Source: Clostridiales bacterium
Lineage (GTDB): Bacteria; Bacillota; Clostridia; Caldicoprobacterales; DTU083
Direction of reading: 5' to 3'
Assembly (NCBI GenBank): GCA_012839095.1
Contig: DUOA01000089.1
Location: 1-55,333, forward strand
Length of the DNA: 55,333 bases
How positions within the stretch are numbered: position 1 is the stretch's first letter; every line of letters starts with the position of its first letter. Positions 1 to 55,333 of this stretch are shown piece after piece. Made by a program: the position numbers and the translations under genes. Under the pieces are notes generated by a model. That model ran no database searches, was not told the origin of the DNA, and saw only the letters and a program-made list of their open reading frames with translations.

Positions 1-75
1 CATAATAGTATCCTTAAATACAGGAAGCTTGTCAGTTGGCCGGACCTTTAATTAGTAAAGAAAGCAAAATAATTA

Positions 76-125
76 TTGACAAACGATAATTGTCTGCTAT
101 ACTTTAATTATCGTTAAACAATAAT
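76..125 (+). promoter_or_regulatory. Promoter and palindromic operator of the DUF2975 operon
   Basis: TTGACA (76-81) and TATACT (98-103) are separated by 16 bases, with TG one base before the -10, so this is a strong sigma-A-type promoter. A perfect 10-bp inverted repeat, AACGATAATT (82-91) and AATTATCGTT (106-115), brackets the -10 box. A third, slightly degenerate half-site AACAATAAT lies at 117-125 and forms a second imperfect palindrome with the middle one. The inferred ligand is the small HTH protein encoded two genes downstream. Confidence 0.75.
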
Positions 126-141
126 ATGGGGGAGAATAGTC

Positions 142-1110
142 ATGAAACGATCCCGCCTGCTTTTAGTACTCGCGTTTGAAGCCCTTATCTGTATAGCCTT
201 CAGCATATGGAGTGGAGGGCAGAAAGATTTACTCTTTTCTGTTATGGCCTTCCCATTTGTGCAGATTGGAGCAATCCTTCGCAAAATATCACTTTCCGGC
301 ACAACCGGCAATATTATTTCCATAGTACTGTATTCTGTTTTTTGTCTCCTGCCGTCAGTATATGTGATGATTCGGGTCAGGAGAAAGGCGGCCCGCAGGG
401 AAGACGGACTACTTCTTCTGTTAAGCATTGTTTTATTTGCAGTTATCTACATGATGATCAATCCGGCTGATATTACCAGGCATTTTGGCTCACCGGAGCT
501 GATTGATGTAAATAAAGCATTTTTGGGCCTGGTTATATATGGTATTATAGCCGGCTACCTTGTGCTGCGGGCCTTGTGGTTATTCTCCAATAGTGAAACC
601 GGATACATGCTCAGATATCTGAAAATTCTGCTGCGAATTGTCTGTATTGTTCTTGTATATGGAATTTTCGGAGTCGGATTAAAGTCATTATCGGGCAGTT
701 TCAAGGACTTTGCAGCTGCAAACACAGACAGCGGCCAGGCATTATACCTGAGCTATGTATTTATCATCCTGCAGCACCTTATAGATATCCTGCCTTATGC
801 CTTGAATATTGTCATAATATTCAGCGGTTTAAATCTTATAGACGAATTAATAATAGATCCTTACAGTATGAAGGTCACCCTTACAGCTCAAAAAACCGGT
901 GGAATATGCCGGATATCTGTAATAGTAATAATGCTTTCTCAGATTGCTCTTAACATCCTGCAGCTTATGCTGGGCGCTTATATTTGTTCCATTCATTACA
1001 CATTCAACGTTCCCCTGCTGTCAATTGCATTTATGCTGTCAGTCATGCTGCTGACCCGGTACTTTATACAGGGAAGAGAGCTCAAGCACGATGTGGACAG
1101 CATCATATAA
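142..1110 (+). CDS. DUF2975-family multi-spanning membrane protein
   Basis: This 322-residue protein is strongly hydrophobic, with about eight predicted membrane spans and short polar loops. Its end, with RYF-x2-GREL and then Asp-rich residues before a final II, matches the C-terminal signature of DUF2975 proteins. That family is typically encoded next to a small Cro/CI-type regulator, as here. Molecular function is unknown. The ATG at 142 follows a GGGGGAGAA ribosome binding site. The HTH gene starts 12 bases after the stop, so the two are co-transcribed. Regulation is probably through the palindrome that overlaps the promoter at 82-125. Confidence 0.7.
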   Translation: MKRSRLLLVLAFEALICIAFSIWSGGQKDLLFSVMAFPFVQIGAILRKISLSGTTGNIISIVLYSVFCLLPSVYVMIRVRRKAARREDGLLLLLSIVLFAVIYMMINPADITRHFGSPELIDVNKAFLGLVIYGIIAGYLVLRALWLFSNSETGYMLRYLKILLRIVCIVLVYGIFGVGLKSLSGSFKDFAAANTDSGQALYLSYVFIILQHLIDILPYALNIVIIFSGLNLIDELIIDPYSMKVTLTAQKTGGICRISVIVIMLSQIALNILQLMLGAYICSIHYTFNVPLLSIAFMLSVMLLTRYFIQGRELKHDVDSII

Positions 1111-1122
1111 AGGATGAGAAAA

Positions 1123-1350
1123 ATGGCCATACGGGTATATCTGGATGAAGTACTGAAACAGCGGGGTATGACCTCAAAGGAACTTTGCGCCTTGATAGGA
1201 ATCACAGAAGCCAATCTGTCGATTCTACGGAGCGGCAAAGCTAAAGGTGTTCGCTTCTCTACCATCAACAAGATTTGTTACTACCTTGACTGTGATGTGG
1301 GCGATTTATTGAAATTTGACGGGAACCTGGAGGGGACAGAGGATGTATAA
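1123..1350 (+). CDS. Small Cro/CI-family HTH transcriptional regulator (YozG-like)
   Basis: The 75-residue protein is a single helix-turn-helix domain. It begins with a segment predicting conditional binding (IRVYLDEVLKQRGM), then has the SKELCALIGITEANLSILR helix-turn-helix core and the closing motif CYYLDCDVGDLL, all typical of the short Cro/CI proteins paired with DUF2975 genes. I chose ATG 1123 rather than the in-frame ATG 1114 because the AAAGGA at 1109-1114 is correctly spaced only for 1123. It overlaps the following lipoprotein gene by 8 bases, implying translational coupling. It is the best candidate for binding the operator at 82-125 and for autoregulation. Confidence 0.75.
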   Translation: MAIRVYLDEVLKQRGMTSKELCALIGITEANLSILRSGKAKGVRFSTINKICYYLDCDVGDLLKFDGNLEGTEDV

Positions 1351-2293
1351 AAGACTAATATCCATGCTTTATGCTGTAATTATGCTGCTTTTACTGTGCA
1401 GCTGCCAGCTAGCCCGGGAGGATGGCGATGCAGGCCAGGCTGCTGACAGGCTGATAGGGGTATACATCACAAAAGAATATCTTGATCTGTTTGATATGGA
1501 GGGATATTTGGATGATAATATTTCTTCCATAATGAAATCAAACGGACATACTATCCAAATAGAGGATGATGCACCTTATCAACAGCGAATATTTGCCAAG
1601 CTTGAATCTGAAACCCACATCGACGAAGAGACCGGAGAAAAATATGAGACAAAGATGTATGTATTTGACGATTTGGATGGCATTTCGTTTTTTGCACCCA
1701 GGATCACTGAGCCGGATGGAAGCAATTATATCGCCATTGGCGGAAGTAATGTAATTTGTGATGCACATCACACTGTTGGTACTGATTCATCACTGGAGGG
1801 AACTGTCTATATTGAGCCTGGAAGGCTGAATACGATTTATGTCAATCCAGTCTATCAGGGCGGAGACGGCAGGGTTTATCTCAGATCCGGCCAGGGCTTC
1901 AGCTTTTCCGGAATCCAGTCGGAGGGGATATTTTTCACACAGACCATGGAAGAAAAACATACTGTAACCGAAAACGGCGAAATACAGGAAGAGAGCTTCA
2001 AAGTTATACTGAATGTAGCACTTAAGTATTCTCCGGACAGCGTAACCGTCGTCCAATTGGATACACACAGCATACCGATTTCAAGGGAGAAGTATCTTCC
2101 CGCTGAACTTCCTGGAAGTTTGGCCATTCACCCGGAAACTGCGTATGTTATTGTGGAAACACGGTCAAAATCCCCGTCCGGCGATACAGTCAGCCGGGAA
2201 CTGTTTGAAGCGGGCGATGAATATTTCACCGGCTTCCATATCAGGGAAGATGGTTTTTTCGAGCCGGTACCTGTGAGTCTCCTTTGGGAATAG
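1343..2293 (+). CDS. Hypothetical lipoprotein in the DUF2975 operon
   Basis: The 316-residue product starts with a lipoprotein signal: positive residues, a leucine-rich core and LCSC ending in the likely lipidated cysteine near residue 22. The rest is soluble, acidic and not recognised as a named family. ATG 1343 is preferred over the upstream ATG 1316 because GGAGGGG lies about 9 bases before it and because it makes the lipobox fall at the right distance. The gene overlaps the HTH gene by 8 bases. Co-expression with a membrane protein and a regulator suggests an envelope-associated role, but no function can be assigned. Confidence 0.65.
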   Translation: MYKRLISMLYAVIMLLLLCSCQLAREDGDAGQAADRLIGVYITKEYLDLFDMEGYLDDNISSIMKSNGHTIQIEDDAPYQQRIFAKLESETHIDEETGEKYETKMYVFDDLDGISFFAPRITEPDGSNYIAIGGSNVICDAHHTVGTDSSLEGTVYIEPGRLNTIYVNPVYQGGDGRVYLRSGQGFSFSGIQSEGIFFTQTMEEKHTVTENGEIQEESFKVILNVALKYSPDSVTVVQLDTHSIPISREKYLPAELPGSLAIHPETAYVIVETRSKSPSGDTVSRELFEAGDEYFTGFHIREDGFFEPVPVSLLWE

Positions 2294-2412
2294 AAGAGCC
2301 CAAAGATGCCATTCTCCCATATCCATGCCTATTATACTAATGTAAGAGCAGACAAATCCGCTTTATTGTCATACAGAATATCTCCTATATATATTAAACC
2401 TAAGGTAATATG

Positions 2413-2421
2413 TGCTATAAT
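2413..2421 (+). promoter_or_regulatory. Extended -10 promoter candidate before the DsrE-like gene
   Basis: TGCTATAAT at 2413-2421 is a perfect extended -10 element. No good -35 box lies 17 bases upstream. It sits about 50 bases before the ATG at 2475. Confidence 0.4.
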
Positions 2422-2474
2422 TATTTATAGGTTTTTACAATTTCAGGATTAGAATAAAGGAAAGGGGCTTGACA

Positions 2475-2813
2475 ATGGAGAAGATTCTGTATTACGGCAT
2501 GACCGGGGAAAAAATGTGTTTTCAGCACATTCTTATGAATGCACTGGATTTGCATTCCACAGGCGCAGAAGTGAAGATTATTTTTGAAGGGGCGTCAGTG
2601 AAACTTGTGCCGCAGTTTGAAGAGGAAAATAATCCTCTGTATAGAAGAGCCAGGAATACCGGGCTTATAGCAGGTGTATGCCTTGCCTGTTCAAAGGTAC
2701 TTGGGGTATATGAGCAGAATGTCAAATCAGGTCTGACCATGCTGGATGATATGTCGGGCCACGCTGGAATGAAAAACTACATTAATGACGGATACAAGGT
2801 TATAAGCATGTAG
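2475..2813 (+). CDS. DsrE/DsrF-like small soluble protein
   Basis: This 112-residue protein resembles the DsrE/DsrF/TusD fold: an N-terminal beta strand, the segment AEVKIIFEGASVKLV, a cysteine-containing stretch GLIAGVCLACSKVLGV near the middle and a C-terminal GYKVISM. Family members handle persulfide sulfur or have unknown cytoplasmic roles. Here the two cysteines of CLAC could be redox active, but no sulfur-relay partners are nearby. An upstream TTG at 2469 is in frame; ATG 2475 is preferred because AAAGGGG at 2461-2467 is spaced for it. It appears monocistronic, between an extended -10 promoter and the araA leader. Confidence 0.5.
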   Translation: MEKILYYGMTGEKMCFQHILMNALDLHSTGAEVKIIFEGASVKLVPQFEEENNPLYRRARNTGLIAGVCLACSKVLGVYEQNVKSGLTMLDDMSGHAGMKNYINDGYKVISM

Positions 2814-2902
2814 AGTATTATGATTATCCTTATGTTTCCTGACATGACTTGCCTGTTTACTTGAATTGTATCGTATTTTAATATTGAAAGGAGTAATCAA
2901 AG

Positions 2903-4372
2903 ATGAAAAACTATGAATTCTGGTTTGTGGTTGGTTCCCAGTTTCTGTATGGTTCGGAAGTATTGGAAACAGTTGCGGCACGTGCTGCCGAGATGGCAGA
3001 CAGGATGAATGCCGGAGGAAATCTGCCCTGTAAAATGATATATAAGGTTACTGTCAAAACAAGCGAGGAGATTCTGAACGTCATCCGGGAAGCCAACTAT
3101 GACAACAGGTGCGCCGGTATTATCACATGGTGTCATACCTTCTCTCCCAGCAAGATGTGGCTTAACGGACTGACCTTCCTGCAAAAACCCTATTGTCACC
3201 TTGCTACCCAATACAATGTGGAGATTCCCGATGAAGAAATTGACATGGATTTCATGAATCTGAATCAGGCAGCCCACGGCGACAGAGAGCATGGATTTAT
3301 TGCCGCCCGTCTGCGCATGCCCCGCAAGGTGATTGCCGGACACTGGCAGGATAACGCTTTCCAAAAACGTTTGGGTGATTGGATGCGTGCCGCTGTCGGG
3401 GTTGCAGTCAGCCGAAATTTGAAAGTCATGAGATTTGGCGACAATATGCGTGAAGTCGCAGTTACTGAAGGTGATAAGGTTGAAGCCCAGAGAAAGCTGG
3501 GCTGGCAGGTAAATACCTGGCCGGTTGGCACTTTGGTTGAATACATGAATGCAGTGACCGAAGATGAAATAGACGCTCTGATGAATACATATGAGACAGA
3601 ATATGAGTTGGAAACAAGCGATATTGAAGCCGTCCGCTATCAGGCGCGTGCGGAAACAGGAATTAAGAGGATGATGGATGAAGAAGGCTGCAAGGCATTC
3701 AGCAATACCTTTCAGGATCTCTACGGTATGAGACAACTGCCCGGTCTTGCCACCCAGCATCTTATGGCACAGGGCTATGGATACGGAGGAGAAGGCGATT
3801 GGAAGGTCAGTGCCATGACAGCCGTTATAAAGGCCATGAGCCAGGGTCTGACCGGCGGAACCTCCTTCATGGAAGATTATACCTATCATCTTGAGGCGGG
3901 CAATGAATACAGCCTTGGAGCCCATATGCTGGAGGTATGCCCGTCCATAGCAGCATCCAAACCTTCAATACAGGTACACCATCTTGGAATCGGCGATCGG
4001 GAAGCTCCTGCCAGACTGGTCTTTGAAGGGCGGGCAGGAAAAGCGGTGGTTGTCAGTCTGGTGGATATGGGCGGCAGACTGCGTTTAATCTGTCAGGATA
4101 TCGAGTGCATTGAGCCCACAATGAAAATGCCGAACCTGCCGGTTGCACGGGTGATGTGGAAGCCGAAGCCAAATCTTATTACAGGCATAGAATGCTGGAT
4201 ACAGGCAGGCGGTGCGCATCATACGGTATTATCCTATGATGTTACTGCGGAACAAATGCGGGACTGGGCCAGGATGATGGATATAGAATTTGTTCATATT
4301 AATGAAGATACCACACCGGAAAAACTGGAAGAAGAATTATTCCTGAAGGATCTTGCCTGGAAACTGAAATGA
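2903..4372 (+). CDS. araA: L-arabinose isomerase
   Basis: AraA interconverts L-arabinose and L-ribulose in the cytoplasm, using a divalent metal such as Mn2+. The 489 residues match the usual length. Visible family landmarks are the N-terminal FWFVVGSQFLYG, WCHTFSPSKMW near residue 76, the GEGDWK active-site glutamate near residue 297, the second glutamate in TSFMEDYTYH near 325, and histidines in GAHMLEV near 342 and GGAHHTV near 440. AAAGGAG is correctly spaced before ATG 2903. araD begins 10 bases after the stop. No araB kinase, transporter or AraR regulator is in the window, so the pathway must be completed elsewhere. Confidence 0.97.
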   Translation: MKNYEFWFVVGSQFLYGSEVLETVAARAAEMADRMNAGGNLPCKMIYKVTVKTSEEILNVIREANYDNRCAGIITWCHTFSPSKMWLNGLTFLQKPYCHLATQYNVEIPDEEIDMDFMNLNQAAHGDREHGFIAARLRMPRKVIAGHWQDNAFQKRLGDWMRAAVGVAVSRNLKVMRFGDNMREVAVTEGDKVEAQRKLGWQVNTWPVGTLVEYMNAVTEDEIDALMNTYETEYELETSDIEAVRYQARAETGIKRMMDEEGCKAFSNTFQDLYGMRQLPGLATQHLMAQGYGYGGEGDWKVSAMTAVIKAMSQGLTGGTSFMEDYTYHLEAGNEYSLGAHMLEVCPSIAASKPSIQVHHLGIGDREAPARLVFEGRAGKAVVVSLVDMGGRLRLICQDIECIEPTMKMPNLPVARVMWKPKPNLITGIECWIQAGGAHHTVLSYDVTAEQMRDWARMMDIEFVHINEDTTPEKLEEELFLKDLAWKLK

Positions 4373-4381
4373 GGTGGAAAT

Positions 4382-5068
4382 GTGCTTGATGATTTAAAAA
4401 AACAGGTTTGCGATGCAAATTTGCTCCTTCCCAGGAACGGACTGGTTACATTTACATGGGGCAATGTTTCAGCCATTCATCGCGAAAGCGGCTGTGTGGT
4501 TATCAAACCGTCCGGCGTCCCCTATGAAGGAATGACTGCCAATGATATGGTAGTTGTTGATCTGGATGGGAATGTTCTGGACGGAGATCTGAAACCCTCT
4601 TCCGATACACCTACTCATCTTGAACTTTACCGGGCTTTTCCGGATATAGGAGGTATTGTCCATACCCATTCCCGCTGGGCAACTATTTTCGCACAGGCCG
4701 GCAGGGGTATTTCTGCCATGGGTACCACTCATGGAGATTACTTCTACGGGGAAATCCCCTGTACCCGGCCGATGACACCGGAAGAAATCAGCGGTGCATA
4801 TGAAAAGGAAACCGGGCTGGTGATAGTGGAAACCTTCAGCGAGACTGACCCTCTTGCCGTACCTGCGGTTCTTGTATACAGCCATGGTCCTTTCGCCTGG
4901 GGCAGAGACGCTATGGATGCGGTCCACAATGCAGTAGTCCTTGAGGAAGTGGCTTTCATGAACTGGCATGCCTTAATGCTGAACCCGGAAAAGGGCCCAA
5001 TGCAGCAGGAGCTTCTTGACAGACACTACCTTCGCAAGCATGGCAAAAATGCCTACTACGGACAGTAA
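4382..5068 (+). CDS. araD: L-ribulose-5-phosphate 4-epimerase
   Basis: AraD converts L-ribulose 5-phosphate to D-xylulose 5-phosphate, feeding the pentose phosphate pathway by a retro-aldol mechanism. The 228-residue protein carries the class II aldolase/adducin fold. Zinc ligands are the paired histidines of IVHTHSRWA near residue 95 and the histidine of VYSHGPF near residue 165; GNVSAIHRE and IKPSGVPYE form the substrate phosphate region. Translation starts at GTG 4382 with GAGGTGG at 4371-4377. The overlapping ATG at 4380 runs into a stop after five codons and is rejected. It is co-transcribed with araA and ends before a strong terminator. Confidence 0.96.
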
Positions 5069-5112
5069 AAGGTCTTGTATGAAAGTAATAAATACATGAA
5101 GTGTTAATTAAT

Positions 5113-5152
5113 AAGCCTCTGAACCCATTAAAGGATTCAGAGGCTTGCTTTT
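5113..5152 (+). terminator. Rho-independent terminator after araD
   Basis: AAGCCTCTGAA (5113-5123) pairs perfectly over 11 bp with TTCAGAGGCTT (5136-5146), followed by the T-rich GCTTTTGCC. It ends the araAD transcript. Confidence 0.85.
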
Positions 5153-5191
5153 GCCTTTCCGGCTTGTTATCGTTTAAAGTTGTTCACTTTT

Positions 5192-6412
5192 TTAGTCTTC
5201 CGTTACTTCTGCGGGAGCATCTTCTTTGGCTTCTTTGTTTTCCAGTTTATGCAGGACATTCCCGGCAAATTCCCGTCCGCCGAGTCCAAAGGCAATAGCA
5301 AAGGCAGCCGCAGCTGCACCCAGGATTATAATAAATGCGGAATTAACAATAGAGGTAGCAATTCCAAGCTGATTCAGGGTCATAAATACTGCCAGGGCAA
5401 TAATTGCTGTTTTTGCTGCATATGCCTGCAGTTTTGAATCCGTAAACTTTTTCAGAATCGCGCTCTCCACCCATGAGGCAGCAAACAGTGCGACACCCAT
5501 TATAATGATGGCGCTGACAGCCAATGGCAGATAGGCAATAATTGCTTCACCTGCAAACTGCAGGACTTCCAGCTTAAGAACATTAATAGCTTCCACAACA
5601 AAAAGGAGTACAAGGATATACCGAACAATCTCACCTATTGTTTTGGAGAGTAAAAAGCCCTTCAGTTTGCCTTTATCGACCGGCATTGCCTTCTGAAGCA
5701 GTGTATCAGTACCCACTCCGGACAGAATTTCTGCAAGCAAACTGCCGGCAATTCTGGCAATAAATGCACCTATGATGACAATGGCAATGGCAGAGAAGAT
5801 ATTGGGCAGGAAGGAAATAATCTTGTCCAGCATGGAAATGGCCGGTTGGGAAATAGCCGATATGTTAAGTACCTGCAGGGCTGCGACAATGACCGGAATT
5901 AGAATCAGTACATATACAAGATAAGAGAGTACTGAGGAAACTGAAGTGCTTTCCGTGGAAATACCTGCTTTTTCCTGAATTTTGTCCACATGTAAACGCT
6001 TTAATACCGGGGTGACCAGCTGTCTGACCAGTCTGGCGATAAACAAGCCGGCTACCAGAATGACGATGGCTGCCAGAATATTGGGTATGTAGCCCAGGAA
6101 CTGGGAGACCAGGGAAGTAATCGGTGCAGATACATTATGCATACCCAGCTTATCCAGTACTCCGGGAAGAAACAGGAGGAAAACTACCAGAAATACCAGC
6201 TTGCCGATAAACTCCACCGAGCTGCCTGTCGTTTCGTCTGCAATTCCAATTTTGTCGGTATACTTCTGTGCGTTCACCTTTTCCAAGATCTTAGTGACAA
6301 CTCGCTTTGCCAGGGCAGCAAGGGCCAAAGCTAGAATCAGCAGCAGTACTGCTGAAATGACGGATGGCAGTGACTCGAAGAATGAAACCCATAATGATTG
6401 CAAATAAGCCAT
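5192..6412 (-). CDS. Mechanosensitive ion channel family protein with repeated TM-helix domains
   Basis: The 406-residue protein contains repeated hydrophobic units of the conserved TM-helix type found in small-conductance mechanosensitive channel relatives. Clear repeats include FLGYIPNILAAIVILVAGLFIARLVR near residue 105 and FLPNIFSAIAIVIIGAFIARIAG near 210, with a related YLPLAVSAIIIMG unit near 295. The last membrane segment is an alanine/glycine-rich helix followed by FGLGGREFAGN, which resembles the MscS pore-lining helix region. It ends with a short acidic tail and lacks the large MscS cytoplasmic beta domain. GTGAGG precedes the ATG on the minus strand. It is monocistronic and probably relieves osmotic stress, though gating is inferred. 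Confidence 0.75.
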   Translation of the reverse strand: MAYLQSLWVSFFESLPSVISAVLLLILALALAALAKRVVTKILEKVNAQKYTDKIGIADETTGSSVEFIGKLVFLVVFLLFLPGVLDKLGMHNVSAPITSLVSQFLGYIPNILAAIVILVAGLFIARLVRQLVTPVLKRLHVDKIQEKAGISTESTSVSSVLSYLVYVLILIPVIVAALQVLNISAISQPAISMLDKIISFLPNIFSAIAIVIIGAFIARIAGSLLAEILSGVGTDTLLQKAMPVDKGKLKGFLLSKTIGEIVRYILVLLFVVEAINVLKLEVLQFAGEAIIAYLPLAVSAIIIMGVALFAASWVESAILKKFTDSKLQAYAAKTAIIALAVFMTLNQLGIATSIVNSAFIIILGAAAAAFAIAFGLGGREFAGNVLHKLENKEAKEDAPAEVTED

Positions 6413-6550
6413 ACGATAACCTCACTTTCTTTAAAATTTTTCGTTCCTGTTATCGGGCAGGGTGCATAGTAAAAATGTCTTTTAAGATTTTAAAAGTATG
6501 CTCATAATATAAATAAGCGGGTCCAACACAATTGAAACGGAAAAATAGAT

Positions 6551-6590
6551 AAACCGAACATTTATTATATAACAGCTGAAAATGTTCGGC
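6551..6590 (+). promoter_or_regulatory. Paired PurBoxes (PurR-type operator) upstream of purE
   Basis: CCGAACATTT (6554-6563) and AAATGTTCGG (6580-6589) form a perfect 10-bp inverted repeat separated by 16 bases, immediately upstream of the purE -35. Each arm matches the Bacillus PurR PurBox consensus AWWWCCGAACWWT, and the opposed arrangement with this spacing is the known PurR operator geometry. It implies a PRPP-responsive PurR homologue acting here. A role on the divergent channel gene is possible but not indicated. Confidence 0.75.
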
Positions 6591-6596
6591 AAAATA

Positions 6597-6625
6597 TTGA
6601 CAAACCAAGTTGTTTTTGGTATAGT
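6597..6625 (+). promoter_or_regulatory. Promoter of the purine operon
   Basis: TTGACA (6597-6602), a 17-base spacer and TATAGT (6620-6625). Transcription would begin just before the riboswitch aptamer at about 6637. Confidence 0.85.
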
Positions 6626-6636
6626 ACTTATATAAA

Positions 6637-6710
6637 ATACTCATATAATCCTGATAATTGGTTTGGGAGTTTCTACTGGGCGGCCGTAAACTGCCTGACT
6701 ATGAGTGGAT
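6637..6710 (+). ncRNA. Purine (guanine-type) riboswitch aptamer
   Basis: The segment has the conserved purine-aptamer core: P1 arms ACTCATA (6639-6645) and TATGAGT (6700-6706), TATAATCCTGATAAT on the 5' side, GGTTTGGGAGTTTCTAC in the middle and CCGTAAACTGCC before the 3' junction. The specificity position in GACTATGAGT is C, which recognises guanine or hypoxanthine rather than adenine. It lies between the purine promoter and purE and should act with the terminator at 6811-6847. Confidence 0.92.
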
Positions 6711-6810
6711 ATTGCTGCTGTCTTAGTTTACCGGCACTGCTGCGGACCATGTTTTCGATGGTAATAGCCCGATCGCCGTAGTAGTGATTGGTTTTCTGTG
6801 TAAAAGAGAA

Positions 6811-6847
6811 GCGCATGATTCACACCTGGTCGAATCATGGGCTTTTT
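6811..6847 (+). terminator. Riboswitch expression-platform terminator
   Basis: GCGCATGATTC (6811-6821) pairs with GAATCATGGGC (6832-6842) with one G-G mismatch, followed by TTTTT (6843-6847). It stands 100 bases downstream of the guanine aptamer and 80 bases before purE, so it is the likely off-state terminator. The competing antiterminator is not obvious by eye. Confidence 0.8.
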
Positions 6848-6928
6848 GTAATTTTGGAGTTATTTGCAGTCTGTTCATTACCCACCTGTCTCCACTCAAT
6901 CGTATCTGCATGGAATGGAGGTTATTGC

Positions 6929-7435
6929 ATGTCTGACAAGTTAAAGGCTGCCCTTGTTATGGGCAGTGATTCTGATTTTCCTGTTCTTAAAAGAAGTATC
7001 CGGCTGTTAAAGGCGTTTGGTGTCGAAACAGAAGTACATGTGATTTCAGCACACCGTACACCTTACCAGGCGGAGGAGTTTGCAAGTAAAGCTGAATCCG
7101 CCGGTATAGGCGTCATTATTGCTGCCGCAGGCAAAGCAGCCCACCTGGCAGGGGTTATCGCCTCTTATACAATACTGCCGGTAATTGGTCTGCCCGTAAA
7201 GTCCTCTACTATGGACGGGCTTGATTCCCTCCTGTCCATGGTACAGATGCCAAAAGGCATTCCGGTTGCCACTGTGGCTATTGACGGGGCTGAGAATGCT
7301 GCACTTTTGGCGGTACAGATCCTTTCACTCAGTTGCAAGGAACTGAAAGAAAAACTGAGGGAGTACAGAATGGACATGGCAGAAGAGGTAGTAGAAAAGG
7401 ACAGGCTGATAAGGGAAGAAGCGGAAAAACTATGA
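6929..7435 (+). CDS. purE: 5-(carboxyamino)imidazole ribonucleotide mutase (PurE, class I)
   Basis: PurE moves the carboxylate of N5-CAIR to carbon 4, giving CAIR in de novo purine synthesis. The 168-residue protein has the class I motifs MGSDSDFPVLK near residue 11, SAHRTP near 38 with the catalytic histidine, AAHLAGVIAS near 71 and GLDSLLSMVQMP near 95. I chose ATG 6929 because TGGAGG at 6916-6921 is ideally spaced; the open frame extends upstream through the riboswitch terminator but that part is not coding. No PurK is in the window, so the carboxylase must be elsewhere. It overlaps the ancestral-looking purF ATG at 7432 by an ATGA junction. Confidence 0.95.
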   Translation: MSDKLKAALVMGSDSDFPVLKRSIRLLKAFGVETEVHVISAHRTPYQAEEFASKAESAGIGVIIAAAGKAAHLAGVIASYTILPVIGLPVKSSTMDGLDSLLSMVQMPKGIPVATVAIDGAENAALLAVQILSLSCKELKEKLREYRMDMAEEVVEKDRLIREEAEKL

Positions 7436-7460
7436 ACCTGAGAGAAACGAGGAATGAGCT

Positions 7461-8849
7461 GTGATTGGCATATACGATCAAAATGGACTGGATGTGCAGG
7501 AAATCGTATTTTTCGGGCTCTATGCCCTGCAGCACCGGGGGCAGGAAAGCGCAGGAATAGCTGTTACAGATGGTAATTCCATTTCATATCACAAAGGAAT
7601 GGGACTGGTGGCAGATGTCTTTGATGATCGGTCCATGTCCGAACTGGAAGGCGGAAAGGCTGCCATCGGACATGTCAGGTATACAACGAGCAGCGATGGG
7701 ATGTATGCCAATGCCCAGCCTCTTGTAACCAAATACAAAAAAGGCACCATGGCACTGGCTCATGACGGCAGACTGGTTAATGCGGATTCCCTCAGAAGGG
7801 AACTTGAGGAAACCGGCACCATTTTCCAGACCAGCCTGGATATAGAGGTTATAGCCAATCTTATAGCCAGAAATATTGACATGGGACTGGAGGAAGCCAT
7901 TAAGCATACTATGGGTATGATTCGGGGGGCTTATGCCCTTCTAATTATGACAGAAGAAAAATTGGTCGCCATGAGAGATCCTCTCGGCATACGTCCTCTT
8001 GCCCTTGGCAAACTGGAAGATTCCTTCGTTGTAGCCTCCGAAACCTGTTCATTTGACACTATCGGAGCGGAATACATTCGGGATGTAAAACCCGGTGAGA
8101 TTTTGGTGATTGATGCTAAGGGACTTAAGTCAATACAAACACCGGTTCCCCTGGAATCGGCATTATGTATTTTCGAGTTTGTCTACTATGCCCGCACCGA
8201 CAGCACAATCGACGGCATAAGTGTCTATATGGCAAGAAAGGAAGCCGGCGCCAGGCTGGCAGCCGAGCAGCCTGTGGAAGCTGATATGGTGATTGGAGTT
8301 CCCGATTCCGGCACAACTGCCGCCATCGGCTATGCAGAGGCAGCCGGCATTCCCTTCGGGGAAGGGTTTATAAAAAACCGATATGTGGGAAGAACTTTCA
8401 TACGTTCAAGTCAGCACATGCGGGAACAGGGAGTCAGAATAAAGCTGAATGCTCTCAGGCGTATGGTAAAAGGTAAACGAATTGTGGTTATCGATGATTC
8501 CATAGTCCGAGGAACTACCAGCAAAAAGATAGTGGAAATGCTGCGCCTGGCAGGAGCCAGGGAAGTGCACATGAGAATCAGTTCTCCGCCTGTCCGCTTC
8601 CCCTGCTATTATGGGCTGGATATCGATACTTCTGATCAGTTAATCGGCTATTCCCATGATGTGGATGATATATGCAAAATCATAGGGGCTGATTCGCTGG
8701 GATATCTGAGCCAGGAAGGGCTCATGAAAACATTGGAAGGCAGCGGATGCGGCTTCTGCCGCGGCTGTTTTGACGGAACATATCCGATTGAGGCAGCAGG
8801 AGACAGCCTGGAAAAAGGCGATAAGGAAAAGAAAAACCGGAAGGATTGA
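7461..8849 (+). CDS. purF: Amidophosphoribosyltransferase with missing N-terminal cysteine
   Basis: PurF makes phosphoribosylamine from PRPP and glutamine, the first committed step of purine synthesis. The 462 visible residues are otherwise normal: glutaminase motifs GLYALQHRGQES and GHVRYTTSS, the PRPP loop VVIDDSIVRGTT near residue 342, and cysteines near 237, 383 and in GCGFCRGC near 435 that fit the Bacillus-type 4Fe-4S ligands. The first usable in-frame start is GTG 7461, 7-8 bases after GAGGA, giving M-I-G-I-Y. The family begins C-G-V-(F/I)-G-I-Y, with the cysteine as nucleophile; here it is not encoded, because TGA at 7455 blocks the frame. The product is predicted to lack glutamine-dependent activity unless the sequence is in error. 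Confidence 0.9.
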   Translation: MIGIYDQNGLDVQEIVFFGLYALQHRGQESAGIAVTDGNSISYHKGMGLVADVFDDRSMSELEGGKAAIGHVRYTTSSDGMYANAQPLVTKYKKGTMALAHDGRLVNADSLRRELEETGTIFQTSLDIEVIANLIARNIDMGLEEAIKHTMGMIRGAYALLIMTEEKLVAMRDPLGIRPLALGKLEDSFVVASETCSFDTIGAEYIRDVKPGEILVIDAKGLKSIQTPVPLESALCIFEFVYYARTDSTIDGISVYMARKEAGARLAAEQPVEADMVIGVPDSGTTAAIGYAEAAGIPFGEGFIKNRYVGRTFIRSSQHMREQGVRIKLNALRRMVKGKRIVVIDDSIVRGTTSKKIVEMLRLAGAREVHMRISSPPVRFPCYYGLDIDTSDQLIGYSHDVDDICKIIGADSLGYLSQEGLMKTLEGSGCGFCRGCFDGTYPIEAAGDSLEKGDKEKKNRKD

Positions 8850-8855
8850 TAAGGT

Positions 8856-9881
8856 ATGGGAATCAACTACAGGGATGCCGGGGTGGACGTGGAGGCAGGT
8901 TATGAAGCAGTCAGGCTGATGAAGCAATATGTTAACAAAACCCATACACCTAATGTAATTGGAGGTCTGGGCGGATTTGGAGGAATGTTTCAGCTTGATA
9001 CCTCCGGAGTGGAGGAACCGGTTTTGGTAGCAGCCACCGATGGAGTAGGCACCAAGCTTAAGATAGCCTTCCTCCTTGATCGCCACGATACCATAGGCAT
9101 TGACTGCGTGGCTATGTGCGTCAATGACTTAATATGTCAGGGAGCCAGGCCTCTTTTCTTTCTGGATTACATTGCGACAGGCAAGCTGTTGCCAGAGCAG
9201 GCTGCCTTGATTGTAAAGGGTGTAGCTGAAGGATGTCTGCAGAGCGGCTGCGCTCTGATTGGAGGAGAAACAGCCGAAATGCCCGGTTTTTACCAGGCAG
9301 GTGAGTATGATGTAGCAGGCTTTGCCGTAGGGTTGGCCGACCGGAAAAAGCTGATAGACGGTTCAAAAATAGAAGCCGGAGACTCATTGATTGGCCTTGC
9401 ATCCAGCGGAGTGCACAGTAATGGATTTTCATTGGTCAGAAAGCTGCTGGCAGAGGAAAACAACCGCCTTTCGGAATATGATGAACGGCTGGGCAGCACC
9501 ATAGGAGAAGCGCTGCTCACCCCTACGCGGATATATGTCAAGGGAATACTGGAGCTTCTAAAGCATTTCACCATTAAGGGACTGTCCCATATTACCGGCG
9601 GAGGGTTTATAGAAAACATTCCAAGAATGCTTCCCGCGGGGCTGTCTGCCGAGCTGGACAGGGGCAGCTGGCCGGTGCTTCCTGTTTTTTCATTGCTTCA
9701 GGAAGCAGGGCAGATTGCAGAAATGAATATGTTCAATACCTTTAATATGGGCATAGGTATGGTGCTGGCCTGTGAACCGGCTCAGGAAGAGGACATCATC
9801 GCCGGCCTGAAGGAATCCGGCTATCCGGCTTACCCCATTGGCAGAGTTAAAGAAGGTCAGGAAGGCATGGTGTTGATATGA
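8856..9881 (+). CDS. purM: Phosphoribosylformylglycinamidine cyclo-ligase
   Basis: PurM (AIR synthetase) closes the imidazole ring of FGAM using ATP. The 341 residues match the family length. Motifs seen are the N-terminal [25 protein letters not shown] near residue 31, [13 protein letters not shown] near 54 for ATP binding, [10 protein letters not shown] near 88, [11 protein letters not shown] near 138 and [13 protein letters not shown] near 245. It starts 6 bases after the purF stop with AAGG nearby and overlaps purN by an ATGA junction, indicating tight translational coupling. Confidence 0.97.
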
Positions 9882-10510
9882 AGGGCATCGGGGTACTGAT
9901 ATCCGGGGGAGGCACCAATCTGCAGGCGGTCATGGATGCCGTAGATCAGGGCAGCATACCTGCCGGGATAAACCTGGTACTTTCAGACAGGCCTGGAGCA
10001 TATGGTCTGATCCGGGCCCGGAAAAGAGGGATACCGGCATACTGCATTAACAGAAAACATTTTAAAGACTCCGGCGCCTTTAACAGAGCCCTGCTAAAAA
10101 AGCTGAAGGAATACCAAGTGGACTATATAGTTCTGGCCGGTTACCTCAGTATTTTGTCTCCTGAGCTGGTTGAGGCCTATCGAAATAAAATCATCAATGT
10201 TCATCCTTCTTTGATACCGGCTTTCTGCGGCATGGGCCGTTACGGAGACAAAGTACATAAGGCCGTTTTGGAGTATGGCGTGAAGATAACAGGAGCAACG
10301 GTTCATTTTGTTGATGAAGGGGCGGATACCGGGCCTATAATATTTCAAAAGCATGTGGAGGTACTGCCCGATGATACGGTTGAGACCCTGTCAAAGCGGG
10401 TGCTGGATGCAGAGCACGAGCTTCTGCCCAGGGCTGTCGCATTGCTGGTTCAGGACAGAATCAGGGTATGCGGGAGAAAAGTAATAATTGAGGAGAGAGG
10501 TTCGAAATGA
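9878..10510 (+). CDS. purN: Phosphoribosylglycinamide formyltransferase (PurN)
   Basis: PurN transfers formyl from 10-formyltetrahydrofolate to glycinamide ribonucleotide. The 210-residue protein shows [14 protein letters not shown] at the start for substrate phosphate binding, [13 protein letters not shown] near residue 88, and [17 protein letters not shown] near 106, which contains the catalytic asparagine and histidine; the catalytic aspartate is in [10 protein letters not shown] near 148. The AFCGMG-YG loop is typical of the clostridial subgroup. It is joined to purM and to purH by ATGA overlaps on both sides. Confidence 0.96.
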
Positions 10511-12051
10511 AAAAACGTGCATTGATCAGTGTTTCAGACAAATCGGGAATCGTGGAACTGGCAAGGGAACTGGAGCAGCTTTCCTTTGAGATTCTCTCCA
10601 CCGGGGGGACGGCTGAAGCCTTAAGCAAGGCGGGGATTTCCGTTATAAATGTCAGTGACATAACAGGTTTTCCCGAGTGTCTGGATGGCCGGGTAAAAAC
10701 ACTGCATCCTAATATTCATGCGGGTATCCTTGCCATAAGGAATAATCAGGAGCATATGGAGCAATTAAAAGAGCTTCAGATAGACACCATTGACCTGGTT
10801 GTAATCAACCTGTATCCCTTTCGTCAGACTATTCTAAAGAAGCAGGCAACACTGGCAGATGCCATAGAGAACATCGATATCGGGGGGCCTGCCATGCTAC
10901 GGGCGGCGGCCAAGAACTATCAGGATGTGGCAGTGGTAGTGGATCCTGCAGATTATTCCATTGTTCTTAACGAACTCAGAGAGGGTGGAATCAAACAGGA
11001 AACCAGCTTGTATCTGGCTGCCAAAGTATTTGAGCTGACTGCCCACTATGATGCACTTATTGCCCAATACCTGAGAGAGCAATCCGCCTCCGGATCTTTT
11101 CCCAAATTGCTGACCCTGACCTTTGAAAAGCATCAGGAAATGCGGTATGGGGAAAACCCGCATCAAGAGGCGGTGTTTTACAGGGAAATACGTCCTGTGG
11201 CAGGCAGCCTGCCAACAGCGCATCAGCTGCATGGAAAGGAACTGTCATTCAACAATATCAACGATACCAATGGAGCCCTGGACCTTTTAAAGGAGTTTGA
11301 CAGGCCGACGGTTGTTGCGGTAAAGCATGCAAATCCCTGCGGAGTGGGTACGGCTGACAGCATTTCGGAGGCATACAAAAAAGCCTATGAGTCGGATCCG
11401 GTTTCTATCTTCGGAGGCATAGTGGCAGCCAACCGGGAAATTGATGAGGATACTGCCCGGGAAATCAACAAGATATTTGTAGAAATCGTAGTTGCTCCCG
11501 GTTATACGGAAAAGGCACTTGAGATCCTTAAAGAAAAAAAGAATATACGTATTCTGGCTTTGAAGGATATTCTGGCTCCTCTGCCGGATAATGCATGGGA
11601 TATGAAGAAGGTGGCAGGCGGACTGCTGGTGCAGGAGCCGGACAGGAAGCTCCTGCCTGATGATGAGCACTGGAAGGTTGTTACAGACAGGCAGCCGACG
11701 GAAAGGGAGCTGGAGGATGCCTTGTTTGCCTGGAAGATTGTCAAGCATACCAAATCCAATGGAATTGCCATAGCAAAGGACAAGCAGTCGCTGGGAATCG
11801 GACCGGGACAGGTCAATCGAATCTGGGCAGTGGAACAGGCAGTTGAGCGCAGCGGAGATAAGGTGAAAGGAGCTGCCCTGGCTTCAGATGCCTTCTTCCC
11901 CTTTGATGATTGCGTGGAGGCGGCAGCTAAGGCCGGTATCTCCGTTATCATTCAGCCGGGCGGGTCTGTCAGGGATCAATTGTCCATTGATGCCTGCAAT
12001 CGCCATGGCATCGCTATGATATTTACCGGAATGAGACATTTCAAGCATTGA
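10507..12051 (+). CDS. purH: Bifunctional AICAR transformylase / IMP cyclohydrolase
   Basis: PurH catalyses the last two steps to IMP. The 514-residue protein has the cyclohydrolase domain first ([39 protein letters not shown] and [16 protein letters not shown]) and the transformylase domain after about residue 200, with [10 protein letters not shown], the catalytic [10 protein letters not shown] near 272, and the C-terminal SDAFFPFDD and [16 protein letters not shown]. Length and motif order are standard. The ATG overlaps the purN stop as ATGA. The C-terminal sequence ends exactly as in family members, so the protein is complete. Confidence 0.97.
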
Positions 12052-12107
12052 TTTAGAAAAGAGTCGGAACTTAATCCGGCGGGAGAGAAAATGAGGTAAG
12101 TGTTCAT

Positions 12108-13370
12108 ATGAAGATACTGGTTGTCGGCGGAGGGGGCAGAGAGCATGCCATAGTCTGGAAACTGAGTCAAAGCCCCCGTGTAAGCAGAATATATTGTGCT
12201 CCCGGAAATGGCGGAATTGCCTCTATGGCAGAATGCATCGAAATTGAGGCAACGGATTTGGACGGGATAACTGTTTTTGCCAGGGAGAAAGAGATAGATC
12301 TTACGGTTGTGGCTCCTGATGATCCCTTGGCCATGGGCATGGTGGACAAGCTGGAAGCAAACGGACTGCGCGCATTCGGCCCGCGAAAGGCTGCTGCCAG
12401 GCTTGAGTCCAGCAAGGTCTATGCCAAGGAGTTTATGAAAAAGTATGGAATTCCTACAGCTGAATATCAGGCCTTTGAAAGCTATGAGGATGCTCTTTCC
12501 TATCTGAAACAGGCTGATTTTCCTGTGGTAGTCAAAGCCGACGGACTTGCCCTGGGTAAGGGTGTCATTATTGCTTCCTCGAGGGAAGAAGCTGAAAACG
12601 CCTTAAGAGAGATGCTGCTGGAGGGCAGATTCGGGGACGCGGGGAAAAGGATCTTGATTGAAGAATTTATTACCGGCCCCGAGGTTTCCATTCTGGCTTT
12701 CACAGATGGCCGGACCGCCATACCAATGGTCAGCTCCCAGGATCACAAGAGAGTATATGATGGCGATAAAGGGCCGAATACGGGAGGTATGGGTGCTTTC
12801 TCTCCCAGTCCCTTTTATACGGCTGATATTGCAAAGTATGTGGAAAAAAACATAATTGAACCTACAATAAGGGGAATGGGTGAGGAAGGAAGTCCTTTCA
12901 AGGGTGTACTGTACTTCGGACTGATGCTGACAAGTGACGGTCCCAAGGTTTTGGAATACAATGCAAGGTTTGGAGATCCTGAGACCCAGGCGGTATTGCC
13001 CAGACTCAAATCCGATTTGCTGGAAATCATGGAGGCAGTTATCGATGAACGACTGGATCAGATGCAAATTGATTGGGATGACAGGGCTGCAGCCTGTGTT
13101 GTTCTGGCTTCCGGCGGATATCCGGGCTCTTATGATAAGGGAATCCCCATCGAGATAGGAGAGGTAACTGATTGTCTGCTGTTTCACGCCGGAACCGCTC
13201 AAGGGCTCCATGGACTGGTAACCAATGGAGGGCGTGTCCTGGGTGTAACGGCCTTGGGGAAGGATCTGGAGCAGTGTATCCGGAAGGTATACGGAAGTAT
13301 TAACCGCATTTATTTTAAGGGAATGCATTACCGAAGGGATATCGGCAGGATAAAAGAAAGGGAGCAATAG
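12108..13370 (+). CDS. purD: Phosphoribosylamine-glycine ligase
   Basis: PurD joins phosphoribosylamine to glycine with ATP. It is a 420-residue ATP-grasp enzyme: N-terminal VVGGGGREHAIVWKL binds substrate phosphate, CAPGNGGIA follows, then VVKADGLALGKGV near residue 140 and GPNTGGMGAFSP near 220, with EYNARFGDPETQ near 280. ATG 12108 is the only sensible start; the Shine-Dalgarno TGAGGT is rather far, about 12 bases away. A 56-base gap separates it from purH. It is the last gene of the operon; purC, purL, purB and purK are absent, so the set here is partial. Confidence 0.97.
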   Translation: MKILVVGGGGREHAIVWKLSQSPRVSRIYCAPGNGGIASMAECIEIEATDLDGITVFAREKEIDLTVVAPDDPLAMGMVDKLEANGLRAFGPRKAAARLESSKVYAKEFMKKYGIPTAEYQAFESYEDALSYLKQADFPVVVKADGLALGKGVIIASSREEAENALREMLLEGRFGDAGKRILIEEFITGPEVSILAFTDGRTAIPMVSSQDHKRVYDGDKGPNTGGMGAFSPSPFYTADIAKYVEKNIIEPTIRGMGEEGSPFKGVLYFGLMLTSDGPKVLEYNARFGDPETQAVLPRLKSDLLEIMEAVIDERLDQMQIDWDDRAAACVVLASGGYPGSYDKGIPIEIGEVTDCLLFHAGTAQGLHGLVTNGGRVLGVTALGKDLEQCIRKVYGSINRIYFKGMHYRRDIGRIKEREQ

Positions 13371-13375
13371 CTCCC
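13360..13375 (+). terminator. Weak hairpin across the purD stop codon
   Basis: GGGAGC (13360-13365) and GCTCCC (13370-13375) form a 6-bp stem with a 4-base loop at the purD stop. No T tract follows, so termination would be inefficient or factor dependent. Confidence 0.3.
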
Positions 13376-13378
13376 CGG

Positions 13379-13582
13379 TTATATGTGATCCCGGAATTCA
13401 TTGATATCAATTTGCGGATAATCATCAAAGTCATCAATGGAAAAGCTGTCATGGTCCTCAGGTGACAGAGCATTGATGCCGTGGGAAATCTCCGGGGGAA
13501 AGATGGACATATCCAGTGCTCCGTCTATGACCAGAAAATCCTTATTATGGAGTTTGGGTATTTCAGGCCGTATATCTGCCAC
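13379..13582 (-). CDS. Small acidic protein of unknown function
   Basis: A 67-residue minus-strand frame with gene-like composition: many Asp, Glu, Ile and Pro, for example FSIDDFDDYPQIDINEF near the end. No family is recognised. An excellent AAGGAGG sits at its 5' end, but the only recognised in-frame start, GTG 13582, overlaps the last G of that Shine-Dalgarno. ATA at codon 4 is 8 bases from it, and the next ATG is at codon 24. The frame is convergent to purD, whose stop is 8 bases away. It may be a real small gene with a non-standard start or one with a mutated start. The overlapping plus-strand frame 13437-13622 lacks a comparable ribosome site. Confidence 0.45.
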   Translation of the reverse strand: MADIRPEIPKLHNKDFLVIDGALDMSIFPPEISHGINALSPEDHDSFSIDDFDDYPQIDINEFRDHI

Positions 13583-13767
13583 CTCCTTATCCCTCGAACA
13601 TACCGGTGATGCATATATCTAATTGTATTCATACACGATATTAGTTTGGCATTTTCAAGGGTCTTTATGCACTGCTCCATTATATCCCGAAAAATGCAAT
13701 TATCGGATCAATTTAATGACGGAACAGGAGCATGCAGCATTAGTAAACAGGACAGGAGCAGAAACAA

Positions 13768-14298
13768 ATGAGGAAAGGTTATATTCAGGTCTACACCGGT
13801 GACGGAAAGGGCAAAACAACTGCAGCTCTGGGGCTGGGACTGCGGGCAGTCGGCCATGGGCTCAAGGTCATCCTGATTCAATTTATGAAGGGTATGCACA
13901 CCGGCGAGCTGGAGTCCATAAAAAGACTTGACCCGGAATTCCGCATACTTAGGTTTGGCGAAACCAGGAAGTTTGTCTTTTTGATGAGTGATTCCGAAAG
14001 ACAGGGCTTAGCCCTCAAAATACAGGAGGAAATAAAAATACTGCATGATATCCTGCAAAACAAGAGCTGCGATATTTTGATACTGGATGAAATATTGGGC
14101 TGCATACAGGCAGGATTGGTATCGGTAGAGGATTTACTGGACATAATAGATCACAAGCCTGATGAGATGGAACTGGTTCTGACTGGACGGGGGCTTCCGG
14201 AGGAAATAGCCGAAAGGGCTGATCTGATTACGGAAATGAAGGCAGTCAGGCATTATATGGACGCCGGTGTTCAGGCAAGAATCGGTATTGAAAAATAG
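13768..14298 (+). CDS. cobO: Cob(I)yrinic acid a,c-diamide adenosyltransferase (CobA/BtuR type)
   Basis: This 176-residue P-loop protein matches the BtuR/CobO/CobP family, which attaches the adenosyl group of ATP to reduced corrinoids, making the coenzyme B12 ligand. The phosphate-binding loop GDGKGKTTAALGLGLRAVGHG lies at residues 11-31 and is followed by VILIQFMKG, DILILDEILGCIQAGLV near 106 and LVLTGRGLPEEIAERADLITEM near 141. The family length is about 170-200. It stands alone between purD and the dap operon. No cobalamin riboswitch or other cob genes are visible, so it may serve salvage. Confidence 0.93.
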   Translation: MRKGYIQVYTGDGKGKTTAALGLGLRAVGHGLKVILIQFMKGMHTGELESIKRLDPEFRILRFGETRKFVFLMSDSERQGLALKIQEEIKILHDILQNKSCDILILDEILGCIQAGLVSVEDLLDIIDHKPDEMELVLTGRGLPEEIAERADLITEMKAVRHYMDAGVQARIGIEK

Positions 14299-14325
14299 GT
14301 GCAGCCTGTTGATTCAAAAAACAAA

Positions 14326-14367
14326 GCCTTTATCTGATGTATGCCCCATCGGATAAAGGCCTTTTCT
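14326..14367 (+). terminator. Rho-independent terminator after the adenosyltransferase gene
   Basis: GCCTTTATCTGATG (14326-14339) pairs with CATCGGATAAAGGC (14347-14360) with one T-G pair, followed by CTTTTCTG. Confidence 0.85.
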
Positions 14368-14452
14368 GTTTATGTGTAATTGTGCTCGCGGCTTCTTGCT
14401 CATTCATTTGCTCGTCAGCCCGGAAATCTCTCTGCCGGCTGATATTATGGTT

Positions 14453-15214
14453 TCATCGTCCCGCCAGCACATCGGACATGGTATAGAGCCCTGCTGTCTT
14501 ACCGGCCATATATTTTACTGCTTCCATAGCTCCAAGGGCAAAGAGTTTCCTTGAATGAGCGGTATGGGTGATCTCAATTATTTCATCCTGACCTGCAAAG
14601 ATTACACTGTGCTCTCCTGCTATGGTGCCTCCACGGATGGCATGAATCCCAATTTCGTTTTTGGATCGCCTGTTGTTTTTGGAATGCCTTCCATAAGTAA
14701 AATTCTTGGCAGGCTGCAATACTTCATTCAGGGCATCTGCCAAAGCGTAAGCTGTACCGCTGGGTGCATCTATTTTCTGGTTATGGTGTTTTTCCACAAT
14801 TTCAATGTCAAACCTGTCTCCCAGCACCAGGGCGGCTTTTTTTATAAGCTCGTACATCAGATTGATGCCAAGTGACATGTTAGCAGCCCGTAAAACAGCT
14901 GTCTTTTGAGAAAGTCTCTCTATCATATTCAGGTCTTCTGGCGACAGTCCGGTGGTGGCTATCACCAGCGGAAGAGAGGTTTTTTCAGCGTATTCCATAA
15001 GCGGAGGCAGGGCGTCGGGAACCGAAAAGTCTAAAATCACATCCGCTTCCTCCTGAATCAGGGTAAGCTGATCATATACCGGAAAAGAATTTACCCTTGA
15101 CTCGGGATATCGATCCACACCTGCCGCTATTTCAATCTCCTCCTGCTCTGCAAGGGCAGATACCACAGCCTGGCCCATTTTCCCGTTGCAGCCATGCAGA
15201 ATAAGTTTTATCAT
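14453..15214 (-). CDS. dapB: 4-hydroxy-tetrahydrodipicolinate reductase
   Basis: DapB reduces hydroxy-tetrahydrodipicolinate with NAD(P)H on the way to diaminopimelate and lysine. The 253 residues show the nucleotide-binding GCNGKMGQAV at 7-16, DFSVPDAL near 76, ATTGLSPED near 99 and the substrate/catalytic motif EKHHNQKIDAPSGTA near 148. I start at ATG 15214 (MIKLILHG), about 12 bases after GGAG; the longer frame from TTG 15232 lacks a ribosome site. It is the third gene of asd-dapA-dapB, 53 bases after dapA, under the lysine riboswitch. Confidence 0.95.
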   Translation of the reverse strand: MIKLILHGCNGKMGQAVVSALAEQEEIEIAAGVDRYPESRVNSFPVYDQLTLIQEEADVILDFSVPDALPPLMEYAEKTSLPLVIATTGLSPEDLNMIERLSQKTAVLRAANMSLGINLMYELIKKAALVLGDRFDIEIVEKHHNQKIDAPSGTAYALADALNEVLQPAKNFTYGRHSKNNRRSKNEIGIHAIRGGTIAGEHSVIFAGQDEIIEITHTAHSRKLFALGAMEAVKYMAGKTAGLYTMSDVLAGR

Positions 15215-15267
15215 CAGTGGATTACACTCCAATCTTATTAATTTTTTGAAAAGGGAGACCTTATTTT

Positions 15268-16149
15268 TTACGCTATTAATCCATACTCCTTCATAGCCTT
15301 CTTCAGCAAGGCAAGATTGGTGTCTCCCATATCTGCCAGAGGGAGACGCAAGGGTCCCATATTAAAGCCCATAAGATTCATGGCGGTTTTAACCGGTATG
15401 GGATTAACCTCGCAGAAGAGAGCATCGATCAGAGGAAGCAGTTTTAGTTGAAGTTCCAGGCTCCTCTGTATGTTTCCTTTAAGGAACTCTTCCACCATAA
15501 GATGGGTGTCGGCAGGGGCAACATTGGCCACGACAGAAATAACCCCTTTTCCGCCCGATGCAAGCAGAGGTACAACCATATCGTCATTACCGGAGTAAAT
15601 ATCCAGAACATCTCCGCAGGTTCTGAATATCTCCAATACCTGTGCAATGTTCCCGCTGGCTTCCTTGACAGCACGGACGTTTTTCAGTTTTGCCAACTCC
15701 CGCAGTATTTTGGGTGTAATATTAACATTGGTTCGGCTGGGCACGTTGTAAACAATAATGGGTAAGCTTACCGCTTCGGAGATTGCACGAAAATGCGCCA
15801 GTATACCTTTCACATTACCTTTGTTGTAATAGGGATTCACGGCCAGCAGACCGTCTGCCCCCAGCTCTTCCGCTTCAATTGCAGCCCGCACCACCTCTGC
15901 GGTATTGTTTCCTCCGATTCCGGCAATAACCGGCAGTCTGCCGCCTGATTTTTCCACGGTGAACCGGATTACATCTCTTTTTTCCTGCTGTGTCATTGTT
16001 GAAGGTTCTCCTGTTGTACCGCAGGCCAGCAGAGCATCAGTGCCCTGCTCTATCTGAAAGTCAATGGATTTATCAAAGGCATCAAAGTTTACTCCCCTTT
16101 CTGTAAAAGGGGTTACCAAGGCAACACAGGAACCGGTAAAAAGACTCAT
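15268..16149 (-). CDS. dapA: 4-hydroxy-tetrahydrodipicolinate synthase
   Basis: DapA condenses pyruvate with aspartate semialdehyde. The 293-residue TIM-barrel protein has ALVTPF near residue 11, the GTTGEPSTMT loop near 43, the tyrosine of VYNVPSRT near 134 and the Schiff-base lysine of AVKEASGN near 161, and SGNDDMVVPLL near 185. ATG 16149 is chosen because AGGTAGGTG lies 8-9 bases upstream; ten more in-frame residues upstream overlap asd and are unlikely. It follows asd by 19 bases. Confidence 0.96.
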   Translation of the reverse strand: MSLFTGSCVALVTPFTERGVNFDAFDKSIDFQIEQGTDALLACGTTGEPSTMTQQEKRDVIRFTVEKSGGRLPVIAGIGGNNTAEVVRAAIEAEELGADGLLAVNPYYNKGNVKGILAHFRAISEAVSLPIIVYNVPSRTNVNITPKILRELAKLKNVRAVKEASGNIAQVLEIFRTCGDVLDIYSGNDDMVVPLLASGGKGVISVVANVAPADTHLMVEEFLKGNIQRSLELQLKLLPLIDALFCEVNPIPVKTAMNLMGFNMGPLRLPLADMGDTNLALLKKAMKEYGLIA

Positions 16150-16168
16150 AAGACTGTCACCTACCTTT

Positions 16169-17176
16169 CTACTTATCATTCTCCCAATTGGAAATCAAAA
16201 GCTCAGCGATCTGCACTGTATTGGTGGCTGCGCCTTTTCTGATATTATCCGCCACCACCCAAAGGTTTACACCGCTGTCTACGCTTTCATCACGCCTAAT
16301 CCTGCCTACAAAGACCTCGTCCTTGTCCTGAGCTTCAATGGGCATGGGATAACGGTTGCCGGCAGGATCATCCACCAATGCTATTCCCGGTGCTTCCGCC
16401 AATACCCTTTTCAGTTCAGCCAGATCAAAGTCTTCCTTCAGCTCCACATTAATGGATTCACTGTGCCCATGGAAAACCGGCACCCGGACTGTTGTAGCTG
16501 TAATTCTCAATGTCGGATCTCCCAGGATCTTTTTAGTTTCATCGATCATTTTAACTTCTTCTTTGGTGTATCCGTTTTCCAAAAAATCATCAATATGAGG
16601 CAGGCAGTTGCCGAATATGGGATAGGGGAATTTCTCCGGAGCTTGCCCCTGTATGCCTCTTTCCAGATCCGAGTATCCCCTCATTCCCGCACCGGATACT
16701 GCCTGGTAAGTGGAATATACAATTCTTTTAATCCCATAGCGATCATACAGAGGTTTCAGGGCTACCACCGCCTGAATGGTGGAGCAATTGGGATTGGAGA
16801 TAATTCCCTTGTGCTTTTCAATATCCTGGGGATTGACTTCCGGCACTATCAAAGGAACATCAGGATTCATTCTCCAGGCACTGCTGTTATCAATTACTAC
16901 AATTCCTCTGGCAGCAGCAATGGGAGCATACTTCCGGCTGACTTCGCCTCCTGCTGAGAACAAAGCAATATGAATATCCCTACCGTCAAAACAGCTTTCA
17001 TTAAGCTCTTCCACTGTATATTCCCTGTTCATGAAGGTAACCTTTTTTCCGGCGGAGCGTGCGGAAGCAAACAAAATATAGTTTTCCGCCGGCAGCTGTC
17101 TTTCCTCCAGCACCTGCAGAAATTTCTGGCCTACCATTCCGGTAGCTCCTACAATGGCAATATTGTACTTTTTCAA
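16169..17176 (-). CDS. asd: Aspartate-semialdehyde dehydrogenase
   Basis: Asd reduces aspartyl phosphate to aspartate semialdehyde with NADPH. The 335-residue protein begins MKKYNIAIVGATGMVGQKF, with the dinucleotide-binding glycines, and carries SNPNCSTIQ near residue 130 with the active-site cysteine and VPVFHGHSESINVEL near 230 with the substrate histidine. The start is TTG 17176: a perfect AGGAGG lies 7 bases upstream on the minus strand, whereas the longer frame from 17218 has none. It is the first gene of asd-dapA-dapB and lies below the lysine riboswitch. Confidence 0.96.
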   Translation of the reverse strand: MKKYNIAIVGATGMVGQKFLQVLEERQLPAENYILFASARSAGKKVTFMNREYTVEELNESCFDGRDIHIALFSAGGEVSRKYAPIAAARGIVVIDNSSAWRMNPDVPLIVPEVNPQDIEKHKGIISNPNCSTIQAVVALKPLYDRYGIKRIVYSTYQAVSGAGMRGYSDLERGIQGQAPEKFPYPIFGNCLPHIDDFLENGYTKEEVKMIDETKKILGDPTLRITATTVRVPVFHGHSESINVELKEDFDLAELKRVLAEAPGIALVDDPAGNRYPMPIEAQDKDEVFVGRIRRDESVDSGVNLWVVADNIRKGAATNTVQIAELLISNWENDK

Positions 17177-17261
17177 TACATTTCCTCCTGTTTCTGTATT
17201 TTTGTATTTAACTCCCATAGATTAGGATATGCAGCCGGCGGCTGAAAGTATTATTAACTGC

Positions 17262-17297
17262 TTGAAAATAAAAGGCGGCTGTTTATACCAGCCGCCT
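17262..17297 (-). terminator. Lysine riboswitch expression-platform terminator
   Basis: On the minus strand AGGCGGCTG (17297-17289) pairs perfectly with CAGCCGCCT (17281-17273), then TTTATTTTC. It lies between the aptamer and asd. The plus-strand copy of the arm, GGCGGCTG, recurs at 17237-17244. Confidence 0.9.
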
Positions 17298-17339
17298 CCG
17301 TTTCTCAAAAAAGCATGTCTTTCATAATTATGCTGTCAA

Positions 17340-17516
17340 CGAAAGCAGTTAGCACTCCATCAAATATTTGATGACAGTCAGTGAGTTATTCACCCAAAGA
17401 CCAGAAAACAGCGGGAGGGCCGCAGTTCCCTTCGGCGGCTTTTCCTTTCCTTCACCTTCATGGAACCCCTTCATTCTCCGGTGAAATACTGATAAAAGCC
17501 GCGCCTCTAAACTACC
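17340..17516 (-). ncRNA. Lysine riboswitch (L box)
   Basis: Read on the minus strand, the segment starts GTAGTTTAGAGGCGCGGC, continues with ATCAGTAT, GAAGGGG, AAAGCCGCCGAAGGGAACTGC and CTGGTCTTTGGGTGAATAA, and ends GGAGTGCTAACTGC. These match the conserved lysine aptamer in order, and P1 can form between GTAGTT and AACTGC. It stands between a strong promoter and the asd gene, with a terminator behind it, so lysine should shut off asd-dapA-dapB. Confidence 0.93.
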
Positions 17517-17534
17517 TAATCCATATTTTTTTCC

Positions 17535-17564
17535 ATAATACCATCCAGGAACAGAATTGTCAAT
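17535..17564 (-). promoter_or_regulatory. Promoter of the asd-dapA-dapB operon
   Basis: On the minus strand TTGACA (17564-17559), an 18-base spacer and TATTAT (17540-17535), just upstream of the lysine aptamer. Confidence 0.85.
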
Positions 17565-17596
17565 CAATGAAAAATCTCTTGAGCATCGTTTAGTGA

Positions 17597-17625
17597 TTGT
17601 TTTTTGCATCCCCAGCAGGTATTAT
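17597..17625 (+). promoter_or_regulatory. Probable promoter of the DbpA-like helicase gene
   Basis: TTGTTT (17597-17602), 17-base spacer, TATTAT (17620-17625). The -10 is the centre of an 11-base palindrome GGTATTATACC. The implied leader is about 180 bases, which is common in cold-regulated helicase genes. It is divergent from the lysine promoter. Confidence 0.5.
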
Positions 17626-17812
17626 ACCTATAAGGTCTATGTTGATTGTAGGAAAGACTTTGATTCCATTACTGAATAAGTTCCGCTTTCTTGTTTATCA
17701 TTTGAGTTTTGGGGAAAATAAGTGTGTATTCCTAAATGGGAAAGATATCAAAAGACCAACAATACCAATGAGATACCCAAATAAAATAGAATCAATAAAA
17801 GGAAGGATAATA

Positions 17813-19384
17813 ATGGATGCAGTTAGGTTTAGTGATTTGGACTTAAATGAGAACATACTGAAAGCAATAGATGATATGGGCTTTGAAGAGCCCTCAAGGA
17901 TTCAAGCCGAAGTGATACCCGTATTGCTCCAGGGATATGATGCCATAGGTCAGGCACAGACGGGAACAGGCAAGACCCTTGCTTTTGGAGCGCCTATTTT
18001 AAACAATATGAGCAGAACAGGAGAAATAAACAGCCTGATACTGACACCTACCCGGGAATTAGCAGTGCAGGTAAATGATGAACTGGTTCGAATTGCCAAG
18101 TATACAAACGCCAGACTGCTACCGGTATATGGTGGTCAGCCTATAGAAAGGCAGATAAGAGCAATAAAAAGGGGAGTTGATATAATTGTGGGAACCCCGG
18201 GCAGAGTCCTTGATTTGATTAGAAGAAAAGTTATTGTTCTTAAATACATCAACTTTCTCATACTGGATGAGGGCGACGAGATGCTGGACATGGGCTTCAT
18301 TGGTGATATTGAGGCTATAATTAAAGCCTCCAACAAAGAAAGGCAAACCATGTTCTTTTCTGCCACTATGCCTGCCCCAATAAAAAAACTGGCCAAAAGG
18401 TATATGAAGCCTGATGCCAAGCATATCTCTGTCGTTACAAATGTTATGACGGTGCCCACCGTAAGTCAGTATTATTTTGAAATCAAGCACAGGGACAGGT
18501 TTGAATCCCTATGTAGAATTCTGGATGTAGACGAACCTGCCAGTTCCATCATCTTTTGCAGAACAAAGCGTGGAGTAGATGAATTGGCGCAGGCTCTGCA
18601 AGCCAGAGGATATAATGTAGAAGGCATGCATGGTGATATGAACCAAAACCAAAGACTACAAACTCTGAAAAGGTTTAGAGATGGCAGTGTAGAGTTTCTG
18701 ATAGCAACCGATGTAGCGGCCAGGGGAATCGATGTTGATGATGTTTCACATGTCATCAACTATGAACTGCCCCAGGATACAGAATCATATGTTCATAGGA
18801 TAGGCCGAACCGGCCGTGCGAATAAAGAGGGTATAGCTTACACTCTGGTGACCTCCAAAGAATACCCCTTGTTAAAGCAAATAGAGAAGTCTACTAAATC
18901 TAAAATAAAAAGAAAAGAGATTCCCACCGTAGAAGATATTTTTCATTCAAAATATGATAGTATTGTCAATCGTGTAAAGGAATCCTTGGAAAATGATGAT
19001 TACAAGAAATTTATCCCCCTGGTATCCCAACTGGATGATGACTATAGTTTGCTGGATATTTCTGCTGCCCTAATGAACATTGCATACGGCAAGGAAATAT
19101 CCTATGACTATTCCAAAAATGATATTAGTCATTCCAACCAGTATACCAGACTATTTATCTCAGTAGGCGAGATGGATAGGTTAAAGCCAAAAGTTTTGCT
19201 TGGTTTTCTGTGCAGCAATGCTCAAATAAGCAGTGACTCCATCGGGGACATAGATATTATGAAAAAGTTTTCCTTTGTCAACGTGAACAAGGATGTTGTA
19301 GAGCCGATTTTAAGGTTTTGCTCCGGAAAGAAATTATCCGGTCGTAAAGCAACTATTCAAATATCCAAGCCAAGAAATGCATAA
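17813..19384 (+). CDS. DEAD-box ATP-dependent RNA helicase, DbpA-like
   Basis: The 523-residue protein has the full helicase core: Q motif with GFEEPSRIQ, AQTGTGKT near residue 44, PTRELAVQ near 77, SAT in FFSATMP near 180, IIFCRTKRG near 242, and ATDVAARGID with HRIGRTGRA near 300-330. The C-terminal 75 residues, from RLFISVGEMDRL to IQISKP, match the DbpA RNA-binding domain that targets 23S rRNA hairpin 92, so a role in 50S assembly is likely. Motif II reads DEGD rather than DEAD. ATG 17813 is chosen for its GGAAGG site; the open frame upstream is leader. Confidence 0.92.
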   Translation: MDAVRFSDLDLNENILKAIDDMGFEEPSRIQAEVIPVLLQGYDAIGQAQTGTGKTLAFGAPILNNMSRTGEINSLILTPTRELAVQVNDELVRIAKYTNARLLPVYGGQPIERQIRAIKRGVDIIVGTPGRVLDLIRRKVIVLKYINFLILDEGDEMLDMGFIGDIEAIIKASNKERQTMFFSATMPAPIKKLAKRYMKPDAKHISVVTNVMTVPTVSQYYFEIKHRDRFESLCRILDVDEPASSIIFCRTKRGVDELAQALQARGYNVEGMHGDMNQNQRLQTLKRFRDGSVEFLIATDVAARGIDVDDVSHVINYELPQDTESYVHRIGRTGRANKEGIAYTLVTSKEYPLLKQIEKSTKSKIKRKEIPTVEDIFHSKYDSIVNRVKESLENDDYKKFIPLVSQLDDDYSLLDISAALMNIAYGKEISYDYSKNDISHSNQYTRLFISVGEMDRLKPKVLLGFLCSNAQISSDSIGDIDIMKKFSFVNVNKDVVEPILRFCSGKKLSGRKATIQISKPRNA

Positions 19385-19670
19385 GGCCGGGAATTCTGAG
19401 GGTTGGACTGCGTTTAACATGGCTGGCAACCTCGGACAAAGCCCGCTGGCCAGTTTGCGACGAACGCCTGACGGATTTTCGGGAAGCTATACCCCTCTAC
19501 GGTCAGGAAATTGGCGGGTAAGGCTTAAATTTGCACAGGAGTTTTCATCCTGGAAGTTGACTGTCAATGCAAAACCGGCTGCATATGAGACATTGGATGA
19601 TGGACAGCTGGTATTTTACGCAGAGGGCGGGCCGGACAAACCTCTGTGCTGGGAACTCTGTAGGCCATAA
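19377..19670 (+). pseudogene. Possible remnant of a larger protein gene (97-codon frame)
   Basis: The frame starts with an ATG overlapping the helicase stop but has no ribosome binding site. The part from about residue 32, FSGSYTPLRSGNW, through KLTVNAKPAAYETLDDGQLVFYAEGG, reads like the C-terminal beta-sandwich of a larger secreted or carbohydrate-active protein, with the usual ending CWEL. I see no matching N-terminal part upstream. It is therefore more likely a leftover gene tail than a full gene. The alternative is chance open frame in a 474-base gap. Confidence 0.3.
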
Positions 19671-19708
19671 TTTGGAGATCTGTGACCAGTCGCTTAGTAC
19701 GGTTAGGA
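19671..19708. other. Spacer between gene remnant and M20 promoter
   Basis: The gap from the helicase stop to the M20 gene (about 474 bases) contains only the 97-codon frame and the promoter at 19709-19737. No RNA or further gene is seen. Confidence 0.4.
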
Positions 19709-19737
19709 TTGAAAATGCAGCAGGAAAAGGTTATTAT
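19709..19737 (+). promoter_or_regulatory. Promoter of the M20 amidohydrolase gene
   Basis: TTGAAA (19709-19714), 17-base spacer, TATTAT (19732-19737). The -10 lies within TTATTA-TAG-TAATAA (19731-19745), a short inverted repeat that could be an operator. Confidence 0.65.
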
Positions 19738-19858
19738 AGTAATAATTATGCAGATGACATGTTGCTTTATCGTAGTAAAAGATGTGATATAGTCTGCTGC
19801 ATGGAATAGATGGGAAGAAGCGACAAATGTCAATATAACATGGAGGATACGGAGCCTT

Positions 19859-21010
19859 ATGCAAATCGATGATAACATCATGCGTCTTCGGGATAATGTC
19901 ATCCATCATCGCAGATGGCTGCATCGTTACCCTCAGACGGGCTTTAAAGAGGAGCTGGCAAGAGACTATATCATCAGTTTTCTTAAATCTCTGCAGTTTG
20001 ATGAAGTTCACATCATGGCAGGGACGGGGGTGAAGGCTGTGATATATGGGAAAGGCGGCGGCAGAACCCTGGCTTTCCGTGCAGATATGGACGGACTGGC
20101 AGTAACCGAGAAGACCGGTCTGGAATATGCATCCGAGCTGAAGGGATACATGCATGCGTGCGGCCATGACGGCCATATGGCCATATTGCTGGGATTTGCC
20201 CAATGGCTGTCGGAAAACAAATCCGATCTGACTCATAATGTTGTTCTGCTCTTCCAGCCCTCTGAGGAAACAGCCGGAGGAGCCCTGCCCATGATTCAGG
20301 AAGGAGCACTTAATGACCCGGATGTGGATTATATTTTTGGATATCACATAATGCCTGAAATACCACAGGGAAAAATCGGGCTCAAGGCCGGTCCTCTGAT
20401 GGCTTCCACCAGTGAGTTCACGATTGAGCTGCGTGGCGTCAGTGCCCACGGCGCAATGCCTCACAAAGGGGTTGACGCCATTGTGGCGGCATCACATTTT
20501 ATTGTGCAGTTACAGTCTGTACTGACACGAAGAATTGATCCATTTCAGCAGGCATTGGTGACCATAGGCAGGCTGCAGGCAGGAGATGCCAGAAATATAT
20601 TGGCTGCAAGTGCCCGTATGGAAGGCATACTCCGCACTTTTGATGATAAGGCTTCCATGGCTGTAAAAAATCACATTACAGAATTATTGAAGGGTATGGA
20701 AATCAGTCAGGCAATCAGCTGGGTGTTTCAGGAATTGGTTTATTATCCGCCTGTTGTTAATCATGAGGAATTAACAGAAAAGCTGCAGGCAATTATACCC
20801 CAATCCATGCAGCAAACGGTTAAACCAATGATGATAGCTGAAGATTTCTCTTATTATCAGCAGCAAATACCCGGTGTATTTCTTTATCTGGGCAGCAGGA
20901 ATGAAGAAAGGGGTTATACCTGGCCCCTGCATTCAGACAGGTTTCAGTTCGATGAAGATATCATGCTGACTGGGATTCAATTATATAAGGAGATTCTTTT
21001 GCATATCTAG
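19859..21010 (+). CDS. M20-family amidohydrolase / N-acyl-amino-acid deacylase
   Basis: The 383-residue protein belongs to the M20D metallopeptidase family (hippurate hydrolase, N-acetyldiaminopimelate deacetylase and relatives). Metal and catalytic motifs are FRADMDGLAV near residue 72, ACGHDGHMA near 98, FQPSEETAGGA near 130 with the catalytic glutamates, GYHIMPEIPQG near 160 and EDFSYY near 326. The central dimerisation domain is present (ELRGVSAHGAMPHKGVDAI). The substrate cannot be decided. A role in removing acyl groups from lysine-pathway intermediates is possible since dap genes are nearby, but they are not linked. GGAGG and GGAG lie before ATG 19859. Confidence 0.85.
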   Translation: MQIDDNIMRLRDNVIHHRRWLHRYPQTGFKEELARDYIISFLKSLQFDEVHIMAGTGVKAVIYGKGGGRTLAFRADMDGLAVTEKTGLEYASELKGYMHACGHDGHMAILLGFAQWLSENKSDLTHNVVLLFQPSEETAGGALPMIQEGALNDPDVDYIFGYHIMPEIPQGKIGLKAGPLMASTSEFTIELRGVSAHGAMPHKGVDAIVAASHFIVQLQSVLTRRIDPFQQALVTIGRLQAGDARNILAASARMEGILRTFDDKASMAVKNHITELLKGMEISQAISWVFQELVYYPPVVNHEELTEKLQAIIPQSMQQTVKPMMIAEDFSYYQQQIPGVFLYLGSRNEERGYTWPLHSDRFQFDEDIMLTGIQLYKEILLHI

Positions 21011-21023
21011 TTCATTGTTTTTA

Positions 21024-21052
21024 TTGAATAATGAAAACAAGCCTGTTACAAT
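21024..21052 (+). promoter_or_regulatory. Promoter of the YesL-like gene
   Basis: TTGAAT (21024-21029), 17-base spacer, TACAAT (21047-21052), about 50 bases before ATG 21105. Confidence 0.65.
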
Positions 21053-21104
21053 GAAAATAATACCTGCCCTGCTGATCTAATTTGGAGAAAAGGATGGAGC
21101 GCAA

Positions 21105-21950
21105 ATGTTTGGTGGATTTTTCAATCGAATGTACTATGGAGACCCAAGAAAGCCGGATTTGAAAAAGGAGGATTTGAAGGGCAATCGTTTCAAGCTGTTC
21201 ACCACTGTTCTCTCAGTAAGATTCTGGCAGCTGATTCAATTAAACCTGCTGAATTCTATTTTTTGGATTCCGGCAGTTCTTCTGCTGCATGCTCAGGCTA
21301 TTATGCTTGTTCAGGAGAATGCACAGGAGGGTTTGGCTGTATTTGATATAACCTTTTTTATCCTCTTGATACCCTGTCTTCTGTTGGCCGGGCCTGCTAC
21401 CGCTGCAGCATCATATGTCATTCGTAATTGGGCAAGAGATGAGCATGCCTGGGTATGGAGTGACTTCAAGGATGCCTGGAAGGAAAACTGGAAGCAGAGT
21501 CTTGTGATAATGCTGCTCAATGGGATTGCCATAATGCTGTTCAATGTAAACATCCGATTCTATGATGGTCAGTATATAATTTCGGGGAATTTCCTGTTCG
21601 TTTATTTAAAATATCTAATGTATGTGATAATGCTGATCTATGCAATGATGAATATCTTTATGTTCCCTATGCTTGTTACCTACCGGCTGAAACTAAAGGA
21701 CATCCTGCGAAATTCCTTTATCCTTACAATGGTAAAGCTGCCCTTTACATTCATTGTATTTGTGTTCGCAGCTGCATGGGTAATTCTTTCCCTTATGTAT
21801 CTGGCTTCTCTGCCCTTCTTCGTAGTGGGACTGAGTATCCCGGCTCTTGTTGTTTTGTCCTATGTGAACTGGATATTTGATAAATACATCAACAGCCGGA
21901 TTTCGGAGGGCACTGAGGCAGAAGCGGCAGAGGATCCGGCAGAGACCTGA
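21105..21950 (+). CDS. YesL-like DUF624 membrane protein
   Basis: The 281-residue protein has about five to six membrane segments and the DUF624 layout: an N-terminal RFWQLIQLNLLNSIFWIPAV span, LAGPATAAASYVIRNWARDEHAWVWSDF near residue 92 with the conserved PATAA motif, and a loop FKDAWKENWKQS. DUF624 proteins (YesL) often accompany sugar-uptake genes, but none are here and the function is unknown. The C-terminus is acidic. GGAGCGCAA precedes ATG 21105. The next gene, the SASP-like one, follows by 52 bases. Confidence 0.75.
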   Translation: MFGGFFNRMYYGDPRKPDLKKEDLKGNRFKLFTTVLSVRFWQLIQLNLLNSIFWIPAVLLLHAQAIMLVQENAQEGLAVFDITFFILLIPCLLLAGPATAAASYVIRNWARDEHAWVWSDFKDAWKENWKQSLVIMLLNGIAIMLFNVNIRFYDGQYIISGNFLFVYLKYLMYVIMLIYAMMNIFMFPMLVTYRLKLKDILRNSFILTMVKLPFTFIVFVFAAAWVILSLMYLASLPFFVVGLSIPALVVLSYVNWIFDKYINSRISEGTEAEAAEDPAET

Positions 21951-22002
21951 GGGGTATAAATGCCGGGTTTTGTGTCATACTATTCCCAGCAGGAGGGATG
22001 GT

Positions 22003-22221
22003 ATGAGCAAAAAGGCAAAACCCAGGAAACAGGAGAAACCGGAAGATCCGATGAAGCTGGAAATCGCAGCAGAGCTGGGCCTGCTGGAAAAGGTCAGACA
22101 GCATGGATGGAGCAGCCTGACGGCCAAGGAAACCGGCAGGATTGGCGGTCTGCTTAACCGCCGGAAGCAGCAGGAAAAGATGAAAGCATTACAGGAGCAA
22201 GACAGGAAACCTTCGTCATGA
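22003..22221 (+). CDS. Divergent alpha/beta-type small acid-soluble spore protein
   Basis: The 72-residue product resembles alpha/beta-type SASPs, which coat spore DNA and are degraded by the GPR protease on germination. The core is LEIAAELGLLEKV then GWSSLTAKETGRIGGLLNRR, matching the family LxxEIAxELG and LTAxxxGxxGG motifs, with the EIA cleavage site. It differs from classical SASPs by a lysine-rich N-terminal extension and a charged C-terminal tail, as in a clostridial subgroup. ATG 22003 has AGGAGGG upstream. A second, more classical SASP lies at 54880-55116. Confidence 0.75.
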   Translation: MSKKAKPRKQEKPEDPMKLEIAAELGLLEKVRQHGWSSLTAKETGRIGGLLNRRKQQEKMKALQEQDRKPSS

Positions 22222-22233
22222 AGGTTTTTCCTT
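22207..22233 (+). terminator. Terminator at the end of the SASP-like gene
   Basis: AAACCTTC (22207-22214) pairs with GAAGGTTT (22220-22227), followed by TTCCTTTT. The stem overlaps the stop codon. Confidence 0.75.
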
Positions 22234-22251
22234 TTACAGGGGGTATGAAAC

Positions 22252-22986
22252 ATGTATCAGGAATTTGCCTATTATTATGACGCATTGATGAAAAATGTTG
22301 ATTATCAGGAATGGACTAATCAGGTGGAGAGAATCTTCAATAAGTATGGGAAAAAGCCTAAAACCATTGTGGATCTGGCCTGCGGTACGGGAGGGGTAAC
22401 CAATGTGCTGGCCTCCCGGGGCTATCAGGTAACAGGCATAGATATTTCAGAAGACATGCTCTTTGTAGCCAGGGAAAAGGCAAGAAAATCAGGTCTTAAG
22501 ATTTCATATGTATGCCAGGATATGGCGGAGCTTACTCTTCATCGTCCGGTGGATGCTGTTTTGTGCATGTGTGACGGCTTTAACTACATATTGGATAAAG
22601 ACAGGTTACAAAAAACCATGAATCGGATAGCAGGATATTTAAATAAGGGAGGAATTCTTGTTTTTGATATCAGCACATATTATAAGCTGTCCTCAATTCT
22701 GGGTAATAGTACCATGGCAGATAACAATGAACAACTCAGTTTTATCTGGTTTAATTATTTCGACAGGGAAAGCGGGCTGCTGGAGATGAACCTTACCTTC
22801 TTCGATAAGCAGGGCCGGATGTACAGGAGATCTGATGAAACCCATGTACAGCGGGCTTATACGGAGGAAGAGATAAGGGAACTGCTTCAGGCATCCGGAT
22901 TTTCAGAAATTGCCGTTTTTTCCGCCAGGGATTTGAATCCTCCGGGCAAACGAAGTCACCGGGCATTTTATGCAGCCACGGTTTAG
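22252..22986 (+). CDS. Class I SAM-dependent methyltransferase
   Basis: The 244-residue protein has the Rossmann methyltransferase fold. It begins FAYYYDALM, then motif I IVDLACGTGG near residue 41, TGIDISEDML near 62, the DMAEL motif near 90, and DAVLCMCDGFNYI near 103. The C-terminal half includes RAYTEEEIRELLQASGF, common in the UbiE/YqeM-like group. The substrate is unknown. GGGGG is spaced before ATG 22252. The SASP-like terminator separates it from the gene upstream. Confidence 0.8.
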   Translation: MYQEFAYYYDALMKNVDYQEWTNQVERIFNKYGKKPKTIVDLACGTGGVTNVLASRGYQVTGIDISEDMLFVAREKARKSGLKISYVCQDMAELTLHRPVDAVLCMCDGFNYILDKDRLQKTMNRIAGYLNKGGILVFDISTYYKLSSILGNSTMADNNEQLSFIWFNYFDRESGLLEMNLTFFDKQGRMYRRSDETHVQRAYTEEEIRELLQASGFSEIAVFSARDLNPPGKRSHRAFYAATV

Positions 22987-23071
22987 CTGCCTGTATCTGT
23001 CAGAAGCGGCCGCTTATTTTCCTGAATGATTAACAGTAAAGCAGTTTATAATAATATTGATATGTTGGAAA

Positions 23072-23108
23072 ATATCGAATTGACAGGCCTGTTTCGATAT
23101 GATACACT
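23072..23108 (+). promoter_or_regulatory. Cold-shock gene promoter with embedded palindrome
   Basis: TTGACA (23080-23085), 17-base spacer and TACACT (23103-23108). ATATCGAA (23072-23079) and TTCGATAT (23093-23100) form an 8-bp inverted repeat around the 10-base palindrome ACAGGCCTGT (23083-23092), so the -35 and spacer are wholly inside a nested dyad. This suggests an operator. Confidence 0.7.
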
Positions 23109-23142
23109 TATCGAGAATTATTTTTTAGGAGGATTGTTGTAA

Positions 23143-23343
23143 GTGGAAAAAGGCAGAGTCAAGTGGTTTAATGCAACGAAGGGCTTCGGTTTCATTGAAA
23201 GGGAAGACGGCAGTGATATTTTTGTTCACTATTCCGCTATCAGTGCAGAAGGCTTCAGGACATTAACAGAAGGACAGGAAGTCAGCTTTGACGTGGTAGA
23301 AGGCGACAAAGGTCTGCAGGCTTCCAATGTCCAGGTGGTTTAA
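23143..23343 (+). CDS. Cold-shock protein (CspA family)
   Basis: The 66-residue protein is a single cold-shock domain that binds single-stranded RNA and DNA. The RNP-like motifs KGFGFIERE and DIFVHYSAI are at residues 13-34 and the ending [10 protein letters not shown] is standard. Length is that of CspA/CspB proteins. The start is GTG 23143 after TAGGAGGA. A near-perfect hairpin follows the stop. Confidence 0.95.
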
Positions 23344-23366
23344 ATATACTTAATTTGAGCCAAAAC

Positions 23367-23394
23367 TACCCCGGTGTTTAACACCGGGGTATTT
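23367..23394 (+). terminator. Terminator after the cold-shock gene
   Basis: TACCCCGGTGT (23367-23377) pairs perfectly over 11 bp with ACACCGGGGTA (23381-23391), loop TTA, followed only by TTTC. The T tract is short and the hslO ribosome site lies just after, so read-through into hslO is likely. Confidence 0.7.
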
Positions 23395-23415
23395 CAATAA
23401 ATGGAGGTATTTCTT

Positions 23416-24291
23416 ATGGATTACATGGTCAGGGGTATTGCAGCCAACGGTAAGCTGCGGGCTTTTGCTGCAGTAACAACGGATCTGGTCGCCGAGGCAG
23501 TCAGAGTTCATGATCTTTCTCCTGTTGCAGCAGCTGCCCTGGGGCGAGTTTTAACCGCAGCCGGTATGATGGCAATGGATTCGAAAAACGATACCGATGT
23601 ACTGTCAGTTATTGTCAAGGGTTCCGGTCCCTTGGGCAGTATTGTAAGTGTGGCAGCTGCAAACGGTACCTTGAAGGGTTATGTGGATCAGCCCAGGGTT
23701 GATATCCCCCTGAACGAGGACGGAAAGCTGGATGTAGGCAGGGCGGTAGGTCCGGAAGGTAAGCTGACCGTGATTAAGGATTTGGGGCTGAAGGAGCCCT
23801 ATGTAGGGCAGACAAACCTGGTAACCGGGGAAATCGGGGATGACCTTGCCAATTATTTTATGATTTCCGAGCAGCAGCCTTCAGTGGTTGCATTAGGTGT
23901 TCTGATTAACCCGGACTGGTCAGTCAGGGCGGCGGGGGGATATATAATACAACCCCTTCCAGGTGCGGACGATGAAGTCATTGACAAGCTTGAGCAGAAA
24001 CTGGCACAGGTACCGGCAGTCTCCAGGTTGGCAGCGGATGGCAATACTCCGGAGGAAATTCTGCATATCTTGCTGGAGGATTTCGATCCCAAGGTACTTA
24101 GTAAAACACCTATGCAGTTTAAATGCGACTGTAACCGTGAAAGACTGGAAAGGGTTGTTTTGAGCCTGGGCAGGGAAGAACTCATGGATATAATTGAAAC
24201 AGAGGAAAAAACCGAGCTGGTTTGTCACTACTGCAATACCAGATATGAGTTTACAAGGGAAGAGCTGCAGACTTTGCTGGAAAAGGCGTAG
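23416..24291 (+). CDS. hslO: Redox-regulated chaperone Hsp33
   Basis: Hsp33 is a holdase activated by oxidation when its C-terminal zinc centre forms disulfides. The 291-residue protein has the N-terminal MVRGIAANGKLRAFAA, GGYIIQPLPGADD near residue 174, and the four zinc cysteines as KCDC near 236 and CHYC near 269. All four are present, so it should be redox competent. ATG 23416 is chosen because GGAGG at 23403-23407 is spaced for it rather than for ATG 23401. It may be expressed partly by read-through from the cold-shock gene. Confidence 0.95.
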   Translation: MDYMVRGIAANGKLRAFAAVTTDLVAEAVRVHDLSPVAAAALGRVLTAAGMMAMDSKNDTDVLSVIVKGSGPLGSIVSVAAANGTLKGYVDQPRVDIPLNEDGKLDVGRAVGPEGKLTVIKDLGLKEPYVGQTNLVTGEIGDDLANYFMISEQQPSVVALGVLINPDWSVRAAGGYIIQPLPGADDEVIDKLEQKLAQVPAVSRLAADGNTPEEILHILLEDFDPKVLSKTPMQFKCDCNRERLERVVLSLGREELMDIIETEEKTELVCHYCNTRYEFTREELQTLLEKA

Positions 24292-24360
24292 ACGATCGGT
24301 AAACTCCGGTTTTGCGCAATTTTTAAATCCGGGAAATCCGGTAGAGCCGCAGTTGACTTT

Positions 24361-24383
24361 TGTGGTATAATGCAGATATACCA
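24361..24383 (+). promoter_or_regulatory. Extended -10 promoter and dyad before the TPR gene
   Basis: TGGTATAAT (24363-24371) is an extended -10 element, without a clear -35. It lies in the inverted repeat TGGTATA (24363-24369) and TATACCA (24377-24383), a plausible operator covering the -10 and start site. Confidence 0.5.
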
Positions 24384-24403
24384 TAAAAAGCCGGGAGGGC
24401 ATA

Positions 24404-26122
24404 ATGTCTAAGGAATTATTTGCAGGCAGGCTGAGAAAGGTAGTACCCTTTGAACAGGACGGCTCCTTTTTCTACCGTAAGGCCAAAAAACATATAGAGA
24501 ATAACAATTACATCAATGCATTAAGTTATTATCGGAAAGCTCTGGAAAAGGATCCTGACAATCTGGATTACTCTCTGGAACTGGCAGAAATTTTTGCAGA
24601 GATGGGTTATTTTCATGAATCCAACCTGATCCTTTTTTCCATCCTGCAGAAAGATCCTTCACACACCGATTGTTATTTTGCTATGGGCTGCAATTTTCTC
24701 GGTCTTCAGGAGTATTCCAAGGCAGAGAACACCCTGGAAAAATACCTGGAGCTGGATGAATATGGATTGTATTCCGAGGAGGCACAGAACCTGCTGGACG
24801 TTTTGCAGAGCCAGGAGTTCTACCTTGAATTCATCAGCGATGCAGATCCTGACAGAGAACAGGTTCTGGCCATAGCCGGCAGGGGGAAGGATCTTCTTGA
24901 TAAAGGTGAGTACAGGCAGGCTGTCCGTGAATTGGAAAAGGCAGCCCGGCGCGATCCCGGCCTGATTTTTGCCAGGAATAATCTGGCCCTGGCTTACTTC
25001 TGCATCGGTAAGCTGGATAAGGCAATTGAAACATGCAGGGAAATTCTTGATAACCATCCCTTAAATGTGCATGCCAACTGTAATATTGCGCTTTTTCTGT
25101 ATGAAAAGGGTGATCTGGAGGCCAGCAATGATCATATTGAAACTGTACTGCAGATGAATATTGATGATCCGGAAGACATGCATAAGATTGCGGTTACCCT
25201 GTGTGAGATGGGCAGGCATGAGCAGGTTAACCGGTTACTGAAGAAGCTTTTGCATTACAAACCGTATGACACCAAGGTATTGCATTATATGGCCGTTTCC
25301 TGTTATAACCTGAAGATGTTCAAGGTTGCCCTGGGATATTGGGAGAAGGTAGAAAAAATCAATCCCAACAATACTATCAGCAGTTTTTACAAACGCTATG
25401 TCAGGGATTTGCAGGAAGGTGACAGGGAGTTTACAGAACTGCCCTATCATTTCCAGGTGCCCTATGACGAAATTATCCGCAGGGTTAAGACCATTCACGA
25501 TTTGCTCAAGCTGTCAAGTGCAGATCTGATAAAGAAATGGAAAAATGGAGACGGACTGGAATCCCTGCTCCGATGGGGACTGGATCTGAATGATGTTCTG
25601 ATTAAAAAAGCCATATTGAATGTTGTGGCTTCCTTTCAGGATGAAAAGGCAGAACAATTTCTGCGTGCTTTCATACTGCGCAAGTCCGAAGAGGAGGAGC
25701 AGATTCAGGAAGCCCTCGCACTGCTTAAGGAAATGAACGCAAAAGAGCCCTATTTGGCATACCTGGATGACAATATTGTGGAAGTCAGCGTCAAATTTGG
25801 AAAAGCCGCTAAATTCCATAATTATATGCTGGAAGAGATTCCTGAAATGGTAATCCGGCGCCTGAAAACCTTCTATCTTCATGACTGTGAGAATGACATC
25901 CGTGATACCTGGGCTTTTGTTACAGCCCGATGGGATGCAACAGGCACACCCCGGATCCTGAAACCGGAAGGCTGGGCTGCTGCACTGGAGTTATTCTACC
26001 GGACCAAGGAGGAGCTGCCTGTTAAGAAGACCAGGCTTGCAGCTGACTGGCAGGTATCCTATACCACCATGATGAAGAATTACAATTTTATAAGCAAGTT
26101 GTTTGACGAATTCTGGGAGTAG
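24404..26122 (+). CDS. Tetratricopeptide-repeat protein
   Basis: The 572-residue protein is cytoplasmic, with no signal peptide or membrane segment. Multiple TPR units occupy about residues 20-340, for example INALSYYRKALEKDPDNLDYSLELAEIFAEMGY, YSKAENTLEKYLELD and LDKAIETCREILDNHPLNVHANCNIAL. The remaining C-terminal part, with many helices but no recognised catalytic motif, ends in NYNFISKLFDEFWE. TPR arrays mediate protein contacts, and the partner is unknown. GGGAGG precedes ATG 24404. It appears monocistronic. Confidence 0.85.
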   Translation: MSKELFAGRLRKVVPFEQDGSFFYRKAKKHIENNNYINALSYYRKALEKDPDNLDYSLELAEIFAEMGYFHESNLILFSILQKDPSHTDCYFAMGCNFLGLQEYSKAENTLEKYLELDEYGLYSEEAQNLLDVLQSQEFYLEFISDADPDREQVLAIAGRGKDLLDKGEYRQAVRELEKAARRDPGLIFARNNLALAYFCIGKLDKAIETCREILDNHPLNVHANCNIALFLYEKGDLEASNDHIETVLQMNIDDPEDMHKIAVTLCEMGRHEQVNRLLKKLLHYKPYDTKVLHYMAVSCYNLKMFKVALGYWEKVEKINPNNTISSFYKRYVRDLQEGDREFTELPYHFQVPYDEIIRRVKTIHDLLKLSSADLIKKWKNGDGLESLLRWGLDLNDVLIKKAILNVVASFQDEKAEQFLRAFILRKSEEEEQIQEALALLKEMNAKEPYLAYLDDNIVEVSVKFGKAAKFHNYMLEEIPEMVIRRLKTFYLHDCENDIRDTWAFVTARWDATGTPRILKPEGWAAALELFYRTKEELPVKKTRLAADWQVSYTTMMKNYNFISKLFDEFWE

Positions 26123-26206
26123 ATGATTTTGCAGACAAGTTCTGCATCATAACTGTCCTCTTCCCTTAATAAATTGCTAATAGTAAAGTGATTTTGGGGG
26201 AAGAGG

Positions 26207-27256
26207 ATGAAAGGCAGCAGGAAATTTTTATCAGACGGATTCCGGATAGCCATGGCCTATGTAGGCACTGTGGCGGGGGCGGGTTTTGCAACCGGGCAGG
26301 AAATCCTGCAATTTTTTACCCGGTATGGACACCCATCATTCTGGGCAATCATTATTGCCACGATTTTATTTATTACAGCAGGCGGGTATATCCTAATGTA
26401 TGGAGGCAGGCTGCAGGCAAAGTCCTATGGTGTAATAGTTGATCATATATTTGGAAGAGCTGCCCCTCTGGTTAATATCTATCTGGGGATTACCTATACC
26501 CTGATCTGCAGTGCCATGTTTGCCGGAGCCGGAGCTCTTTTTCATGAGCAATGGGGCATTCCTTATCTGGTTGGTGCATCTGTAACGGCATTTCTTACCT
26601 TACTGGTTACATTATGGGGTGTGGAAGGGGTACTGACGGTTAACACCATCATCGTTCCCTGTCTTACAGCCTTTACAGTACTGGTATTTGTTCATGTTAT
26701 GCGGCAGGGTTGTCAACCTCTGGCCGGTATGAGGATTTCATTCAGGGAAACTGGTGCTCTTTTAAGAACAGGAGTGACCTATGCATCCTTTAATTTGATT
26801 TTATCCATAGGAGTGCTGGCTCCCATGGGCGGAGAGATACGTGATGTAAAATCCCTGTCTCTGGGAAGCCTGCTGGGCGGAGGGATTCTAGGGCTTTTGC
26901 TGGCAATGAGCAATTATGCATTGCTGTGTTTTATACCCGATGTGTTTCACAGAGAAATTCCTCAGATGTTGATTGTCAGTAAAATGGGAAGTTTTTTTGT
27001 ACTGGTTTATGTATTGCTGATCTGGGCCGAGATATTCACAACAGCCGTGGGAAATCTGTTTTCCATCCATACCATAGCAGGGGAAAAATTTAGTGCTGCT
27101 TCAGCCCTGCCTGCCGCAGCTGCTGTGGGCATCGGGCTTTTGCTGTGTCTGCTGGGTTTTTCCAATATTGTTTCATGGTTTTATCCTGTCATGGGTATGA
27201 TAGGATTTGCATTGTCTGCTGTGATACTGCTCAGAACCTTCCGAGGGCTGCGTTAA
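26207..27256 (+). CDS. YkvI-like multi-spanning membrane protein (LeuT-fold type)
   Basis: The 349-residue protein has about ten transmembrane helices. The first carries AYVGTVAGAGFATGQEILQFF, whose unwound glycine-rich centre is typical of LeuT/APC-fold transporters and of Bacillus YkvI. Other spans include SFNLILSIGVLAPMGGEI near residue 193 and a C-terminal GLLLCLLGFSNIVSWFYPVMG. The substrate is unknown. A GAGG site lies just before ATG 26207. It ends about 60 bases before msrA and may share a transcript with it. Confidence 0.75.
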   Translation: MKGSRKFLSDGFRIAMAYVGTVAGAGFATGQEILQFFTRYGHPSFWAIIIATILFITAGGYILMYGGRLQAKSYGVIVDHIFGRAAPLVNIYLGITYTLICSAMFAGAGALFHEQWGIPYLVGASVTAFLTLLVTLWGVEGVLTVNTIIVPCLTAFTVLVFVHVMRQGCQPLAGMRISFRETGALLRTGVTYASFNLILSIGVLAPMGGEIRDVKSLSLGSLLGGGILGLLLAMSNYALLCFIPDVFHREIPQMLIVSKMGSFFVLVYVLLIWAEIFTTAVGNLFSIHTIAGEKFSAASALPAAAAVGIGLLLCLLGFSNIVSWFYPVMGMIGFALSAVILLRTFRGLR

Positions 27257-27314
27257 TTAAAAAATTGCATTAGATAAAATAGACAGATATGAAACAGAAA
27301 GGAACAAAGAAAAA

Positions 27315-27809
27315 ATGAAAGAGATTGTATTTGCCGGCGGATGTTTTTGGGGAGTGGAAGAATACTTCTCCCGCATCCCTGGTGTATTGGAAACCATGGT
27401 GGGGTATGCCAACGGCCATTTGGACAACCCTTCATACGAGCAGGTATGTGCAGGTAATACAGGACATGCAGAAGCCTGTTTGATCAAGTATGATCAAACT
27501 CTTCTGTCTTTGGAGGAGCTCCTAAAACGATACTGGCTGATAGTGGATCCGACGGTAAAGGATCGACAGGGACCGGATGTGGGAAATCAGTATCGAACCG
27601 GTATCTACTACCTGAATGATTCGGATTTACCCGTCATACAAGGATCATTGGATGAAGAACAGAAAAAATACAAGCAGCCCATTGTGACCGAGGTAAGTCC
27701 TTTGGACTGCTTTTATCCTGCCGAGGATTATCATCAGAAGTATTTAAAGAAGAATCCCGGCGGCTATTGCCATATAGACTTCAGCAAACTTACTCTGCCC
27801 GGGGACTGA
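27315..27809 (+). CDS. msrA: Peptide methionine (S)-S-oxide reductase
   Basis: MsrA repairs oxidised methionine in proteins. The 164-residue protein has the active site [11 protein letters not shown] with the catalytic cysteine at residue 10, GYANG near 36, [11 protein letters not shown] near 49 and [10 protein letters not shown] near 95, plus [11 protein letters not shown] near 140. There is no fused MsrB domain. AAAGGAA precedes ATG 27315. Its last 20 bases overlap the end of the convergent DUF1189 gene. Confidence 0.96.
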
Positions 27810-28596
27810 TCTCCGGGTTTTCCATTACCTGAACGCTTTCGTCATTCTTGTCGGACATGTTATATATGCCAAGGAATACGTAGGTAATTGCCAGGCCCCA
27901 GTAAATAACAAACATAAAGCCTCTCAGGGGTCCGCCTGACAGGGAATTCAACAGCTTGACCAGCATAGGAAGGGTGGAGGCATAAACAGCTACATTCCAC
28001 TGATTCAGAAAGGTCAGCCTTTTCTGGAACATTGAGGTGGCTATCATAGCTATAAGGGACAGCAGCAGGATCCCGAAAAGCTTTCCTGCAAAGGCAAAGA
28101 GAAACCAGAAAGCCATTCCGATGATAAGAAGCACCTTTAATCCGGGCAGAAATTGAATTATCTGATCTTTGCTGATTTCCAGCGGCTCCATCATGGAAAA
28201 CGGTGTAGTCTCTACTCTGCTCATATTAACTACACTCACTTCATCCTCAGTGATCAGGACGCCGTTTGCCACATTTTTAAAATCATCCAGGGTGGTCTGA
28301 CCAGTTGTATCTATCACCATGAGAAAACCATCCTCTGAGATTTTATAAGGCATCTCACCTGCAAAGGAGAACTTGCCGTCTGCAAGTTTGAAGTCCGGTA
28401 CATTTTCAGCCAGCGCAGTCTGCATATGACCGATTATGTTTCCAAACTGCGCTCCGGTATATGTACTTCCTATCACATAAATCAGTAAGAACAACAGGAA
28501 TATGTAGAGAAAGCTTTTACCTCCCTTCATCCGGGAAAGAGAACGGTATGAACGGAAATTCCACAGACTGTTGGTGAATTGTTGAACGAGATTCAT
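27790..28596 (-). CDS. DUF1189 membrane protein
   Basis: The 268-residue protein has one N-terminal span ([17 protein letters not shown] near residue 31), a roughly 110-residue extracytoplasmic region with the conserved VIDTTGQ[20 protein letters not shown] segment, then three to four C-terminal spans. This matches DUF1189, a family of unknown function. ATG 28596 is selected because AGGAGGGG is just upstream on the minus strand. Its 3' end overlaps msrA by 20 bases in convergent orientation, and no separate terminator is visible. Confidence 0.75.
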
Positions 28597-28724
28597 GTTA
28601 CCCCTCCTATATTGTTTCAGCATTCCTCATTGTATTGCTAGCCTGAGAAATGCTGTCTGTTTTTAGTATATAATGACTTACAGAAAATCACAACGGCTTT
28701 TTCTTTGCTCAAAAGATCCGGTTC

Positions 28725-30014
28725 TCAGTCAGATGTTTCCTGCAAGGAATTATAATGCTCTTTCAACTTCATAATAAGGCAATCCCTCTGATTCAATGCG
28801 GGATTCTCCAATACCCATTCATATGCCAGATTCAAAGCTTCACCTACAATTCTGCCGTTCTCTGTTCCTATTCCAGCCTGCAGCACATCATTGCCATTGA
28901 TGGCCAGTTGATGAAAGAATACAGGCTCATTGCGATCAATAACCCACTTCAGCAGTAATTCAGCTTCCTGCAGTTTGTCTGTCATATTCGGGCTTTTTCT
29001 TATCTGCTGGAGCTCTTTGTGCAATTCAAGGATCTGCCTTGTATCCTCTGCTCCCATCCTGCCGCATAGTTTTCTTATGGTAAAGGGTGTAATCTCCATG
29101 TCAGGAAAACAGAAGCAGCTTCTTAACATATTTAGAATATGGAATATGGTTTTGTTATCATATCTTAATCGAGTCAGGGTGTTTTTCCAGAAATCATAAG
29201 AAAATGGTAAAGTTGTATCCCTTTCAAAATACAAGAGGAACAAGAGGGCGGCAAAACGATATATCAAATAAGGCTGTATACTTTTTATAATCTGTGTTCT
29301 TTGCACATCCAGCCTTGCATCTTTAACCTGGAGCAGCAAGGAAAGAATACCGAGTTCATCAAGCAGCAGCAGTCCTTTATCTGGATGAGGGGAGAGGAGC
29401 AGCCTGTCCAGTTCGGTACGCAGGCGCTCTGCCGATACCTTATTCAAATCCCGGTAACAAGCCCGCATTGCCTCAAGTGTTTCCTGGTGAATTTCAAAAT
29501 TCAGCTGAGCAGCTAAACGGAGTCCTCTCATAATACGCAGAGGATCCTCATTGAAACGTTCAACAGGAGAGCCGACAGCACGGATAATCCGGTTTTCCAA
29601 ATCCTTTCTGCCGGAAAAGGGATCAATAAATACCTCTGCATGGTAAGGATTATAGGCCATAGCATTGATGGTGAAGTCTCTGCGGGCAAGGTCCCTGCGG
29701 ATATCCGATACATAAACGACCCGATCAGGATGGCGGCTGTCGGTGTAAACCGACTCTTCCCTGAAGGTGGTGATTTCAACAGAAATATCATTTTTCATCA
29801 CCGTAACAGTGCCGAAGCGTTTCCCGCTGGGCCAGGTCTTCTCGGCAGAGAAAATTTCCTGGATCCGATCCGGTGGAAAGGAGGAGGCAAGATCATAATC
29901 AGTAACCGGTTTTCCCAGAAGCCGGTCTCTGAGAGCACCGCCTACCAAATAGACCTGTCCTCCTGCATCCATTATTTTTTTCATAATGTATTCCAAAGTT
30001 TCAGGTAAATTCAT
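28725..30014 (-). CDS. cca: CCA tRNA nucleotidyltransferase
   Basis: This 429-residue class II nucleotidyltransferase adds or repairs the 3' CCA of tRNAs. Motifs are QVYLVGGALRDRLLG near residue 20, then TDYDLASS with the metal-binding aspartates near 38, TTFREESVYTDSRHP near 77, DLARRDFTINAMAYNP near 106 and EDPLRIMRGLRLAAQ near 155. The C-terminal half is helical, lacks an HD domain, and fits the Firmicute enzyme. AAGGAGC precedes the ATG. It is 11 bases downstream of the SpoIID gene and probably co-transcribed. Both tRNAs in this window carry encoded CCA, so repair may be its main use here. Confidence 0.9.
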   Translation of the reverse strand: MNLPETLEYIMKKIMDAGGQVYLVGGALRDRLLGKPVTDYDLASSFPPDRIQEIFSAEKTWPSGKRFGTVTVMKNDISVEITTFREESVYTDSRHPDRVVYVSDIRRDLARRDFTINAMAYNPYHAEVFIDPFSGRKDLENRIIRAVGSPVERFNEDPLRIMRGLRLAAQLNFEIHQETLEAMRACYRDLNKVSAERLRTELDRLLLSPHPDKGLLLLDELGILSLLLQVKDARLDVQRTQIIKSIQPYLIYRFAALLFLLYFERDTTLPFSYDFWKNTLTRLRYDNKTIFHILNMLRSCFCFPDMEITPFTIRKLCGRMGAEDTRQILELHKELQQIRKSPNMTDKLQEAELLLKWVIDRNEPVFFHQLAINGNDVLQAGIGTENGRIVGEALNLAYEWVLENPALNQRDCLIMKLKEHYNSLQETSD

Positions 30015-30025
30015 CTTCCGCTCCT

Positions 30026-32203
30026 TCAGTCTGACAGATTATACAGCTCACTGCCGGGGTAATAATGCTTAATTATATCCTGCCATGTTTTTCCCATCAG
30101 TGTCAGCCCATAACTGCCGTATTGGCTCATTCCCACTCCGTGGCCGTAGCCGCCGCCCCTAATGGTCACCTCCTGTATATTTCCTTCGCTGTCCCGTTCA
30201 AAATCTATATATGCAAAAGCGCTGGGCAGAAGGGGAAAATTCTCTCTGCTGGTGCCATCATGGCAGTGCAGGATGACAGGACTGCCGTTCAGGTAATCCA
30301 CAGGCTGCAGAATACGGCGGATATTATATTCCTTTATTATCCTGAAGGTTCCATGGGTGGTAGTTATCTCCAAATCCATCATATTGCCGCCTTCCCCCCG
30401 GCGAAGCACCTCAATGTTCAGCAAGGTGCCCATATCAGTCTGCTCGGGGATATCCCGGCTTTCATAGGTCTCTTCAGCGGTTTTGGTCAGTACAAACAGG
30501 GGCTGCTGCTGATACAGAGAGGCCAGATTACTGGATATAACGGCTTCCAGCTGCCGGCGGCTCATTCTTACAGTCCAGCGGAAATAGGGCGAAAAGCGAT
30601 CGTATCCATCCGGAACATCCTGATTCAGAAAGGCACGGAAATTTTCTTCCCGGTATAAGTCAGGTAATTTTCCTGAATATTGCGGTTGCGCAATCAGGTA
30701 GGGTATTTCATCACCCGGAAATTCGTTCCGGGAATTGCTCCATACCTCGTGGTGGTTGGCTGTATAGCCGCAGGAGGAGGAGAAAAAGCGGGTATCCACA
30801 ATTTCGTCATTGTAAACAGCTACAATTCCGGCGGTTTCGTTTACTGCATGGACTGCAACATCCTGTTCACTTATATTGTTGTAGACCTGACTTGCGGTGC
30901 TGTCATCCAGATGCGCTCCATATTCCCTGTAGCGGGTTGACCTGATTGCTCTTGCTGCATAGGATCTTGCAGCTACTGCCTGCACTTTAAGGGCTTCCAG
31001 ACCAAATTTGATGGGCATTTCACTGGGCACAACCGTATACAGGTATTTCTCCAGCGCAACCTCATTGATTAGTACCAGGGATCCATCAGTCATAGTGACT
31101 TCCAACTTTCCTCCGTAAGGCGTTCCGCTGCCCGGATGAGCCTGACTTCTGTGTATGTTTTTGACATAAAGAGGAGCTTGGCCCTTGCTTTGAATGTGCC
31201 ATCGAAAGTTTGAAGAAGACAGAAGCTCTCCGTTTCTTCTTACTTCAGTTCCTGCTTCCGAGGGCTTAAATTCAACAATGTCTCCCTCGTCAAATGAAAG
31301 ATGAATTCCACTGGGCGGGGAAGATACAGTAAAACCATCAGCGCAGGTAATTTCCAGGTGTGAATGAAGCAGGCTGGTATAGCCGCTGTCCCGCAGAATT
31401 ACCCTGATCAGCTCATAGTTATCAAAAGGCTGGGTCATAACTGCCATTCTGCCGGTTTGATCTTCAGTACTGTAAAGCAGAGCTTCCGTGGTCCCTATGG
31501 GCAGATAATAACTGCCGGAGAAGCTGTATTCATCCTTTTCCTTTAAAAACACAGGAAAAGGACCTTCAATATTAAAATAGCCCAGCTGCTCATCTTCCAG
31601 TGTGGTTTGGGTAAGGGAAAGCACCTTTGTAAGTTTTACCGGCTGTAATGGCTGTATTGATGCCAGCATGTCATCCAGCGCAGTAAAGCTGACAGGCTGT
31701 CCGGCTTTAATATCAGCTGAAGAAGGCACTGTCAGCTCTACACTGACGCTCCCCAGGGCAATCATCCAGCGGCTCTGATCCTTTTCTTTATCCATCTCTT
31801 TTACGGGTATTCCATGAGTCTGCTGCATCACTTCCGGCAGTCTGATAATCATCCATCGGCCGTCATATTTTACCATATCAAGGTAAAAGGGAATACGGCC
31901 TGCGGGAAAGAGGGCTGAAATCCATACTCTGCGCTGATTCCTGCTTATGGATTCCATGCCTTCCACTCGAATCTGACTGATCCCTTCCTGCTTAACAAAG
32001 GCAGGAAAAGGATGGTCTTTCAGATCAGCTGACAAATATTCGTCATAATTCTTCTGCTCCATAATATCATTGAAGAATTCATGTGTGGTCCTTTCCTGTG
32101 GAGATGGAACCATCCGGATACGGAACATGATGCCCCCGGCAGCTGCTAAGATAATAATCAAAAGGATGTAAAAAAGTTTTATCCGCAGTACTTTGGATTT
32201 CAT
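30026..32203 (-). CDS. SpoIID/LytB domain protein with long N-terminal extension
   Basis: The C-terminal part, from about residue 365, is a SpoIID domain: LEKYLYTVVPSEMP with the likely catalytic glutamate, LKVQAVAARSYAARAI, and near the end GGGYGHGVGMSQYGSYGL. SpoIID is a lytic transglycosylase acting on peptidoglycan in sporulation and engulfment. At 725 residues it is more than twice Bacillus SpoIID. After one N-terminal anchor (FYILLIIILAAAGGIMF) there are about 330 unrecognised residues with beta-rich segments. Several related proteins usually coexist, so whether this is the sporulation SpoIID or a vegetative homologue is open. Confidence 0.85.
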   Translation of the reverse strand: MKSKVLRIKLFYILLIIILAAAGGIMFRIRMVPSPQERTTHEFFNDIMEQKNYDEYLSADLKDHPFPAFVKQEGISQIRVEGMESISRNQRRVWISALFPAGRIPFYLDMVKYDGRWMIIRLPEVMQQTHGIPVKEMDKEKDQSRWMIALGSVSVELTVPSSADIKAGQPVSFTALDDMLASIQPLQPVKLTKVLSLTQTTLEDEQLGYFNIEGPFPVFLKEKDEYSFSGSYYLPIGTTEALLYSTEDQTGRMAVMTQPFDNYELIRVILRDSGYTSLLHSHLEITCADGFTVSSPPSGIHLSFDEGDIVEFKPSEAGTEVRRNGELLSSSNFRWHIQSKGQAPLYVKNIHRSQAHPGSGTPYGGKLEVTMTDGSLVLINEVALEKYLYTVVPSEMPIKFGLEALKVQAVAARSYAARAIRSTRYREYGAHLDDSTASQVYNNISEQDVAVHAVNETAGIVAVYNDEIVDTRFFSSSCGYTANHHEVWSNSRNEFPGDEIPYLIAQPQYSGKLPDLYREENFRAFLNQDVPDGYDRFSPYFRWTVRMSRRQLEAVISSNLASLYQQQPLFVLTKTAEETYESRDIPEQTDMGTLLNIEVLRRGEGGNMMDLEITTTHGTFRIIKEYNIRRILQPVDYLNGSPVILHCHDGTSRENFPLLPSAFAYIDFERDSEGNIQEVTIRGGGYGHGVGMSQYGSYGLTLMGKTWQDIIKHYYPGSELYNLSD

Positions 32204-32322
32204 TTACTCACCTCATTGCTGTCTATCTATTTATACCATATCTTAAGCCGGATTATAACCTGGGGTTTCCGACGGCAGCAGACAGAAAAATATTTTTCAT
32301 ATGGAGAAATGGAGACCAATCA

Positions 32323-32331
32323 TGTTACAAT
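32323..32331 (+). promoter_or_regulatory. Extended -10 promoter candidate for the DUF2207 gene
   Basis: TGTTACAAT (32323-32331) has the TG-N extension and a good -10; no convincing -35 is seen. It lies 27 bases upstream of ATG 32358. Confidence 0.35.
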
Positions 32332-32357
32332 ATATTAAGAAATTAAGGGGGGATCGT

Positions 32358-34097
32358 ATGATTTACAAAAGATGGACAAGGTGGGGACTTGCATTATTAA
32401 TCATCCTTTTCGGTGCATTGAATTCAAAGGCTGCTGCTGAAGCAGTCCAGCCGGATTATTCCATAACAGCATATAGGTCGCATATTACCTTGCACCCCGA
32501 CGGTTCCGTCACCTTTGATGAAGCCATAACCTATCAGTTGCTGCAGGAATCTGCTGAAATCACCAAATCGATCCCCATGGCCTACAGCTCCAAAGTGGAG
32601 GGGATGGAGGTTTTTCGCAGGGAACCGGCAGAATCGGAAGACCCGGAGGCGGAGCCGGAGCTGAAGGCCCTGGAGCAGAGCAGCCATACTTCCTCTGGAG
32701 AGACCTATACCTATGAACCTGCCAATGAAGAAGAGGATATATACCATATTATCATACCTGTTACCGGCAGTAAATGGAATGAAGTAACCTTTGTTTACAG
32801 GTACAGAATGATGGATACCATATTTCTTTATAAAGATACGGCAGCTTTTTTCTGGCGGTTTATTCAGCCTGATCCGGCAATAGGGGCGCAGGATGTGCAG
32901 ATTGATGTATCAATGCAAGATGCACTGCCGACAGATGAATGGAAGGGTTATGTCAGGGGAACCGTATATGCCCATAAGGAATGGCTGGAGGACGGTGTAT
33001 TCCGAATTTCAGCTGAAAGAGTTCGTCCGGGGGAATTCCTGGAGTCGGTCTTACTGCTGCCCAATGCCCTGTTTCCGGAGGGGCGAAAGATAATTGACAA
33101 CCTGGCTGAGGATGAAATTGTGTCCGACATGGCCTTGTGGGAGGAAGAGGCGTCCCGGACAAGGCAGGAAGAAGAATTGAAGTTCTATGGCGGCTGGGCC
33201 TTTGCACTTCTTTCATTTATGCTGTGCCTGGGAACCGGTCTGCTTTTATATTTGAAGACTCGTACCAGAAAGAGGGGGCCGGCTGCAGTTTCAGCAAGAA
33301 CAGAAAAAGTGATGCCGGACGCTTCCATTTCGCCGGCAGAGCTTGGCCTTCTGCTGAATAATGGGAAAATCGGCATGAGGGAGTTGTTGGCAACGGTTTT
33401 GTTCCTGATTCAGAGGCGTTATCTTGAATTGCATTACAATGATAATGAAGGCGGCTATCTTACCCTTCGGGAGGATATCAGCAGAGACGGACTAAAACCG
33501 CATGAAGCGTACGTGTTGCAATGGCTGACCGCCGAACAGGGTAAGGAAAACAGGCTCTCCCTTAACACCCTGGAACAGATTTTAACCGGACATGGCGGGG
33601 GCTTCAGGCATAAAACGGCCACCTGGAAATCACTTGTCCATAAGAGAACCGGCAAGTCGGAGCACCTTGAGAACATTGCCAAAATGAAAGCCTGGGCGAT
33701 GGGAGCAGTGTTTATCAGTATATTGGCTGCACTCCTGGCCGGGTTTTCCATGGGTAACAAGTGGGCAGCCGTTTCGGCTGGAATTTGTGCAGCAGTACTG
33801 GCAATATACGTAATACCTCTGAAGAAGATAAGCGAAAGCGGGAAACTGTTCAAGGCCCAATGGTCAAATTACAAAGAAGAGCTTCTGGCACAATTGGACG
33901 ATGAACAGAATCCTATGCCATTGCAGGCCTGGGAAGAAAAACTGGTATATGCTCTCTCCCTTGGAATAGCCGGTAAATTATTGAATAAGCTGATTTTGAC
34001 TTATAAAGAGACTGCATTTGAGGACGGCAACCTTACAATATTATACAGGAGAAACCATCAATGGTTGTTTCGCGTTTTGGAGAAAGCAAAAAAATAA
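32358..34097 (+). CDS. DUF2207 membrane protein
   Basis: The 579-residue protein has an N-terminal signal or anchor (WGLALLIILFGALNSKAAAEA), an extracytoplasmic beta-rich region to about residue 270 that matches DUF2207 (ITLHPDGSVTFDEAITY near 40), one transmembrane helix near 275, a cytoplasmic segment with GLLLNNGKIGMRELLATVLFLIQRRYLEL, and a pair of helices near 455-500. DUF2207 proteins are of unknown function. ATG 32358 is selected because AAGGGGGG lies just upstream. It is convergent with an ABC transporter operon. Confidence 0.75.
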   Translation: MIYKRWTRWGLALLIILFGALNSKAAAEAVQPDYSITAYRSHITLHPDGSVTFDEAITYQLLQESAEITKSIPMAYSSKVEGMEVFRREPAESEDPEAEPELKALEQSSHTSSGETYTYEPANEEEDIYHIIIPVTGSKWNEVTFVYRYRMMDTIFLYKDTAAFFWRFIQPDPAIGAQDVQIDVSMQDALPTDEWKGYVRGTVYAHKEWLEDGVFRISAERVRPGEFLESVLLLPNALFPEGRKIIDNLAEDEIVSDMALWEEEASRTRQEEELKFYGGWAFALLSFMLCLGTGLLLYLKTRTRKRGPAAVSARTEKVMPDASISPAELGLLLNNGKIGMRELLATVLFLIQRRYLELHYNDNEGGYLTLREDISRDGLKPHEAYVLQWLTAEQGKENRLSLNTLEQILTGHGGGFRHKTATWKSLVHKRTGKSEHLENIAKMKAWAMGAVFISILAALLAGFSMGNKWAAVSAGICAAVLAIYVIPLKKISESGKLFKAQWSNYKEELLAQLDDEQNPMPLQAWEEKLVYALSLGIAGKLLNKLILTYKETAFEDGNLTILYRRNHQWLFRVLEKAKK

Positions 34098-34121
34098 CAG
34101 AATAGGCATTTCTATCCTGTT
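34089..34121 (-). terminator. Terminator of the ABC permease/ATPase operon
   Basis: Read on the minus strand, AACAGGATAG (34121-34112) pairs with CTATTCTGTT (34105-34096) with one mismatch, followed by ATTTTTTTGC. It overlaps the convergent DUF2207 stop codon. Confidence 0.7.
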
Positions 34122-34140
34122 ATGATAGTGGTTACTATAT

Positions 34141-34959
34141 TTATCTACGGCCTTTCATATATCGCTTTTCCAGCCAGGCTACGCCCTGATACATCAGTGC
34201 AGCTGCCACAAGCATGATAATTACACTGGTCATAACCAGATCCAGCTGAAATACCTGGCCGCCGTATACTGCCAGATAACCTAAGCCTGCCTTGGAAACA
34301 AGGAATTCTCCTACAATAACTCCTACCCAGGACATTCCTACGTTAATTTTTAAAGCAGAAATGATGGTAGGGATGCTGGCAGGCAGGACAACCTTGGTCA
34401 GTATCTGCCGTTTTGTTGCGCCGAAGGTTTTCAGCAGTTTGATTTTGTCCGGGCTGACATCCAGAAAACCATTCAGCACGCCGATTACCGTAACGATAAC
34501 AGAAACCAACAGAGCCATTGTAACAATGGATGCGGTTCCTGCACCCATCCATACGATGATGATGGGGCCGAGAGCTACTTTAGGCAAACTGTTCAGGACC
34601 ACCAGATAGGGATCGGCCACTTTGGCCGCAAAATCTGACCACCAAAGCACAATGGCTATGGCAGTGCCGGTAATGGTGCCTAATGTAAAACCAATTATGG
34701 TTTCATACAGGGTAACGAAAACATGCCGGTAGAGCTCCCCTGTCTGATATAAATTTCGTATAGTATTCCAGATCCGTGTGGGCTGACTGGTTATAAATGA
34801 GTCAATCCATTTAAGGCTGGCAGCCAATTCCCAAAGTGCCAGGAATGCCAGCAGTATGGCAATCTGTGATACGCGGACAGCGATTTCTTTTTGTTTGATT
34901 TTATTAAGGTAAGCCAGATGCTCCGGCGAATCATTATTGTGACGCTTGTTAACTGACAT
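34141..34959 (-). CDS. NitT/TauT-type ABC transporter permease
   Basis: The 272-residue protein has six transmembrane segments and the EAA-like loop near residue 175 (LLKTFGATKRQILTKVVLPASIPTI), which contacts the ATPase. The family (SsuC, ThiX, TauC) imports sulfonates, nitrate, thiamine precursors or similar small anions. I choose the ATG at 34959 (MSVNKRH); an ATG 6 bases further upstream has AAGGAG only 4 bases away. The start overlaps the ATPase gene by about 11 bases. Its binding protein is probably the lipoprotein encoded at 39457-40458. Confidence 0.85.
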   Translation of the reverse strand: MSVNKRHNNDSPEHLAYLNKIKQKEIAVRVSQIAILLAFLALWELAASLKWIDSFITSQPTRIWNTIRNLYQTGELYRHVFVTLYETIIGFTLGTITGTAIAIVLWWSDFAAKVADPYLVVLNSLPKVALGPIIIVWMGAGTASIVTMALLVSVIVTVIGVLNGFLDVSPDKIKLLKTFGATKRQILTKVVLPASIPTIISALKINVGMSWVGVIVGEFLVSKAGLGYLAVYGGQVFQLDLVMTSVIIMLVAAALMYQGVAWLEKRYMKGRR

Positions 34960-35725
34960 GTACATCCAGCTCCTTCCATATTTTGTTGAAATAATTACGG
35001 AATTCCGGCGCTTTCCGCAGTTCCACAGGACTTCTGTTCTCACCGGTCAGGTGAATGGAATACTCACTTTTGACGGACCCCGGCCGTTTGCTCAGCACCA
35101 AAATCCGATCCGACATGCTGATGGCTTCCGAAATATCATGGGTAACCAATAGTGCAGTTTTTTCTTCCTTTCTGATGATGCCGGCTACCTCATCGGAAAG
35201 AGCCAGCCGGGTCTGGTAATCCAGCGCCGAAAAGGGTTCATCCAGAAGCAGCAAGTCCGGGTTAATGGCCAGAGTCCGGATTAATGCAACCCGTTGACGC
35301 ATTCCCCCTGAAAGCTGCCAGGGATAGTGGTCTCTGAAATCAGCCAGACCATAGGTTTCCAGGAGATGAATTGCCCTTCGTTTGTTTTCTTTAGTGATTT
35401 TTCCCTGTATTTCCAGCCCTAAGAGGACATTTTGCTGTATGGTCCTCCATTCGAATAAATGATCCTGCTGCAGCATATATCCTGTTTTGCTGGAAGGACC
35501 GTCCACTTCTTTTCCTTCAATGAGAATACGTCCGGACGTGGGCCGGATTAGGCCTGCAATGAGGGACAGGATGGTAGTTTTGCCGCATCCGCTCGGCCCG
35601 ACTATACTGATAAACTCTCCCTTTGAAACGCTCAGGCTAATATCCTCAAGTGCAGGGGTCTCACCTTCCGGGCTGTGATAATTCAGGTTTACGGCATCCA
35701 TTATTACGATGCTTTGTTCGTTCAT
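34949..35725 (-). CDS. NitT/TauT-type ABC transporter ATP-binding protein
   Basis: The 258-residue ATPase has Walker A GPSGCGKTTIL near residue 43, Q-loop MLQQDHLF near 87, signature LSGGMRQRVAL near 137, Walker B LLLLDEPFSALD near 157 and the switch histidine in LLVTHDISEA near 190. It matches SsuB/TauB/ThiZ-type ATPases. The ATG 35725 (MNEQSIV) is selected; GGAGG is about 10 bases upstream, while the overlapping ATG of the longer frame is too close to it. It is the first gene of the operon. Confidence 0.9.
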   Translation of the reverse strand: MNEQSIVIMDAVNLNYHSPEGETPALEDISLSVSKGEFISIVGPSGCGKTTILSLIAGLIRPTSGRILIEGKEVDGPSSKTGYMLQQDHLFEWRTIQQNVLLGLEIQGKITKENKRRAIHLLETYGLADFRDHYPWQLSGGMRQRVALIRTLAINPDLLLLDEPFSALDYQTRLALSDEVAGIIRKEEKTALLVTHDISEAISMSDRILVLSKRPGSVKSEYSIHLTGENRSPVELRKAPEFRNYFNKIWKELDVHVS

Positions 35726-35841
35726 TATTACCATACCTCCATACATGACCCTAAATCACTCTAGTTTATCATATTCCGTATTGCAAAATATGTTCGAAGA
35801 AGATGATGCAGCAAGCCCTTTGCCAATTACAGCCTTTACGG

Positions 35842-35870
35842 TTTACTTGTTCCGATTTTCAATATATAAT
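35842..35870 (+). promoter_or_regulatory. Promoter of the secDF operon
   Basis: TTTACT (35842-35847), 17-base spacer, TATAAT (35865-35870), 40 bases before the TTG start of the hypothetical gene that precedes secDF. Confidence 0.5.
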
Positions 35871-35909
35871 ATAAAAGTCGAGCAAACATGAAAGATGGAG
35901 GTGGACGGA

Positions 35910-36326
35910 TTGGACAGGCTTAAATATGCCGGCAGGGTTTTCATACCGGCATCATTGATTCTTTGCGTGATTATTGTTTTCACCTCCATATGTCCGTCTC
36001 ATGTCCTATTTTCCCGTCAGGAATCAAGAGGTGTATCACCGGCTGATTACGGTGAAAAATTTTATCGGATTGTGCTGCCGGTAGTCCTGCCTGATAATCA
36101 GGCAGCGGCCGGTACTGTTTTTATACAGGAAAAAAGCAGCATTCAGCCCACTCACAGCAAATGGATAGCAATACTGCTGTTTGTTTGCATTCTGCTATAC
36201 GGCTGCACTGTACCATTGATAACTTGTTTGAATCGCCCCATTCGTACGCTATTGGAGTACAAATCAGAAATATCCCTTCGTATGGGAGGCCATGCTCCCC
36301 CTGCTTGCATTAGAGTCTATAAATAA
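35910..36326 (+). CDS. Hypothetical two-span membrane protein upstream of secDF
   Basis: The 138-residue product has an N-terminal hydrophobic span (FIPASLILCVIIVFTSI) and another near residue 88 (WIAILLFVCILLYGCTVPLI), with a polar extracytoplasmic loop of about 55 residues between. No family is recognised. The start is probably TTG 35910, because GGAGGTGG at 35897-35904 is spaced for it; the ATG at 35895 overlaps that site. It ends 32 bases before secDF and is likely in the same transcript, so a role linked to secretion is possible but unproven. Confidence 0.5.
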   Translation: MDRLKYAGRVFIPASLILCVIIVFTSICPSHVLFSRQESRGVSPADYGEKFYRIVLPVVLPDNQAAAGTVFIQEKSSIQPTHSKWIAILLFVCILLYGCTVPLITCLNRPIRTLLEYKSEISLRMGGHAPPACIRVYK

Positions 36327-36358
36327 ATGCTTTGCAGGAATTGAAAGGGGAAAGTTTA

Positions 36359-38563
36359 ATGAAAAATCGCAGATTTGTCTTTTTTATTGTATTGGCTGTT
36401 GCCATTTTAATGTCATATGTCTCCATAAAAGGCCTGGTCATCCCTCTCGGCCGTTCACTTGAGTTGGTGATTCCGGGCATGCCTGAAATGCGCTACGGAA
36501 TTGATATCAGAGGCGGCGTGGACGCTGCTTTTGAGCCTGTGGATTTGGATCGAAAACCTACCAAGCAGGAGTTGGAATCTGCGCGTTCTATAATCGAAAC
36601 CCGGCTGGACAATTTAAATATTCTCGACCGTGATGTCACCATAGATGAGCAGAACGGTTATATCATAGTAAGATTTCCATGGCAGTCCACAGAAACGGAT
36701 TTTGATCCGGAAAGAGCAATTGCCGAACTGGGTGAAACCGCCATGCTTACCTTCCGCAATGAAGCGGGGGAGGTATTGGTAACCGGTTCCCATGTAGTCA
36801 GTGCCTCTGTAGGCACCCACCCTCAAAAGGGCGGTTATATTGTACAGCTTGAATTTGATGACGAAGGCACCAAACTGTTCAGTGATGCTACGAAGGTGCT
36901 TGTTGGAAAGCCCATCAACATATATATGGACGAAACCTTGATCCAGTCCGCCATTGTCCAGACCCATATTCCCAGTGGTGAGGCTTTTATTGACGGAATG
37001 AAAGGAATTGATGAAGCCAAGGCCTTGTCTGATAAAATCAACGCCGGTGCTCTTCCCTTTTCGCTGACTTCCAGAAACCATTCCACCATCAGTCCTTCCC
37101 TGGGCAGCGGCGCGCTTACTACAATGGTATTGGCGGGAGTCATAGCATTCCTGATCATATGTATTTTATTGATTATCTATTATCGTCTTCCCGGTTTTGT
37201 CGCCTGCATATCTCTGATGATCCAGATTTCCGGCGTATTGCTGGCGCTTTCTGTACCTCAGATAACCCTTACTCTGACCGGTATTGCCGGTATAATTCTG
37301 TCTATCGGCATGGGTGTTGATGCCAATATTATCATATCTGAACGGATCAGCGAGGAGATTAAATCAGGCAAGAGCTTAAATTATGCCATATCTCAGGGCT
37401 TTAAGAATTCCTTCAGTTCCGTATTTGACGGAAATATAACCATGCTGCTTGTAGGCATTATTTTGATGGCTCTTGGTTCCGGGTCCCTGCTTTCCTTTGC
37501 CTATACCCTGATGACAGGTATCTTCTTTAACTTTGTGGCCGGTGTAACTGCATCCAGGCTGATGATCTTCTCACTGAGCCAGTATGAGCTTTTTAGAAAA
37601 CCCAAGCTATATACCTGCTTATCAAAGCGGGTTACCATGGAAAAGTTCATAGACTTCTTTTCCAAACGCCGTGTATTTGCCGGCATATCCCTTGCCGTTA
37701 TTATTATAGGGATTGTTATGAGTTTTGTTAATGGTGTGAATCTTGACATACAATTCAAAGGCGGTTCTCTTGTAAAATACAACTATACCGGTGAAGTTAA
37801 TCCTGATCAGGCAGCAAGCCTGGTATCAGGCATTATAGACCGTGTTGTCAGCGCTCAGACAACTTCCAGCCTGAATACGGATGAAAAACAGTTGGTAATT
37901 AATATTGCCGGCAACTACGGCTTGGATGTTAGGGAACAGCAAGAGATGGATGAAGCGCTGAAAGCAGAGTTTCCTGATGCCGGATTAGAGTTGTCCGAGT
38001 CTTCAATGGTAGAGCCCTTTTTCGGAAAAAGATTTATGACCAACGGCATTAAGGCTATATTATTGGGTGCCCTTGCGATTCTTATTTATGTTTGGTTCCG
38101 CTTCCGCAGAATAGGCGGTCTGTCAGCGGGCTTTATGGCACTCGTAGCCATCAGCATTGACCTGTTGGTGGTTTATACTGTTTATATACTTTTCGAGTTA
38201 CCCATAGGCGATTCCTTTGTCGCTGTTTTCCTGACGATTATTGGTTACTCCATCAATGATACGATTGTAGTTTATGACCGGATACGTGAAAACTTCAAAC
38301 TGCACCGCGGAGAATCCATTGAAAACATAACCAATTTATCAATATCACAGACATTGGGACGTACCATAAATACCAGCGTTGCCGTATTTCTAAGCGTAGC
38401 TTTGATTTTTGTGATAGCAGTTATCAATGGTATCCAATCTGTTCAGTATTTTGCTCTGCCTATGGCTGCCGGTGTATTAAGCGGAAACTATACATCGGTT
38501 TGCATTTCAGGACCTCTCTGGGTTGCACTTAAAAAGAGAAGAGGCACGACTCACGGAATTTAG
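36359..38563 (+). CDS. secDF: Fused protein-export membrane protein SecDF
   Basis: SecDF uses the proton gradient to help the SecYEG/SecA translocase. The 734 residues contain SecD then SecF: the SecD GIDIRGGVDAAF near residue 45, GMGVDANIIISERISEEI near 320 and the SecF half starting near 425 with DIQFKGGSLVKYNY near 462 and GYSINDTIVVYDRIREN near 627. Each half has six membrane spans with the external P1/P4 domains. ATG 36359 is selected because AAAGGGGAAA lies just upstream. The fusion is usual in Firmicutes. Confidence 0.95.
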   Translation: MKNRRFVFFIVLAVAILMSYVSIKGLVIPLGRSLELVIPGMPEMRYGIDIRGGVDAAFEPVDLDRKPTKQELESARSIIETRLDNLNILDRDVTIDEQNGYIIVRFPWQSTETDFDPERAIAELGETAMLTFRNEAGEVLVTGSHVVSASVGTHPQKGGYIVQLEFDDEGTKLFSDATKVLVGKPINIYMDETLIQSAIVQTHIPSGEAFIDGMKGIDEAKALSDKINAGALPFSLTSRNHSTISPSLGSGALTTMVLAGVIAFLIICILLIIYYRLPGFVACISLMIQISGVLLALSVPQITLTLTGIAGIILSIGMGVDANIIISERISEEIKSGKSLNYAISQGFKNSFSSVFDGNITMLLVGIILMALGSGSLLSFAYTLMTGIFFNFVAGVTASRLMIFSLSQYELFRKPKLYTCLSKRVTMEKFIDFFSKRRVFAGISLAVIIIGIVMSFVNGVNLDIQFKGGSLVKYNYTGEVNPDQAASLVSGIIDRVVSAQTTSSLNTDEKQLVINIAGNYGLDVREQQEMDEALKAEFPDAGLELSESSMVEPFFGKRFMTNGIKAILLGALAILIYVWFRFRRIGGLSAGFMALVAISIDLLVVYTVYILFELPIGDSFVAVFLTIIGYSINDTIVVYDRIRENFKLHRGESIENITNLSISQTLGRTINTSVAVFLSVALIFVIAVINGIQSVQYFALPMAAGVLSGNYTSVCISGPLWVALKKRRGTTHGI

Positions 38564-38601
38564 TAAAAGCTGAATCCGGCATTTATATGCCTAGTGTTGA
38601 G

Positions 38602-38636
38602 AGGCAGTCTCTCTTATAGACTGCTTCTTTTTTCTT
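38602..38636 (+). terminator. Terminator after secDF
   Basis: AGGCAGTCT (38602-38610) pairs with AGACTGCTT (38618-38626) with one G-T pair, followed by CTTTTTTCTT. Confidence 0.85.
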
Positions 38637-38649
38637 CATAGTAAATCCA

Positions 38650-38678
38650 TTAACAATGCGGTTGTGGTACTATATTCT
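38650..38678 (+). promoter_or_regulatory. Probable promoter of the HD-domain gene
   Basis: TTAACA (38650-38655), 17-base spacer and TATTCT (38673-38678), 36 bases before the GTG start. Confidence 0.45.
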
Positions 38679-38713
38679 GAATGACAATGATTTAATAATA
38701 CAGGGGGGATTGA

Positions 38714-39346
38714 GTGGATCTGCAAAGAATAAGGGAACTGGCTTATGAACATTTGGGCAATAGGAAAGCACATCTGGAAAGAGAAAAGGGTTTCATTTAT
38801 TATCATGGACAAAGGGTTGCCAGGATAGCTGTGACCCTTCGAAAAATGATATTGCCGGATGAAGATTCCAGGGATGAAATTCTGACTGTTGCAGCTTACT
38901 TTCACGATATAGCCAAGGGAATAGAGCCTCATAATGAGTACGGCGCTGTTTTAGCAAGGGAAGTATTGAAAGATTACTGTGATCCGCAGCAGCTGGAGGA
39001 AATAGCCCAACTGATACACTTGCACAAGATTTTTGATAAGAGCAGTAAACAGCCGGAATTGGCCAAGATATTACAGGATGCGGACATTCTGGATCATTTC
39101 GGCACCATTGAAATTTGGATGAATTTTCAGTATTCTGCCTTTCTTGATGAGCCTATTGAGAATTCAGTGAACTTCTATCAGAGTGAGTTTGATAGTCATG
39201 CCGGGAGAATTGGGAAACTCCTGAATTATGAACTATCAAGACAGATTTATAGAGAGAAAATTGCATTTGTGAAGAGCTTTGCCGATAGAATGAAAATAGA
39301 ATCGGAAGGCGGCATTTACTGTTTTGACAGCATATGCAGGGGATAA
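38714..39346 (+). CDS. HD-domain phosphohydrolase
   Basis: The 210-residue protein has an HD metal-dependent phosphohydrolase domain: YYHGQRVARIA near residue 30 with the first histidine, AAYFHDIAKGIEPHNEYGA near 76 with the HD pair, the IHLHKI histidines near 106 and DADILDHFG near 126 with the final aspartate. The substrate cannot be inferred; family members cleave nucleotides or cyclic nucleotides. The start is GTG 38714 after AGGGGGGA. It is monocistronic between two terminators. Confidence 0.85.
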   Translation: MDLQRIRELAYEHLGNRKAHLEREKGFIYYHGQRVARIAVTLRKMILPDEDSRDEILTVAAYFHDIAKGIEPHNEYGAVLAREVLKDYCDPQQLEEIAQLIHLHKIFDKSSKQPELAKILQDADILDHFGTIEIWMNFQYSAFLDEPIENSVNFYQSEFDSHAGRIGKLLNYELSRQIYREKIAFVKSFADRMKIESEGGIYCFDSICRG

Positions 39347-39358
39347 AAAGTATTAAAA

Positions 39359-39392
39359 AAGGACTGAACCATGCTGGTTTCAGTCCTTAATT
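39359..39392. terminator. Bidirectional terminator between HD and binding-protein genes
   Basis: AAGGACTGAACC (39359-39370) pairs with GGTTTCAGTCCTT (39376-39388), with one bulged T. The plus side is followed by AATTT. The minus side is followed by TTTTTTAATACTTTTT, so it is strongest for the convergent lipoprotein gene. Confidence 0.85.
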
Positions 39393-39456
39393 TCCCTCGT
39401 TTATCAGTTAACTCTCATAAAAATACCTATGGATACACTGCAGTTGCTGTAAAGTT

Positions 39457-40458
39457 TTATTCATTTATTACCTGATCTGCGTATTTGTTGGTAATCACGT
39501 CTTCGTAAACAGCCCTTTGATCCAGTTCGCCTGCTGTTTCCATAATATCCTGCAGCCGTTCGAAGGACTCCTTAGTCATTTTCGGATTGTCCGGCCAGGT
39601 GTCCTGATCCTTATAGCGCTTTACCACTTTAGCCAGCAATTCCGGGTCGGTATCGGGAAAAGCCGGCTTGATTACTTCAGCAATTCTTTCAGGAGTATTC
39701 TCCTTAACAAATTGCTGTCCTTTATAAATAGCCCTGGTAAAGCGAACAATAAGTTCCTCATTTTTTTCTATGAAGCTTTTCTTTGCTGCATAGGCAGTAT
39801 AGGGCAGATCTCCTGCCGCTGCTCCGATAGAGGCTACCACATGGCCGCTTCCTTCCAGCTCCAGGGTAGAGCCTACCGGCTCAAATAATGCTACGTAATC
39901 ACCGGTACCTCCGGTAAATGCACCTGCCATCAAATCAAACTGGATGTTGGTCAAAAACTCCAAATCCTCGTTTGGTACCAGACCATGATTACGAAGGACA
40001 TATTCCAGCGCCATGGCAGGGACGCCGCCTTTGCGGCCGCCGATAATGGTTGTGCCTTTTAAATTCTCCCATTTGAAGTCGGGTTCGGGGTTTCTTCCCA
40101 CCAGAAAAGAGCCGTCCTTTTGTGTCAGCTGAGCAAATACAACTGCATGATCTTCCTTACCTTCATTATACACATAGATGGATGCTTCCGGGCCCATAAA
40201 GCCTATATCAGCCTGACCGGCCAAAACTGCAGTCATAACCTTGTCGGCCCCTCCGCCGTTATAAAGCTCTATCTCTATTCCTTCTTCTTCAAAGTATCCT
40301 TCGTAAATGGCAACGTACTGCGGTGCATAGAAAATTGAATGCGTTACCTCCCATAACCTCACCTTGGAGCTCTGCTTTGAAGCATTACAGCCCGTCAAAG
40401 CAAGAATCAGTACCAGTACAAGAGAAAGGAAGAACACAATTCCCTTCCTAATGCTCAT
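39457..40458 (-). CDS. ABC transporter substrate-binding lipoprotein (NMT1/SsuA-like)
   Basis: The 333-residue protein begins with a lipoprotein signal ending LTGC near residue 24. The mature part matches NMT1/SsuA/ThiY periplasmic-binding proteins: FYAPQYVAIYEGYFEEEGIEIEL, GGADKVMTAVLAGQADIGFMGPEA near residue 70 and GGRKGGVPAMALEYVLR near 140. These bind small anions such as sulfonates, nitrate or the thiamine pyrimidine precursor; the ligand is not determinable. ATG 40458 is chosen because AGGAGGG lies upstream. Permease and ATPase of the same type are 3.7 kb away at 34141-35725, split by secDF. Confidence 0.88.
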   Translation of the reverse strand: MSIRKGIVFFLSLVLVLILALTGCNASKQSSKVRLWEVTHSIFYAPQYVAIYEGYFEEEGIEIELYNGGGADKVMTAVLAGQADIGFMGPEASIYVYNEGKEDHAVVFAQLTQKDGSFLVGRNPEPDFKWENLKGTTIIGGRKGGVPAMALEYVLRNHGLVPNEDLEFLTNIQFDLMAGAFTGGTGDYVALFEPVGSTLELEGSGHVVASIGAAAGDLPYTAYAAKKSFIEKNEELIVRFTRAIYKGQQFVKENTPERIAEVIKPAFPDTDPELLAKVVKRYKDQDTWPDNPKMTKESFERLQDIMETAGELDQRAVYEDVITNKYADQVINE

Positions 40459-40604
40459 ATTATCCCTCCTATAAACGTAATGTATTACTTTATAATATTC
40501 ATTTGTAACCAATCTGTGAAAGCGGACGTTTATTTGTATCTATACTGGATTTACCTTGCAGAAGGCGGGATTAGGGCGTTCGAAACGCAAAATTGAAAAA
40601 AGAG

Positions 40605-40633
40605 ATGACAGAACCGAATTTGCATGTTATAAT
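40605..40633 (+). promoter_or_regulatory. Promoter of the tRNA-Thr/tRNA-Pro unit
   Basis: ATGACA (40605-40610), 17-base spacer and TATAAT (40628-40633), with TG one base before the -10. Confidence 0.75.
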
Positions 40634-40655
40634 ACTTAACTGTAGCGTGTTCGTT

Positions 40656-40731
40656 GCCAATATAGCTCAGCCGGTAGAGCAGCAGTTTCGTAAACTGCAG
40701 GTCAGGGGTTCGAGTCCCCTTATTGGCTCCA
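40656..40731 (+). tRNA. tRNA-Thr (CGT anticodon)
   Basis: A complete cloverleaf of 76 bases: acceptor GCCAATA with TATTGGC, D arm GCTC/GAGC, anticodon arm GCAGT-TTCGTAA-ACTGC giving anticodon CGT, which reads ACG. The T arm is GGGGTTCGAGTCCCC. The 3' CCA is encoded. A tRNA-Pro follows by 7 bases. Confidence 0.96.
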
Positions 40732-40738
40732 TAACCAA

Positions 40739-40815
<77 letters not shown>

Positions 40816-40816
40816 T

Positions 40817-40850
40817 ACCTGCGGTCGCATTTCACTGCCGCAGGTTTTTT
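40817..40850 (+). terminator. Terminator of the tRNA unit
   Basis: ACCTGCGG (40817-40824) pairs perfectly with CCGCAGGT (40838-40845), followed by TTTTT. Confidence 0.9.
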
Positions 40851-40973
40851 ACTATGCATTTTGGTATTAAATCTGCGCAGCATACCGGTGCTTATAAAAA
40901 ACCCTTCGTTAAAATTCATAAAAATACATATATTATATTTATCTCTATGTTCTTTTTTGCACATAATCCATGA

Positions 40974-41002
40974 TTGACAGTTTAGCACGGTAAAGATATA
41001 AT
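40974..41002 (+). promoter_or_regulatory. Promoter of gdhA
   Basis: TTGACA (40974-40979), 17-base spacer and TATAAT (40997-41002), 61 bases before the ATG. Confidence 0.9.
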
Positions 41003-41063
41003 GTAAAAAATAAAAAGGGGCTGTCCATAAAATGACAGGTCCCGAGCTGGCAGGAGGCTTTCA

Positions 41064-42350
41064 ATGTCTGGTATTAATTATAACCCTTTTGAAATTGCAC
41101 AGGAGCAATTTGACAAAGCAGCGTCCATCCTGGAACTGGACAGCGGCACCCGCGAGCTGCTGAGGCAGCCTATGAGGGAATTTCATTTTACTGTTCCGGT
41201 TAAAATGGATGACGGTTCTACCAAGGTTTTCAAGGCTTTTCGCATTCAGCATAATGATGCAAGAGGTCCGGCCAAGGGAGGAATTCGCTTTCATCCTCAT
41301 GAAACTGCGGATACGGTACGTGCACTCTCCATGTGGATGACATGGAAATGTGCTGTGGTGGATATTCCGCTGGGGGGCGGAAAGGGAGGCGTCATCTGTG
41401 ATCCCCATAATCTTTCCGCTGCTGAACAGGAGCGGCTTTGCCGGGGGTATATCCGCCAGATCTACAAACAGCTGGGCCCCAACCTGGATGTGCCTGCACC
41501 GGATGTCATGACCAACAGTCAACATATGCTGTGGATGTTGGACGAATATGAGACAATCACAGGCGGGCGTTATCCCGGCATGATTACCGGAAAACCTGTG
41601 GGTATGGGCGGTTCTCTGGGCCGTACGGAAGCCACCGGTTACGGCGTGATCTATGTATTAAAGGCATTTCTGGACCAGATAAACCAGCCGATAGATTCCA
41701 CAACAGCCAGCATCCAGGGCTTTGGTAATGTAGCTGAGTATGCTGCGCGCAAATATACGGAACTGGGTGGAAGGGTTATTGCGGTATCCTGCTGGAATCA
41801 GTCGGATGCCAGGGCATACACATTCAGAAAGGAGACTGGATGTGATATCGATCAGCTGGCAGCCATCAAGGATTCATTTGGCAGCATTGACAAGGAAAAG
41901 GCTTTAGAATTGGGATACGAGCTTCTGCCGGGTGATGACTGGATAAAACAGGATGTAGACATCCTGATCCCTGCCGCGCTGGAAAATCAAATCACCCCTG
42001 CCGTCTTCCCCAATATATCGTCCAGGGTAAGCATTATTTGTGAAGCAGCCAACGGTCCTACCACCCCCGATTGTGATTCATTGATTCTGCAAAAGGGAAT
42101 AGCGCTCCTGCCCGATTTTTTATGCAATGCCGGCGGCGTAACCTGCAGTTACTTTGAACAGGTTCAAAGCAATATGAATTATTTCTGGGACAAGGACGAA
42201 GTACACCAAAAACTGGAGCGCAGCATGAAGAAGGCTTTCCGGGCTGTTTATGAGCTGGCTGAGGAGAAGAACCTGTATATGAGGAATGCCGCTTATATAA
42301 TAGCCATAAACAGAGTGGCGCATGCAGTCAGGCTGCGCGGCTGGGTATAA
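41064..42350 (+). CDS. gdhA: Glutamate dehydrogenase (Glu/Leu/Phe/Val dehydrogenase family)
   Basis: This 428-residue hexamer-type enzyme interconverts glutamate and 2-oxoglutarate plus ammonia. The substrate region has GPAKGGIRFHP near residue 70, MTWKCAVVDIPLGGGKGGVICDP near 92 with the catalytic lysines, APDVMTN near 146 and TGKPVGMGGSLGR near 173; IQGFGNVAEYAA near 213 is the nucleotide-binding loop. NAD or NADP preference is not decidable by eye. AGGAGG precedes ATG 41064. It is monocistronic with its own strong promoter and terminator. Confidence 0.95.
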   Translation: MSGINYNPFEIAQEQFDKAASILELDSGTRELLRQPMREFHFTVPVKMDDGSTKVFKAFRIQHNDARGPAKGGIRFHPHETADTVRALSMWMTWKCAVVDIPLGGGKGGVICDPHNLSAAEQERLCRGYIRQIYKQLGPNLDVPAPDVMTNSQHMLWMLDEYETITGGRYPGMITGKPVGMGGSLGRTEATGYGVIYVLKAFLDQINQPIDSTTASIQGFGNVAEYAARKYTELGGRVIAVSCWNQSDARAYTFRKETGCDIDQLAAIKDSFGSIDKEKALELGYELLPGDDWIKQDVDILIPAALENQITPAVFPNISSRVSIICEAANGPTTPDCDSLILQKGIALLPDFLCNAGGVTCSYFEQVQSNMNYFWDKDEVHQKLERSMKKAFRAVYELAEEKNLYMRNAAYIIAINRVAHAVRLRGWV

Positions 42351-42360
42351 TTAAAGCATA

Positions 42361-42384
42361 GATGCCTTTGCGGCATCTTTTTTA
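42361..42384 (+). terminator. Terminator after gdhA
   Basis: GATGCC (42361-42366) pairs with GGCATC (42372-42377), followed by TTTTTTATTTT. Confidence 0.85.
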
Positions 42385-42559
42385 TTTTGCCGGCTTTATG
42401 AATGTGCACTTACTCGCCTTTTTTAATGTAGAATATGGTATAGAAAAATACAATTTCAGACTAAAAGGAAGGATTTTCTTCAATACTAAGAGAATATATG
42501 ATATATTCTTATTATATCTTGTTCCGATATGCTAATTTACTCAGATATGGAGGCTTTCT

Positions 42560-43108
42560 ATGAATGTACCGAATGCTCTGACGCTGGTCCGGTTTATGCT
42601 GATAGGTTTTTATCCCTGGCTGTATTTCAATGAGGGACTGGCGTATCATAAAGTATGGGCATTTGCGGTTTTCCTTGTCGCCGGACTGACCGATGTTCTG
42701 GACGGATTTATTGCCCGGCGTTATAACCTCATTACCAAGTGGGGCAAGTTGATGGATCCATTGGCTGATAAACTGATGCTCATTACGGTTCTTCTGTGTC
42801 TGTTTATTGATGAGGTGATCCCTATCTGGGTTATTCTAATAATTGCACTAAAAGAACTGTTGATGATATTGGGTGCTGCCTTCCTGTATCGAAACCGGAA
42901 AATGGTGGTACAGGCGAACTTCTATGGAAAACTGGCTACCTTCTTATTTTACATAGCAGTTACCGCTTTGGTGTTCGAGCTTAACTATGCCCGCTACATA
43001 TTGTTTGTTGCAGTATTCAGTACAATACTGGCTCTGCTGCAGTATGCCGTACGTAATTTCATGAGATTTGCACAGCCGGAGAATAAGGGTACAGGAAAAA
43101 ACGATTGA
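42560..43108 (+). CDS. CDP-alcohol phosphatidyltransferase, PgsA-like
   Basis: The 182-residue protein has the family motif D-G-x2-A-R-x8-G-x3-D-x3-D at about residues 52-75 (DVLDGFIARRYNL then GKLMDPLADK) and four to six membrane spans. Length and the N-terminal MNVPNALTLVRF fit phosphatidylglycerophosphate synthase, which joins CDP-diacylglycerol and glycerol 3-phosphate. Other alcohol acceptors cannot be excluded. ATATGGAGG precedes ATG 42560. Its stop codon overlaps the -35 box of the valS promoter. Confidence 0.85.
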   Translation: MNVPNALTLVRFMLIGFYPWLYFNEGLAYHKVWAFAVFLVAGLTDVLDGFIARRYNLITKWGKLMDPLADKLMLITVLLCLFIDEVIPIWVILIIALKELLMILGAAFLYRNRKMVVQANFYGKLATFLFYIAVTALVFELNYARYILFVAVFSTILALLQYAVRNFMRFAQPENKGTGKND

Positions 43109-43132
43109 CAAAGCCGGCATTTTGGATATAAT
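43105..43132 (+). promoter_or_regulatory. Promoter of valS-folC
   Basis: TTGACA (43105-43110), 16-base spacer and TATAAT (43127-43132). The -35 includes the stop codon of the upstream phosphatidyltransferase gene. Confidence 0.85.
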
Positions 43133-43139
43133 AAAGACA

Positions 43140-43397
43140 ATATTCAGGCAATGAGAAAGAGGAGTACACGCCAGGCGTCCAACAGAGAAGGAAGCCCACC
43201 GGCTGAAAGGCGTCCCGGGAGACAGCAGCGTGGAAGGTCGCTTTCGAGCCTTGCTGTCGAAGATTAATTTTGGTAGGCAGCAACGGATGCTCCCGTTACA
43301 GAGCCCCGAGAGTCAATCTGCCTTTATACTGAATGGCATTTTGGAACAAAGGTGGTACCGCGAAGCAGTCTTCGTCCTTTTGGATGAAGGCTTTTTT
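43140..43397 (+). ncRNA. T-box leader of valS with its terminator
   Basis: The hallmark T-box sequence AAAGGTGGTACCGCG lies at 43348-43362. Upstream are an AGTA-containing stem I (GAGGAGTACACG near 43160), CAGAGAAGGAAGCC, and the stem III element CTCCCGTTACAGAGCC near 43289. The intrinsic terminator has GTCTTCGTCC (43368-43377) pairing with GGATGAAGGC (43382-43391), then TTTTTT. Uncharged tRNA should favour the antiterminator that uses GGTGGTACC. GTA at 43273-43275 is a possible valine specifier codon, but I could not place it with certainty in the specifier loop. Confidence 0.92.
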
Positions 43398-43435
43398 ATA
43401 TTATACCAAGAATTAAGATGGAGGTTTACCCTATA

Positions 43436-46090
43436 ATGGAGAATCGAAGCATAGCTAAAACCTATGACCCAAAGCAGGTTGAGGAAAGGCTATACCGTCA
43501 ATGGGAGGAGAAGGGATATTTTCATGCCGAGGTGGATGAGGAAAAGGAGCCCTTCTGCATTGTGATCCCACCGCCGAATATTACAGGCCAGCTGCATATG
43601 GGCCATGCCCTGGACAATACCTGGCAGGATATAATTATTCGCTGGAAACGTATGCAGGGTTATTCTGCCCTTTGGCTGCCCGGTACTGATCATGCCAGTA
43701 TTGCTACTGAGGTAAAGATTGTGGAAAAACTGGCAGAGGAAGGCATGACCAAGCAGGATCTTGGGCGGGAAAAATTCCTGGAAAGGGCATGGGAATGGAA
43801 GAGACAATATGGCGGAAGAATTGTAGATCAGCTGAAGAAACTGGGTTCATCCTGTGACTGGGACAGGGAGCGCTTTACCATGGATGAGGGGTGCAGCAGG
43901 GCAGTAACTGAAGTATTCGTACGGCTTTACAACAAGGGTCTGATCTATCAGGGGGATCGAATCATCAACTGGTGTCCCGACTGCAAAACTGCTCTTTCCG
44001 ATGCCGAGGTTGAGTATGAAGAAAAACAGGGTTTTTTATGGCATATCGCCTATCCGGTAAAGGACAGCGATGAAAACCTTGTTGTGGCTACTACTCGTCC
44101 GGAAACCATGCTGGGCGACACGGCAGTTGCCGTTCATCCTGAAGATGAAAGATATCAGCATCTGATCGGAAAGACGGTTGTACTTCCGCTGATGAATCGG
44201 GAAATACCTGTTATTGCCGATACTTATGTCGACAGGGAGTTTGGGACAGGGGTTGTAAAGATAACACCGGCCCACGATCCCAATGACTTTGAAGTGAGCT
44301 TGCGCCATCAGCTTCAGACCATTCGTGTAATGAATGACGACGGAAGCATGAATGAGCAGGCAGGCAGATATGAGGCCATGGATCGTTATGAAGCCAGAAG
44401 GGCGATTGTAGAGGATCTACAGGGGCTGGGCCTGCTGAAAAAGACAGAAGAGCACAACCACAATGTAGGTGAGTGTTACAGATGCGCCACCACCGTAGAG
44501 CCGATAGTCTCCAAGCAATGGTTTGTTAAGATGAAACCTCTGGCAGAGCCTGCCATTGAAGCAGTACGCAAAGGTGATATCCGATTTGTTCCGGAACGCT
44601 TCAGTAAAACCTACTTCAACTGGATGGAGAATATCCGTGACTGGTGTATATCCCGTCAGCTTTGGTGGGGTCACCGGATCCCTGCCTATTATTGTGAAAA
44701 ATGCAATGAAACCATAGTGGCAAGGCAGGCACCGGATAAGTGCAGCTGTGGACATGATCAATTCAGGCAGGATGAGGATGTACTGGACACCTGGTTCAGC
44801 TCAGCCTTATGGCCGCTTTCCACCCTGGGCTGGCCTGATGAGACAGAGGATTTAAACTACTTTTATCCTACCAGCGTATTGGTTACAGGTTATGACATTA
44901 TATTCTTCTGGGTTGCCCGTATGATTTTCTCCGGCCTGGAGCATCGGAAGGAGATTCCCTTCAGGGATGTTCTTATACATGGCATAGTAAGGGACGCCCA
45001 GGGAAGGAAGATGAGCAAATCCCTGGGTAACGGTATCGATCCCCTGGATGTAATTGAACAATATGGTGCGGATCCTCTTAGGATGAGTCTGATTATAGGA
45101 AATTCTCCGGGAAATGATATGCGTTTCCATTTTGAAAAGGTGGAGGCCAGCCGCAACTTTGCCAACAAGCTTTGGAATGCTGCCCGTTTTATACTGCTGA
45201 ATCTGGAGAACATGAAGGGCAGACAGCTGAAGCAGGATAAACCGGATACAGCCGATCAGTGGATCATCAGCCGATATAATCATCTGGTTGGGGAAGTTAC
45301 GGATAATTTGAATAAGTATGAGCTCGGTCTTGCCGCGCAGAAAATATATGATTTTATATGGAGTGAATTCTGCGACTGGTATATAGAACTGGTAAAGCCG
45401 AGGCTTTACGGAGCGGATGATACTGCAAGAGGAACTGCTCTGTACACCCTGATCTATGTACTGTCCAATACCTTGAAACTTCTGCATCCCATCATGCCAT
45501 TTATCACAGAAGAGATATGGCAGCATCTGCCTCATGAAGAGGAAAGCATTATGATATCATCCTGGCCGGTGATGAATGAAGCGGAACTCAATATGGAAGC
45601 TGAGGAAAAGATGAATGCGGTTATGGACGCCATCCGTGCCATTCGTAATATCCGGGCCGAAATGAATGTGCCGCCTTCCAGAAAAGCAAAGCTGATTCTG
45701 ATAGCTGAGCAGGAAAACATAAGCCTGTTCCAGGATGCCGGGCTGTACTTTGAAAAGCTGGCAGGCGCATCGGAGGTAGTGATTCAAACCGGCGGGGAAG
45801 CAGCTCCGCCCTCCAATGCTGCATCAATTGTAACCGGCAAAGTACAGATTTTCATCCCCCTGGATGACTTAATCGATTTTGAAAAGGAAATGGAGCGTCT
45901 GGAAAAAGAGAAGGAACATCTGGAGAAAGAGCTGGCCAGAGTAAAGGGCAAGCTGTCCAATGAAGGTTTTGTTAAAAAGGCACCGGCATCTGTGGTACAG
46001 GAAGAAAGGGAAAAACAGCAAAAATATATGGGAATGATGGAAAAGGTATTGGAGCAAATCGAGAAAATGAAGGAAATGAAGATGCAATAA
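43436..46090 (+). CDS. valS: Valyl-tRNA synthetase
   Basis: ValS charges tRNA-Val. The 884-residue class I enzyme has the HIGH motif variant in [15 protein letters not shown] near residue 42, the CP1 editing domain with [19 protein letters not shown] near 219, a CxxC zinc-like knuckle region near 180 and 425, the KMSKSLGNG motif near 525 and a C-terminal coiled coil from about residue 810 that binds tRNA. ATG 43436 is chosen because GGAGG at 43420-43424 is about 11 bases upstream; an ATG at 43418 overlaps that site. It is regulated by the T-box leader and followed by folC. Confidence 0.97.
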
Positions 46091-46126
46091 GCCAACAAGA
46101 AAGGGCATGTTGAGAAAGGAAGCAAG

Positions 46127-47446
46127 ATGACATACGAAGAAGCATTGCAATATATTCACGATACCGTTAAGTACGGCTCGAAGCTGGGGCTGCAGAATAT
46201 AACCGAGCTTTTACGGCGGCTGGGAAATCCACACCATGAATTTCCTGCGGTTCATATAGCCGGGACCAATGGGAAAGGCTCTGTGACTGCGATGACAGCC
46301 AGCATTCTTCATAAGGCGGGCTTAAGGACCGGGATGTTTATATCCCCTTACCTGGAAAGCTTCACAGAAAGGATACAGGTGAATTTTCAGCAGATTCCCG
46401 GTGAGCATCTGGCCCGGCTTACCAAGCGGGTAAAAGAGGAGGTCAGGGGAATGGTCCGGGATGGATTCAACCATCCCACAGAGTTTGAGATAGTTACCAC
46501 CCTGGGTTTTCTTTGGTTCGCAGAGCAAAAGGTGGATGTCGCTGTGGTAGAAGTAGGTCTGGGCGGCAGGCTGGATTCCACCAATGTAATACAGCCCCTG
46601 GTTTCCATCATTACTTCCATCAGCTATGATCATACCCGGGTGCTGGGCAGCACCCTTTCAGAGATTGCCTATGAAAAAGGCGGAATTATCAAAGTCGGAG
46701 TGCCGGTAGTATCCTACCCCCAGGCAGAAGAGGCAGAAAGGGTACTATCGGAGCTGGCACAGGAACGGGGTTCTTCTTATTACCCTGTTTCACCGGGGCA
46801 GATAATGGAAAGAAGTTCTTCTTTCAGTGAGCAGCGTTTTGACTTTACATGGAAGGAAGAGGTATTGGAGGATTTATCTATTTCACTGCCCGGTAAGCAC
46901 CAGCTCCTTAATGCAGCTTGTGCCCTGTCCGGCGCCATGATCATGAGAGAGTCGGGCTATGAGATTTCGGATGAGGCAATTTATGCCGGACTGAAGGAAG
47001 CCCGATGGCCCGGCCGGCTGGAAATGATTAAGGATCAGCCGGCTGTTCTGCTGGATGGCGCTCACAATCCTTCAGGTGCGCAGGCACTGGCCGATGCTGT
47101 CCGGCATTATTTTCCGGATAAGCGGGTTCATCTGATACTGGGCGTATTGGGGGATAAGGATGTGGAAACAGTGACCCGGATCCTGTGTTCTATAGCCGAC
47201 AGAATAACACTAACGGAGCCGGACAGTCACCGGGCAGCTCCGGCGGATGAATTGGCAGCCATAGCAGGAAAATACCATACGGACATTGATGTCTGTTCTG
47301 ATCTTGCACGAGCAATTGATAAAGCTATGGACTCGATACAGGCCGGCAGGGGGGACATGAGTGACAACTCAGATAAATGGATGCTGGTTATAAGTGGTTC
47401 CTTATATCTGGTCGGAGAGGCAAGAACAATCCTGCGCAGCAGGTAA
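46127..47446 (+). CDS. folC: Folylpolyglutamate synthase / dihydrofolate synthase
   Basis: FolC adds glutamates to folates, and in many bacteria also makes dihydrofolate. The 439-residue Mur-ligase-like enzyme has the P-loop VHIAGTNGKGSVTAM near residue 42, HPTEFEIVTTLGFLWFAE near 118, VVEVGLGGRLDSTNV near 144, and LLDGAHNPSGAQAL near 307. ATG 46127 follows AAAGGAAG. It lies 36 bases after valS, so it shares the T-box-controlled transcript, and its transcript ends in a bidirectional terminator. Confidence 0.95.
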   Translation: MTYEEALQYIHDTVKYGSKLGLQNITELLRRLGNPHHEFPAVHIAGTNGKGSVTAMTASILHKAGLRTGMFISPYLESFTERIQVNFQQIPGEHLARLTKRVKEEVRGMVRDGFNHPTEFEIVTTLGFLWFAEQKVDVAVVEVGLGGRLDSTNVIQPLVSIITSISYDHTRVLGSTLSEIAYEKGGIIKVGVPVVSYPQAEEAERVLSELAQERGSSYYPVSPGQIMERSSSFSEQRFDFTWKEEVLEDLSISLPGKHQLLNAACALSGAMIMRESGYEISDEAIYAGLKEARWPGRLEMIKDQPAVLLDGAHNPSGAQALADAVRHYFPDKRVHLILGVLGDKDVETVTRILCSIADRITLTEPDSHRAAPADELAAIAGKYHTDIDVCSDLARAIDKAMDSIQAGRGDMSDNSDKWMLVISGSLYLVGEARTILRSR

Positions 47447-47487
47447 TAAAAAATGGAATCCTATATCAGGGATTCCATTATTTTTCT
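47447..47487. terminator. Bidirectional terminator between folC and DUF4364
   Basis: AATGGAATCC (47452-47461) pairs perfectly with GGATTCCATT (47470-47479). The plus side is followed by ATTTTTCT and the minus side by TTTTTTATTACC. The DUF4364 stop is inside the 3' part. Confidence 0.85.
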
Positions 47488-47976
47488 GTATACTTCAGGT
47501 GCCTTTGATTTCCAATTGGAACAGATGGTTTTTGCCTGTGTAATATTGATAACATTCACCTTAAGCTCCATTAAACTCATATCACCTTCCATAACACGCA
47601 GCACCACTTCATATTCCTGGTTGTTCAGCCGTTTGTAATCAGCCGTCAGTTGACTCTCGTTACGAAGACGATTCCGGTTCTCTTCAGCATAGCTTATTAT
47701 ATCCTGGCGGGACTTGGCATCGATTCGGGAATGAAAAAAATCCAATGCTTCCCAGCCCTTTTCAGTAAGGGTGTAGTAATTGCTCTGCCGGCCTTCCATA
47801 TAGGCAAGATGCCGGGATTCCACCAGTTCTACCAGCAATTGCTGGAGATCAAAGTAGTTCATCATAAATTTCTTAATGAAAAACTCTGTAATCTGCTCAT
47901 TGGTCAGGGGGATATTCAGAGTCTGGACAAAAAACAGTATGGACAACTTGTTGCCTGCCAGTTCGGCCATTCTCAT
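47461..47976 (-). CDS. DUF4364 winged-helix protein
   Basis: The 171-residue protein matches DUF4364, common in clostridia: LAGNKLSILFFVQTLNIPLTNEQITEFFI at the start, then a winged-helix segment with RHLAYMEGRQSNYYTLTEKGWEALDFF near residues 60-87, and a C-terminal RVMEGDMSLMELKVNV part. The winged helix resembles PadR-like DNA-binding domains, so a regulatory role is probable. Its targets are unknown. ATG 47976 is chosen, 7 bases after AGGTG; the longer frame begins at a TTG without a ribosome site. Confidence 0.8.
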   Translation of the reverse strand: MRMAELAGNKLSILFFVQTLNIPLTNEQITEFFIKKFMMNYFDLQQLLVELVESRHLAYMEGRQSNYYTLTEKGWEALDFFHSRIDAKSRQDIISYAEENRNRLRNESQLTADYKRLNNQEYEVVLRVMEGDMSLMELKVNVINITQAKTICSNWKSKAPEVYRKIMESLI

Positions 47977-48003
47977 TATTTTCACCTGCAATATTGTAAT
48001 AGT

Positions 48004-48015
48004 CCAATTATAGCA
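48004..48015 (-). promoter_or_regulatory. Extended -10 promoter of the DUF4364 gene
   Basis: On the minus strand TGCTATAAT (48015-48007) is a perfect extended -10, about 30 bases before the ATG; the -35 is weak. Confidence 0.5.
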
Positions 48016-48074
48016 TATAACAGGAGAAAAGTAAGGAGAAAATTTCTATAATAAATCAATCCCGGTATAATTAC

Positions 48075-48103
48075 TTGACTTTTGCCTATTGCGGTGGTAA
48101 GCT
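48075..48103 (+). promoter_or_regulatory. Possible promoter of the ABC/DUF1854 leader
   Basis: TTGACT (48075-48080), 17-base spacer and TAAGCT (48098-48103). The -10 is poor. If used, the leader would include both GAGTGCTTGT repeats. Confidence 0.25.
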
Positions 48104-48215
48104 AATTTTTGTAATGTTTATCTTACATAAAAGATGATAAGTGGAGTGCTTGTTGTGATCTTATGCGGTTTTGATAATGGTTACCATAACATGATTCAAT
48201 ATATGTTTTATTAAT

Positions 48216-48342
48216 GGCAGCGAGTGCTTGTAAGACTGAGTTATGCCCTGCACTTGTTTGCCGGGGATAACCACGCTTATGTCTAAGGATTTGGCAGCAG
48301 AGTCTGTACCGGCGGCAGGGTGATTAATCCCGCCGTTTTTTT
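48216..48342 (+). ncRNA. Structured leader with intrinsic terminator, riboswitch or attenuator candidate
   Basis: Between DUF4364 and the first exporter gene there is a hairpin with GGCA (48216-48219) pairing with TGCC (48259-48262) and AGTGC (48223-48227) pairing with GCACT (48250-48254). A strong terminator follows: CGGCGG (48310-48315) plus G pairs with CCCGCCG, then TTTTTTT (48336-48342). TGCCG (48259-48263) can instead pair with CGGCA (48313-48317), which breaks the terminator. AGACT (48233-48237) can also pair with AGTCT (48301-48305). No class known to me matches. The terminator lies 35 bases before the gene, so transcription attenuation of the exporter operon is the likely role. Confidence 0.6.
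48310..48342 (+). terminator. Attenuator terminator before the exporter operon
   Basis: A GC-rich stem of at least seven pairs with a CA bulge, loop around TGATTAA, then seven T. It is within the leader of the operon it precedes, not after a gene. Confidence 0.8.
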
Positions 48343-48376
48343 GTGCAGATATCCGGCAGCAGAAGGAGATTACAGA

Positions 48377-50680
48377 ATGAGTTTTTGCTGCCCGATCCGC
48401 TTTGAGGGGGAAACAAGGATGAAGACATACATTCCGGAATATATGCTATCTGCTTTTGCTGCTCAGGGGATTGACGTTTCCGGGCTTGTTTATGCAATAC
48501 ATGCAGATGCTGTAGATAAAAGCGAATATATGGATGTTTATATTGCTGTCAGCAGTGATACAATGTACATTCTCTATGGATTGGAGAAAGTTGTTAAGAC
48601 TTCCGGAGCCCGCCGTATAGTTGCCGTATACGAGGCTGAGAAACTGGAAACCCGGCCTTTTTCCGAACTGGGGGAGCTTAAGAGTGAGCTTCTTTTGTCA
48701 ACAGGCCGCCTGTGCAGCGAAAAGGATGGCGCTTCGAAAATACTACTGGTGTTTTCAATCGGATTTCTGGCAGATGTGGAACGGCTGCTTAAGGTGATAA
48801 AGAATATACGTAAGGGAGTTCCGGCCCTTGAAGATATCATTGTGGATGATGAGCTCTTTTGTCATAAATGCGGCACCAGATATCCGGAACCGGAACGCAA
48901 GCTGTGCCCGAAGTGCATGGACAAAATCTCAATCACCAGGCGCTTAATGGGTTTCTTTGCAGATTACCGAAGTAAAGTTATTGTTATTTTCCTGACCATG
49001 CTTGCCGGTTCTCTGTTTTCCGTCTTTTCTCCGCTGGTAGGTTCAAAGTTCTTTTTCGACGAGGTGCTTACTGAAGGCGGAAGCTATTATGGTGCTATTT
49101 TGGCAGCCATATTGCTGATATTTGCAGTAAGGGCTGTTGGTGTCGCCCTGAACATTCTCTACTCCTACGTACTGGCAAAGACAGTTCCATGGATTGTTCA
49201 GGATTTGAAGCTTAAAATCTTTGAGGCAATGCAGCGGCTGTCCGTAGGATTCTATACCTCCAAGCGCACCGGCTCCCTGATGAACAGAGTAAATCGTGAT
49301 GCCAACAACATTTACTGGTTCTTTGTTGACGGTCTGCCGTATGTTGTAGTAAACCTGTTCACCTTTACCGGTATCATCACTTTAATGTGCATGCTGAGCT
49401 TTAAGCTTGCTTTGATATGTATAATAATACTTCCCGTTGCCATAGGTTTTTTCAGGATGCTTTGGAGCATTTTCAGGCGTTTTCATCATAGGAATTGGGT
49501 ATACAGCTCTCAGCTGAACTCCATGGTAAGCGACTCTGTCAATGGACAGCGCGTCATTAAGGCATTTGCAAGAGAAGACACTGAGGCAGTGCGTTTTGCA
49601 GAGATAGGAGGCAAGCAGGCTGCAGTTGATATAGGCGCTTTCAACATCGGATACACAGCCTTTCCTCTTATTTATCTGTTTATGTTTTTCGGTCAGGTAG
49701 TTGTTACGGCTTTGGGCGGCAATATGGTCCTCAAGGGCGAAATATCCCTGGGAACTCTGCTGACCTTCATTGCCTACCTGTCTATGCTGTATGGGCCGCT
49801 GGAATTTATGTCGTGGGTTTCCAACTGGTGGGCCCGCTGTGTGGATTCAGCCCAGCGAGTTTTTGAAATCATTGACGCCAAGCCTGATGTCACCGAACCG
49901 GATGATCCCGTTATTCTGGATCGAATAAGAGGCGATATCGAGCTTAAGGATGTGAAATTTGAATACGATCCAGCAACTCCTGTGTTAAAAGGGCTTAACC
50001 TTTCTGTGAAAGCAGGTGAGATGCTGGGTATAGTAGGCAAGACCGGAGCAGGTAAATCCACAATGGCAAACCTTATAGCCCGTCTTTATGATGTGACGGA
50101 AGGTACCATTACTATCGATGGAATTAATGTCAGGCAATTATCGCTTACTCAGCTGCGGCAAAGTATCGGTATCGTATCTCAGGATATATATCTTTTTATT
50201 GGTACGATTGCTGACAATATCCGATATGCAAGGCCGAATGCCACCATGGAAGAAGTCATCCGGGCGGCAAAGGCTGCTTCAGCTCATGATTTTATTATGA
50301 ATCTGCCGGATGCCTATGAAACAAGAGTAGGTGCAGGCGGCCAGGACCTTTCCGGAGGGGAAAAACAGCGTTTGTCCATCGCCCGCACGATTCTGCAGGA
50401 TCCGGATATTCTGATTCTGGATGAGGCTACGGCTGCCATGGACACAGAGACGGAAGCCAATATACAAAAGGCACTCTTCGAACTGCAGAAGGGGCGCACT
50501 ACCATAGCAATTGCTCACAGGCTTTCCACCTTGCGGGATGCGGACAGCCTTGCCGTAATAAGTGACGGCAGAGTGGTGGAAAGCGGTACTCACAGAGAAT
50601 TAATGCTCCGGAAAGGAGAGTACTACAAGCTTTATAAGATTCAGCTGGAAGGTCTCAAGGTAATTAACATGGAAGGCTGA
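48377..50680 (+). CDS. ABC exporter half-transporter with N-terminal zinc ribbon (DUF1854-associated)
   Basis: The 767-residue protein has an unusual N-terminal domain of about 160 residues, then a CxxC-x11-CxxC zinc ribbon near 162-180, a six-helix exporter membrane domain (about 190-480), and an ATPase with Walker A GKTGAGKST near 552, signature LSGGEKQR near 657, Walker B ILILDEA and the IAHRLST switch. The layout fits exporters annotated with DUF1854 proteins, in some bacteria near cyanophycin genes. ATG 48377 has AAGGAG 8 bases upstream; ATG 48420 is the alternative. It likely pairs with the 711-residue exporter downstream. Confidence 0.85.
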   Translation: MSFCCPIRFEGETRMKTYIPEYMLSAFAAQGIDVSGLVYAIHADAVDKSEYMDVYIAVSSDTMYILYGLEKVVKTSGARRIVAVYEAEKLETRPFSELGELKSELLLSTGRLCSEKDGASKILLVFSIGFLADVERLLKVIKNIRKGVPALEDIIVDDELFCHKCGTRYPEPERKLCPKCMDKISITRRLMGFFADYRSKVIVIFLTMLAGSLFSVFSPLVGSKFFFDEVLTEGGSYYGAILAAILLIFAVRAVGVALNILYSYVLAKTVPWIVQDLKLKIFEAMQRLSVGFYTSKRTGSLMNRVNRDANNIYWFFVDGLPYVVVNLFTFTGIITLMCMLSFKLALICIIILPVAIGFFRMLWSIFRRFHHRNWVYSSQLNSMVSDSVNGQRVIKAFAREDTEAVRFAEIGGKQAAVDIGAFNIGYTAFPLIYLFMFFGQVVVTALGGNMVLKGEISLGTLLTFIAYLSMLYGPLEFMSWVSNWWARCVDSAQRVFEIIDAKPDVTEPDDPVILDRIRGDIELKDVKFEYDPATPVLKGLNLSVKAGEMLGIVGKTGAGKSTMANLIARLYDVTEGTITIDGINVRQLSLTQLRQSIGIVSQDIYLFIGTIADNIRYARPNATMEEVIRAAKAASAHDFIMNLPDAYETRVGAGGQDLSGGEKQRLSIARTILQDPDILILDEATAAMDTETEANIQKALFELQKGRTTIAIAHRLSTLRDADSLAVISDGRVVESGTHRELMLRKGEYYKLYKIQLEGLKVINMEG

Positions 50681-50782
50681 GTCAGCTGCCTGATTTGTAT
50701 TCTTTAAAGTGGTTATTAAAGCAGCAGATAATCAATCGAAGAGTCAGAGTGCTGCACAACGAAGAAGAGTAGGGGGATATTA

Positions 50783-51328
50783 ATGGAAACCGCAAGAAAG
50801 GTATCGGAATCTTCGCTGACCCTTGCGATAGATATTGGAATACTTGATCTGAAAAAGGCCGAGTTTTACGAAACACCAGGTGGATTTACAGGTTTAAGAT
50901 ATGAAGGAAAGGATTATGATCGTATTATACTAAGACGGGCTCTTCCTATTGGGCATCCCATGGAATATATATCAGTGGCGGACAAGGACAACAAGGAAAT
51001 CGGGATAATCCGTTCTCTGGCTGAACTCAGTGAAGAGCAGTATGCTATTGTGGCTGCTGAGCTGGAAAGCCGATATTACAGCCCCACTGTCCATGAGATA
51101 AAATCGGTAAAGGATAAACTGGGCTACGTTTATATGGAGCTTGTCATCGGAAGGGATGGCGCAAAATATGCAAAGAATTGTGCCGTCAAGGACGTCAGCA
51201 GGAATATAAGGATGCTGGATGATGACAGGCTGGCTATATTCGATGTGGATGGCAACCGATATATCATTCAGTCATTGTCCGGACTGGACAAGAAGAGCCT
51301 GAAGAGACTGGAACCATACCTTTTCTAG
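50783..51328 (+). CDS. DUF1854 protein
   Basis: The 181-residue soluble protein matches DUF1854. Recognisable are the first half ALPIGHPMEYISVADKDNKEIGIIRSL near residue 53, LSEEQYAIVAAELESRYYSP near 81 and the C-terminal RNIRMLDDDRLAIFDVDGNRY. The function is unknown. The family occurs with a dedicated ABC exporter pair, sometimes beside cyanophycin synthesis genes, though none are seen here. GGGGG precedes ATG 50783. It lies between two exporter genes with gaps of 102 and 53 bases. Confidence 0.8.
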   Translation: METARKVSESSLTLAIDIGILDLKKAEFYETPGGFTGLRYEGKDYDRIILRRALPIGHPMEYISVADKDNKEIGIIRSLAELSEEQYAIVAAELESRYYSPTVHEIKSVKDKLGYVYMELVIGRDGAKYAKNCAVKDVSRNIRMLDDDRLAIFDVDGNRYIIQSLSGLDKKSLKRLEPYLF

Positions 51329-51381
51329 AAATCAGCTCAATAAACGAATATTCATGCAATGCTGGAGAAAGGTAGTTTATC

Positions 51382-53517
51382 ATGAATACACATAAGTTTT
51401 ATTATGACCTTGATCTGACTATGAAGCCTGTCGATGGTGTTCTGACTTTTGATGAAAGGGGGCAGATCTGCTCCCGCATCGGCGGCAATGAACTCTTATC
51501 CATCTCAGCTGAAAACATAAATGAAGTTGCTGTTTTACCGGGAGTAGGCTGCGGTCTTTTGTTATCGAAAATGAAGGATGGCAGTGAAATTCTGCTTTGC
51601 AGGTTTACCATGTCGTACATGAGGGCAGCCGGAGAGTTCAGCAAGGTCGTCAACTTCTATGTACAGACAAAGCAATATGCGGCTCCGGATGAAGAAGAAA
51701 GACCGGTTTGCGAGAAGTGCAGCCGTCCTCTTGTGGAAGGCATGTCGGTTTGTATTTTCTGCTACAACAGAATCGGCGTGCTGAAGCGAGCGCTTCAGTT
51801 AATGCGCCCATTTGCCGGTAAAATCATACCTGCAGAACTGTTTATGACTGTGTCCTCAGTCTTGTATCTTCTGGTGCCCTTGTTCAGCAGAATTATCATA
51901 GATGAGCATCTGCGGCCTATGAAGGGGACTTTTCAGCAGCTTCTGTTGCTGGCCGGGGCCATGTTTTTGGCCAGGGCCCTGGGAGAGGTGATCTTCATCT
52001 TAAGCTCCAGAGTATTTAATGAGGCCAGCATCCAATACGCCAATCATTTAAGAAATCTGGCTTATGAAAAGATACAGAAACTGTCACTGGGATCCCTTTC
52101 CAAGCGGACACCGGGTGATTTGATCCGGCGGGTAATGGAAGATACAACAACCGTGAAGGAGTTTATATCGGACGGAGGCCGCTGGGCCGTGGAGCAGACA
52201 ATTATCTTTCTGGTGGTTTTTATTATCCTCCTCTTAACGAATTACAAGCTCACCTTGTTGGTATTTCTGCCTGTACCCGTGGTAAGTATTGCCTTATCCC
52301 GTTTCTGGAGATTCATCCATATACGCTATGAGCGGCAATGGCGCAAAAACTCCAAGTGTCAGGGAATCCTTCATGATATCATCAAGGGTATCCGTACCGT
52401 CAAATCCTTTGGCAAAGAGGATATGGAAATAGAAAAGTTTGCGAAAGCCACAAGGGAACTGGCTGAAGTATCATCAGACAATGAAACCCTATGGGCCCGC
52501 CTCTTTCCTTCGCTGACCTTCTTTACCGGCATCGGCGAGTTTCTGGTATTGTATTACGGAGGATACAGAATCCTTGACGGAACCCTTAGTTTTGGTGTGC
52601 TTGTTCAGTTTACCATGTATATTACCTATATTTATGCTCCTTTGCGCTGGTTTGTTTCCTTTCCGCGCTGGCTGGCCGATGCCATGACCAGCATGGTCAA
52701 GATATTTGAGATACTGGATGAAGAGCCGGATATCAAATCCATACCGGAGCCAAAAAATGTACCCCTTGCCGGAAAGATTGCCTTTGAGGGGGTTACCTTC
52801 GGGTATAAGTCATATGAACCCGTACTGAGAGACATCAACCTGGAGATAAAACCGGGTGAAATGATTGGCATAGTAGGGCGTTCCGGTGCAGGAAAGTCTA
52901 CCATGATCAACCTGTTGATGCGGCTTTATGATCCGGTTCAGGGCAGGATACGCATTAATGGAATTGATATCAGGGACATGTCTCCTGAATACCTGCATGA
53001 AAATATCGGCGTAGTCTTTCAGGATACATTTCTGTTTGCAGGAACTATTTATGATAACATTGCCTACGGCAAGCCCGGCGCCACGCCCGCTGAGGTAATT
53101 GCCGCCGCAAAGGCCGCAAATGCCCATGATTTTATAATGCAGACTGCCGACGGCTACAACACCATTATAGGAGAGAGTGGTCATTCCATATCCGGGGGCG
53201 AACGCCAGCGGCTGGCTATTGCCCGGGCAATTATAAAAAATCCTTCCATACTGATATTGGATGAGGCTACCAGTTCCCTGGATGTTGAAACGGAGTCGAT
53301 CATTCAGGACAGCTTGAATCGCATAGTACAGGGCCGTACAACCATAGCCATTGCTCACAGGCTCTCCACCCTGAAAAATGCTGATCGACTTATAGTTCTG
53401 GAGAATGGCAGAATTGCAGAGTCAGGCACTCATGTGGAGCTGCTTAAAAAGAGGGGAATCTATTACCGGCTGGTCATGGCACAGCGGCAGACCAGCAGGC
53501 TGGCAGAAAGCGGTTAA
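51382..53517 (+). CDS. Second ABC exporter half-transporter with zinc ribbon
   Basis: The 711-residue protein repeats the architecture of the first exporter: an N-terminal beta-rich domain of about 105 residues, a CxxC-x10-CxxC zinc ribbon near 110-127, six membrane helices (about 145-430), and an ATPase with Walker A GRSGAGKST near 497, signature ISGGERQR near 605, Walker B ILILDEATSSLD and IAHRLST. Both ATP sites look complete, unlike many heterodimeric exporters. AGAAAGG precedes ATG 51382. The 3' end of the gene forms the 5' arm of its own terminator. Confidence 0.85.
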   Translation: MNTHKFYYDLDLTMKPVDGVLTFDERGQICSRIGGNELLSISAENINEVAVLPGVGCGLLLSKMKDGSEILLCRFTMSYMRAAGEFSKVVNFYVQTKQYAAPDEEERPVCEKCSRPLVEGMSVCIFCYNRIGVLKRALQLMRPFAGKIIPAELFMTVSSVLYLLVPLFSRIIIDEHLRPMKGTFQQLLLLAGAMFLARALGEVIFILSSRVFNEASIQYANHLRNLAYEKIQKLSLGSLSKRTPGDLIRRVMEDTTTVKEFISDGGRWAVEQTIIFLVVFIILLLTNYKLTLLVFLPVPVVSIALSRFWRFIHIRYERQWRKNSKCQGILHDIIKGIRTVKSFGKEDMEIEKFAKATRELAEVSSDNETLWARLFPSLTFFTGIGEFLVLYYGGYRILDGTLSFGVLVQFTMYITYIYAPLRWFVSFPRWLADAMTSMVKIFEILDEEPDIKSIPEPKNVPLAGKIAFEGVTFGYKSYEPVLRDINLEIKPGEMIGIVGRSGAGKSTMINLLMRLYDPVQGRIRINGIDIRDMSPEYLHENIGVVFQDTFLFAGTIYDNIAYGKPGATPAEVIAAAKAANAHDFIMQTADGYNTIIGESGHSISGGERQRLAIARAIIKNPSILILDEATSSLDVETESIIQDSLNRIVQGRTTIAIAHRLSTLKNADRLIVLENGRIAESGTHVELLKKRGIYYRLVMAQRQTSRLAESG

Positions 53518-53534
53518 GGGCTTTCTGCCTTTTT
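53502..53534 (+). terminator. Terminator of the exporter operon
   Basis: GGCAGAAAGC (53502-53511) pairs perfectly with GCTTTCTGCC (53520-53529), then TTTTT. The 5' arm is within the last codons of the exporter gene. Confidence 0.9.
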
Positions 53535-53535
53535 A

Positions 53536-54609
53536 TTATGCCTGTTCCAATTGATTGCTGATTGAAGAGCGGTAACCGGCGTCCAATATCATCATGGCCT
53601 TTAGATTAATATCAATATCCAGGGTTGGATGCAGAGGTGTGCCTTTTTCAAGATGACTGATGAACTCCTTTGCTATATTGTCCCTATCCTCAGGAAGTGG
53701 TTCTGCCTGATATACGGCTGACGGCCTTGTTGCATGCCTTTTATCATAGATGCGAACTTCATTTCCGTCAGTTACCAACGTACCCTTTAAGCCGAAGACA
53801 ATAGGGCCTGAGGGCGTACCTCGGTTCACTGTCGTCCAGCTTCCTTCTATCAGAGCAACTGCGTCATCGAAGCGAGCAGTAATGGTGCCATAATCTTCTG
53901 CTGTACCAAAAGGGCTGTTAAAATTGGCACGCAGCCCGTAGACGGAACGAACAGGGGTGCCGATGAACCAGCTGGCCAGGCAGGAGCCATAGCAGCAATA
54001 ATCCCAGAATGCACCTCCGCCGGATTTGGTGTCATACCACCACTCAGCTGCCATTTCCTGCTCAGTCAGGTTTTCGCCATAGGAAAAGGGCCCCATGGAA
54101 TCGCTGTTACGATATGCAAACTTGAATACCTTGCCTACAGCACCTTCGCTGGTCAGCTTATGAGCCAGCCTCACTCCCGGGAACCAGGTGGAGGGCCAGT
54201 TGACTGCAAGCACGGCTCCGCTTTGCTTTGCAGCTTCTGCCATGGAAAGCGCATCTTCCATTGAAGTTGCCATGGGCTTTTCCACTATTACATGGATTCC
54301 TCTCGAAAGAATATCTGACACAACTTTTCCATGAAAAGCGTTTTCACAGCATACAATAGCAATATCCAGGGAACATTCATCCAAAAGCTTTTTATAATCC
54401 TCATACTGAGCGTTCATCCCGGTCATCTCCATCACATTTCTAATATTGCTGGTCCGGGTTGAAGGTTTATCGCTTATAGAAGGAGTCAGGGGTTTTAGGT
54501 CTGAGAAGGCAATCCATTCCACCTTGTCGCCCAGGCTGACGAAATCCTTTACAAGTGAGTTGACATGCATATGTGCAAAACCAATTACTCCGGCACGATA
54601 TTTTTTCAT
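53536..54609 (-). CDS. Gfo/Idh/MocA-family oxidoreductase
   Basis: The 357-residue protein has an N-terminal NAD-binding fold (KKYRAGVIGFAHMHVNSLV; the usual GxGxxG is replaced by GFAHMH, as in a subgroup of this family), CSLDIAIVCCENAFHGKVV near residue 88, and EKPMATSMEDALSMAEAA near 114 with the conserved EKP lysine. The C-terminal domain is beta-rich. Substrates in the family are sugars, inositols and related polyols; none can be assigned. AAAGGAGC precedes the ATG on the minus strand. It is monocistronic. Confidence 0.85.
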   Translation of the reverse strand: MKKYRAGVIGFAHMHVNSLVKDFVSLGDKVEWIAFSDLKPLTPSISDKPSTRTSNIRNVMEMTGMNAQYEDYKKLLDECSLDIAIVCCENAFHGKVVSDILSRGIHVIVEKPMATSMEDALSMAEAAKQSGAVLAVNWPSTWFPGVRLAHKLTSEGAVGKVFKFAYRNSDSMGPFSYGENLTEQEMAAEWWYDTKSGGGAFWDYCCYGSCLASWFIGTPVRSVYGLRANFNSPFGTAEDYGTITARFDDAVALIEGSWTTVNRGTPSGPIVFGLKGTLVTDGNEVRIYDKRHATRPSAVYQAEPLPEDRDNIAKEFISHLEKGTPLHPTLDIDINLKAMMILDAGYRSSISNQLEQA

Positions 54610-54657
54610 ATGTAAGCTCCTTTCTGGCCCTCTGGTCTCTTATCCAGTTTTACAGCT

Positions 54658-54686
54658 ATTTTATTATGCTGGACGGCAGGTGTCAA
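54658..54686 (-). promoter_or_regulatory. Promoter of the Gfo/Idh gene
   Basis: On the minus strand TTGACA (54686-54681), 17-base spacer and TAAAAT (54663-54658). Confidence 0.75.
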
Positions 54687-54759
54687 TCAGCTGACTTATA
54701 AGCTGGAGTGCAGCAACCCGGTTTTTAGCAAACTATTTACAGGCAATGTGTATATAAGG

Positions 54760-54798
54760 AAAAAATAAAAGACGTTTAGTGAACGTCTTTTATTTTTT
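54760..54798. terminator. Bidirectional terminator downstream of the SASP gene
   Basis: AAAAAATAAAAGACGTT (54760-54776) pairs perfectly over 17 bp with AACGTCTTTTATTTTTT (54782-54798), loop TAGTG. Either strand gives a hairpin followed by a T run; on the minus strand it ends the SASP transcript. Confidence 0.85.
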
Positions 54799-54879
54799 AA
54801 GTGTATTATTCACTATATGCCTGGTACTTGTTGAAGTTTAAAAGAGGCCGGCGGTATACTATACATTAAAGCAATGGTA

Positions 54880-55116
54880 TTACTCCCTGTTTCCTTTAGC
54901 CAGGCTGTCTTCAGCCATAGCAACCAGCCGTCTCAACATATTGCCGCCTACCCTTCCGCAGTCTGCAGATGTCAGATCTCCCCAATAATCTTCCGAGCCT
55001 TGATGGACAGGCAGATTGAGTTCTCTGGCTATCTCGTATTTCATATCATCCAGCGCCTGATGGGCTCCTTTGACCAGTTGACGATTTTTTCCCGTATTTC
55101 TGCTGCCAGCTGCCAC
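54880..55116 (-). CDS. Alpha/beta-type small acid-soluble spore protein
   Basis: The 78-residue protein is a classical SASP that binds and protects spore DNA. It has LDDMKYEIARELNLPV with the GPR cleavage site around EIA near residue 28, and LTSADCGRVGGNMLRRLVAMAE near 48, matching the family LTxxxxGxxGGxMxxRL signature. The start is GTG 55116 with AAAGGAG 9 bases upstream on the minus strand. Expression in the forespore by sigma-G is expected from the family, but no clear promoter could be read. The insertion sequence starts shortly upstream. Confidence 0.9.
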   Translation of the reverse strand: MAAGSRNTGKNRQLVKGAHQALDDMKYEIARELNLPVHQGSEDYWGDLTSADCGRVGGNMLRRLVAMAEDSLAKGNRE

Positions 55117-55134
55117 TGTATGCCACTCCTTTCA

Positions 55135-55211
55135 ACTAATAAAAAAGTTAGGTAATTGCTAAACCCCATAAACCGCTAAAACTCAGCGTTTCCAAGGGGA
55201 GGTTTATATAT
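55135..55211. other. Intergenic sequence between the SASP gene and the insertion-sequence promoter
   Basis: This stretch has AAACCGCTAAAACTCAGCGTTT-like short dyads near 55171-55192 and AAGGGGAGGTTT near 55194. It may include the left end of the insertion sequence, but I could not fix terminal repeats or a target duplication. Confidence 0.3.
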
Positions 55212-55277
55212 AACTCCTCACTTATTTGTGGTATAATATAGTTAACAAGTTATAAAATAACAAATAAGTAAGGAGTT
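55212..55277. promoter_or_regulatory. Inverted repeat bracketing the transposase promoter and covering its ribosome site
   Basis: AACTCCTCACTTATTTGT (55212-55229) and ACAAATAAGTAAGGAGTT (55260-55277) are inverted repeats with one mismatch in 18. Between them is TGGTATAAT (55229-55237), an extended -10. The right arm holds the AAGGAG ribosome site. Transcripts starting outside could fold the site away, while those starting inside lack the left arm. Confidence 0.7.
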
Positions 55278-55285
55278 ACAAACTA

Positions 55286-55333
55286 ATGATAAAATCGAAA
55301 CAGCAATCACTCAATGATGTTTACACAGACTGC
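55286..55333 (+). CDS. Start of a probable transposase gene (truncated by the window)
   Basis: Sixteen codons remain (MIKSKQQSLNDVYTDC). The opening, with K-Q-x-S-L-x-D-x-x-x-D-C, resembles DDE transposases of clostridial insertion sequences. The start is ATG 55286 after AAGGAG, with an inverted repeat covering the region. Family assignment needs the sequence beyond the edge. Confidence 0.4.
   Translation, partial: MIKSKQQSLNDVYTDC

Follow-up and report, generated by a model that had tools for sequence, protein, structure and literature searches.

A Candidate Lineage-specific Transcription Attenuator ahead of a DUF1854/ABC Exporter Operon in a Clostridiales Bacterium

The Exporter Operon and Its Leader

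The window, the whole stretch of 55,333 nucleotides analyzed here, contains an operon in which two ABC exporter half-transporters are encoded either side of a DUF1854 protein, and the question that it raises is whether the RNA ahead of the first exporter gene controls the operon and, if so, whether it is a ligand-sensing RNA, as the original prediction suggested. The evidence given below indicates that the leader is probably a lineage-specific transcription attenuator of this heterodimeric ABC exporter/DUF1854 operon and of a known kind. The coordinates of its parts are collected in Table 1. The operon proteins match the NCBIfam "cyanophycin metabolism-associated" models at scores well below the cut-offs, and no paper on DUF1854 was found in the literature searched. 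ATG 48419 (MKTYIPEYML), and not ATG 48377, is the probable start of the first exporter gene: in alignments, the orthologues begin at Met15 of the listed frame, which is ATG 48419, the sequence GAGGGGG lies just before it, and this start position matches that of nearly all the relatives read. The distance of 35 bases from terminator to gene that had been proposed holds for ATG 48377 but not for the likelier start, with which the leader may extend 76 nt past the terminator.

The leader was compared with those of 37 orthologous loci, 26 of which had enough upstream DNA for a leader to be read, and the family was sampled by 13 genomes. A homologous promoter and end hairpin were found in only two relatives, L001 and L002, the second of which belongs to G004. 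The promoter is kept in both (z 5.1 in L001 and 7.0 in L002) with identical spacing, and its absence from the list produced by a generic promoter scan is attributable to its weak −10 element. Together with the terminator, it defines a 5′ leader of ∼230 nt. A transcript start is proposed near 48110, and the placement of the leader start at 48216 was not sustained, since the promoter lies at 48075–48103. The upstream part of the leader, in which GAGTGCTTGTTGT pairs with GCAGCGAGTGCTT in a long predicted hairpin, resembles that of L001 only (z 4.3, as compared with 2.6 for L002). The predicted fold energy is unremarkable for both 48180–48360 (z −1.66) and the whole leader (z −1.14); the case for an attenuator therefore rests on the terminator and a specific competing helix and not on the amount of structure. 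A divergent DUF4364 gene (47461–47991, minus strand) adjoins the exporter promoter and is a candidate regulator, and a similar divergent gene appears to lie at the equivalent place in L002.

TABLE 1. Positions of the leader elements, the operon genes, and the sister-clade leader RNA
Feature	Position	Strand	Basis or match
Promoter: TTGACT (48075–48080), 17-nt spacer, extended −10 TGG-TAAGCT (48098–48103)	48075–48103	+	Sequence
Upstream leader with long predicted hairpin	48110–48229	+	Leader comparison, folds
Candidate leader ORF, GTG to TAA	48155–48214		
Candidate leader ORF, ATG to TAA, overlapping the first and ending inside the switch hairpin	48214–48270		
Predicted anti-antiterminator hairpin (GTAAG..GTTAT.CCC / GGG.ATAAC..CTTAT)	48230–48280	+	MFE folds; sequence unconserved
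Antiterminator 5′ strand: GCCCTGC (48245–48251), 7-nt bulge, TGCCGG (48259–48264)	48245–48264	+	Duplex energy, pair list, forced folds
Antiterminator 3′ strand, CCGGCGGCAGGGT	48309–48321	+	Duplex energy, forced folds
Intrinsic terminator: hairpin 48311–48337 and U7 tract 48336–48342	48311–48342	+	Shuffle test, conservation
ABC exporter half 1 (TM and NBD, zinc-ribbon-like CxxC pairs)	48377–50680	+	
DUF1854 protein	50783–51328	+	PF08909, E 8.7e-32
ABC exporter half 2	51382–53517	+	
Sister-clade leader RNA (model R1)	L003:2380–2574, L005:2344–2542, L007:2363–2547, L034:2422–2611	+	

Terminator, Competing Folds, and Their Conservation

An intrinsic terminator is present between the promoter and the first gene, as had been predicted. 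Its hairpin has an energy of −13.7 kcal/mol, a value reached by none of 300 dinucleotide shuffles, and the end hairpin is kept in L001 (z 7.8) and L002 (z 7.5). That of L001 is strong with a poor U-tract, and that of L002 retains U7 behind a weak hairpin (−7.7 kcal/mol). A consensus terminator scanner did not list 48311–48342, probably because of an internal mismatch in the stem. Nothing upstream on the plus strand requires termination at this site (the end of folC is at 47446, and the next upstream gene is divergent), and no promoter is apparent in the interval between the terminator and the gene. The operon must therefore be transcribed through the terminator, which makes control of readthrough the natural reading of this arrangement.

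The motifs on which the original prediction had based its switch are present at the positions that it gave (TGCCG at 48259–48263, CGGCA at 48313–48317, AGACT at 48233–48237, and AGTCT at 48301–48305), and two mutually exclusive folds are indeed predicted, but not through the pairing that it proposed. The TGCCG:CGGCA pair was rejected because its ensemble probability does not exceed 0.003 at any transcript length tested; moreover, 57% of shuffles contain a 5-nt stretch complementary to the terminator arm. The proposed long-range pair of AGACT with AGTCT reaches a probability of at most 0.19. A better antiterminator is a 13-bp helix with a 3′ strand that takes in nearly the whole 5′ arm of the terminator. 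Its duplex energy is −23.2 kcal/mol, as compared with −17.1 ± 2.5 kcal/mol in shuffles, 1.2–1.4% of which are as good (p 0.012–0.014), and the forced-fold energies also support its pairing with the terminator arm as a mutually exclusive alternative to the terminator. It also competes with the hairpin 48230–48280. In forced folds of transcripts ending at 48321–48324, the antiterminator equals or slightly betters the hairpin 48230–48280 and is the minimum free energy structure (−52.5 versus −51.7 kcal/mol), whereas at 48337 the hairpin and terminator together give −62.5 kcal/mol versus −54.8 kcal/mol for the antiterminator, a gap of 7.7 kcal/mol. These energies predict a short decision window and, for the full-length transcript, a default of hairpin plus terminator, that is, the OFF state. 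The alternative pairing is, like the terminator and the promoter homology, a computed result, and the terminator and competing fold support the proposal of an attenuator ahead of the exporter operon.

The middle of the leader, where a sensor would be expected, is not conserved: the similarity of 48229–48300 to the two homologous leaders does not exceed chance (z 1.0 and 0.4). Covariation across orthologous leaders had been suggested as a check, and for this region its absence is largely what was found, within a set of three homologous leaders. L001 has no upstream antiterminator (p 0.63–0.86 versus shuffles). The leader of L002, only ∼116 nt in total, may form an analogous helix of its own, GCCAAAC:GTTTGGC, that overlaps an arm of the end hairpin (p 0.10). 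Two members of the same family, L006 and L008, have short 5′ UTRs with no attenuator, and a DNA similarity search of 30 genomes of the order returned, besides the window itself, only short matches at chance level. Because the middle region is unconserved and L006 and L008 lack an attenuator, the element is likely to be of recent origin and to evolve fast, in contrast to the aptamer of a riboswitch.

Proposed Operation and Alternative Explanations

From the computed folds, we infer how the leader would operate in cells, the direction of control, and the kind of trigger. Transcription would begin near 48110, and by default the hairpin 48230–48280 in the nascent RNA would hide the 5′ strand of the antiterminator, so that the terminator forms and most transcripts stop there. 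If that hairpin were opened before the polymerase passes 48337, 48245–48264 would be free to pair with 48309–48321, blocking the terminator and allowing readthrough into the exporter genes. Candidates for the opening event are a paused or absent ribosome, a slow polymerase, or a protein; a small ligand is less likely. By analogy with BmrCD, the trigger is most likely a stress or translation-linked event. Should the attenuator work as predicted, the exporter would be off by default, and the signal that releases it would point to its substrate.

Terminator-based leader attenuators are found ahead of the exporters PatAB and BmrCD (PMC4319486, PMC4191407). The patAB leader of Streptococcus pneumoniae also precedes an ABC exporter gene pair and has a predicted terminator, antiterminator, and anti-antiterminator just before the first gene (PMC4319486). 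It differs in that its terminator was tested by mutation, whereas the attenuator in the window is predicted by computation, and in that the operon in the window also carries DUF1854; no sequence homology is claimed. Mutation of the patAB terminator alone increases expression, and an inducer acting through the RNA was not demonstrated (PMC4319486). This precedent favors a plainer explanation of the window leader, a housekeeping brake in which the terminator serves only to reduce basal expression and the alternative fold is fortuitous, as does the conservation of the end hairpin and not of the switch region. The antiterminator nevertheless exceeds chance (p 0.013) and has a counterpart in L002, and we consider a simple brake rather unlikely.

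The bmrB-bmrC-bmrD leader of Bacillus subtilis likewise precedes a heterodimeric ABC exporter and forms alternative stem-loops that include an intrinsic terminator, but it requires a translated leader peptide, BmrB (PMC4191407), whereas no convincing leader ORF was found in the window. Ribosome-mediated attenuation of this type, in which a short ORF senses translation stress, would have two candidate ORFs. The first has a predicted Shine-Dalgarno energy of −5.9 kcal/mol and a stop position in common with a 19-codon ORF in L001, and the second spans the antiterminator strand. However, ORFs of such length and modest Shine-Dalgarno strength occur in ∼25–28% of shuffles, so that the candidates are no better than chance; ATG 48214 has no Shine-Dalgarno sequence, and indels break the frames relative to L001 and L002. 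Control by a leader peptide is unlikely on this evidence, but it overlaps the attenuator explanation, of which it is one possible trigger and not an exclusive alternative.

The leader upstream of 48300 might instead bind a small molecule, perhaps the exporter substrate, and so control the terminator as an undescribed class of riboswitch. The absence of a match to a described class was confirmed: no Rfam model matched at its gathering score, none credibly to E = 10, and the same search recovered the other riboswitches and the T-box leader of the window. These standard classes are a lysine riboswitch (17342–17517, minus strand), a purine riboswitch (6621–6721, plus strand), and a T-box leader before valS (43142–43382, plus strand). 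The T-box leader (RF00230) shares with the attenuator an antiterminator/terminator switch and a bulge of 7 nt in the 5′ strand of the antiterminator, but the bulge in the window is ACUUGUU and not UGGN, and no Rfam T-box match is found at the attenuator. A T-box or FMN-like resemblance of GCAGGGTGA..CCCGCC was rejected, as the covariance models gave it no support. The lack of an Rfam match, the mutually exclusive folds, and the exporter operon downstream are all compatible with a riboswitch. A leader normally shows its highest conservation in the aptamer, however, and here 48229–48300 is the least conserved part, some similarity being seen only at 48113–48228 and to one relative. The shortness of the L002 leader, the single copy found when a second was sought in the genome, the missing antiterminator of L001, and the missing attenuators of L006 and L008 also argue against a ligand-sensing RNA. 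We regard a new riboswitch class as very improbable. Because the would-be sensor is unconserved even in close relatives, an ordinary lineage-specific attenuator is the most likely explanation.

LoaP, a processive antiterminator, acts on leader RNA hairpins, but its involvement here is largely refuted and has a negligible probability, because the genome (96% complete) has no LoaP gene, its single NusG-like match scoring 81.7 bits against a LoaP cut-off of 125 and the same model giving sub-cut-off matches in 13 of 14 control genomes.

Leaders of Orthologous Operons in Other Relatives

In a further small clade, the orthologous exporter operon is preceded by an unrelated, conserved, structured leader RNA of ∼196 nt. 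Its invariant stretches are (i) UAYGAA in a hairpin loop, (ii) GAUG-UUAAAUAG, and (iii) GAGGUAG...AGCGAA...AG-G-UA, and a long-range helix is formed by UACCYUUU and GAGGUAG. It has no Rfam match. The model built from it, R1, finds one copy per genome in four of the five genomes of that class and, under the stricter filters of the large search, no match in a further 394 genomes of the phylum. Homology to the attenuator leader was rejected, since R1 matches neither the window nor L001 or L002. Both RNAs precede orthologous operons as part of the 5′ leader, but the sister-clade RNA is strongly conserved in its own clade, whereas the leader in the window is not. Represented by four sequences, it is no more than a candidate, although a better riboswitch candidate than the leader in the window. 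That DUF1854/ABC exporter operons are repeatedly controlled by RNA across clostridial lineages, with at least one such RNA binding the exporter substrate as an undescribed riboswitch class, is a distinctly doubtful proposition. The presence of the sister-clade RNA before the same operon would make the question of the exporter substrate testable by ligand screening.

Six relatives from termite gut (L031, L028, L033, L032, L025, and L020) have a different feature in common, a promoter-proximal motif, TATAAAT-N3-CTTTTACCATTGC, with 17–20 of 20 positions matching. In the window, the motif is not found above chance. In the termite-gut relatives, the motif sits ∼85–145 nt before the first exporter gene and has the look of an operator or of a −35 region of a special kind.
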